Assembly (NCBI GenBank): GCA_900314905.1
Contig: OMXA01000019.1
Coordinates: 1 to 35,131 of the forward strand
Length of the DNA: 35,131 bases
Source: an uncultured Erysipelotrichaceae bacterium
GTDB taxonomy: Bacteria > Bacillota_I > Bacilli_A > Erysipelotrichales > Erysipelotrichaceae
Direction: 5' to 3'
Part shown: in pieces, positions 1 to 35,131 of the stretch
Position numbering within the stretch: position 1 is the first letter of the stretch
Layout of the letters: each line of letters begins with the position of its first letter
The notes under the pieces: generated by a model
Told to the model about the DNA's origin: nothing
What the model saw: the letters and a program-made list of their open reading frames with translations, nothing else
Database searches by the model: none
Position numbers and translations under genes: made by a program

Positions 1-27
1 ATCGGCTCTCGCCGTGCAATTCAAGAG

Positions 28-54
28 ATTATCACTTCCGCACGCTCCTGTCAA
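28..54 (-). promoter_or_regulatory. Second, proximal promoter of the tandem pair
   Basis: On the minus strand there is a perfect TTGACA (49-54) followed by GATAAT (28-33). The spacer is only 15 bases, shorter than the optimum; a weaker -10 (TAATCT, 26-31) would give 17. It lies about 90 bases downstream of the distal promoter and points the same way, so both probably serve one highly expressed operon to the left. Confidence 0.5.
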
Positions 55-118
55 CTGCTTTCTTGCAAATTCCTTCGCTCTCAGCTTATCGACCGGCTCC
101 CTTGCCGCGTGCTCAAAG

Positions 119-185
119 AATATAGCATCCCTCTGTCACTCTAGTCAACGAATTTTTTCTATTTTTTACATTTTTTCAATTAACT
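119..185 (-). promoter_or_regulatory. Strong sigma-A promoter with UP-like A-tracts, firing out of the left edge
   Basis: Read on the minus strand, a -35 TTGACT (143-148) and a -10 TATATT (119-124) are separated by 18 bases. Immediately upstream (151-185) lie three runs of five or six A's, which resembles an UP element. This is the distal member of a tandem pair. Such tandem UP-element promoters are typical of rRNA or tRNA operons, but the transcribed gene is outside the window, so its identity is inferred only. Confidence 0.6.
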
Positions 186-211
186 GGTGGGTGCCCAATC
201 TGCTAATCCCG

Positions 212-240
212 AAAAGAAATCGTCAGAGTGCCTGACGATT
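212..240 (-). terminator. Rho-independent terminator of the ntdP-like gene
   Basis: Minus-strand RNA forms a 9-bp stem (AATCGTCAG / CTGACGATT) with a 5-base loop, followed by UCUUUUC. The stem overlaps the stop codon of the gene it ends. Confidence 0.8.
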
Positions 241-765
241 CATTTTCTGATACATGTGATAATAGTTTTCGATGCATTCCTGATTGAATGGATCCTCTGC
301 CTTGTCCATCGAATTGATCAGTTTCTGCATCTCATGTTCCACAATCCGCATGATTTCCGGAGGATAATTCATCTGCTTTGCATGCATTGCATATTCCCCT
401 TCATCCAGAATCTGGTAGGAATTATCCGGATAGAGTTTCACATCCAGATCATAATCGATATTCTTGATTGCCTCTCCATCCCATAGACTCGGAGAAGCAA
501 GATTGCAATAGTAATAAATCCCGTTTTTCCGGATCATTGAGATCACGTTATACCAGCGATGGCTCCAGAAGAAGCAGACTGCAGGTTCGCGCGTAAACCA
601 CTTGCGCCCATCTGCCTCAATGACCCATGCCTTATTCGTTACAGCAACAATCCGGTTCTCATCCGCTTCCAGAATAAAACCCTTGCACCAGGTCCGATGC
701 AGGCTTCCATTATGCTTGAAACTCTGAATATATACTTCTGACCCTACACTCGGCAGCTGCGGCAT
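223..765 (-). CDS. Nucleoside tri/diphosphate phosphatase (DUF402, UPF0374/Ntdp family)
   Basis: This 180-residue protein matches the DUF402 fold family in length and pattern. It has an aromatic-rich beta-barrel start (VYIQSFKHNGSLHRTW), a central WFTREPAV segment, a tyrosine-rich YYYCNL strand, the acidic pair DYDLDVKLYPD, and an E-rich C-terminal helix. Family members such as the staphylococcal Ntdp hydrolyse nucleoside tri- and diphosphates in a divalent-metal-dependent way; the acidic residues near DYDLD and DEGEY are the expected metal ligands. It acts in the cytoplasm. The start is supported by AAAGGAG about 7 bases upstream of the ATG. The gene is monocistronic, with its own terminator. 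The family call is strong; the physiological substrate here is inferred. Confidence 0.85.
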   Translation of the reverse strand: MPQLPSVGSEVYIQSFKHNGSLHRTWCKGFILEADENRIVAVTNKAWVIEADGRKWFTREPAVCFFWSHRWYNVISMIRKNGIYYYCNLASPSLWDGEAIKNIDYDLDVKLYPDNSYQILDEGEYAMHAKQMNYPPEIMRIVEHEMQKLINSMDKAEDPFNQECIENYYHMYQKMNRQAL

Positions 766-836
766 GAACGTGCTCCTTTCCGCGGTACTATTTTACTCCA
801 AAGCATCCTGATGGCAAAAGTACCTGTTCCGCAGAC

Positions 837-861
837 GAAAAATGCCCCGCGAAGGGGGCAT
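837..861 (-). terminator. Rho-independent terminator of thiT
   Basis: Minus-strand RNA forms a 7-bp GC-rich stem (ATGCCCC / GGGGCAT) followed by UUUUUC. It sits 9 bases after the thiT stop codon. Confidence 0.85.
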
Positions 862-869
862 CACCAGAT

Positions 870-1583
870 TCATTTGACGAAGCGGATCCCGGACTTTTCC
901 AGGCGATCGATAATCATAGGAACCACAAAGATGCAGACTACGAGCGTCACCAAGTTGTACCAGAGATTATAGCCGATGGAATACGACCAAGCCTCTGCAG
1001 ATCCTGCCGCCGATCCTTCCGGGAACCAGAAGAATACCCCGGACAGCATCTGGAATACATATTTCAGCAGCATCGAGATGACGATGCCGAACCGCTTTCT
1101 GGTCTGAACGTACCAGTAGGTAAACGCTGCCGAGCCAATTGCGACCACCGCGCCGACCAGCTGAGAAGCCACTCCATTCCAGCTCTTTGTGATTCCGAAA
1201 TAAGCCGCCAGCGCAATGACGGCTGCCATGAATACGGCAGCAGGCTTATTCAGAGAACGGAACGGCCAGAGCAAAGAAGCCATGCCGCATACAACCAGCG
1301 GCAGCACATAGTCCAGAAGGGTCTGCATCGGCGATACGAACCACATCGGGAAGCCGAGAATAAACGTGAGAAGCCATGCCAGGATTGCCACAATCACGCC
1401 ATTTTTCCAGCCTAGCTGATACGATGCAAGGAATACTGCAATCAATTCGAGTTCGATGGAACCGCCATTAGGCATCTGAAGAAACGGGATCAGATTTCCC
1501 ACATACTTCAGGGCAATGTACAGTGCCATGTAAAGAGCAAGATAAGCAATCGTTTTCGTTCTGCTGCGTTCTGTGCTGACCAT
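870..1583 (-). CDS. thiT: Thiamine-specific ECF transporter S component ThiT
   Basis: A 237-residue integral membrane protein with about six hydrophobic segments, of the ThiT/YuaJ family. It is the substrate-binding S component that captures thiamine and docks onto a shared energy-coupling module (EcfA, EcfA', EcfT), which is not encoded in this window. Family-like features are the SIELELIAVFLASYQLGWKNG segment after the first helix, the tryptophan-rich later loops and the length. It is longer than lactococcal ThiT (about 180), through a longer loop around residues 195-205. The start is fixed by GGAGGTG 7 bases upstream. A TPP riboswitch precedes it directly, which independently supports a thiamine substrate and repression when TPP is abundant. 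Its own terminator follows. Confidence 0.9.
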   Translation of the reverse strand: MVSTERSRTKTIAYLALYMALYIALKYVGNLIPFLQMPNGGSIELELIAVFLASYQLGWKNGVIVAILAWLLTFILGFPMWFVSPMQTLLDYVLPLVVCGMASLLWPFRSLNKPAAVFMAAVIALAAYFGITKSWNGVASQLVGAVVAIGSAAFTYWYVQTRKRFGIVISMLLKYVFQMLSGVFFWFPEGSAAGSAEAWSYSIGYNLWYNLVTLVVCIFVVPMIIDRLEKSGIRFVK

Positions 1584-1590
1584 AAAAAAT

Positions 1591-1702
1591 ACACCTCCAA
1601 TTTGTCAGTAGAGGCGTAAAGAGTTCTGAACTCCCTACGCTAGTGTTACCTAGATCAGGTGATAAGGGTCTTTTCTCAGCTCTGAAGAGCACCCCTGTTC
1701 AC
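1591..1702 (-). promoter_or_regulatory. TPP riboswitch (Thi box) with translational expression platform
   Basis: Minus-strand RNA contains the conserved Thi-box elements in order: AGGGGTGC, GCTGAGA, ACCC, ACCTGATCTAGGTAACACTA and GCGTAGGGA (aptamer about 1630-1702). Downstream, the aptamer's 3' strand (1628-1640) can pair with GAACTCTTTACGC (1614-1626). The next segment ACGCCTC (1611-1617) can pair over 7 bp, one G-U, with the ribosome binding site GAGGTGT (1591-1597). Pairing therefore looks mutually exclusive: TPP binding frees ACGCCTC to mask the ribosome binding site. Confidence 0.92.
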
Positions 1703-1732
1703 TGCAGAGATTATATCACCCGGAATGATGCA

Positions 1733-1741
1733 TGGTACAAT
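1733..1741 (+). promoter_or_regulatory. Extended -10 promoter of the methionine sulfoxide reductase gene
   Basis: TGG followed by TACAAT (1736-1741) forms an extended -10 element only 7 bases before the ATG at 1749. Transcription would start at or next to the start codon, giving a leaderless or nearly leaderless mRNA. No ribosome binding site is visible before 1749. Confidence 0.5.
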
Positions 1742-1748
1742 AAAAAGC

Positions 1749-2210
1749 ATGAATCTCGTGAACGAACAGATTAAAGCCTTTCTGGAAGAAAAGGATTTCA
1801 TTGCCAGTCTGGCGAATATCAGCGCCTGCATCATGCAGAACTATGAGGGTCTGAACTGGGCAGGATTCTATTTCGTTAAAAATGGAGAACTCGTTCTCGG
1901 CCCCTTTCAGGGCAAGCCTGCCTGTACCCATATCCCCTTTGACAAAGGGGTATGCGGTGCCTGCTATTCTTTCAGGAAACCGCAGCGAGTCCGTGATGTA
2001 CTGCAGTTTCCCGGCCATATTGCCTGTGATTCTGCAAGCCGCAGCGAATTATGCGTGCCGATTCTGCTGAATGCAAGATGCATTGGCGAAATTGATCTGG
2101 ATGCTCCCATCCCGGATCGATTCAATGAACAGATGGAACAGGAAATGCTGCAGGCAGCCGAAGACATTGCTTCAGCATATCTGCAGCATCACTGGCCTTA
2201 TGAATTCTGA
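1749..2210 (+). CDS. msrC: Free methionine-(R)-sulfoxide reductase (GAF-type, fRMsr)
   Basis: This 153-residue GAF-domain protein reduces free methionine-R-sulfoxide in the cytoplasm using thioredoxin-type electrons. The family signature is clear: GPFQGKPAC, IPF..GVCG and FPGHIACDSASRSE. The three cysteines of the catalytic system are present at C59, C69 and C93, with the same spacing (10 and 24) as C84/C94/C118 of the E. coli enzyme. C93 corresponds to the catalytic residue. I chose ATG 1749 because family members start here and the two upstream ATGs lie inside the predicted promoter. Its stop is 3 bases from the stop of the convergent acetyltransferase gene and I see no hairpin between them. 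Confidence 0.92.
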   Translation: MNLVNEQIKAFLEEKDFIASLANISACIMQNYEGLNWAGFYFVKNGELVLGPFQGKPACTHIPFDKGVCGACYSFRKPQRVRDVLQFPGHIACDSASRSELCVPILLNARCIGEIDLDAPIPDRFNEQMEQEMLQAAEDIASAYLQHHWPYEF

Positions 2211-2213
2211 ATC

Positions 2214-3032
2214 TCAGCGATAAAGATCGTAAACCACGTTCTTCTCGAAGTATCGCACCGCTTCATCAACCGCGGCATTCACCGGGAAGAGCTGAATATG
2301 GCAATTTCCCAGCATGGTCTCCCGGATCATGCTTTTCTTTTCCAGGGAACTTCTGACTTTTTCAAAATCGCTGCTGTCGATATCCAGGTTCAGATACTTC
2401 TTCCAGCCGCGCTTTCCTCCAGCCTGCACGCAGGCACAGTTGATCACGATCGGCCTGCATTCCGAACGGTATTCCGCCAGATGCATGCATGTCGCCTTCG
2501 TGAAATCGACACCGATCAGAAGAACATATCCCTTCAGTTCGTATATTCTGGCAGCCGGAGATTCCTCCGCCAGCGGAAAATGCATGCTCTGACGATTGCA
2601 CAGAAGTTTTGCGTATCTGCCCCAGGCGGCATAGCTGTCACTAGGATGGCAGGAAGATACCACTCCAGCCCGATGCCGGAAATTCTCCGCAACCGCCCCC
2701 ATCTCACTCAGATCACTCGTCTCCGGATCATACGCCGGCATATTCTCGCGGATCATTTTCCATGTTTCCGGAGCAGCCGGAGGATTGCACCAGGAAGAAG
2801 GATCGGAATTCTCCGCAGTCTGCGTTGCCATCAGAATGGTTCCTCCAGGCTCGCTCAGTTCCATCAGCGCATCCACCACCGTCCGGGCTCCGCCGACTAC
2901 ATAGCCAAGCGAAGAAAGCGACGAATGAACCTCCAGGATCATATTCGGTCCGACCCCGACACTCTGCAATGCCGCCATCAGGCTCTCCTTGGTCACTGCT
3001 GTTCTGATCGGTTTCTGTTCTTTTTCTGCCAT
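2214..3032 (-). CDS. AAC(3)-family N-acetyltransferase (antibiotic_NAT fold, YokD-like)
   Basis: A 272-residue member of the aminoglycoside 3-N-acetyltransferase family. Visible landmarks are VHSSLSSLGYVVGGA with the family serine pair, PGGTILMATQT, MGAVAENFR, the HPSDSYAAWG block holding the conserved histidine, SPAARIYELKGYVLLIGV and HLAEYRS. The fold transfers acetyl from acetyl-CoA to an amine. Many chromosomal homologues such as YokD have no demonstrated resistance role, so I do not call this a resistance gene. A start at 3050 would overrun the upstream stop; I prefer ATG 3032 because GAGGAAAG lies 3 to 10 bases before it. It follows the DUF3783 gene closely, so the two are probably co-transcribed. 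Confidence 0.85.
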   Translation of the reverse strand: MAEKEQKPIRTAVTKESLMAALQSVGVGPNMILEVHSSLSSLGYVVGGARTVVDALMELSEPGGTILMATQTAENSDPSSWCNPPAAPETWKMIRENMPAYDPETSDLSEMGAVAENFRHRAGVVSSCHPSDSYAAWGRYAKLLCNRQSMHFPLAEESPAARIYELKGYVLLIGVDFTKATCMHLAEYRSECRPIVINCACVQAGGKRGWKKYLNLDIDSSDFEKVRSSLEKKSMIRETMLGNCHIQLFPVNAAVDEAVRYFEKNVVYDLYR

Positions 3033-3052
3033 ACTTTCTTTCCTCACCATGA

Positions 3053-3610
3053 TCAGCTGTAAAGGCGGCGGCTTCCCTTCAGACTCTCGCTCAGTTCTCT
3101 TGCTGCCTGATCAAGCTTTTCCGCATCATAATTCCCGCTGCGCAGCAGGAGAACCGATTTCCTCAGCCGATCCCTCAGCAGCATCTGTGCCTGCGCATCC
3201 ATTCCGGAAACATCCAGTCCATTGCACGCCTGGATCATTCCCTGAAGAACTGCTGCTTTCCGATTGATCACAGCCTGCTGTCCTGCCTTTGAAAACAATG
3301 CCCGGACGGTCCAGTCCATGTTCTCTTCTGAAACAATCACCTTGATCACATTCTGCAGCGCCTGAGCGGTCCGCTCGTTCTGCAGAAGTCCGAGAAAATC
3401 AGGTACCTGAAAGCCATCTGCCAGCAGAAACTCTTCCTCGATTTCTTCATGAATCGGATTCAGATCCTCCTGAATCTTCAGAACAGCACCGACTTTTTCA
3501 TCCAGGACTTCATCTCCGATCACATAAGCAGGAATCCCGGCGCTCTGTGCCATGTTCCGGGCTGTATGATTTTCTTTTTCGGAGAGTCCGTATAACAGAA
3601 TCTTCTTCAT
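3053..3610 (-). CDS. DUF3783-type protein of unknown function
   Basis: A 185-residue soluble protein. The N-terminal part (about 1-85) has a small alpha/beta pattern beginning MKKILLYGLSE and including a DEVLDEKVGAVL stretch and FLLADGF. This resembles the DUF3783 domain seen in Firmicute proteins, sometimes linked to a peptidyl-prolyl-isomerase-related regulator. The C-terminal half is helical and charged, with no catalytic motif I recognise. The start is ATG 3610, with GAGGTGG 9 bases upstream; an in-frame TTG two codons earlier is too close to that site. It precedes the AAC(3)-like gene by about 20 bases, so the two form a small operon. No function is assigned. Confidence 0.65.
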   Translation of the reverse strand: MKKILLYGLSEKENHTARNMAQSAGIPAYVIGDEVLDEKVGAVLKIQEDLNPIHEEIEEEFLLADGFQVPDFLGLLQNERTAQALQNVIKVIVSEENMDWTVRALFSKAGQQAVINRKAAVLQGMIQACNGLDVSGMDAQAQMLLRDRLRKSVLLLRSGNYDAEKLDQAARELSESLKGSRRLYS

Positions 3611-3712
3611 GAGCAATTTCCACCTCAGCAGAATCCATCAGGAAACACGTCCCTGAAAGACCGATATGCTATGTACAGATTGTACCATGGTTCCGGCGGG
3701 ATGCTGCGGTTT

Positions 3713-3736
3713 CAAAAACAGACCTTCTCGGTCTGT
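3713..3736 (-). terminator. Terminator of the PTS IIB gene
   Basis: Minus-strand stem ACAGACC / GGTCTGT with a 5-base loop, followed by UUUUUG. It overlaps the stop codon. Confidence 0.85.
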
Positions 3737-4026
3737 CAGTGCTTCTGTTCCTGTTCCCACTTCAGAAACTGCTCGAATTTCTGCTTCATATCTTCTTTAT
3801 CCAGAACCGAATGAACCCCGATCACATACGGAACCTTGCCAAGCAGTTCCGGATACAGATCATCCATCGTGATCACCAGATCTCCGTTGAAAGACGTCAG
3901 ATTATCCAGGTTGCCATGCTCTGTGAAAATCGGAAATCCATTATCTCTGATCACCTGATCTGCCTTGATTTTCAGCAGCATGCTTGATCCCATCCCTGCT
4001 CTGCAGCATACCAGTGCCTTATACAT
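3736..4026 (-). CDS. PTS EIIB subunit, SgaB/lactose-type fold (orphan)
   Basis: A 96-residue cytoplasmic PTS IIB protein. The phosphocysteine loop is at the N-terminus, CRAGMGSS, with C8 as the likely phosphorylated residue; this resembles the SgaB/UlaB group (C-x-A-G-x-G-S-S). IIB accepts phosphate from IIA and passes it to sugar bound by IIC. No IIC or IIA lies next to it: the gene stands alone between its own promoter (4054-4081) and terminator, so substrate cannot be inferred and a regulatory role is possible. AAAGGAG lies 7 bases before the ATG. Confidence 0.8.
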   Translation of the reverse strand: MYKALVCCRAGMGSSMLLKIKADQVIRDNGFPIFTEHGNLDNLTSFNGDLVITMDDLYPELLGKVPYVIGVHSVLDKEDMKQKFEQFLKWEQEQKH

Positions 4027-4053
4027 TTCCCCGCTCCTTTAACTTGCCTTCCT

Positions 4054-4081
4054 ATCATAGCAGAATGCGTTTTCATCGCAA
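4054..4081 (-). promoter_or_regulatory. Promoter of the orphan PTS IIB gene
   Basis: Minus-strand -35 TTGCGA (4076-4081) and -10 TATGAT (4054-4059) with a 16-base spacer, 28 bases before the start codon. Confidence 0.55.
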
Positions 4082-4136
4082 GGCGTATTTCATGAGCTGT
4101 CCCGGTCATATGAATGCCATTTCGCAAACTTTGTTC

Positions 4137-4142
4137 TATAAT
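4137..4142 (+). promoter_or_regulatory. -10 box of the DtxR/MntR-family gene
   Basis: A perfect TATAAT 23 bases before the start codon. I see no good -35. CGGAGA near 4155 is the likely ribosome binding site. Confidence 0.5.
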
Positions 4143-4165
4143 AGGCTCAGCACACGGAGAATTAT

Positions 4166-4567
4166 ATGAAGATTTATGAATCAGCAGAAGATTACCTGGA
4201 AGCCATTCTGATCATTCAGGAACGTAAAGGTGTAGTACACTCCATTGATATTGCCGAAGAAAAAGGGTTTTCCAAGGCATCTGTTTCCATTGCCATGAAG
4301 AAACTGCGGGAAAACGGATATGTCTCCATGGAACGCAGCGGTGCCATCAAGCTGCTGAAGCCAGGCCGGGAAATTGCCGAGCGGATCTATGAACGTCATC
4401 GTATTCTGACGCAGATGTTCGTGAAGCTCGGAGTCGATTCTGAAACGGCAGCGCAGGATGCCTGCAAGGTGGAACACGATCTGAGCGATGAAACCTTTGC
4501 CAAGATCAAAGCGCATGCCCTTGCCAATGGCATCGCGGATCCCCTCATCGATCAGAAACCTGCATGA
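4166..4567 (+). CDS. DtxR/MntR-family metal-dependent transcriptional regulator
   Basis: A 133-residue protein with a winged helix-turn-helix (about 1-65: AEDYLEAIL, then the recognition region FSKASVSIAMKKLRENGYV) and a metal/dimerisation domain (about 70-130). It lacks the C-terminal SH3-like domain, as MntR does. Metal ligands line up as D9 and E12 (MntR-like), H78, then C100, E103 and H104, where C100 matches the DtxR/IdeR cysteine rather than the MntR glutamate. Such a hybrid site makes Fe2+ or Mn2+ equally possible. It would bind DNA when loaded with metal and repress uptake genes, none of which are adjacent. A strong terminator follows. Confidence 0.87.
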   Translation: MKIYESAEDYLEAILIIQERKGVVHSIDIAEEKGFSKASVSIAMKKLRENGYVSMERSGAIKLLKPGREIAERIYERHRILTQMFVKLGVDSETAAQDACKVEHDLSDETFAKIKAHALANGIADPLIDQKPA

Positions 4568-4589
4568 CCGGAAGATATTCCGGTTTTTT
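4568..4589 (+). terminator. Terminator of the DtxR-family gene
   Basis: Stem CCGGAA / TTCCGG with a GATA loop followed by six T's, starting directly after the stop codon. On the minus strand it has no U-run, so it serves the plus strand only. Confidence 0.9.
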
Positions 4590-4926
4590 ATTTTCCCGGC
4601 TTTTCCGTAAAGTATCGCTGTTCCAGATGGATCAGGCGCTCTGCCAGAATCCCGAAGTCTTCTGCGCTCATCATCAGATCTTCTGCATGCACCAGCAGCA
4701 GGCTGATCTGTCCAAGCGTTCCTTCTGCCATCTTCTTCAGCAGTTCTGCATGAATCTGATGTCCCTGCCGGAACTCTTCCTTTCCTTCCCGGATCTTTTC
4801 TTCTGCTTCGCGGATCTTCCCCTCTTCGGCAAGATCCATGGCTTCCACGAAGGATGAACGGGCGCTGCCTGCTGAGGCAATCATCTGAAATGCAATCCGA
4901 TCCGCCTGTCCGCAATCTTCTGCCAT
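4588..4926 (-). CDS. PTS EIIA subunit, lactose/cellobiose family
   Basis: A 112-residue all-helical LacF/CelC-type IIA protein. The phosphorylated histidine is H80 in LLLVHAEDLMM, with D83 as the probable trimer-core metal ligand. SAGSARSSFVEAMDLA and the three-helix spacing are as in the family. It would take phosphate from HPr and pass it to a IIB. No IIB or IIC of the lactose type is next to it; instead it lies 17 bases downstream of the deaminase-like gene and is probably co-transcribed with it. AAGGA precedes the ATG. It may serve a IIBC encoded elsewhere or act as a regulatory phospho-switch on its neighbour; the second idea is speculation. Confidence 0.85.
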   Translation of the reverse strand: MAEDCGQADRIAFQMIASAGSARSSFVEAMDLAEEGKIREAEEKIREGKEEFRQGHQIHAELLKKMAEGTLGQISLLLVHAEDLMMSAEDFGILAERLIHLEQRYFTEKPGK

Positions 4927-4943
4927 CTCTTTTTTCCTTCTTT

Positions 4944-7415
4944 CTATCCTGATTCCTTCTGAAGTGCCTGCCGGACTTTTTCAGCAGCACTTTCATCTTC
5001 AAAAAACGTCACATATCCTTCCAGAGATTCTGCCTTCTCTTTCAGTCCCCGGGAGTTGCTGCAGACGAAAATCGATGCTTTTCCTTTTCCATTCTTCGCT
5101 TCCTGGATCAGGTTCGCCCCCGCTGAATTGCCATCAAAGCCGATTACAATCGAAGGACGCCGCTCAAAGATTTCATAATTGAAGCTCTTGTAAATCCCCA
5201 TCTCTTCACTTTCCGGCGAAACCCGGATCAGTACCCCTGCCTTCTTCAGCCGGCGGATCTGAGCAGGTTCCAGCATCGAAGGAACCACTGCATAAATCAG
5301 GAAACCTTTTCTGTTGTGCTCGGCCAGATAGCGCTCATACCCGGTAAGCCGATGGCCGATCACGAAGAATACCTCTTCCGGATCCAGATGATCAATGAAT
5401 GCATCGAGAATCTTTGCCCCTTTTTCCGTCACACGCGTCATGCGATTCCTGGTATTGAAAGAACCTCCCGCAATCACCACCGGTTCCCTGTCCCACGGAT
5501 AGTCCTCGATCTGATCTTTCAGGGCCTGATAGGAATCAATGCGCTTCTGAGCCGACCATGGAATCAGAGAAGAAGCCCCCTGATTCTGCATGATCTGAAG
5601 AATCGTCTCTTCCGGACTCAGGGACCCCTGCAGCGCCCTGAAAGCTTTCTGCTTTTCTGCAAACGAATGCATCTGCCGGGCAATCACTTCTGCTTCCGCT
5701 TCATGCATCTGCTTCAGTTCCTCATAAGAAAGATCCAGCAGTTTCTCCAGGGACAGCTGCTCATCAATCGGGCTGGTTCCGTACAAGGCTGCTCCATCTG
5801 TTCCCTGCACACAGGAGATTCCTTCTCGAAGATACGAGCGAAGCGGATGGGAAGCCAGAGAATTCAGATTATTCAGGCGGACATTCGAGGTAATCTGGAA
5901 TTCCAGCGTAATATGATATTTCTTCAGATCCCGCAGCAATTCCTTCCCCTTCTTCGTATGCAGACCGCAGGAATACAGCCCATGGCCTAATCTCATGATC
6001 GGCATCGGCTGACCTGGCGCAAGCGAATCCTTCACGCAGGCGATGCTGTGGGCCATGTTGTCACGCAGGCTGTCATTCTCGCCCGCATGAATCCGGATCA
6101 CGAAAGAAGGGTCTCTTGCCGGAATCTTCACCAGTTCCCGGAACATCGGTTTCAGCTCGATGATATCGCTGATCTCTTCTCCGACAATATCGCATCCGGC
6201 AACATAGGGATCATAGGAAACTGCCTTCAGCACATTCAGGTTGGAGGAAAGATAATCCGCAGGAGGAATCTGATCCTTCACGATGGTCAGCGGAATTCTA
6301 CGCATTGCCGCAAGAAAGCGCAATGTCACACCAGTCTCTGCGGTAACAGCCGGCATGACTGCATGGACCTCTGCCAGCATCCGGAGGCAGTCATGTTCTT
6401 TGACCAGGGTGGTATCGCTGATCTCTGCATAGGTGATTCCCTGTGCCGAATACTGCCTGGCAATCCACAGCAGCTTATCCTGGAATATCGTATTCTTTGC
6501 ATAAGCAGACGTCTGATGATCTCTCAGCATCGTTTCTGCCGCCAGACGGACATCGGGATCCGGAATATCTTCAATGCCGTTCAGGCTGATCAGATCTTCA
6601 CTCTCTTTTCCCTTGCAGAACACATAGCGATACAGATAAACCTTCTCAAGATTCGTGAACACCGCCTGTCCGTCTTTCATCACCGCAAGTGAATTGCGGA
6701 TCTTCACCAGATTCTCCTGTGCATGCTCAGGATTCTTCAGCATGAGATCAGCGAAATTGATGAAGGTATTATCATTGATCTTCCGATCCAGATACTTTCC
6801 TTTCAGGCCGGAATGAACAAACTGACGAGCGACCTGCTGCCGCTGCTGATCCAGCATTTCCTGCTGTGCAGCTGTCACCTTCAAGTCAAGCTTGCGCACA
6901 TAATAAAGCGGGTAGCGGATCTGATGCACGATGCCCAGGGCAATCAGGATATCCGGCATCAGATTGCCATTCATATGCGTATGCAGATCACTGTGAAACT
7001 TCACTTCCCGGCGGATATAAGTCTTGAAGATGGTCTTGCCTTCGCTGAGCCGGTAATCCCTGGTCTGACTCATCAGCGTCTTTGAAATTGCTGGAATAGA
7101 TGCTTTCATCTCAATGCGTCCATCCCGATAGATATTCGCTACTTTGGTATTGCCAAGCCGGAAGATCCATACCTCTTCATTCCTGCCATCGATGTAGCAC
7201 GGAACTTCGCCGCGGATCACCAGCATCCCATCCGGATTTTCCGTCAGCGGGAGATTGCAGAGCTGCGCAAGATTGCGGATCAGGTTTCCGGTATGATGAT
7301 TCGGTGTCTCCAGTTCATAGAACAGGTGTTCCTCCTTCATCGACAGGTGGACCGGAATATCCTTTTCAAGATCCAGATAAAAGCACTTTTCCCAGTTGTT
7401 TTTTCTCAGTCCCAT
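4944..7415 (-). CDS. Large adenosine-deaminase-like protein with C-terminal Rossmann/SLOG-like domain
   Basis: An 823-residue soluble protein in three parts. Residues 1-135 are an uncharacterised beta-rich region. Residues 136-~600 are an adenosine/AMP-deaminase-type amidohydrolase barrel with zinc ligands H145 and H147 (HTH), HAGE (443-446, E446 as proton donor), LGHG (H478) and D540. The usual second aspartate after the last ligand (DD) is G541 here, which may change base recognition. A ~270-residue insertion separates the first and second zinc motifs, far longer than in Add (~340 residues total). Residues ~640-823 form an alpha/beta domain (VVIAGGS, FFVIGHRLTGYER, YAVVP, IVIGFDGNSAG) that resembles SLOG/DprA-like nucleotide-sensor folds. 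A -10 TATAAT sits 6 bases before the ATG with no ribosome binding site, suggesting a leaderless mRNA. A PTS IIA gene follows. The substrate is unknown. Confidence 0.75.
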   Translation of the reverse strand: MGLRKNNWEKCFYLDLEKDIPVHLSMKEEHLFYELETPNHHTGNLIRNLAQLCNLPLTENPDGMLVIRGEVPCYIDGRNEEVWIFRLGNTKVANIYRDGRIEMKASIPAISKTLMSQTRDYRLSEGKTIFKTYIRREVKFHSDLHTHMNGNLMPDILIALGIVHQIRYPLYYVRKLDLKVTAAQQEMLDQQRQQVARQFVHSGLKGKYLDRKINDNTFINFADLMLKNPEHAQENLVKIRNSLAVMKDGQAVFTNLEKVYLYRYVFCKGKESEDLISLNGIEDIPDPDVRLAAETMLRDHQTSAYAKNTIFQDKLLWIARQYSAQGITYAEISDTTLVKEHDCLRMLAEVHAVMPAVTAETGVTLRFLAAMRRIPLTIVKDQIPPADYLSSNLNVLKAVSYDPYVAGCDIVGEEISDIIELKPMFRELVKIPARDPSFVIRIHAGENDSLRDNMAHSIACVKDSLAPGQPMPIMRLGHGLYSCGLHTKKGKELLRDLKKYHITLEFQITSNVRLNNLNSLASHPLRSYLREGISCVQGTDGAALYGTSPIDEQLSLEKLLDLSYEELKQMHEAEAEVIARQMHSFAEKQKAFRALQGSLSPEETILQIMQNQGASSLIPWSAQKRIDSYQALKDQIEDYPWDREPVVIAGGSFNTRNRMTRVTEKGAKILDAFIDHLDPEEVFFVIGHRLTGYERYLAEHNRKGFLIYAVVPSMLEPAQIRRLKKAGVLIRVSPESEEMGIYKSFNYEIFERRPSIVIGFDGNSAGANLIQEAKNGKGKASIFVCSNSRGLKEKAESLEGYVTFFEDESAAEKVRQALQKESG

Positions 7416-7421
7416 ACGTGA

Positions 7422-7427
7422 ATTATA
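7422..7427 (-). promoter_or_regulatory. -10 box of the deaminase-like gene
   Basis: Minus-strand TATAAT ends 6 bases before the start codon, and no ribosome binding site lies between. The -35 region is poor. This geometry predicts a leaderless transcript. Confidence 0.5.
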
Positions 7428-7475
7428 TGCTGAAAACCAAGGAAATCGACTATAGTAATAGCAGAGGACACACTT

Positions 7476-8057
7476 ATGAAACAGATCATAACCATCAGCA
7501 GGCAGTACGGCAGCGGCGGCCGCATCATCGGTCAGGAAACTGCTTCCTTGCTCTCCATCCCATGCTATGACAGCAAGATCATCGAAGAACTCGCAGAAAA
7601 AACCGGGCTCAGAAAAGACTTTGTTGAAGACAGCACTGAATCCTCAGATGACTGGATGGTTTTTTCTTTCTCCTCAAAGCGGATCAATTCCCGCACCATT
7701 CAGAATGATCTATGGAATGCCCAGTGCGCAGTCATCCGTCAGCTTGCCGAGAAACCATGCATCATCGTCGGCAGAGGCGCAGATTTCATTCTGAAAGAGA
7801 GAACCGATCTTCTGAAAGTCTTCATCTATGCAGACACGGCAAGCAGGATCGCAAGAGTCAGAGAAGTCTATCACGAAACTCCTTCTGATCCGGAAAAATA
7901 CCTCCGGGAAAAAGACCGCGGCAGGGCCTCCTATTATCAGTCGCATGCAGACATGACCTGGGGCGACAGCAGCCATTATGACCTGGCGCTGAATTCTTCT
8001 TCCCTGGGGATCAAGCCATGCGCAGAGATCCTGGCAGAGCTTTTCCGGTCGCTCTGA
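7476..8057 (+). CDS. Cytidylate-kinase-like family protein
   Basis: A 193-residue P-loop kinase of the cytidylate kinase-like (Cmk2/AAK6-type) family. The nucleotide loop is SRQYGSGGRIIG at residues 8-19, the variant form seen in this group rather than the classic GxxGxGKS. CIIVGRGADFIL, the arginine-rich lid (SRIARVREVY) and DRGRASYYQSHADMTWGDSSHYDLALNSS are typical. Substrates of this family are not firmly established; some members have no CMP kinase activity. AGAGGA precedes the ATG and TATAGT (7451-7456) is a likely -10. It is divergent from the deaminase-like gene with only 60 bases between, so the two may share control; both look nucleotide-related. Confidence 0.82.
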   Translation: MKQIITISRQYGSGGRIIGQETASLLSIPCYDSKIIEELAEKTGLRKDFVEDSTESSDDWMVFSFSSKRINSRTIQNDLWNAQCAVIRQLAEKPCIIVGRGADFILKERTDLLKVFIYADTASRIARVREVYHETPSDPEKYLREKDRGRASYYQSHADMTWGDSSHYDLALNSSSLGIKPCAEILAELFRSL

Positions 8058-8076
8058 GAAATATCTGAGCAGAAGA

Positions 8077-8126
8077 AAAAACAGTTTCCGCAGAATACAC
8101 CCATGCAATCTGCAGAAACTGTTTTA
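8077..8126. terminator. Bidirectional terminator between convergent genes
   Basis: Arms AAAACAGTTTC and GAAACTGTTTT enclose a second short stem (GCAGA / TCTGC). Both strands have a T-run after the stem. It ends the kinase-like gene on one side and the flavin reductase gene on the other. Confidence 0.85.
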
Positions 8127-8142
8127 TTCATCTGAATGATGC

Positions 8143-10203
8143 TCAGTCAGCAGCCGCTGAAGCAGAAGCTTCACTGCCCTCTGAACTGTCGGAGCTGCCA
8201 TGAGCGGTATTTCCATTCATTCCGCGTTCCGTCGCAGTCTTCATCGTCTCTTCACCAAGCTCCGTGAGCTCCGTGGTATCTTCTGCTGCAGAATACCCAG
8301 CATTCTCAGCAGCAGCGGCACCAGCCAGTCTGCCTGAAGTCAGCGAGAAGCCAAGGCCTACGCCTTCCACATTCTGATATGCAGCAACAGAGATTCCGGA
8401 AACATTGTTGCCCGTCGCATACAGATTCTTAATCACCTTGTTCTGTTCATTGAGGACACGCAGATATTCATCGGTATTGACTCCGCCAAGCGCACCGAGA
8501 ACTCCGGAATGACCTCTCGTCACATAGTAAGGGCCTTCTTCCACCGTGTAGACCAGATCTTCAGGATCCTTGAAGAACTCCTCATCCTTGCCATTTCTGA
8601 CATAGGAATTGTAATTGTCGATGGTTTCCTGCAGATCAGACGCATCACAGCCGATGAACGCTGCTGCTTCTTCGATGGTATCGAATACGCCGCCTTCTCC
8701 TGCATCCTGAAGTGCCTTGAAGCCAGCATCCCAGTCTGTCTTTGCCATCGGTGCATGATAGATCGTCGGCTCGCCATCCACAACAATCCCGTGCTGATCC
8801 CAGTAATGAATCCAGGTACCGGTATTCTCCTGGGTCTGGTCGCACCAGCGGTCAGCAGTAGCCTGATCGACAATGGTATATGCAACACCGCCCTGAGCAA
8901 TGACTGCGGAAGAGAATTCAACCGTATCCTTGAGCAGGTCTTCATTCATGAAACGCTTGCCGCGTCCGTTGACCCAGAGAATCGGAGTATTCAGCGTCAG
9001 CTCAGACACTTTCTCATCGCTGACATTCATCGTGACTACGCCATGGTTCATAGTCAGAAGCTCACCCTTGGCAGCACCGGCATTCCACATCATCTCGATG
9101 CCGGGAAGCTTGGAACCTGCCATGACCATTGCATTGCTGTAGACCTCTTCTCCCAGCGTCTCCTGCATGAGTTCCGGGTTATTTGCGAAGGAACCAGTAG
9201 AAACAATCACGGACTTTGCATTGACCGTCAGCGTTCCGCCATCCGGCTTTGTGCACTTGGCACCTACGACTGCACCTTTGCTGTCTGTAATCAGTTCCGT
9301 TGCAGTGGTTCCATAACGGATTTCTACGCCATTCTCATCCAGCGCTTCGCCGATGTACTTGAACGGATCCGCATTGTTCCAGCGATGATAGACAACTTCC
9401 GTATCAAAGTGCGCAATCTGCTGCGGAGTCTTGGACAGGAAGAATCCGACCCCATGATTCAGCATGTAGCTGACCGTATTTCTCGCTTCGGAAATGAAGC
9501 GGCGGATCAGCTTCGCATTGCCGAGGTTGTCCGTGGATTCCATGAAGTGGTTATACCAGTATTCATCATCTGTGGTTTCCCCGTCTTCGCCATAGCGAGC
9601 CTTCTGCTCGACAGATCCTACTGCAAACATTCCCTGAGCTGCATTTCCCATGCCTCCCAGCGTCTGTGTTGCTTCAACACCAAGCACCTTTGCTCCGGAC
9701 TCTGCAGCCTTCAATGCTGCAGTAGAACCCGATGCACCCATGCCGATCACAAGCACATCGGTATCAGCCGTCTCGTCTTCACCTGCCGGCGTGCTGCCTG
9801 CCGCAAGAGCATCGACATCAAAGCCAGCCTGCTGCATGCAGTCCTTGACGGCAGCTGATACTCCATCTCTGGTCATAGTCGCCCCGGCTGCAACATCGAT
9901 CTCGCATGTCTGTCCCTCTGTTACTTCCTGAGCCAGCGTATCTGCCGCCTTCTGTCCGTAATCTGCAGACTGGGTCGACGCATCGACGGTCGTATTGGTG
10001 ATCTTGCCGCCCTCTACCGTAATCGTGACCGTGACATCATTTCCTCCGAACCCCTCTGCAGAAGCGGTGTAAGTACCATCTTTCACAGAAGAAGCAGAAG
10101 ATGCTTCTGAACTGGCGCCGGATCCAGCCCCGGAAGAACTGCTGCAGCCAGCCATGGCAAGAGCCATCATGCCAGCCAGAAGAGTTTTAAAAGCTTTTTT
10201 CAT
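8143..10203 (-). CDS. Extracellular flavin reductase lipoprotein (FMN-binding + FAD-binding, fumarate/urocanate reductase type)
   Basis: A 686-residue secreted lipoprotein. The signal peptide ends in the lipobox LAMAGC (C20), followed by a Ser/Ala/Gly linker. Residues ~41-127 are an FMN-binding domain; D103-V-A-A-G-A-T109 fits the ApbE flavinylation motif (Dxx[S/T]GAT) with Ala in place of Ser/Thr, and T109 is the predicted FMN-bearing threonine. Residues ~148-660 are an FAD_binding_2 domain starting VLVIGMGASGS and closing with ATGNNVSG and EGVGLGFSLTSGRLAG. Homologues reduce fumarate, urocanate or similar enoates outside the cell as electron sinks; the acceptor here is unknown. There is a Ser/Ala-rich acidic tail. 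GGGAGAAAAG precedes the ATG. It is divergent from an AraC-type regulator, which probably controls it. Confidence 0.88.
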   Translation of the reverse strand: MKKAFKTLLAGMMALAMAGCSSSSGAGSGASSEASSASSVKDGTYTASAEGFGGNDVTVTITVEGGKITNTTVDASTQSADYGQKAADTLAQEVTEGQTCEIDVAAGATMTRDGVSAAVKDCMQQAGFDVDALAAGSTPAGEDETADTDVLVIGMGASGSTAALKAAESGAKVLGVEATQTLGGMGNAAQGMFAVGSVEQKARYGEDGETTDDEYWYNHFMESTDNLGNAKLIRRFISEARNTVSYMLNHGVGFFLSKTPQQIAHFDTEVVYHRWNNADPFKYIGEALDENGVEIRYGTTATELITDSKGAVVGAKCTKPDGGTLTVNAKSVIVSTGSFANNPELMQETLGEEVYSNAMVMAGSKLPGIEMMWNAGAAKGELLTMNHGVVTMNVSDEKVSELTLNTPILWVNGRGKRFMNEDLLKDTVEFSSAVIAQGGVAYTIVDQATADRWCDQTQENTGTWIHYWDQHGIVVDGEPTIYHAPMAKTDWDAGFKALQDAGEGGVFDTIEEAAAFIGCDASDLQETIDNYNSYVRNGKDEEFFKDPEDLVYTVEEGPYYVTRGHSGVLGALGGVNTDEYLRVLNEQNKVIKNLYATGNNVSGISVAAYQNVEGVGLGFSLTSGRLAGAAAAENAGYSAAEDTTELTELGEETMKTATERGMNGNTAHGSSDSSEGSEASASAAAD

Positions 10204-10248
10204 TTCTTTTCTCCCTTTCCCTATGCTCAGAGTTTAAGCAATGTGCAT

Positions 10249-10301
10249 TTGTTAACAATGTCCGATTCTTATCTGGAAAGTGTCCGTATCTCTGCTATGA
10301 T
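10249..10301. promoter_or_regulatory. Divergent control region: palindrome, 22-bp-spaced direct repeats and a -10 box
   Basis: This stretch holds a perfect palindrome TTGTTAACAA (10249-10258), two direct repeats TGTCCGATTCT (10259-10269) and TGTCCGTATCT (10281-10291), and TATGAT (10296-10301), a -10 for the AraC-type gene. The repeats start 22 bp apart, two helical turns, which is the usual spacing for an AraC-family protein binding two half-sites. Their role as operators is inferred. Confidence 0.5.
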
Positions 10302-10312
10302 GGAAAGCAGCA

Positions 10313-11098
10313 ATGATGGAAAATATCGCAAAAAGAAAAAGTGCCGGAGGCACAACCACATTCTTTACGATCCTTTATGCAGATGAACCCTGCGTCCTTC
10401 TATTTGCAGAAAAGAAGTACCTGCTTGAGCGTGGAGATCTCATGCTGTGCAGAGAGAACGCAAGCTGGATCTCTACTGCATCGATCTATTCCGTGAATTA
10501 TCAGTCCTCCTGCCTCGATCCGCTCTTTTACTCTCAGATTTCAGACTGCCGGATCATTTATGATTTTCTATCCTCTCCAGAGCAGGAAGCAGAGCATCTG
10601 TTTTTCCATAGTGCCTCGGACCCTGAAATTACTTCTCTATTCCGTTTTCTTCTTTGGGAGCTTTCGCATAAGGACCCCTATACCGGAAAGAATATCCGCC
10701 TGTTCACGGTAGCGCTGCTCACCTATCTGGACCGAAAAAGACCTCAGCAGCTATTGCCGCAGAACTCCACCATGGTCTCTGAAAACCGCTTCGGAAAAAT
10801 CATGAAATACATCGGCGATCATTATCCTTCGTGCACGCTGCAGGAAGTTGCTGAAAAGTTCGGATACAACCCAAGCTATCTCAGCACCCGCTTTCAGAAG
10901 ATCACTGGTGAAACCTTCTCGCACAAGCTGCAATCCATCCGGCTTCAGCAGGCAGAACGGCTGCTGCTGACTACTGATCTTACGGTAGAGCAGATCTCCA
11001 TTCGGGTTGGTTTTCATGACAAAAGCCACTTCATCCGCAACTTCTGCAATACCTATGGGCAGACGCCATCCAGATACCGGAAAAGCCACAACCTGTGA
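10313..11098 (+). CDS. AraC-family transcriptional regulator
   Basis: A 261-residue protein with an N-terminal cupin-like effector region (about 10-100: FFTILYADEPCVLLFAEKK, LLERGDLMLCRENA) and a C-terminal double helix-turn-helix of the HTH_18 type (about 160-258). The second helix-turn-helix carries the family signature IAVRVGF-like ISIRVGFHDKSHFIRNF followed by YGQTPSRYRK. It shares the 109-bp intergenic region with the flavin reductase gene and probably activates it in response to the reductase substrate. The -10 box ends 11 bases before the ATG, so the leader would be only a few bases; GGAAAG lies in that interval. Its stop codon abuts the stop of the convergent 95-residue gene. Confidence 0.88.
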   Translation: MMENIAKRKSAGGTTTFFTILYADEPCVLLFAEKKYLLERGDLMLCRENASWISTASIYSVNYQSSCLDPLFYSQISDCRIIYDFLSSPEQEAEHLFFHSASDPEITSLFRFLLWELSHKDPYTGKNIRLFTVALLTYLDRKRPQQLLPQNSTMVSENRFGKIMKYIGDHYPSCTLQEVAEKFGYNPSYLSTRFQKITGETFSHKLQSIRLQQAERLLLTTDLTVEQISIRVGFHDKSHFIRNFCNTYGQTPSRYRKSHNL

Positions 11099-11386
11099 CT
11101 ACCAGCCGCACTGCCCGCAATTAGAGCAGGGAATGCAGCCGCGGCGGCGGGATGGCTTTGCAGGCTCTGCCTGGAATTCTCTGGCTGAATAGAACCCGTT
11201 CTTCAAATCGTCTTGAGAAACTGACAATTCCTTTTCAGCAGAACGGAATATGACTTCTCCATTCTCTTCGATTCTTTCTGCAGGAATCGTCTTCCAGTTC
11301 CCCGGATTCATGCAGTCCTCATACATCACCGGCCGGAAACAGAAGCATTCTCCGGTTTCGCGATTCATCACTTCATATGCATTCAT
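11099..11386 (-). CDS. Small protein with cysteine-rich tail, unknown function
   Basis: A 95-residue protein with no family that I recognise. It contains CFCF near residue 14, an acidic middle, and ends RRRGCIPCSNCGQCGW, a tail with four cysteines as C-x2-C-x2-C-x2-C, which could hold a metal or disulfides. No signal peptide is visible. A promoter with TTGCAG (11416-11421), a 17-base spacer and TATTCT (11393-11398) stands 6 bases before the ATG, with no ribosome binding site, so it is another leaderless candidate. The upstream terminator (11429-11454) separates it from the mur operon. Its stop directly abuts the stop of the AraC-type gene. Confidence 0.6.
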   Translation of the reverse strand: MNAYEVMNRETGECFCFRPVMYEDCMNPGNWKTIPAERIEENGEVIFRSAEKELSVSQDDLKNGFYSAREFQAEPAKPSRRRGCIPCSNCGQCGW

Positions 11387-11392
11387 GTTCTC

Positions 11393-11421
11393 AGAATAGT
11401 GCCATGAAAAGCAATCTGCAA
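11393..11421 (-). promoter_or_regulatory. Promoter of the 95-residue protein gene
   Basis: Minus-strand TTGCAG, 17 bases, then TATTCT, ending 6 bases before the start codon. Confidence 0.5.
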
Positions 11422-11428
11422 GCCACAG

Positions 11429-11454
11429 AAAAAAAGCCGGGCCATTAGTCCAGC
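11429..11454 (-). terminator. Terminator of the mur operon
   Basis: Minus-strand stem GCTGG / CCGGC (one G-U) with a 9-base loop followed by seven T's, right after the stop of the 88-residue gene. The stem is short but the T-run is strong. Confidence 0.65.
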
Positions 11455-11455
11455 T

Positions 11456-11722
11456 TCAGAAACGGAGTTCTCTGGTAACTTCTTCGATTTCTTCTTCTGA
11501 AAGGGGAGCCTGATTCCCATCATGTTTCTCCCAATCCAGAAAGAGACTCTGCCTTGTTTCCGTTTCTGCCTGCTCGTCCATGTCCTTTTCCATCCCTTTT
11601 CCTTGATCATACGGGGAAAAGAAATCATAAAACAGGCTTGTATTTTTCCGGATAACTGCTTGGGTTACCACTGATATTTCTGTCAGGGCATGTTCTGCAT
11701 CGTCATGAGGAAAAATAGTCAC
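11456..11722 (-). CDS. 88-residue acidic protein at the end of the mur operon, unknown function
   Basis: It begins with GTG directly after the TAA stop of the HAD gene, with no gap, which implies translational coupling. The sequence is acidic and hydrophilic, with EQAETETRQSLFLDWEKHD and a C-terminal EEEIEEVTRELRF helix; there is no signal peptide or membrane segment. I recognise no family. The ribosome binding site is weak (GAGAAAG about 14 bases upstream), which fits coupling to the upstream gene. A terminator follows directly, so it is the last gene of the murQ-murP-mupG-HAD operon. Another overlapping frame here (11383-11628) is less convincing. Confidence 0.55.
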   Translation of the reverse strand: MTIFPHDDAEHALTEISVVTQAVIRKNTSLFYDFFSPYDQGKGMEKDMDEQAETETRQSLFLDWEKHDGNQAPLSEEEIEEVTRELRF

Positions 11723-12580
11723 TTAGCAGCCCGGCTTTCTCAGTTCAGGGTCATGAAGCAATTCTGCGATGATTTCAGCCGCGCCATCTTCATCATATCT
11801 TCCTGCAGTCAGATCACTGACCTGCTTTAAGGAATCCGGAGCATTGCCCATGGCAACGCTCAGGCCGACATTCCCGAAGACAGAACGATCATTGTCACTG
11901 TCGCCAAGATACACTGCTTCCTGAGGTGAAACCTTCCGTTCTTCCAGAACCCGCAGAAGGCCTTTCAGCTTCGTCGCATCCGGACTGGTGATCTCAAAAT
12001 ATCCATGCCCGGTTTCTGCTGCAGAAACCGATGAGGAAGAAAGAACTTTTCCTGCGTGCATGCATGCATCCTCATCGAAGCAGAACCAGCTTGCCTTCAG
12101 AATCCCATCCGGATGGCGCTGCACTTCCTGCGCAAGATCTTCTGTCAGAACACCGAATTTTCTGAGCACATGATCCCGATGAAACCAGAAACCCGGATGA
12201 ACGGATTCTTCTTTCCGGTAATCTTCTTCAGAAAGATACTGATGTCCCTCCCGGAATACTTCAAAGGTATCGTCAGCCCCTTTCCTGCTGATCAGCGCCC
12301 TGACCATCTGAGATTCCAGCGGATATCGCCTGCAGATTGTCCCGTCTGTCAGATCGCGTTCATCCGCGCCGTTTGCACAGACAATCCGGTCGCTCCAGGA
12401 ATATGCTTTCTTCAGTACTTCCGGGCGCATCTCCCATGGGCGTCCGGTTACCGGAAGGATATGAATTCCCATCGCATGCGCTTCCTCAAGAACCTGAAGC
12501 AGATGCGGAGTAAAGGATTCATGATCATCCTGCAATACCGTTCCATCCAGGTCCATGGCAATGAGTTTCACTTTATTCAT
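11723..12580 (-). CDS. HAD-superfamily (Cof-type) phosphatase
   Basis: A 285-residue C2-capped haloacid-dehalogenase phosphatase. Motif I is DLDGT with nucleophile D10 and acid/base D12, motif II is VTGRP, motif III is a lysine in TKLKGL, and motif IV is GDSDND (about 227-232). Cof-type enzymes hydrolyse sugar phosphates, nucleotides or FMN, and substrate cannot be read from sequence. Its start overlaps the end of mupG by 8 bases, so it belongs to the N-acetylmuramate operon and may act on a sugar phosphate from that pathway. That is inferred from position only. Confidence 0.87.
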   Translation of the reverse strand: MNKVKLIAMDLDGTVLQDDHESFTPHLLQVLEEAHAMGIHILPVTGRPWEMRPEVLKKAYSWSDRIVCANGADERDLTDGTICRRYPLESQMVRALISRKGADDTFEVFREGHQYLSEEDYRKEESVHPGFWFHRDHVLRKFGVLTEDLAQEVQRHPDGILKASWFCFDEDACMHAGKVLSSSSVSAAETGHGYFEITSPDATKLKGLLRVLEERKVSPQEAVYLGDSDNDRSVFGNVGLSVAMGNAPDSLKQVSDLTAGRYDEDGAAEIIAELLHDPELRKPGC

Positions 12581-13628
12581 GTTTCAGGATAAACTTCCTT
12601 CCCCGTCCGATCAGATCCAGAAGTGGAAGATATGCTTCTTTCACATGCCCGATCACATTGACTCTCTCATCTGCCGGAAGCTTTCCCCGGATCAGCTGCA
12701 ATTCTCCGCAATAGCGAAGATACTTCTCATTATCCAGTGTGATCGAACCCCGGTCTCTTTCTTCCATTACCTGGTCAGCTTTTTCTGTTCTTCCGGAAAT
12801 TCCTGCATAAGCCCTTGATTCTTCTGCACGGATCAGCCAGGAAGGAGAATCAATTCTGCAGGTAAAGATCCGATCATAGTAATTCTCATATCCATCTCTC
12901 AGCCAGCAGGGAATTTCAATGACATCCGTCTTCGCAAACACCTGCATTCTCCCGACTTCCTCTTTACTGATCTCAGGATCTCCGATAAAGACAGAATCAA
13001 TCTGAAACCGCTCCAGCAGATCAATAAACCCTGCTGACGGCGGCAGTGTCCGATGTGCTTCCAGGGTCGGAAGTCCTTCATGAATCGGACCGCGCTTTCC
13101 AAGATCTCCCGGAATGAATGCCGCTGTTTCCAGGCCTAGTTTCTTCAGTCTGGCAGTGGACTCCAGCAGATACGCTTCATCCAGTCCGGTCTCCGGACGC
13201 GGATAGAAGTTATGCATTGCTGTAACCGGAAAAGCTGAACGAGAAAGAATCATGCCTGCCTCCTCAGAGCTCACGGAAGAAGCATTCAGGACGACTGGCA
13301 TCTCAGCTGAGAGAGTGGCAATCTCTTCTGCAGAAAAGCCGAAATCAATGCGCACGCCATAGAGATGAAGCTTTTCTTTCAGCTGAAGAACAGACTCCGT
13401 ATGGAATCTGGCAGGAGTTTCTTTTTCAATATCCGCGATGATTCTGAACCGGAGACGATTGAGCTCTGCACAGAGTTCTTCCATCTCCCGCTCATACGTA
13501 TCGGAATATTCCTCACGGATATGCAGAGACAGAAAAACAGGCGCGCCGCCTGCAGTATTTTCTGCAGACGGCATACGCCCTTTCCTGTATTCCGCAAGAT
13601 AGACAGAATAGCCAGGAAGATTATGCAT
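12573..13628 (-). CDS. mupG: 6-phospho-N-acetylmuramidase MupG (DUF871)
   Basis: A 351-residue DUF871 protein: a TIM-barrel-like N-terminal domain (about 1-235) and a cyclophilin-like C-terminal domain (about 240-350). Characterised MupG cleaves MurNAc-6-phosphate-GlcNAc taken up by the PTS into MurNAc-6-phosphate and GlcNAc in the cytoplasm. Family marks seen are GYSVYLAEYR, FLSLHIREE, a DFGF segment, AMHNFYPRPETGLD, FIPGD..KRGPIHEGLPTLEAHR and the late RDRGSITLDNEKYLRYCGELQL. It overlaps murP upstream and the HAD gene downstream by 8 bases each, so the three are translationally coupled. The genomic pairing with murP and murQ strongly supports the call. Confidence 0.92.
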   Translation of the reverse strand: MHNLPGYSVYLAEYRKGRMPSAENTAGGAPVFLSLHIREEYSDTYEREMEELCAELNRLRFRIIADIEKETPARFHTESVLQLKEKLHLYGVRIDFGFSAEEIATLSAEMPVVLNASSVSSEEAGMILSRSAFPVTAMHNFYPRPETGLDEAYLLESTARLKKLGLETAAFIPGDLGKRGPIHEGLPTLEAHRTLPPSAGFIDLLERFQIDSVFIGDPEISKEEVGRMQVFAKTDVIEIPCWLRDGYENYYDRIFTCRIDSPSWLIRAEESRAYAGISGRTEKADQVMEERDRGSITLDNEKYLRYCGELQLIRGKLPADERVNVIGHVKEAYLPLLDLIGRGRKFILKHE

Positions 13629-15069
13629 TCGCGACTTCCTCGTCTTTTACCATTGCATTGGTGATCACGAATCCCATGATGTAAGAGAGAACCAGCCCGA
13701 TCGCATAGCAGAGCACTGACTGAACTGCACCATGAGGACCAGCCGTCATGACGAACAGCGCAAGCAGTCCGGAAGGCCCCCAGGTAGTCGCAGCAACTTC
13801 AGTTGCCATTGCGAAGGCACCGCCGAATCCTGCACCAAGACCAGCCGTGATGAACGGTTTGCCCATCGGAAGCGTTACGCCATAGATCAGAGGTTCGCCG
13901 ACACCGAGGAATCCAGCCGGCAATGCGCCGCGGATAACATTGCGCAGGCGTTCATTGCCAACTTTCTTTGCCTTTCTGGAAATTGCAAGTGCAGCTCCGA
14001 CCTGGCCTGCGCCAGCCATTGCAAGAGCCGGATACAGCATGACATAGCCGAACTGTTCCAGCTGCACGGAATACAGTGCAACCAGTCCATGATGCATGCC
14101 CATGGCAACCATCGGCAGGAACAATGCTGCACTGACATAGCCGGAAATGATACGAACCACGATATTGTCACTCATGCAGAGCACCTGAACGATCCAGCAG
14201 AGACCGCTTGAAATCAGGCCGCAGACCGGCATGACGACAAAGATATAAGGAATCAGAGTGACGATCAGGGTCAGAATCGGCGTGAAGACGATATCAAGAG
14301 AATCCGGCATCTTCCTGCGGATTGCCTTCTCGATCTTCACCATGAAATAAACCCCGATGACCGCAGCCAGAACTCCGCCGCGTCCGCTTCTCAGGATCGA
14401 ATCCAGCGGAATGTCTTCATTGAACCAGCCGATAGCCTGAGAAATCGTATTGATGCCATCCAGACCGGTGATCATGCCAAGCATGCCGCCCAGAATCGGA
14501 GTACCTCCGAAGCGCTCCGCTGCACGATAGCCAGCCCATGCGGTCAGATACGACAGGAATGCCGCATTGATCAGACCAAGCAGGGAGACCAGCACATTCA
14601 GGAATGTATGATCAGCATACCCTGGAGCAAGCTGCTTGATCAGAGTAGCAATACCCGCACACAGACCAGCCGCAATGACACCAGGAATCAGCGGGACAAA
14701 GATTTCTCCGAATACCTTAAGCAGATCACGCACCTTATTCGGCTTCTGCCCGGACTTCACATTGGACTTGTTCGTCTTCCAGTCGTTATCTGTAGATACT
14801 GCATCTGCGGCATTGCTCGGGATCCCCATGTCCCTGCAGATGTCTGCGCATTTGCGGCACTTTCCAGGTCCGACTACGACTTCGATGTAGCCGGGACGGT
14901 CATGCACGATTCCGAGCACTCCCTCGATTCCTTTCAGTCCTGCTTCATCAATCTTCGCATCATCACTCACCTGTACCCTGAGACGGGTCTGACAGTTGGT
15001 TGCCGAGCGGACATTATCTTTTCCGCCAAGCTTTTCGAGCATCTGTTTCACCAGTTCTTCATTGGTCAT
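13621..15069 (-). CDS. murP: PTS EIIBC, N-acetylmuramate(-disaccharide) specific (MurP type)
   Basis: A 482-residue PTS permease with an N-terminal IIB domain (1-~85) carrying phosphocysteine C26 in ATNCQTRLRV, a linker, and a ~10-helix IIC domain of the glucose/sucrose superfamily (about 115-475) with GEPLIYGVTLPMGKPF and FLGVGEP. It phosphorylates MurNAc or MurNAc-GlcNAc at C6 during uptake. It lacks a IIA domain, as MurP does, and so needs a glucose-type IIA in trans; the lactose-type IIA at 4588 is not the right family. GAAAGGGG precedes the ATG. It lies 20 bases after murQ and overlaps mupG. Specificity is inferred from operon context. Confidence 0.9.
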   Translation of the reverse strand: MTNEELVKQMLEKLGGKDNVRSATNCQTRLRVQVSDDAKIDEAGLKGIEGVLGIVHDRPGYIEVVVGPGKCRKCADICRDMGIPSNAADAVSTDNDWKTNKSNVKSGQKPNKVRDLLKVFGEIFVPLIPGVIAAGLCAGIATLIKQLAPGYADHTFLNVLVSLLGLINAAFLSYLTAWAGYRAAERFGGTPILGGMLGMITGLDGINTISQAIGWFNEDIPLDSILRSGRGGVLAAVIGVYFMVKIEKAIRRKMPDSLDIVFTPILTLIVTLIPYIFVVMPVCGLISSGLCWIVQVLCMSDNIVVRIISGYVSAALFLPMVAMGMHHGLVALYSVQLEQFGYVMLYPALAMAGAGQVGAALAISRKAKKVGNERLRNVIRGALPAGFLGVGEPLIYGVTLPMGKPFITAGLGAGFGGAFAMATEVAATTWGPSGLLALFVMTAGPHGAVQSVLCYAIGLVLSYIMGFVITNAMVKDEEVANA

Positions 15070-15089
15070 AAAAGATTTCCCCTTTCTTA

Positions 15090-15992
15090 TTATTTCTGAA
15101 GAATTGCCTTTCTCACATGTCCATGGGCCTGATCAAGCCGCCGTTCTGCCTCCGCCTTGGAACAGTCGGAAAGAATCATCGTGATCGCAGTCTTGCAGCG
15201 TCCGCCAGCTTCGGCGATCTTCTCTTTAGCAGTCTTCCGGTCGACTCCCGTTGCGTCCATCACGATATTCTCTGCCCGAACCTGAAGCTTTTCATTGGAA
15301 AGCACTACATCGACCATCAGGTTCCCATATGATTTTCCGATCTGAACCATAGCCGCAGTAGAGATCATGTTCAGAACCATCTTTTCTGCAGTACCGGACT
15401 TCAGGCGGGTAGACCCCGTCAGCACTTCCGGTCCTACAACAACATCAATTGCACAATCGGAAGCTTTCCCGATTGCAGAGCCCGCATTGCAGGTAATCGC
15501 TGCCGTATGACACCCGATCGACTTCGCGTATTCAATTCCGCCGATCACATACGGTGTGCGTCCGCTTGCTGCAAGACCGATCACCAGGTCCTTATCTGTG
15601 AGACAATGGTCTTTCAGATCCTGGGCACCAAGTGCCTGATTATCCTCTGCTCCTTCCACAGCTCTGATGAATGCATGTTCACCGCCGGCAATCAGACCCA
15701 CCACCTTATCCGGAGAAACCCCGAACGTAGGCGGGCATTCCGAAGCATCCAGCACACCGAGTCTGCCGCTTGTGCCTGCCCCCATATAGAAAATCCGGCC
15801 GCCGTCTGACAGTGACTGAGCACCCCATTCTGCTACCTGTGCAATTTCCGGAAGATGAGGACGGATCGCCTCCGGAATCTCTGCATCTTCCCGATTCATT
15901 TCCGTGACGATCTCAAGCGCCGACATCTCATCGAGATTCATCGTTGCCGGATTCCGTTTTTCGGTCGTCATCTTTTCAAGGTTTAAAGTCAC
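15090..15992 (-). CDS. murQ: N-acetylmuramic acid 6-phosphate etherase MurQ
   Basis: A 300-residue SIS-domain etherase that splits MurNAc-6-phosphate into GlcNAc-6-phosphate and D-lactate in the cytoplasm. Family motifs are TTEKRNPATMNLDEMS at the start, FYMGAGTSGRLGVLDASECPPTFG, IAGGEHAFIRAVEGAED, the second SIS serine region GLAASGRTPYVIGG, and GSTRLKSGTAEKMVLNMIST. The catalytic glutamates fall in ASECPPTF and AVEGAED. I start it at GTG 15992, because the family begins here and GGGG lies about 8 bases upstream; the longer frame to 16034 adds 14 non-conserved residues. It is the first gene of the operon, divergent from the RpiR-type regulator. Confidence 0.95.
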   Translation of the reverse strand: MTLNLEKMTTEKRNPATMNLDEMSALEIVTEMNREDAEIPEAIRPHLPEIAQVAEWGAQSLSDGGRIFYMGAGTSGRLGVLDASECPPTFGVSPDKVVGLIAGGEHAFIRAVEGAEDNQALGAQDLKDHCLTDKDLVIGLAASGRTPYVIGGIEYAKSIGCHTAAITCNAGSAIGKASDCAIDVVVGPEVLTGSTRLKSGTAEKMVLNMISTAAMVQIGKSYGNLMVDVVLSNEKLQVRAENIVMDATGVDRKTAKEKIAEAGGRCKTAITMILSDCSKAEAERRLDQAHGHVRKAILQK

Positions 15993-16049
15993 GTGGACTA
16001 TCCCCTTTCTTCTGATTGTAATTCTGGTTCTCAAAGCTTTGATATCTCC

Positions 16050-16077
16050 AATATAATGCAGCCAAACTTTATTTCAA
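16050..16077 (-). promoter_or_regulatory. murQ operon promoter
   Basis: Minus-strand -35 TTGAAA (16072-16077) and -10 TATATT (16050-16055) with a 16-base spacer. One copy of the ACTTTRTTTCA motif (16066-16076) overlaps its -35 and spacer. Confidence 0.6.
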
Positions 16078-16108
16078 GTATCCATTTCTTATTTGACACT
16101 TTGTTTCA
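16066..16108. promoter_or_regulatory. Two copies of an 11-bp motif, candidate MurR operators
   Basis: ACTTTATTTCA (16066-16076) and ACTTTGTTTCA (16098-16108) are direct repeats starting 32 bp apart, about three helical turns. One overlaps the murQ promoter and the other the spacer of the regulator's own promoter. That layout fits an RpiR-type repressor controlling both directions. The binding itself is inferred. Confidence 0.5.
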
Positions 16109-16121
16109 CATTTTGCATAAT
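16093..16121 (+). promoter_or_regulatory. Promoter of the RpiR-type regulator gene
   Basis: A perfect TTGACA (16093-16098), a 17-base spacer, then CATAAT (16116-16121). Transcription would start near 16128. This also shows that the in-frame TTG at 16093 is promoter, not coding start. Confidence 0.75.
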
Positions 16122-16146
16122 CTGCTCAGGAGAATGTGCTGATCTC

Positions 16147-16989
16147 ATGAAAAATGTATTGATTCTTCTGCGGGAAAATCTGGCTCAGATGAATAATGCG
16201 GAACGAGCTGCCGGAGACTATGTGCTGAGCCATCCGCATGAAGCCTCTTCCCTCAGCATTCATGAACTAGCTGAGGAATCATTTACCTCTGTATCTGCCG
16301 TGGTACGCATGTGCAAGAGTCTTGGCTTTCATGGCTATAAAGACTTCCGGAAAACGCTGACCGTGGAACTTGCCCTTCAGGATGAAAGCATGGTTCTTTC
16401 AGAAGATGAGATCCGCAAAGGCGACTCCACGGAAGAAATCATCCGAAAAATCACATGGCAGAACATGCAGTCTCTTCAGGATACTCAGCGTCTCATGGAT
16501 CCCGAAGTTCTGAACAGGTGCGCTGAAAAAATGGCGGAATGCGACCGCGTTCTGCTGTTCGGAATGGGCGCCTCCTTCATCACGGCAAGAGATGCATATC
16601 TGAAGCTATTGCGGATCAGCAAGCCATGCGTCATCAGTGAAGACTGGCATCTGCAGCTTGTCACTGCCCGCAGCAGCACCCGGAAGGATCTGGCGATCAT
16701 CATCTCCTATTCCGGACACACTGAGGAAATGATTACCTGCGCAAAAGCCATGAAAGAAAACAAAACCACCATACTCGCAATCACAAGACCTGTAAAATCT
16801 CCGATCAGCGATCTGGCGGATCTGAAACTCTATACGACTTCCAGCGAATCTCTGTTTAGGACAGCTGCCATGGCCAGCCGGATCTCTTCTCTGGATATCA
16901 TCGATATTCTGTATACTGCCTACGCAAGCATGAATTATGATCACAGTCTCCGCCAGCTCAGGAAAACGCATATTGAGAAAAACAGCTGA
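16147..16989 (+). CDS. murR: RpiR/MurR-family transcriptional regulator
   Basis: A 280-residue regulator with an N-terminal RpiR helix-turn-helix (about 1-75: SIHELAEESFTSVSAVVRMCKSLGFHGYKDFRK) and a C-terminal SIS sugar-phosphate-binding domain (about 115-250: VLLFGMGASFITARDAY, IIISYSGHTEEMI). In E. coli MurR responds to MurNAc-6-phosphate. Divergent placement from murQ and two shared operator-like repeats support the same role here. I place the start at ATG 16147 because the longer frame would run into the -35/-10. AGGAG lies 14 bases upstream, farther than ideal. It ends at a shared terminator with the superoxide reductase gene. Confidence 0.88.
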   Translation: MKNVLILLRENLAQMNNAERAAGDYVLSHPHEASSLSIHELAEESFTSVSAVVRMCKSLGFHGYKDFRKTLTVELALQDESMVLSEDEIRKGDSTEEIIRKITWQNMQSLQDTQRLMDPEVLNRCAEKMAECDRVLLFGMGASFITARDAYLKLLRISKPCVISEDWHLQLVTARSSTRKDLAIIISYSGHTEEMITCAKAMKENKTTILAITRPVKSPISDLADLKLYTTSSESLFRTAAMASRISSLDIIDILYTAYASMNYDHSLRQLRKTHIEKNS

Positions 16990-16994
16990 GCGCA

Positions 16995-17025
16995 AATGAA
17001 AGCAGGCATTCAGCCTGCTCTCATT
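16995..17025. terminator. Bidirectional terminator between murR and dfx
   Basis: A 7-bp GC-rich stem AGCAGGC / GCCTGCT with a 5-base loop, extended by AATGA / TCATT after a two-base mismatch. It lies between two convergent stop codons. Confidence 0.7.
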
Positions 17026-17027
17026 AC

Positions 17028-17402
17028 TCAGCCCTTCCAGAGACCATGCAGATTGCAGTATTCATAGACGGCTTCGACTTCATCGCCATCGCAGATTGCA
17101 AAGCACGCCTCCGGTGCATCTCCCGGTTTCAGCTGCTTGCGCTGATTTCCCTGTTTCGTCTGCAGCGCAATCCACTCGATATAATGTTCCGGCAGCATCG
17201 GATGTGTCACAGACCCGACCTTTACATGAACCGTATTCCCGCTGACTTCATAAACCGGAACATGCTTCTCCTGGGCAGCATCTACAGTGTTAGGAACAAC
17301 CTCCTGCATCGGTTCCCCGCAGCAGTATACCGGCACTCCGGTTTCCTTCACGACTGCAATCATCTTCCCGCAATGCGCACAGCGATAGAACTTCATTTCC
17401 AT
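17028..17402 (-). CDS. dfx: Desulfoferrodoxin (class I superoxide reductase)
   Basis: A 124-residue cytoplasmic enzyme that reduces superoxide to hydrogen peroxide without making oxygen, typical of anaerobes. The N-terminal desulforedoxin-type Fe centre is complete, with C8, C11, C27 and C28. The catalytic Fe centre in the C-terminal domain has EKHVPV (H47), H67 and H73 (THPMLPEHYIEWI) and C116/H119 (YCNLHG), and the E-K pair before H47 is the known catalytic loop. Length is normal. AAGGAGGATC lies 6 bases before the ATG and a promoter TTGAAA-17-TAGAAT is at 17466-17494. It is a single-gene unit. Confidence 0.95.
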   Translation of the reverse strand: MEMKFYRCAHCGKMIAVVKETGVPVYCCGEPMQEVVPNTVDAAQEKHVPVYEVSGNTVHVKVGSVTHPMLPEHYIEWIALQTKQGNQRKQLKPGDAPEACFAICDGDEVEAVYEYCNLHGLWKG

Positions 17403-17465
17403 TGTTCTGATCCTCCTTCTTTTTCAGCAAATGATCAATGGATAATAGTTACTGCTTCTGCTCTC

Positions 17466-17494
17466 ATTCTAATGATCTGCCGATCCTGTTTCAA
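17466..17494 (-). promoter_or_regulatory. dfx promoter
   Basis: Minus-strand TTGAAA (17489-17494), a 17-base spacer, TAGAAT (17466-17471). It is 64 bases before the start codon and immediately follows the end of the DUF2200 gene, with no clear terminator between. Confidence 0.6.
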
Positions 17495-17507
17495 GGTGCC
17501 GCAGCTA

Positions 17508-17855
17508 TTAAGAACGATTCAGAATCTTCGTCATCGGCTTGCCTGCCGCCAGTTCATCAACAAGCTTATCGAGGCAGCGGATCTTCCGCATCAGAGGATC
17601 ACTGATGGTTTCAATCCGTACGCCGCAGATCTTTCCCGTAATCTTTTCTGAATCAGGATTCCAGGCCGGTGCTTCTTCCATGAATGTCCGATAGTCCGGA
17701 TCCTCTTCAAGCACCTTCTTCAGCGAATCTGCATCATAGCCCATGAGCCAGAAGATCAGCTCCTGTACTTCTTCTTCCGTTCTCCCCTTGCGTTCTGCTT
17801 TGCGAACCAGAAGCGGGTAGACTTTCGAAAGCTTCATCGAGTAAATCCGTTCCAT
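17508..17855 (-). CDS. DUF2200 family protein
   Basis: A 115-residue cytoplasmic protein matching the DUF2200 pattern: IYSMKLSKVYPLLVRKAERKGRTEEEV, LIFWLMGYD, FMEEAPAWNPDSEKITGKICGVRIE, and a C-terminal IRCLDKLVDELAAGKPMTKIL. The family is widespread and of unknown function. The upstream amidase gene ends inside this gene's ribosome binding site (GGGAGGAG), 9 bases before the ATG, so it is the third gene of the transporter-amidase-DUF2200 operon. Confidence 0.88.
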   Translation of the reverse strand: MERIYSMKLSKVYPLLVRKAERKGRTEEEVQELIFWLMGYDADSLKKVLEEDPDYRTFMEEAPAWNPDSEKITGKICGVRIETISDPLMRKIRCLDKLVDELAAGKPMTKILNRS

Positions 17856-17864
17856 ATCCGATTT

Positions 17865-19046
17865 CTACTCCTCCCTCAGCAATTGTCCCCTGACAGAAAA
17901 TGTCCAGCTGTGGGCATAATCTCCAAACGAATAAATCTGCATCGTTTTCTGCTCCAGATGATAGATGCAGGAATACTGCGTCTTGCCCCGATCTGCCCCA
18001 TTGCCAGGCTCCTGAGAGACCAGCCGAAGCAGATCAAGCCCATACTTCTCCGGCATTCTGGACGGAAAGCGCTCCAGGCCTGCCCGGATGCATTCATACC
18101 GGCGATCTGTACCTCGGAAAGGATCTATGCCATGCAGGCGGTAATTCGTTCCGCACGCTGCCGGAATCACTTTCATTTCATTTTCTTCCCATTCCAGCAT
18201 CACGCTGTCTCCGGATGCATCAGCTATCAGAATATGATAATCCGAACCTGGAACCGCCGCTTTCACATTAACGGAAGAAGCAAGTGCAGCTGCTTCTTTC
18301 GTATCTGCACATAAATCCAGCATCTGCCGCATCAGGATGGGATGATACAGCGTCGGCCGGCCTGGCAGCCTCTGTTCATGGATCGGCATCACTGCCCGCC
18401 ATGCTTTCTGATCAGCAGTATTCAAGGCAAGACATCCAGGATAAGACCACTTATCAAAACGATCCGGAACTGCTCCAGGTTCCTCCAGGAACACGACATG
18501 CTTTTTCTGTGCTCTGAGCTGCTCAACCTGTTCACATGCCTGCTCATAATCTGTTTCCTTCCAGTCAGACTCCACGCAGAGGGCCATAATGCTTACACAC
18601 AGACCAGCTTCATTCATCCCATCCATGCATACAAGCGGCAGCATGGCAAATGAAGAAATATCTGTAACTCCATCATCTGCCTTGCCAGCAATCATCCCCG
18701 CCCGCCACGGATCTGTCCAGAACGCATCCGCGGTACCGATGGACTCATAACGAGCAGACGGACTATGCGCATGGATGACGCAATTGATGCCAGTCACCGG
18801 ATTGCGCAGGTCATTGTGCAGATGATGTCCATAGTCATAGTTCCGATAGAGAACCATCTCACCCTGCAGATTGCGCTGCACAAAGGAAGAACATCCCGAA
18901 TCGAAGAACTTCACAAGTTCCGATGCATCCTTCAGATAATCAAACTGGCAGTCCATGCCATACAGATATCCATTCTGATCCAGTCTCTTCAGCGATTCCA
19001 CTGCCCTGATCTGATCCGGGGCTTTCAGCATTGAATGCGGATTCAT
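17865..19046 (-). CDS. Ntn-type linear amide hydrolase (choloylglycine hydrolase / acyltransferase superfamily)
   Basis: A 393-residue member of the choloylglycine hydrolase-like superfamily, which cleaves amide bonds such as conjugated bile acids, N-acylethanolamines or penicillin side chains. The nucleophile is C52 in GCSSFV; R68 and D71 in RNYDY lie 16 and 19 residues after it, exactly as R18 and D21 follow C2 in bile salt hydrolase. GMNEAGL, YHILIADASGDSVMLEW and TNYRLHG also match. The 51 residues before C52 must be removed to expose the nucleophile, as in the acylase/NAAA branch. No signal peptide is seen. It overlaps the end of the GPH transporter gene by 4 bases (ATGA), so the transporter may import its substrate. 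The exact substrate is unknown. Confidence 0.82.
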   Translation of the reverse strand: MNPHSMLKAPDQIRAVESLKRLDQNGYLYGMDCQFDYLKDASELVKFFDSGCSSFVQRNLQGEMVLYRNYDYGHHLHNDLRNPVTGINCVIHAHSPSARYESIGTADAFWTDPWRAGMIAGKADDGVTDISSFAMLPLVCMDGMNEAGLCVSIMALCVESDWKETDYEQACEQVEQLRAQKKHVVFLEEPGAVPDRFDKWSYPGCLALNTADQKAWRAVMPIHEQRLPGRPTLYHPILMRQMLDLCADTKEAAALASSVNVKAAVPGSDYHILIADASGDSVMLEWEENEMKVIPAACGTNYRLHGIDPFRGTDRRYECIRAGLERFPSRMPEKYGLDLLRLVSQEPGNGADRGKTQYSCIYHLEQKTMQIYSFGDYAHSWTFSVRGQLLREE

Positions 19047-20431
19047 TTCTGTTCTCCTTCCTTTTCCGACGCAGCCTGCATTCTCTCACGGTCAATCTGA
19101 ATATAGCAGATTGCCACGAGCATCAGCGCAGCCACCACCGCCGGAACCCAGCCAAGCAATGCATTGATCGTATGGATCACTGCCGGATTCTGGTTCAGCT
19201 TCAGGGCCTGCTCAAAGCCAGCTTTTGCCAGAGAGAAGGTCATCAGCTGTGCCGTAAGTGCCTGGGCAAGTTTTGACGCGAGCCCGTCTCCGGCAGAGAT
19301 CATCGTATCCAGTCTTCTGCCATTTTCCGCTTCAATGAGATCGGAAATATTATTCCGATTGGTGTTGAACATGATGAATGAGATGGTCGCACCGATCCCG
19401 ACTCCGATCGCATTGATATAGACATTCACGACAGAATAGGGATTCAGAATGAACGGAATCTTTGCCAGAATCTGCACGAGTGCACCTGCAATCATCGTGT
19501 TCTTCCGGCCGAGCTTATGGTCAATCGCCGGTGTCAGAATCGAGAAAATCACGGAAGTCAGCAGATAGACTGCAAGAATCGGGGTCGCTGCAGCGGATTC
19601 TCCGAGGACATAAGATGCATAGTAATTGATCATGTTCATCAGCATCAGATTTCCAACCGCATAGGCGATGATATAGAACATGTTGGCTACCCAGCTTCTG
19701 CAGTGAAACAGCATGCGATAGGCAGAACGGAAAGACACCTTCTCTTCGATATCCTCATCAGCAGCATGGACTCGTTCACGGCAGGTGAAATAATGGATCA
19801 GGCAGCCAGCCACGCAGATGACTCCCATGAGCAGTGCGGATCTGAACAATGCCTCGGAATCCTGAGGACCGATGATTGCCCCCTTGCCCTTCAGGCCTCC
19901 GAACATTCTGACCAGAGGCGTTACCGCAACCGCTCCGATCCCGGAGCCCAGACAGCCTCCCAGAGAACGGTACGCATTGATGCTGCGACGTTCACTGTCA
20001 TCTCTTGCAGCAACATTTGCCATTGCATTATAAGGAATTCCGAGGAATGTATTCTCGAGTTCATAAAAGAAAAACACCGCCATGCTGATCACAACCGTCG
20101 GCATCAGCGAGAGATGAAAATCTGTGAACAGCAGCACCATGCTGATCGCCCAAGGCAGCGACATATATTTCAGATACGGACGGATCGTCTCTCCGGTTCT
20201 GAATTTCCGATTTGCCGTGATCACTCCGACCAGCGGATCATTCACTGCATCCCAGATTGTCCCGGCAGCGGTCATGATTCCTGCCGTCATCATCGGAATA
20301 TTCAGTACATTCGTCAGAAAAATCAGATAATAGATGCTCTTGAAATAATAGATGATGTTATCAGACATCGAAAAGCAGAGAAATCCCATCTTCTCTGCAA
20401 ATCCGATCTTTGTCCTGCTGTCCTCTTCCAT
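19043..20431 (-). CDS. GPH-family (glycoside-pentoside-hexuronide:cation symporter type) MFS transporter
   Basis: A 462-residue protein with about 12 membrane segments of the GPH/MFS_2 family. The GPH landmarks are GTIWDAVNDPLVGVITANRKFRTGETIRPY after helix 2, ELENTFLGIPYNAMANVAARDDSERRSINAYRS in the fourth/fifth helix region, and the central LFHCRSW loop. Family members usually move glycosides with Na+ or H+, though some gut homologues next to hydrolases are thought to move bile acids or other amphiphiles. Translational coupling with the Ntn amidase suggests that it imports the amidase substrate or exports the product. AGGGGAT precedes the ATG. It is the first gene of the operon. Confidence 0.85.
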   Translation of the reverse strand: MEEDSRTKIGFAEKMGFLCFSMSDNIIYYFKSIYYLIFLTNVLNIPMMTAGIMTAAGTIWDAVNDPLVGVITANRKFRTGETIRPYLKYMSLPWAISMVLLFTDFHLSLMPTVVISMAVFFFYELENTFLGIPYNAMANVAARDDSERRSINAYRSLGGCLGSGIGAVAVTPLVRMFGGLKGKGAIIGPQDSEALFRSALLMGVICVAGCLIHYFTCRERVHAADEDIEEKVSFRSAYRMLFHCRSWVANMFYIIAYAVGNLMLMNMINYYASYVLGESAAATPILAVYLLTSVIFSILTPAIDHKLGRKNTMIAGALVQILAKIPFILNPYSVVNVYINAIGVGIGATISFIMFNTNRNNISDLIEAENGRRLDTMISAGDGLASKLAQALTAQLMTFSLAKAGFEQALKLNQNPAVIHTINALLGWVPAVVAALMLVAICYIQIDRERMQAASEKEGEQK

Positions 20432-20458
20432 TTCATATCCCCTTTCAGAATATTATTG

Positions 20459-20479
20459 TTCTGATGGTACCATACAGAA
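20459..20479. promoter_or_regulatory. Palindrome upstream of the transporter operon
   Basis: A perfect 10-bp palindrome ATGGTACCAT flanked by TTCTG and CAGAA arms, offset by one base. It lies about 30 bases before the transporter start codon and could be an operator. No regulator gene is adjacent. Confidence 0.4.
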
Positions 20480-20601
20480 AGCTCCCTTAGCACCATGAGT
20501 TTTTATCCGGAAAGAGGAATTTCCGCATTTCCTCAAGGTACTTATCTTCAGCATGAAGGCAGCACTCCTCGTGATCAGAGAATAGGGCCCATGAGATGCA
20601 T

Positions 20602-20639
20602 GAAAAAAGTCTGAATGGCATTTTCCCTTCCATTCAGAC
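20602..20639 (-). terminator. Terminator of the methyltransferase operon
   Basis: Minus-strand stem GTCTGAATGG / CCATTCAGAC (10 bp, perfect) with an 11-base loop followed by six T's. It is 26 bases after the stop of the nucleotidyltransferase-fold gene. The remaining intergenic bases up to the transporter gene show nothing but the palindrome. Confidence 0.88.
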
Positions 20640-20665
20640 CTTCCAGCTCTGATTCATGCAATTCC

Positions 20666-21169
20666 TCACAGCCTGATGAAAAGCGCATCCTGCAGAAGGG
20701 TTTCAGCCGATGCCTGCTCGATCATGCGGACTTTTTCCTGCCTGCCCATCAAGGCATAATACTCTTTCCACTTTGCAACCGAATGCAGCGGAATGCGTTG
20801 GCCGAATACCTGAGCAGATCCGGTTATATCTTCCTGCTTCAGGGAGCAGTCATATTCTATGCCGTCTTTCACGATGACCATGCCGATCATGACATCCACA
20901 TCGATCCCCTCAATCACATATTCGAGAAAACACTTCGTATGATAGTTAGGATCTGATGCTTTCAGAACAGAGCGTGTTCCGAGGTGATCCAGAATTTCTG
21001 CAGCAGACTCTGCGTCTTCCTGCTTCACCATGAGATCAATATCATGAAACTCCTCCGTGATGCCATGCAGATAAAGCAGCAGAGACGCTCCGACATCCCA
21101 GACGATCTCTGCTGCATTCAGCTTCGAGGCGAGCTTCGCAAGGACCCGCAGTTTCTGATCTGCCTCCAT
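20666..21169 (-). CDS. Nucleotidyltransferase-fold protein
   Basis: A 167-residue protein with the polymerase-beta-type nucleotidyltransferase core: VGASLLLYLHGI, then the paired acidic motif DIDLMV (D43, D45), and a third acidic site in EGIDVDVMIG (D90/D92). The same arrangement occurs in minimal and AbiEii- or lincosamide-type nucleotidyltransferases. All catalytic acids are present, so it is probably active, but the target is unknown. I start it at ATG 21169, one base after the methyltransferase stop, with AGAAGGGA 9 bases upstream; the longer TTG frame would overlap the upstream gene. It is the last gene of a three-gene operon. Confidence 0.72.
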   Translation of the reverse strand: MEADQKLRVLAKLASKLNAAEIVWDVGASLLLYLHGITEEFHDIDLMVKQEDAESAAEILDHLGTRSVLKASDPNYHTKCFLEYVIEGIDVDVMIGMVIVKDGIEYDCSLKQEDITGSAQVFGQRIPLHSVAKWKEYYALMGRQEKVRMIEQASAETLLQDALFIRL

Positions 21170-21170
21170 T

Positions 21171-21815
21171 TCAGGCAATCCCTTCTGCTGCAATCCAGGA
21201 AGTTCCCTGTTTCAGATGGGCATGAGTTTCCACGAATCCTGCCCTGCGGAATAATTCCATGAACTCTTTCTCTGTCAGAACAGTCATATGATACTTTCTG
21301 ATATTCTCTCTGGTTTCATCGGAAAGAGAGTCAGTTTCATAAGTGTCCAGAATCACGAGCAGATGTCCGCCCTTCTTCAGCACCCGATGCACTTCCTTCA
21401 GGTTTTCTTCCGGATCCGGCCAGAAATAGAAGCTTTCCACCGTCACAATCACATCAAATGAATGATCCGCAAACGGAAGATGCTCCACGGAAGCCTGCAC
21501 AATCTCAAGCACACCATTCTGAACAAGTTCCTGATTATTCCGAGTCGATTCCGAAACAGATACTTCAGAATAATCCACACCAGTCAGGTGCCGTGCACCG
21601 CGATCATACAGACGGCGCAGGGTTGCACCTCCTCCGCAGCCAAGATCCATCACATTCTGATGTTCTTCCAGCTCCAGGAAATCAAGACCCCAGCTGGTCA
21701 CTGCATCATGGCTCTGATTCATACGCTCCAGCATCAGTGCCCCGGCTTCTCCGGCAGGTTTTGCGGGATTGCCGAGATCCGTAATCTCACGCTGGCGTTT
21801 CTGCTCTTCGTTCAT
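21171..21815 (-). CDS. Class I SAM-dependent methyltransferase
   Basis: A 214-residue methyltransferase of the UbiE/Methyltransf_11 type. Motif I is VMDLGCGGGATLRRLY (SAM glycine loop), followed by acidic VDYSEVSV, ASVEHLPFADHSFDVIV (motif II with the adenine-binding acidic turn) and LKKGGHLLVI. A variable cap near EFMELFRRAGF may hold the substrate. Such small enzymes act on metabolites, and the acceptor is not deducible. It lies 12 bases after the 66-residue gene and its stop abuts the nucleotidyltransferase-fold gene. Confidence 0.87.
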   Translation of the reverse strand: MNEEQKRQREITDLGNPAKPAGEAGALMLERMNQSHDAVTSWGLDFLELEEHQNVMDLGCGGGATLRRLYDRGARHLTGVDYSEVSVSESTRNNQELVQNGVLEIVQASVEHLPFADHSFDVIVTVESFYFWPDPEENLKEVHRVLKKGGHLLVILDTYETDSLSDETRENIRKYHMTVLTEKEFMELFRRAGFVETHAHLKQGTSWIAAEGIA

Positions 21816-21827
21816 TCAGACCTCCTC

Positions 21828-22028
21828 TTAATTGGAAATCATTCCGATTTTCTGAAAAGGACTCTTGAGATAATGATAGAGTCTTGTCACGATTTCTCCA
21901 TCATCTAGCTTTTCCATTGGCCCGATGAGTTCATTGATCTTCTTCATGTAAACTCCGAAGCTATCATTCGGAAAAACTTCATTGTGAACCTGTTCCAGCA
22001 GCAGATATATATTGATACGGTCTGTCAT
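21828..22028 (-). CDS. 66-residue protein of unknown function
   Basis: A short protein starting MTDRINIYLLLEQVHNEVFP and ending LKSPFQKIGMISN. It looks helical and soluble, with no motif that I recognise. I use ATG 22028, because AAGGAG lies 9 bases upstream; the longer frame to 22121 has no ribosome binding site and unusual composition. It is the first gene of the methyltransferase operon and divergent from the two-component operon. Confidence 0.6.
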   Translation of the reverse strand: MTDRINIYLLLEQVHNEVFPNDSFGVYMKKINELIGPMEKLDDGEIVTRLYHYLKSPFQKIGMISN

Positions 22029-22124
22029 AACCCCGTTCTCCTTCCTGATGCGATTATAGCACGCACGTTTCATTCCTCTTTTCCATATGACTGAAGCGGA
22101 TTCCTCCAGTGCAAGCCGCATGCG

Positions 22125-22152
22125 TTACAAACTCCTGCATTGCATGTAAAAT
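22125..22152 (+). promoter_or_regulatory. Promoter of the two-component/sugar-sensor operon
   Basis: TTACAA (22125-22130), a 16-base spacer and TAAAAT (22147-22152), followed by AGGAAAG and the ATG at 22172. Confidence 0.55.
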
Positions 22153-22171
22153 ATAGGAAAGAAAAGAAAGA

Positions 22172-22777
22172 ATGCATATGTTCAGAACTCCAGATAAGAA
22201 TCTTCTTGAAGAATGGCCGGCTCATTATTTTGATACCGATGATATAGCGGAACGCGAAGCAGCCTTGAACAAGCGGATCGCCGAAGCAGGCGATCCGGAT
22301 GATCTCCGGCGGATGGAAATCCTTCATCTGCGTTATGGAACCGGAAAGCGTCAGCGCCCGGATGGATTCATGCGCGCATGGCTCATGCTGAAAGTCATGG
22401 CCGTCAACTCAGGAAATTCGCCTTTTTCCAGGAAGAGACATCAGGAAGTATATGCCCTTCTGGAATCCTTCGGAATCCGCGAAGGAGAAACTCCGGATGA
22501 AATGCTGATTGCAGAATGGCGTGATTTTTCTTCCAGGATGATTCGGGCATGCGCAGACGATCGAGCTTATCGGACCACCGGCTTCGGGCTGGTCCCGGTC
22601 AGTGAAGAGCACACCGCACGCCATATTGCAGAAGACATTTTGAAAACCATGAAGGATCTGCCAGCTTCCTGCGGCCTGGAAAGACTTGCTGATCCGCTCT
22701 ATCTGGTTCTGACGGAAACCTATGCAGAGCTCATCGAACATGGCGAGCAGTATCTGAAGCAGGCAGGAAGGCGATAG
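22172..22777 (+). CDS. Uncharacterised cytoplasmic protein leading the sensor operon (DUF6553-like)
   Basis: A 201-residue helical, charged protein with no signal or membrane segment. It shows FRTPDKNLLEEWPAHYF, a DDIAEREAALNKRI helix, RYGTGKRQRPDGFMRAWLMLK, and a C-terminal helical half. It resembles a family of unknown function common in gut Bacillota; my assignment to DUF6553 is from memory and tentative. Its stop is 2 bases from the response regulator start, so it is co-transcribed with the two-component genes and probably relates to signalling or carbohydrate use. An alternative ATG lies two codons in. Confidence 0.65.
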   Translation: MHMFRTPDKNLLEEWPAHYFDTDDIAEREAALNKRIAEAGDPDDLRRMEILHLRYGTGKRQRPDGFMRAWLMLKVMAVNSGNSPFSRKRHQEVYALLESFGIREGETPDEMLIAEWRDFSSRMIRACADDRAYRTTGFGLVPVSEEHTARHIAEDILKTMKDLPASCGLERLADPLYLVLTETYAELIEHGEQYLKQAGRR

Positions 22778-22779
22778 AC

Positions 22780-24363
22780 ATGACTTATAAGGTAATGCTG
22801 GCTGATGACGAGAATGACGTGCTCGAAGTCATACAGAAAAAAATAGACTGGAATGCATTGGGCTTGGAAGAACCTGTCAAAGCATCGAATGGCGTAGAAG
22901 CACTGGAGCTTGCTGAAAAGGTTCAGCCAGATATCGTGATGACGGATATCAAAATGCCATACATGGATGGTCTTGAGCTGGCCAGGCAGCTGCGGCAGCT
23001 TTATCCGGATATCCGGATTATCATTCTTTCCGGATTCGATGAATTCGAATATGCCAAGGAAGCAGTGCATCTCAATGCAGTGGAATATCTGCTGAAACCG
23101 ATTGATTCTGAGTATCTGACTGCCGTATTCCGCAAGATTACTGCTGCCCTGGATCAAGAGCACGAGGAGCGTCAGAATCAGAAAATTCTGCAGCAGTATT
23201 ATCAGCAATCCCTTCCGGTTCTGCAGGAGAATTTCTTCATCTCTCTGGTGCAAGGACGCATTCCGGAAGAGGAGCTGGAGAAATACTGCAGCGACTATCA
23301 GATCTCCCTTCCAGGTCCTTTCTACACCACCGCAATTTTCCATACGAGTTCCGGAAAACTGCCGGAAGGCATGCAGTACATGCTGATGGTCATGAGCGTG
23401 AGAAAGCTCGCAGAAGAAAAAATCAGTTCCCGCTGGGAACCCCACTTCTTCAGCTTTCTGAACAATCTCTGCATGATTGCTTCCCTGAAAAAAGAAAGTG
23501 AAGTTCGTGATCTGACCGACGAACTGGACCGATTCTGCCGGCTGGCAAAAAGTGCTGTCGGTGCCTCAGTCACCTGCGGGATCGGTCATCCATGCGCCAG
23601 CCTGCAGGAGATTCCGACCAGCTATGCTGGCGGGCGCCAGGCGGTCTCCTATCGGGTCGTCTATGGCAGCGAGCAGGCAATCAATATTTCTGAAGTCGCC
23701 CCGAAAGAGTCAGAGCTCCCTTCCAGAACTGCGGATCTTGAACTGCAGAATGTCTACAAGCATATGAAGCTGGAAAACCCGGAAGCACTCTCTGCTGCAG
23801 TTCATCAGTTTCTCACGGACAGCATTCCCCATTCTTCCGTGGTTTCCTATCATCTGTTCATCATGGAACTGATCGGCCGTCTCGGCAGTTTTGCCAGAGA
23901 TAATGGGCTGGAGATGGAAAATGCCTTCGGTGAAGATCCGACTTCTCTGGATCTGCAGCACAAAGATCCGGAAGCACTCGGCATCTGGATGAATGAAGTA
24001 TGCCTGCGCATGCAGTCACAGCTCAGCGGACAGCGTAAGAGCTCCACTGAGAATCTGGTTCAGAAAGCAAAAAGCTATGTCCAGGAGCACTATTCCGATC
24101 CTGATCTGAGCCTGAATTCCATCTGTTCCTTTCTAGGCATCTCGATGTCTTATTTCTCCACGATCTTCCGCCGGGAAACCGGTCAGCCATTCAGCACGTT
24201 TCTGACGGACTACCGGATGAACAAAGCAGCAGAGCTGATTGTTTCCAGAAATGAGAAGACCTATATTGTTGCCACCCAGGTCGGCTACAGCGATCCGAAT
24301 TACTTTTCCTATGTATTCCGCAGAAAGTTCGGGGTTCCGCCCAGCAGGTATAAAGGAAGCTGA
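22780..24363 (+). CDS. YesN-type response regulator (receiver + AraC DNA-binding domain)
   Basis: A 527-residue regulator. The receiver (1-~120) has acidic pocket D9/D10-E11, phosphoacceptor D56 in VMTDIKMP, and K108-region LLKPID. A long central region (~130-420) of the YesN type follows, and the C-terminal AraC double helix-turn-helix (~425-525) has DLSLNSICSFLGISMSYFSTIF and VATQVGYSDPNYFSYVFRRKFGVPPSRY. Phosphorylated by its partner kinase, it should activate a sugar transporter; the convergent mgl operon is the obvious candidate. The kinase starts 5 bases downstream. Confidence 0.92.
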   Translation: MTYKVMLADDENDVLEVIQKKIDWNALGLEEPVKASNGVEALELAEKVQPDIVMTDIKMPYMDGLELARQLRQLYPDIRIIILSGFDEFEYAKEAVHLNAVEYLLKPIDSEYLTAVFRKITAALDQEHEERQNQKILQQYYQQSLPVLQENFFISLVQGRIPEEELEKYCSDYQISLPGPFYTTAIFHTSSGKLPEGMQYMLMVMSVRKLAEEKISSRWEPHFFSFLNNLCMIASLKKESEVRDLTDELDRFCRLAKSAVGASVTCGIGHPCASLQEIPTSYAGGRQAVSYRVVYGSEQAINISEVAPKESELPSRTADLELQNVYKHMKLENPEALSAAVHQFLTDSIPHSSVVSYHLFIMELIGRLGSFARDNGLEMENAFGEDPTSLDLQHKDPEALGIWMNEVCLRMQSQLSGQRKSSTENLVQKAKSYVQEHYSDPDLSLNSICSFLGISMSYFSTIFRRETGQPFSTFLTDYRMNKAAELIVSRNEKTYIVATQVGYSDPNYFSYVFRRKFGVPPSRYKGS

Positions 24364-24368
24364 TCCGT

Positions 24369-26183
24369 ATGAAACTGTATTCCAGCCGCTTCACAGCCAA
24401 TAAAACCGGCAGCTTCCGCACGGTTATTCTGATTTCGTTCAGTGCGGTTTCCATTCTGATGATGGCGGTCGTCGGAATGGTCTTTCAGAATCTCATGAGC
24501 CGTGAAACCCGGAACATGCTGCAGGAATCCACGCAGAATACTGCCCTTCAGGAAACTCTGAACATCGAGAACTATCTTTCCACGATCCGCAACACCGCCA
24601 ATGCACTCTATTACGATGTCATCAAGAAGAATGATCTTTCCGAAGAAAGCATCCGTTCCAATATGCAGCTTCTGTATGCTGCAAATTCCAATCAGATCAT
24701 TTCGATCGCGCTGTTCAGCGATGACGGAACTCTGCTCTGTGCGGCTCCGAATGCGGTTCTGAAGAATGATCTTGATGTCAAGGAACAGGACTGGTTCACT
24801 TCTGCACTTGCCAAAGTTGAAAACGTTCATTTTTCCCAGCCCCACGTGCAGAATCTCTTTCCATCTGCTTCCCATTCCTACAAATGGGTTATTTCTCTTT
24901 CTACCGCAGTTGATATGACCCGGAACGGAAAAGCAGAGCGGGGCGTGCTTCTCATTGATATGGACTATCAGTCCATGGAACAGCTTCTTGAAGAATCGAA
25001 CTCAGAACTATCTGACAGTTATATCTACCTGATGGCAGAGGATGGCGAGATCATCTATCACCCCTATCATTCCAGAATCCAGGCAGGGCAGTTTTCCGAG
25101 GATACGAAAAAAGTGCTGACCTATGAAGACGGAGTCCACATCGAGCAAACCGGGGGCACCCAGCAGATTGTCAATGTGACTACCGTTTCCTATACAGGAT
25201 GGAAGCTGGTCAGCGTGATTCCAGGGTCGACGCTGAATCTCAATGAACGATCTTCGGGAAGCCTGATCATCATGATTATTTCTCTCACGGTCCTTGCAAT
25301 TGTCCTGATCAACCGCTTTCTTGCAAGACGGGTTTCCGAACCTCTGATCCGGCTGAATGACACGATTGCGAATATGGAAGGCGTCACGAATCTTCCTCCT
25401 GAAGTTTATGAAAACAGTTCTGCAGAAATCGAGGAACTCGGCACAACCCTGCATTCCTATATTGCCCAGATCAACCGTCTGATGGATGAAATGCGCAAGG
25501 AAGAAGAGGAGAAGAGAAAAAGCGAATTGGATGCCCTGCAGGCACAGATCAATCCTCACTTCCTGTACAACACGCTTGATTCCATCGTCTGGATGATTGA
25601 AGGTGAGAAATACAAAGATGCCGTATTCATGATCACGCAGCTGGCCTCCTTCTTCCGCATGTCACTGAACCGCGGCCATTCCATCATCCGCATCGATAAT
25701 GAACTGAAGCAGGCAGAGGCTTACCTCAACATCCAGAGAGTCCGCTACAAGCAGTCATTCCAGGCAGTGTTTGATATCGAAGATTCCATCGGCTCTTGTC
25801 TGATTGTGAAACTGGTGCTTCAGCCGATCCTGGAAAATGCAATCTATCATGGCATCAAGGAAGCAGAACAGGATGGCATGATCCGCATCCATGGCTGGAG
25901 AGAAAACGGAGACATCTATCTGGAAGTTTCTGATAATGGATATGGCATGAGTCCGGAAGAAGTCGAAACAATTCTGAATGAATCCAAGCGTCCCGCTGTC
26001 GAGAAACATGGATCCGGAGTCGGCCTCATCAATGTCGATAAACGTCTGAGACTGCGCTTCGGAGATGCCTTCGGGCTCAAGGTCAGAAGCGAACTTGATG
26101 CCGGCACGACGGTGACCATTCATATTCCCGCGATTGAAGCCACCGAAGAAAACCTTGCCAGATATGAAGGAGAAACGCTATGA
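24369..26183 (+). CDS. YesM-type sensor histidine kinase with extracellular Cache-like domain
   Basis: A 604-residue membrane kinase. TM1 is about 18-40, followed by an extracellular region (~41-290) resembling a double Cache domain, TM2 (~298-318), a HAMP-like segment (RVSEPLIRLND), a coiled coil rich in E/K (~370-388), the His_kinase domain with phosphoacceptor H397 in INPHFLYNTLD, and an HATPase with N-box N490, DNGYG (522-526) and GSGVGL (548-553). It signals to the preceding response regulator. It overlaps the next gene, a membrane-anchored binding protein, by 4 bases (ATGA), which suggests that ligand-loaded binding proteins act on its extracellular domain, as in XylFII-LytS-type systems; that is inferred. 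Confidence 0.92.
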   Translation: MKLYSSRFTANKTGSFRTVILISFSAVSILMMAVVGMVFQNLMSRETRNMLQESTQNTALQETLNIENYLSTIRNTANALYYDVIKKNDLSEESIRSNMQLLYAANSNQIISIALFSDDGTLLCAAPNAVLKNDLDVKEQDWFTSALAKVENVHFSQPHVQNLFPSASHSYKWVISLSTAVDMTRNGKAERGVLLIDMDYQSMEQLLEESNSELSDSYIYLMAEDGEIIYHPYHSRIQAGQFSEDTKKVLTYEDGVHIEQTGGTQQIVNVTTVSYTGWKLVSVIPGSTLNLNERSSGSLIIMIISLTVLAIVLINRFLARRVSEPLIRLNDTIANMEGVTNLPPEVYENSSAEIEELGTTLHSYIAQINRLMDEMRKEEEEKRKSELDALQAQINPHFLYNTLDSIVWMIEGEKYKDAVFMITQLASFFRMSLNRGHSIIRIDNELKQAEAYLNIQRVRYKQSFQAVFDIEDSIGSCLIVKLVLQPILENAIYHGIKEAEQDGMIRIHGWRENGDIYLEVSDNGYGMSPEEVETILNESKRPAVEKHGSGVGLINVDKRLRLRFGDAFGLKVRSELDAGTTVTIHIPAIEATEENLARYEGETL

Positions 26184-27124
26184 AGCAATCCAGAAGCATC
26201 GCATTCATTCTCCTGATTCTCGCTCTTTCCGTAACCGCAGCAGTATCAGGGTATATCGCAGTCGCACCGGCAAGAGAAAATCCGAAACGAGAGATCACCG
26301 TAGTCCTGCCTAATGCTTCCGAAGAAAGATGGAACTCCTTTCGCATGGGCTTCCGGGCAGCCGCAAGAGAATACGGAATCTCTCTATCCATCATAAGCAC
26401 CACAGAAGACAATGAAACAGAACAGATCAGATCCGCCCTGGAAGAAAAACCGGATGGGATCATCGTTTCACTTCTCTCCGACCAGAATGCAGAGCTCCTG
26501 GAAAAAGCATCCATACCCACTGTATTGCTCGGAACAAGAGGATCAGCCGAAACAGACGCGAGACTCGCACAGATCTCCCTCAGTTCCAGAGCAGCTGGCA
26601 TCAGCCTTGCTCAGCAGGTTCTGTCATACCGCAGTTCTTCTTCAAAGCTCCGGATCGGAATAATCTGTTCCAGAACCGTTTCTTCTGAACTCACGGAACG
26701 TCTTGCAAGTCTGAATGAAGAACTTGCAAAGCATGACATCAAGCCAGCATGGATTCTGCGAGATGCCAGCCAGGTCTCAATGATCACGAAACAGACAGAA
26801 AATCAAGCTGATCTGATCATTGCTCTGGACAATGATTCTCTTGAAGCCGCAGCAGAATATCGGGCTTCGCATCCGGATCAGATTTCCGGCCTGTATGGGA
26901 TCGGCATCTCAGCCGCCTGCATCTCCTATACCGATTCCGAGATCATCGATAAGATGATTGTCCCGAATGAATACCTCGCCGGTTTCACTGCAATCGAGCA
27001 GATCTCTGATTACTGCTCTTCCAGAAGGGCGATGGAAAATACCACAATTGACTATTCCATCATCACCCGGGCAAATATGTTCACGAAGAAAAACCAGCAG
27101 CTGCTGTTTCCAATCAGCCAGTAG
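26180..27124 (+). CDS. Membrane-anchored type I periplasmic-binding-protein homologue (sensor accessory)
   Basis: A 314-residue protein with one N-terminal membrane helix (about 7-28) and no lipobox cysteine, so it is probably tethered by that helix. The rest is a Peripla_BP_4-type two-lobe fold: EITVVLPNASEERWNSFRMGFRAAAREYGI, then DGIIVSLLSD, PTVLLGTRG, an inter-lobe section (RIGIICSR) and LIIALDNDSLEAA. Sugar-contact residues of galactose-binding protein are not evidently conserved, so its ligand is likely different or absent. It overlaps the kinase gene and precedes a second binding protein, which points to a role in sensing rather than transport. Confidence 0.8.
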   Translation: MKQSRSIAFILLILALSVTAAVSGYIAVAPARENPKREITVVLPNASEERWNSFRMGFRAAAREYGISLSIISTTEDNETEQIRSALEEKPDGIIVSLLSDQNAELLEKASIPTVLLGTRGSAETDARLAQISLSSRAAGISLAQQVLSYRSSSSKLRIGIICSRTVSSELTERLASLNEELAKHDIKPAWILRDASQVSMITKQTENQADLIIALDNDSLEAAAEYRASHPDQISGLYGIGISAACISYTDSEIIDKMIVPNEYLAGFTAIEQISDYCSSRRAMENTTIDYSIITRANMFTKKNQQLLFPISQ

Positions 27125-27138
27125 CTAGAAAGGATGCC

Positions 27139-28128
27139 ATGAAACTGAGCTTCAGTGCCATAGCGCTGATTCCGGCTCTTGTTCTCTCCGGATGCGCTCC
27201 TGCTTCTGCAAAGAGAAAGAGTCTGAATCTCGGCATTGCCATATATGACAGCCAGGACACCTTCATTTCCTCCATCACAAAAGAACTCTCTGACCTTGCA
27301 GAGGCAGATGGGGTTCATTTCACGATCCGCAATGCCGATCATTCCCAGCTCACCCAGAATGAGCAGGTCAAGGATATGATCGCTGACGGAGTGAATGTCA
27401 TCTGCGTCAATCTCGTAGACCGCACCAGCACTTCCGCCATTATCAATGCTGCAATGAAAAATGAAATCCCGATCATCTTCTTCAACCGGGAACCAGTAGA
27501 ATCGGATATCACCCGCTGGGAACATCTGTATTATGTCGGCAGCGATCCGGAAGAAAGCGGGCGTCTGCAGGGACAGATCGCCGCAACTTATCTGAGCCAG
27601 CATCTAGAAGCAGACAGAAATGGCGACGGTCAGATCCAGGTGTACGTGCTCGAAGGCGAACCAGGTCATCAGGATGCAATCGTCCGCAGCGAATCCTCCG
27701 TCACGACACTGCAGAATGCAGGCATCAGGATCGATAAGATCGGTTACTCGATCTGCGACTGGAACCGCCAGGAGGCACAGACAGAAGTCACCCGTCTGAT
27801 ACAGGAAGAGACCGAAGCAGAACTGTATCTCTGCAATAATGATGACATGGCAGCAGGTGCAGTCGATGCATATGAAGCAGCTGGTATTCCGCTGACTGAT
27901 CGCCCTCTGATCATTGGAATTGACGGAACTGCAGTTGGCTGTCAGCTGGTTCAGAGCCATGCATTGATCGGGACGGTATACAATGACTATAAAGGACAAG
28001 CGGGAGCAATCTACCAGCTAGCGTCAGCTCTTTCCGAAAATGAAGACATGCCTGAGCTCATGAATTCACATTACATCATGCTTCCATATCGTAAGATCAC
28101 TCTGGAGAACGTCTCCCAGTTTCAATAG
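27139..28128 (+). CDS. Galactose/glucose-binding lipoprotein, conventional MglB order (sensor-associated)
   Basis: A 329-residue lipoprotein (lipobox LVLSGC, C19). The fold runs in the usual MglB order. Every sugar contact of E. coli galactose-binding protein except N15 can be located: D40 and F42 (D14/F16), N116 (N91), H177, D179 and R183 (H152/D154/R158), W208 (W183), N234 (N211), D262 (D236) and N282 (N256). N15 is T41 here. The calcium loop ADRNGDGQIQ is present. It thus probably binds glucose or galactose. Its place in the kinase operon, not in the ABC transporter operon, suggests that it presents sugar to the kinase. It ends at a strong shared terminator. Confidence 0.88.
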   Translation: MKLSFSAIALIPALVLSGCAPASAKRKSLNLGIAIYDSQDTFISSITKELSDLAEADGVHFTIRNADHSQLTQNEQVKDMIADGVNVICVNLVDRTSTSAIINAAMKNEIPIIFFNREPVESDITRWEHLYYVGSDPEESGRLQGQIAATYLSQHLEADRNGDGQIQVYVLEGEPGHQDAIVRSESSVTTLQNAGIRIDKIGYSICDWNRQEAQTEVTRLIQEETEAELYLCNNDDMAAGAVDAYEAAGIPLTDRPLIIGIDGTAVGCQLVQSHALIGTVYNDYKGQAGAIYQLASALSENEDMPELMNSHYIMLPYRKITLENVSQFQ

Positions 28129-28136
28129 ATCAAGCC

Positions 28137-28168
28137 ATGAAGAAAAGCCCTTTCGGGCTTTTCTTCAT
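28137..28168. terminator. Strong bidirectional terminator between sensor operon and mgl operon
   Basis: A perfect 14-bp stem ATGAAGAAAAGCCC / GGGCTTTTCTTCAT with a TTTC loop. T-rich arms serve both strands. Confidence 0.9.
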
Positions 28169-28185
28169 AGTTCTCAATATGAGGA

Positions 28186-29838
28186 TTACTTCTTCTGAAC
28201 GTACTTCAGGCAGTCCAGCGTAACGGCAGTCAGAATGATGATACCTTCAAATACGAACTGAAGATTCGTATCAATACCGAGAATCGTCAGGGAATAGGTC
28301 AGCGATGTGAAGATCAGAACACCAACCACGACACCGGAGATCTTGCCGATACCACCCGTAAAGGAGACACCGCCGACTACGCAGGCAGCGATTGCATCCA
28401 TGTCCCAGCCCTGGCCATAAGCCGCAGAACCGGAACCGACCATTCGCATGCATTCAAGCCATGCGCCAATTCCGTACATGACACCTGCAAGCATGAATGC
28501 GCAGAGAATCGTTTTGAATACCGAGATTCCGGAGACTGCAGCCGCATCAGGGTTGCCGCCTACTGCAAACAGATTCTTGCCGAAAGTTGTCTTGTTCCAG
28601 ATGAACCAGATCACGCAGATTGCTCCGAGTGCCCAGAGAATGATCGTAGGGAAACCATTGACCTTCGGTATGAACTTTGCCGGGATCGAGGAATCAATTG
28701 CACCGAATGAAACACCCTTGGTCGCATAGGTAACAAGCCCGAAGATGATCAGCATGTTGCTCATGGTGGAAATGAACGGATGCATCTTGAAGCGGGCAAA
28801 GAAGAATCCCGCAATCGTCGCGAAGATCGTCGTCAGAATCACGCAGACCAGCAATGCCAGCCATGCGCGTCCGGCCGGAGGAATCGATGTGAAGTCGAAG
28901 ATGTGTCCGAATACAGAACCAGTATTGACACCCTGATGCATGATGATGGTTGCAGTGACCATGCCCATGCCGACCATACGTCCGACGGAAAGATCTGTAC
29001 CAGTCAGAACAATCAGACCGGCAACTCCGAGCGCAAGGAACATGCGCGGCGCAGCCTGCTGCAGAATGTTCAGAATGTTTGTTACCGTGAACAGCTGCGT
29101 ATTCTTGAGAATCGGAGTGATGATTGCCAGCATGATGAAGATCAGCACGATGACAATATACAACCCGTTCTTCAGAAGGAACTGCTTGCGGTTGAAGGTA
29201 TAACGGTAGTTCTCACGGGATTGTGCCCACTTTTCCGCCGCAGTGAACTTCGACATCCGGAGATTGTCAATCAGATGATACTGATAGGTAAATGCTTCAT
29301 GGCGGCGATCCTTGATTGCCTGAATCTCATTGTCATAAGTCAGCTTGGCATCGAACTGCTTGTTCTTGTAAACATACTTCTCGTCTTTCAGTTCGTTCTT
29401 GTCCGTGACTCCCGCAATCGTCTTTTCGTATTCCGCTTTCAGCTCGGCAAGTTTTGCATTGTAATCTTCTTCTGCTTTGCGGTCCGCAGCATCACAGCTT
29501 GCACATACCTTGCTGTAATACAGGCTGTCATAGTTCTGCTTCAGGTAGTCTTCTGCTTCTTTGATCAGCGCATTGACCTTCTCACTGTTAGCACGTTCGA
29601 CTTCCTTAGCTGCTGCCAGCTGCTTTTCCAGCTCTGCAGTCTGTTTCCTGCGCTCTTCTGAAGTCAGGCTTCTGCTGACCTTCACAGCAGAAAGCTTATT
29701 GCTGAGGCTCTGAATTTTCAGACTTCCGTCTTTTCTCAGTTCATCCAGCTGTTTCTGAATTCCGCCGACTTTTTCTGCAATCGGGGCTCTGAGCGCCTCT
29801 TCTTCTTTATCGGTCAGAATCTGTCTCTTGTCTTCCAT
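28186..29838 (-). CDS. mglC: Galactose/methylgalactoside ABC permease MglC with long coiled-coil N-terminal extension
   Basis: A 550-residue protein. Residues ~222-550 align with ordinary MglC (336 residues): APRMFLALGVAGLIVLTGTDLSVGR, HPFISTMSNMLIIFGL, NKTTFGKNLFAVGGNPDAAAVSGI and DAIAACVVGGVSFTGGIG, with about 8-10 membrane segments. Residues 1-~218 are extra: a highly charged, helical, coiled-coil-like region (DKEEEALRAPIAEK, EERRKQTAELEKQLAAAKE, EEDYNAKLAELKAEYEK) with a CxxC at C112-C115. It has no signal and should lie in the cytoplasm next to MglA. One frame runs through without interruption and the extension is not a separate gene. The function of the extension is unknown. It is the last gene of mglBAC. 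Confidence 0.9.
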   Translation of the reverse strand: MEDKRQILTDKEEEALRAPIAEKVGGIQKQLDELRKDGSLKIQSLSNKLSAVKVSRSLTSEERRKQTAELEKQLAAAKEVERANSEKVNALIKEAEDYLKQNYDSLYYSKVCASCDAADRKAEEDYNAKLAELKAEYEKTIAGVTDKNELKDEKYVYKNKQFDAKLTYDNEIQAIKDRRHEAFTYQYHLIDNLRMSKFTAAEKWAQSRENYRYTFNRKQFLLKNGLYIVIVLIFIMLAIITPILKNTQLFTVTNILNILQQAAPRMFLALGVAGLIVLTGTDLSVGRMVGMGMVTATIIMHQGVNTGSVFGHIFDFTSIPPAGRAWLALLVCVILTTIFATIAGFFFARFKMHPFISTMSNMLIIFGLVTYATKGVSFGAIDSSIPAKFIPKVNGFPTIILWALGAICVIWFIWNKTTFGKNLFAVGGNPDAAAVSGISVFKTILCAFMLAGVMYGIGAWLECMRMVGSGSAAYGQGWDMDAIAACVVGGVSFTGGIGKISGVVVGVLIFTSLTYSLTILGIDTNLQFVFEGIIILTAVTLDCLKYVQKK

Positions 29839-29854
29839 CTTCTTTTACCCTCTC

Positions 29855-31366
29855 TCACAGATACATTGCGCTGAGTCTCAGCAGCTCTTCCTGGTTTGTT
29901 TCCTTCGTATTGACAATGCCTGAAAGATGTCCGTTTGACATCACGCCGATCCGGTTCGTGATGCCGAGAATCTCAGGCATTTCAGACGATACGACGATGA
30001 TGGTCTTTCCCTGTTTTGCCATTTCAATAATCAGCTCATAGATCTCATATTTTGCACCGACGTCAATACCTCTGGTCGGCTCATCCATCATGAACACGTC
30101 AGGTTCCCGTTCCAGCCACTTTCCGAAGATCACCTTCTGCTGATTGCCGCCGGAGAGACTTGCAATCATATCATCCGGTCCCAGGCACTTCGTGTGCATG
30201 ATACGGATTTCCTTTGCTGTCGCTTTCGTCATTTCCGGATCAGACAGCACAACCGGCCCATGCTTATACTGATTCAGATTGGCAATCGTTGTATTGAAGG
30301 TCAGGTCTCCTTTCAGAAACAGACCATTTGCCTTGCGCTCTTCTGTGATCAGGGCAAACCCATTGTCCATCGCTTCTTTCGGGCTGTTGAAGTTGCATAG
30401 CTTGCCATTATAGTAGACACGCCCGCTTGCTCTGGTACGGACTCCGAAGATTGTTTCCAGAAGCTCTGTTCTGCCTGCTCCTACCAGACCATAAAGTCCG
30501 AAGATCTCGCCTTCTCTCACATCAAACGTGATATCTTTCAGCCAGGGCTTGTATTTCGTGAACAGATGCTGAACGGAGAGGATCGGTTCCTTCGGCGTAT
30601 TATCTACCGGCGGGAAACGATTATCCAGTGAACGGCCGACCATTGCCGTAATCAGATCGTTCATATCCGTGTCTGCAATCTTCTTCGTCATAACCATGTG
30701 GCCGTCCCGAAGAACTGAAACTTCATCGCAGATCTCAAATACCTCATCCATCTTGTGAGAGATATAAATCAGAGAAATACCGCGATCCCGCAGCTTTCTC
30801 ATCATCCCGAACAGTTTCCGGACTTCAGGTTCCGTCAGCGAAGAAGTCGGTTCATCCAGAACGATCAGCTTGGAATGATAGGAAATTGCCTTGGCAATCT
30901 CGCACATCTGACGTGACGATACAGACATGGTCCGCATCGGAGCACTCAGATTCACCGTCAGGTCCAGACTGCGGAATAATTCTGCAGCTTCCCGCTTCAT
31001 ACGCGCTTCATCAACGACTCCGAAGCGGTCAGTCGGGTATCTTCCGAGGAACAGGTTATCAACTACGCTCCGGTCCAGTGCCTGATTCAGCTCCTGGTGC
31101 ACCATTGCGATTCCATTTTCCAGTGCATCTTTCGGTCCGGCGAAATTGACTTCCCTGCCATCCAGGACAATCGTGCCTTCATCTTTCTGATAAACGCCGA
31201 AGAGGCACTTCATCATCGTGGATTTCCCAGCACCGTTTTCTCCCATCAGACCCATGATGGTTCCGCGCTTCACGTCCAGGTTGATATGATCCAGCACACG
31301 ATTGCGTCCGAAGGTCTTGCACATTCCCCTTATTTCAAGAATATTGTCTTTTGATTCATCAGCCAT
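29855..31366 (-). CDS. mglA: Galactose/methylgalactoside ABC transporter ATPase MglA
   Basis: A 503-residue duplicated ATPase of the sugar CUT2 type. NBD1 (~8-245) has Walker A GENGAGKST (42-50), a degenerate signature (SVSSRQM) and Walker B LIVLDEPTSSL. NBD2 (~258-500) has the usual degenerate Walker A GLVGAGRTE, signature SLSGGNQQK and Walker B VFMMDEPTRGID. As in this family, one site is probably hydrolytic. It powers sugar import with MglC and the MglB lipoprotein. It starts 115 bases after mglB, behind an intercistronic hairpin, and 16 bases precede mglC. Confidence 0.95.
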   Translation of the reverse strand: MADESKDNILEIRGMCKTFGRNRVLDHINLDVKRGTIMGLMGENGAGKSTMMKCLFGVYQKDEGTIVLDGREVNFAGPKDALENGIAMVHQELNQALDRSVVDNLFLGRYPTDRFGVVDEARMKREAAELFRSLDLTVNLSAPMRTMSVSSRQMCEIAKAISYHSKLIVLDEPTSSLTEPEVRKLFGMMRKLRDRGISLIYISHKMDEVFEICDEVSVLRDGHMVMTKKIADTDMNDLITAMVGRSLDNRFPPVDNTPKEPILSVQHLFTKYKPWLKDITFDVREGEIFGLYGLVGAGRTELLETIFGVRTRASGRVYYNGKLCNFNSPKEAMDNGFALITEERKANGLFLKGDLTFNTTIANLNQYKHGPVVLSDPEMTKATAKEIRIMHTKCLGPDDMIASLSGGNQQKVIFGKWLEREPDVFMMDEPTRGIDVGAKYEIYELIIEMAKQGKTIIVVSSEMPEILGITNRIGVMSNGHLSGIVNTKETNQEELLRLSAMYL

Positions 31367-31428
31367 GCTATCACCTCATACAGTGGTGAAACCCTCTGCG
31401 TATTCCGCGTCAGATTTCATAATATGAA

Positions 31429-31457
31429 GGGCTGCAAGGAAGAATAACCCGCAGCCC
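31429..31457 (-). other. Intercistronic hairpin between mglB and mglA
   Basis: Minus-strand stem GGGCTGC / GCAGCCC with a 15-base loop, 25 bases after the mglB stop, without a good U-run. Such hairpins after binding-protein genes commonly protect the upstream mRNA or partly terminate, giving more binding protein than membrane subunits. That role is inferred. Confidence 0.6.
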
Positions 31458-31481
31458 ATCAGGAGAAGCTCAATTCAGAAA

Positions 31482-32792
31482 TTACTGAAGCAGCGAAGTG
31501 TAAGAAGCAGCGTTGTCCGTCTTGACCATGTTGATTGCAAATGCATCATACTGATCCGGATTTCCGAGACGATTCGTGATATTGGACTCAGTCTGACCAT
31601 CGCCGCCGATGTATTCAACATCAAGGTTCAGCAGATCATCGTACTTCTCAAGCAGCGGCTGATAAGTGGAACTCAGGAAGTTATCTGCAGCGTTGTAGAT
31701 ATCCAGCCAGACTTTCTTGCTCGGAGACTTTGCAGCATCAAGCTGATTGCTGACCGGCTTGTAGGTTACAGTGGAATCCAGGAAGTCCTGATAGTTATCA
31801 GCAGTAACCGCGAGGTTCAGAGCATAGAATGAACGCTCGTCAGCATTGTATTCATAATCAGTTCCTTCTGTGAGGACGTTGCCAGCATCATCAGCAACAG
31901 AGATACCGGTATTGACATCAACACCATCGAGGCAGTTTCTCAGAACACGGAGCGTCAGATAAGCCTGTACGTCAGCATGCTGGGAGATCGTTCCTGCATA
32001 GCCATCCGCAATCGCTGCAACTGCATCAGAGTTAGCATCATATCCGAAGGTCGGAACATTGTTTTCCTTGGACCATGCATTGAACATTGCCATGCCCATG
32101 CCATCGTTATTGGAAACAACGACATCGATCTGATCGCCGAATGAGGAAGCCCAGGTACCGATTGCATTTCCTGCAGTAGCAGCATCCCATGTTGCACCAG
32201 CAGAGTTCTTCATTTCCTGAGAAGCAAGCTCACGTACGACATAGGACTTGCCATCGATCTCAATCGAGCCGTCCTTGACATTGGAAGAAGAACCATCAAC
32301 ATTGGTTCCTACCGGCTGAGCATTGACACCATTCGCATCTTCTACTGCCGTTCCCAGTGCATTGCGGACACCGCGTGTACGAGCGATGGAATCGTTATGT
32401 CCGATATCGCCGATTGCAAGAACGTAACCGATGACTCCGTCTCCGTTGCGATCCAGATCAGCACCATGAGAAGTGAGATAATCTGCAACCATCTGTCCCT
32501 GGAGTTCAGCACCCTGATTTGCATTGAAGCCTACATAATAGGTATCCTTGTTCCAGTTCAGAGCGGTCATATCCAGTTCACCAGTCGAACTGTTGGACGG
32601 CTGACGGTTGAACCAGACGAGCGGTTTTGCCGCATTTCCTGTAGCTTCTTCAACTGCGGCAGCGGTTGCTGCAGAAGATGCAGTTGCAGCTGAAGTAGCT
32701 GCTGCACTGGAGCCTGAGCCGCCGCATCCTGCAAGCAGAGCTGCAGACATTGCAGAAGCCGTGAGAATACTGAAAATCTTCTTCGAGTTCAC
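31482..32792 (-). CDS. mglB: Circularly permuted galactose/glucose-binding lipoprotein (MglB)
   Basis: A 436-residue lipoprotein (lipobox LLAGC, C23) with a ~30-residue Ala/Ser linker. The mature fold begins at KPLVWFNRQPS, which matches VVFFNKEPS near residue 91 of E. coli galactose-binding protein. It then follows the normal order to the family's C-terminal end (~340) and continues after a linker with KKVWLDIYNAADNF to the end (357-436), which matches residues 1-~84 of the normal protein. Contacts kept: N62 (N91), H132, D134 and R138 (H152/D154/R158), W202, N229, D252, and D370/N371/F372 (D14/N15/F16); N256 is Q271. The calcium loop DRNGDG is at 114-119. Extra insertions lie at ~147-190 and ~292-320. 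It starts with GTG behind GGAGGAAA. It is the first gene of mglBAC, with a cre site upstream. Confidence 0.9.
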   Translation of the reverse strand: MNSKKIFSILTASAMSAALLAGCGGSGSSAAATSAATASSAATAAAVEEATGNAAKPLVWFNRQPSNSSTGELDMTALNWNKDTYYVGFNANQGAELQGQMVADYLTSHGADLDRNGDGVIGYVLAIGDIGHNDSIARTRGVRNALGTAVEDANGVNAQPVGTNVDGSSSNVKDGSIEIDGKSYVVRELASQEMKNSAGATWDAATAGNAIGTWASSFGDQIDVVVSNNDGMGMAMFNAWSKENNVPTFGYDANSDAVAAIADGYAGTISQHADVQAYLTLRVLRNCLDGVDVNTGISVADDAGNVLTEGTDYEYNADERSFYALNLAVTADNYQDFLDSTVTYKPVSNQLDAAKSPSKKVWLDIYNAADNFLSSTYQPLLEKYDDLLNLDVEYIGGDGQTESNITNRLGNPDQYDAFAINMVKTDNAASYTSLLQ

Positions 32793-32844
32793 AATTATTT
32801 CCTCCCTTGTGATCTGAGGTTTCCCTCAGTGACAGTTATAATTT

Positions 32845-32859
32845 AGCAAGCGCTTACAA
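32845..32859 (-). promoter_or_regulatory. cre site (CcpA) in the mgl promoter region
   Basis: Minus-strand TTGTAAGCGCTTGCT matches the cre consensus WTGNAANCGNWNNCW at every defined position. It lies 53 bases upstream of the mglB start and touches a possible -10 (TATAAC, directly downstream), so CcpA would repress. The -35 is weak, which fits a promoter that needs an activator. Confidence 0.8.
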
Positions 32860-32913
32860 TCCGGAAAATAGAATTTTTTACTCTGAACCCTTAAGATTTT
32901 TCGATCCGCTTCT

Positions 32914-32939
32914 TGTGAAATTTTTCCGCTCATTTCACA
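32914..32939. promoter_or_regulatory. Inverted repeat upstream of mgl, possible activator site
   Basis: Perfect 7-bp arms TGTGAAA (32914-32920) and TTTCACA (32933-32939), separated by 12 bases, lie about 55 bases upstream of the cre site. It may bind the response regulator or another activator. This is a guess from position. Confidence 0.4.
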
Positions 32940-32986
32940 GGAAATCTGACAGCCGGTTTCTTCAGAATAGCTTTACCTGTTATCAT

Positions 32987-33039
32987 GCGTGCAGGGGAGT
33001 ACCTTATTATTGCAGATAATGAGGTACTTCCCTGCATGC
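32987..33039 (+). ncRNA. Long unbroken RNA hairpin (24 bp) of unknown role
   Basis: Plus-strand RNA from 32987 to 33039 forms 24 consecutive pairs around a 5-base loop (33011-33015). Three of these are G-U pairs, which would be A-C mismatches on the other strand, so the structure favours plus-strand transcription. TGT plus TATCAT (32981-32986) is an extended -10 but would start inside the stem. There is no U-run directly after it. The rest of the 413-base gap (32793-33206) holds the cre site, the inverted repeat and otherwise nothing that I recognise. Confidence 0.45.
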
Positions 33040-33206
33040 AGGAGCTTCTTCTATGCCAGTTTTTCTGCCGGGAGTTTGCAGATGGCCTGCCATTATCCGA
33101 TCATCGCTTCAGCAGTCCCTCATTATTACATTTTGTGAAGTGATGTGATTTACCCATTTTCATGAGAAACTGATTACAGTGAAGATATGAAATGGAGGCA
33201 TGCAAT

Positions 33207-33860
33207 ATGTCTGAAAATGAAGTAAGAGGATTCATCACGGAAAAACTATATCCAGCTAACGGCCGATCTGCTCAGGATACTGCATACGCGCTGGCAAGAT
33301 ACCTTGATACGGATAAGCATATGATCACGCAGATCATGCGTACCCGTCAGGGATATCTGGTTCAATGCAAAGGCGATGCAAACATGGAATGGACGAAATA
33401 CCTTGGCATGGATGCAGCAGTAAGCATCCGCATCGGCGAGGAGAGCACAAATCTCAGGATTTCTGTTGCGGCGGAAAAATGGGTTGAAAAGGCCGGTTTT
33501 GCGGCACTCGGCATTGTATTTTCGCCCCTGCTGATAACGGCAGGGCTAGGAGCTGTCCGCCAGTTCGGTCTGTTTGACGATATCTTCCGGTTCCTGGACA
33601 GCTATATCGGCGCAGAGCCGCTGGAGACGACTACTTCCAATCCATTCACAGGCAGAAACAGCAGGGATTCAGATGGGCCGATCAGCGAAGATTCCGTCAC
33701 CTGCCCTAGCTGCGGCGCTTTCAACAAGCCCGGAGCGAAGTTCTGCCGGAAGTGCGGAAAACCGATGCAGATTACCGGCGAAAAACATTGCCCGAATTGC
33801 GGCGAAATCGTCGATGAAGATGACAGCTTCTGCCCGAACTGCGGTCAGAAGCTCGACTGA
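33207..33860 (+). CDS. Double zinc-ribbon protein, unknown function
   Basis: A 217-residue protein. The N-terminal ~100 residues form a mixed domain (EVRGFITEKLYPANGR, MITQIMRTRQGYLVQCKG) of no family that I know. A hydrophobic stretch (AALGIVFSPLLITAGLGAV) could be a membrane-associated helix. The tail holds two zinc ribbons: CPSC...CRKC and CPNC...CPNC. I start it at ATG 33207 because GGAGG lies 8 bases upstream; the ATG at 33192 contains that site. Such zinc-ribbon-tailed proteins are common in Firmicutes and lack an assigned role. A clear terminator follows. Confidence 0.75.
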   Translation: MSENEVRGFITEKLYPANGRSAQDTAYALARYLDTDKHMITQIMRTRQGYLVQCKGDANMEWTKYLGMDAAVSIRIGEESTNLRISVAAEKWVEKAGFAALGIVFSPLLITAGLGAVRQFGLFDDIFRFLDSYIGAEPLETTTSNPFTGRNSRDSDGPISEDSVTCPSCGAFNKPGAKFCRKCGKPMQITGEKHCPNCGEIVDEDDSFCPNCGQKLD

Positions 33861-33878
33861 TCCAAGGCATAGATTCAG

Positions 33879-33900
33879 GAGACCGCAAGGTCTCTTTTTT
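33879..33900 (+). terminator. Terminator of the zinc-ribbon gene
   Basis: Stem GAGACC / GGTCTC with a GCAA tetraloop followed by six T's. Confidence 0.9.
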
Positions 33901-34003
33901 CTGGTGATCTATGCCGCGATCAGTACGTACCATTTCAGCAAATAGCTGTGCCGTTTTCAGCTGGTGCGACACTGCCTGCATTTCATCTCCTTCAGACTCT
34001 TTG

Positions 34004-34023
34004 ATCTGAAAAAGCGTTCAGAT
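34004..34023. repeat. Perfect inverted repeat in the intergenic gap
   Basis: Arms ATCTGAA and TTCAGAT are separated by six bases, without a T-run, about 50 bases upstream of the promoter of the C39-like gene. Possible operator. The remaining gap (33901-34168) contains only the promoter described next. Confidence 0.35.
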
Positions 34024-34072
34024 TCGTCAATTCCCTTCCATCTCCGGAAATGATTTATTATTAAACTTCTTG

Positions 34073-34101
34073 TTTACTTTTACGAAACAGTCTGATATAA
34101 C
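34073..34101 (+). promoter_or_regulatory. Promoter of the C39-like lipoprotein gene
   Basis: TTTACT (34073-34078), a 17-base spacer and TATAAC (34096-34101). Transcription would give a ~60-base leader before the ATG. Confidence 0.6.
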
Positions 34102-34168
34102 TTCTTCATTCCCGGCAGGAGACAAAACCATACAGGAACAGACACCGGGATTCAAAGGGGGAAAACAA

Positions 34169-34945
34169 ATGAAAAAGCAGGTTTCTTTTCTTCTTCTCTG
34201 TGCATCTCTGCTTGCAGGATGCACCTCGTCTGGTTCTGCATCTCATGGCAACTACACCGATGAAATGAAGATACCGCATACGGCTGATCTGAGCCCGGAA
34301 GACGGTGCCGACAGCGTAGAACGACAGGGTGATCACAAAGACAGTCCTTATTTCAATCGGCTTGATTTCTACAATATGAAGTCCACAGACTCTCTGACCA
34401 TTCTTCCCAAATTCAAGACCTACCAGCAGACTTCTGAATGGAGCTGCGGTGTTGCCTCGTCTCTGATGGTCCTGAACTGGTATGGAAAACTAGGAGATAA
34501 TACCGAAGAAAGCCTGGCTGAATTCCGCAGCAACGGCACAGAGCCAGCCGCTACGAGCATGTCTCAGATGGTGGAAATATTCGACGGGGTCGGCGGTTTC
34601 GACACCTATTCGACGCTAGACTGCAAGGATACCGTTGCGGACGTATTTACATTTGATTACATCCAAGACACCTTGAAAGAAGGACATCCGATCATCGTCG
34701 GATGGAACGACTGGGGAGGACACTGGCAGGTCATCATCGGCTATGACACTATGGGTACTGAGACCACCCAGGACGATGTGATCATTGTGGCTGATCCCTA
34801 TGATACGACAGACCATAATCAGGATGGCTACGGTGTCTACAGTGCAGAACGCTTCCTGTACAACTTCACGTTCTACAACTTCTTCGACGAAGATTCCGGC
34901 GAACCTAATGACATGTGCTTTCTGACGGCAGTACCGGCAGAATAA
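34169..34945 (+). CDS. C39-like peptidase-fold lipoprotein
   Basis: A 258-residue secreted lipoprotein (lipobox LLAGC, C18) of the Peptidase_C39_2 type. A papain-like triad is visible: the QQTSEWSCG motif with oxyanion glutamine and nucleophile C93, H185 in GGHWQVIIGYD, and D209 in VADPYD. Proteins of this family are surface cysteine peptidases or inactive relatives; here the triad is intact. The substrate is unknown. I start it at ATG 34169, where AAGGGGG lies 7 bases upstream and the signal peptide begins; the longer frame to 34070 would put 33 unsuitable residues before the signal peptide and would include the promoter. Confidence 0.85.
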   Translation: MKKQVSFLLLCASLLAGCTSSGSASHGNYTDEMKIPHTADLSPEDGADSVERQGDHKDSPYFNRLDFYNMKSTDSLTILPKFKTYQQTSEWSCGVASSLMVLNWYGKLGDNTEESLAEFRSNGTEPAATSMSQMVEIFDGVGGFDTYSTLDCKDTVADVFTFDYIQDTLKEGHPIIVGWNDWGGHWQVIIGYDTMGTETTQDDVIIVADPYDTTDHNQDGYGVYSAERFLYNFTFYNFFDEDSGEPNDMCFLTAVPAE

Positions 34946-34971
34946 TCCGAAATATCTTCCATAAACTGAAA

Positions 34972-35024
34972 AAGATGGCGGTTCCCTTTCTGCAGTGAAA
35001 GGAATCGTCATCTTGTCATTTTGA
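34972..35024 (+). terminator. Terminator of the C39-like gene
   Basis: An 18-bp stem with a single bulged C and two G-U pairs (AAGATG...TTTC / GAAA...CATCTT), a 6-base loop and a TCATTTT tail. The G-U pairs fit plus-strand RNA. The tail is weak, but the stem is strong. Confidence 0.75.
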
Positions 35025-35030
35025 ATTAGT

Positions 35031-35131
35031 GGCGGCGCATTCCCCGTCTATAGCAGCGCAAGCTGTTTAGTTTAGGCGGGGTTAGCCGCCTTTCTTCTGC
35101 CCGCAGGGCGGCGATAGCCTTCGTTATCGCG
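35031..35131 (+). other. Highly structured GC-rich sequence at the right edge, cut by the window end
   Basis: Nested arms fold on themselves: GGCGGC / GCCGCC (35031-35036, 35085-35090) around CCCCG / CGGGG (35042-35046, 35077-35081) around CAGC-GCAA-GCTG, a GNRA-type tetraloop hairpin. Two further hairpins follow (CTGCCC / GGGCGG, and GCGATAGC / GTTATCGC). It could be a structured RNA or the end of an IS200/IS605-like element, whose ends are often hairpins like these. I cannot decide between the two from this window. Confidence 0.35.

Follow-up and report, generated by a model that had tools for sequence, protein, structure and literature searches.

Apparent repeated circular permutation of the MglB sugar-binding protein in one operon slot

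The window studied here is a stretch of 35,131 nucleotides from an uncultured Erysipelotrichaceae bacterium (contig OMXA01000019.1 of assembly GCA_900314905.1). The product of its mglB gene is very probably the glucose/galactose-binding lipoprotein of an MglBAC importer, with the chain order of TpMglB-2 of Treponema pallidum, and comes from a family in which that order has been rearranged repeatedly while the gene kept its place in the operon. Where a natural circular permutation is known in a protein family, it usually traces to one ancient event. In the mglBAC slot one orthologous binding-protein gene has probably gone through at least five, including an apparent return from order B to order A (locus L046) and a re-permutation from A to D; all four cuts would lie between a helix and a strand, away from the sugar cleft, and chain order appears to be labile. 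If this is true, the lineage offers an experiment in permutation that nature has already run. The window's own order has been known since 2016 (Brautigam et al., PMC4990184), and relative to that paper's account the new part is the cut points B, C, and D found in relatives.

The window protein and its moved segment

The features of the window gene and its surroundings are listed in Table 1, where Ec denotes mature E. coli MglB numbering. The gene starts with GTG downstream of AGGGAGG, and mglA and mglC adjoin it, as in an Mgl-type sugar importer. An earlier note, made from the sequence alone, had already given the operon place (mglBAC) and a lipobox. Both are as it stated: the order is mglB-mglA-mglC, and the lipobox of the 436-aa open reading frame is LLAGC with Cys23.

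Table 1. Features of the window, with two class B frames from related loci
Feature	Position	Strand	Basis
mglB, class A circular permutant (cut Ec 81|82), 436 aa	31482..32792	minus	ORF, colinear 5jx2 match, Pfam, profile mapping
Signal peptide and lipobox LLAGC, lipid-anchor Cys23	32724..32792	minus	sequence
Ala/Ser/Thr-rich linker from anchor to first strand (residues 24-54)	32631..32723	minus	sequence
Front segment, residues 55-340, about Ec 82-309	31773..32630	minus	profile mapping and model superposition
New connection from old C-terminus to old N-terminus, about residues 341-357	31722..31772	minus	model pLDDT <50 at 341-350
Moved segment, residues 358-436 = Ec 2-81; PF18610; first three strands of first lobe and helices	31485..31721	minus	Pfam, profiles, model
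mglA, ATP-binding subunit, 503 aa	29855..31366	minus	NF008215, 671 bits, E 8.5e-202, below equivalog cut-off 828
mglC permease, 550 aa, about 210 extra N-terminal residues relative to E. coli	28186..29838	minus	MglC match begins at residue 217
MglB-like lipoprotein in conventional order, convergent with operon, near histidine kinase	27139..28128	plus	profile/family match; lipobox reads LSGC
Histidine kinase with dCache domain	24369..26183	plus	Pfam
Class B frame, 510 aa, about 150 extra N-terminal residues	L191:3552-5081		sequence
Class B frame, 513 aa, about 150 extra N-terminal residues	L192:4144-5682		sequence

Several comparisons bear out the claim of that note that the protein is a circular permutant of working design. 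Its chain is colinear with the TpMglB-2 structure 5jx2 across residues 54-434 (E 1.6e-91). Against a profile in conventional order it aligns in two pieces, first Ec 70-309 (E 1e-111) and then Ec 2-81 (E 5e-27); note that this profile is built from three conventional and nine rotated permuted proteins, the window protein included, so that these E-values are not independent. PF18610, which does not depend on that profile, matches residues 359-428 with 143.3 bits against a cut-off of 36.8, its one match in the window genome (2.1 Mb). NF011924, the equivalog model of conventional MglB, gives 93.2 bits, below its cut-off of 420. In the predicted structure, positions 1-287 of the model superpose on 2fvy 78-306, where the order-preserving aligner ends. 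As in TpMglB-2-like proteins, the chain ends with strands 1-3 of the first lobe. A linker is present after the old C-terminus, where those proteins have a fourth hinge crossing and an extended connection. The swap of segments proposed earlier is thus real, with its boundary closer to Ec 82 than to the suggested 85-91, and the proposed linker exists, with the low-confidence stretch (pLDDT <50) at residues 341-350 instead of about 350-358.

The sugar-contact positions named in the note are exact: N62, H132, D134, R138, W202, N229, D252, D370, and F372, with Q271 replacing N256. The same N256-to-Q exchange is found in TpMglB-2-like proteins. TpMglB-2 (Tp0684; "Type Ic / Cluster Bc"; PDB 5jx2, 6bgc, 6bgd; PMC4990184) further shares with the window protein the cut at Ec 81, the domain order, the lipoprotein nature, and the association with an ABC sugar importer, and differs at D14, which is kept in the window protein and is N311 in TpMglB-2. 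The MglB of E. coli and Salmonella (GGBP; 2fvy, 2gbp, 3gbp) is homologous to the window protein along the chain after rotation and shares its contacts except N256, but has the conventional order. The note had known of no described natural permutant in this family; Brautigam et al. (PMC4990184) report one that shares this order, together with its crystal structure, its binding of glucose, and relatives in Gram-positive bacteria.

From what is known of the family and of TpMglB-2, the window protein would be anchored through Cys23, bind glucose or galactose between its two lobes, and then close. It would deliver the sugar to MglC and MglA in the usual way. Strand 4 of the first lobe would open the chain and residues 358-436 would complete that lobe, a layout predicted to restore both the two-lobed fold and the site for the sugar.

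Brautigam et al. considered, and left open, a tail derived from another gene (PMC4990184). Such an acquired segment would have converged on the N-terminus of MglB, and the 13% identity in their pairwise alignment of the tail is in keeping with it. In a comparison independent of the mapping profile, the tails of 22 class A proteins, taken as a profile, match columns 2-82 of 13 conventional MglBs (probability 96.5, E 7.8e-10). On its own, the tail of the window protein also hits the N-terminal end of the conventional protein L022 directly (E 1.2e-5), and the contacts D14 and F16 sit in the tail at the right place. Acquisition from elsewhere is therefore extremely improbable. Judged by these sequence matches, the tail shares its ancestry with the N-terminus of MglB itself, which answers the question raised in 2016.

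Cut points among relatives

Five chain orders are found among the relatives: the conventional one, A (cut at Ec 81, the window's type), B (cut at Ec 130; Ec 131-309 then 2-130), C (cut at Ec 169; Ec 169-309 then 2-169), and D (cut at Ec 247; Ec 247-309 then 2-248). The mapping profile contains rotated permutants; Pfam, applied without it, gives the same picture for the B, C, and D proteins L086, L014, L021, and L049.

PF18610 is matched in 17 of 392 genomes of the phylum, in five of 37 genomes of the window's genus, and in none of 24 other genomes of its order. In the scan of named genomes, the loci of the best 80 of 560 relatives hold frames of class A (72), of class B (10), and of conventional order, complete or cut off (13). 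The class A query matches 23 of 395 sampled genomes of the window's class: nine A (G775 being counted here from a colinear match), seven B, one C, at least two conventional, and four conventional-like, the last by partial match only. Orders B, C, and D occur together in one order of this class, where the permuted D protein matches 40 of 279 genomes (25 B, nine A, one C, one D, and at least four conventional). Conventional counts in these searches are those proteins that match permuted queries, and are lower bounds.

Homologues of both MglA and MglC adjoin the binding-protein gene in 16 of the 18 loci checked, and every order is included (D, three A, C, two conventional, two B2, and B1, plus three further B, two further conventional, and L046). 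No mglA or mglC is found within the 10 kb fetched around the extra class B frames of L191 and L192 (Table 1), which are possibly a sensor or surface form.

Taken alone, the window gene could be read as another TpMglB-2-like protein that adds nothing to the 2016 description. It is colinear with 5jx2, and Gram-positive gut bacteria are already named among the carriers of the permutant (PMC4990184). That reading holds for the window gene only. Orders B, C, and D are unlike the TpMglB-2 type, their cuts lying at Ec 130, 169, and 247 and not at Ec 81, and B alone is present in 25 genomes of one bacterial order. The 2016 search required more than 90% coverage and matching N-termini (PMC4990184), so it would probably have passed over B, C, and D. 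It is therefore unlikely that nothing new is involved. A search of the open full-text PMC literature, a scope outside which most subscription papers lie, yields no report of orders B, C, or D, and a term search of the text of PMC12667903 finds no MglB.

There are precedents for more than one permutation in a fold. The amino-methyltransferases have several permutation classes in one fold. Circularly permuted GTPases (YRG family and cpRAS; PMC2430557) show two different natural permutation points in one fold, but they belong to other families; the four cut points described above share a single operon slot and lie within one bacterial order.

Orders C and D are each represented by one draft genome among the 279 searched in the order, as might be expected if they were chimeric assemblies. 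Yet each is one uninterrupted reading frame whose signal peptide immediately precedes the new start, the joins are in-frame without a leftover signal peptide, the two parts cover the chain in a complementary way (Ec 169-309 with 2-169; Ec 247-309 with 2-248), and both genes lie beside mglA and mglC, which makes an assembly artefact very unlikely. C shares 53%/45% identity with a conventional protein from its own genus, and D shares 72%/59% with a class A protein.

Compared at the sequence level, the sugar contacts are largely kept across the orders. They are kept in all 22 A rows, in D, and in L046 save N256 (Q), and in C save F16 (N). N152/E154 are found in nine of 11 B1 rows, and N152 also in 10 of 16 conventional rows. 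L191 and L192 have F at 256, and one of them has I at 16. The 19 B2 rows show T158 in two, G236 in two, D14 differing or gapped in four and F16 in five, and S or P at 256 in seven. Not all B proteins, given this variation, need bind glucose.

Order changes, cut positions, and anchoring

For the trees, all chains were rotated to one order. The first tree was thinned from 150 rows to 80. The second has 74 rows: 19 sensor-like rows and one with a very long branch were dropped, 14 of 15 new rows were added (one sensor-like row being left out), and the root was placed on E. coli MglB with L022/L165. In the 74-row tree the conventional proteins are basal. C groups with three conventional proteins (support 99/99), two of them from its own genus. 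A, B, and D are united with support 100/98; within this clade B falls into two groups, B1 and B2, and D is placed among class A proteins with support 93/98 (100/98 in the first tree). In both trees the minimum number of order changes is five. The groups for the AU tests were chosen with the first tree already in view. In these tests a single clade is rejected for all B (p 0.0004) and for all A (p 2e-10), and weakly rejected for B plus L046 (p 0.03) and for all permutants (p 0.03).

Trees of MglA and MglC, made by a quick method with 24 rows each and without the binding protein, repeat three of the placements: D with the class A loci of G472/G470, C with the conventional G123/G232/G531, and L046 with B2. 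The agreement has exceptions: G355, of class A, is placed beside C and conventional rows by MglA and beside the window and B1 by MglC, and each partner tree needs seven changes for six groups.

L046 has order A, and its inner Ec 130 junction resembles the sequence obtained by joining the C-terminus of close B2 proteins to their N-terminus (best score 135.5). Of the 21 B rows, 18 were scored in this test, as rows without a recognised pattern fell out; six of the 18 exceed 99.0, the best of 88 continuous class A stretches. The medians are 74.5 for B rows and 83.0 for A rows, so the signal comes from close B2 rows only. In the Ca loop of L046, D134 and N136 are gone, as in most B rows. Together, the junction and the lost residues look like a scar of order B, and hence point to an apparent B-to-A event. 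A simple B-to-A path fits the main class A poorly, because these proteins keep the Ca loop that most B rows have lost; yet L050 and L051 have order B with the loop intact. Since the loop is kept both in these two and in the main class A, either direction between ancestral B and ancestral A is compatible with it.

Folds were predicted for A and B proteins. With Ec positions transferred by hand onto the window model, cut A falls between helix 378-385 and strand 8-11, cut B between helix 41-63 and strand 70-77 (at the last turn of the helix), cut C between helix 83-96 and strand 125-129, and cut D between helix 205-212 and strand 217-220. It is the strand-to-helix loops that line the sugar cleft in this fold, so cuts between a helix and the next strand would spare the sugar site. 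Cut A lies in what we take to be the first lobe, and B, C, and D presumably lie in the second; the lipid anchor would thus change lobe with the cut.

A hypothesis of 2016 regards the permuted order as an adaptation to lipid anchoring (Brautigam et al., PMC4990184). Close to it is an idea in the earlier note, by which moving the anchor may alter the way the protein faces the permease. The T. pallidum protein is a lipoprotein, as are all 19 Bacilli class A rows. By regular expression, though, a lipobox is absent from 51 of 71 class A rows taken from the loci L093-L163, which are mostly of spirochaetes, and in 22 of the 71 the 45 residues ahead of the first aligned residue contain no cysteine. 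By the same means 33 of 36 conventional rows from Bacilli, counted over transport and sensor proteins alike, do have a lipobox, and so does the window's conventional neighbour. With most of those class A rows lacking a lipobox and most conventional rows having one, anchoring seems highly unlikely as a general cause of permutation, although it may apply in single lineages. The changes may have been tolerated rather than selected.

The new orders most likely arose when a tandem mglB copy was fused in-frame with its neighbour and the product truncated, a new signal peptide being placed between a helix and the next strand. Such duplicates do occur: tandem class B copies precede mglA in L193 and L194 (514-615 aa, with long insertions), and further pairs are seen in L091, L222, L223, and L224; a half-way gene is not among the frames mapped. 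The series has four cut points, two events (C and D) flanked by fairly close relatives, and a visible scar, which would make both the steps of permutation and its tolerance directly testable. MglB is a common base for glucose sensors, and naturally permissive termini may therefore have practical use.

Neighbouring genes

Conventional and permuted orders exist side by side in the window genome. On the plus strand, 24369-28128 holds the histidine kinase gene and, after it, two genes for periplasmic binding proteins; the second encodes the conventional MglB-like lipoprotein, likely a sensor. Kinase and sensor pairs like this one also adjoin the operon in L074, L075, and L079, which suggests sugar-sensing control of mglBAC. 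The N-terminal extension of MglC is charged and, by eye, perhaps coiled-coil. Long MglC proteins are found in 22 relatives, conventional operons included (507-807 aa against 336 in E. coli, the shortest possibly clipped by the end of the locus). Divergent from mglB, a protein with two C-terminal zinc ribbons is encoded at 33192-33860 (plus). The frame at 34070-34945 (plus) encodes a protein with a C39-like cysteine peptidase domain (PF13529).
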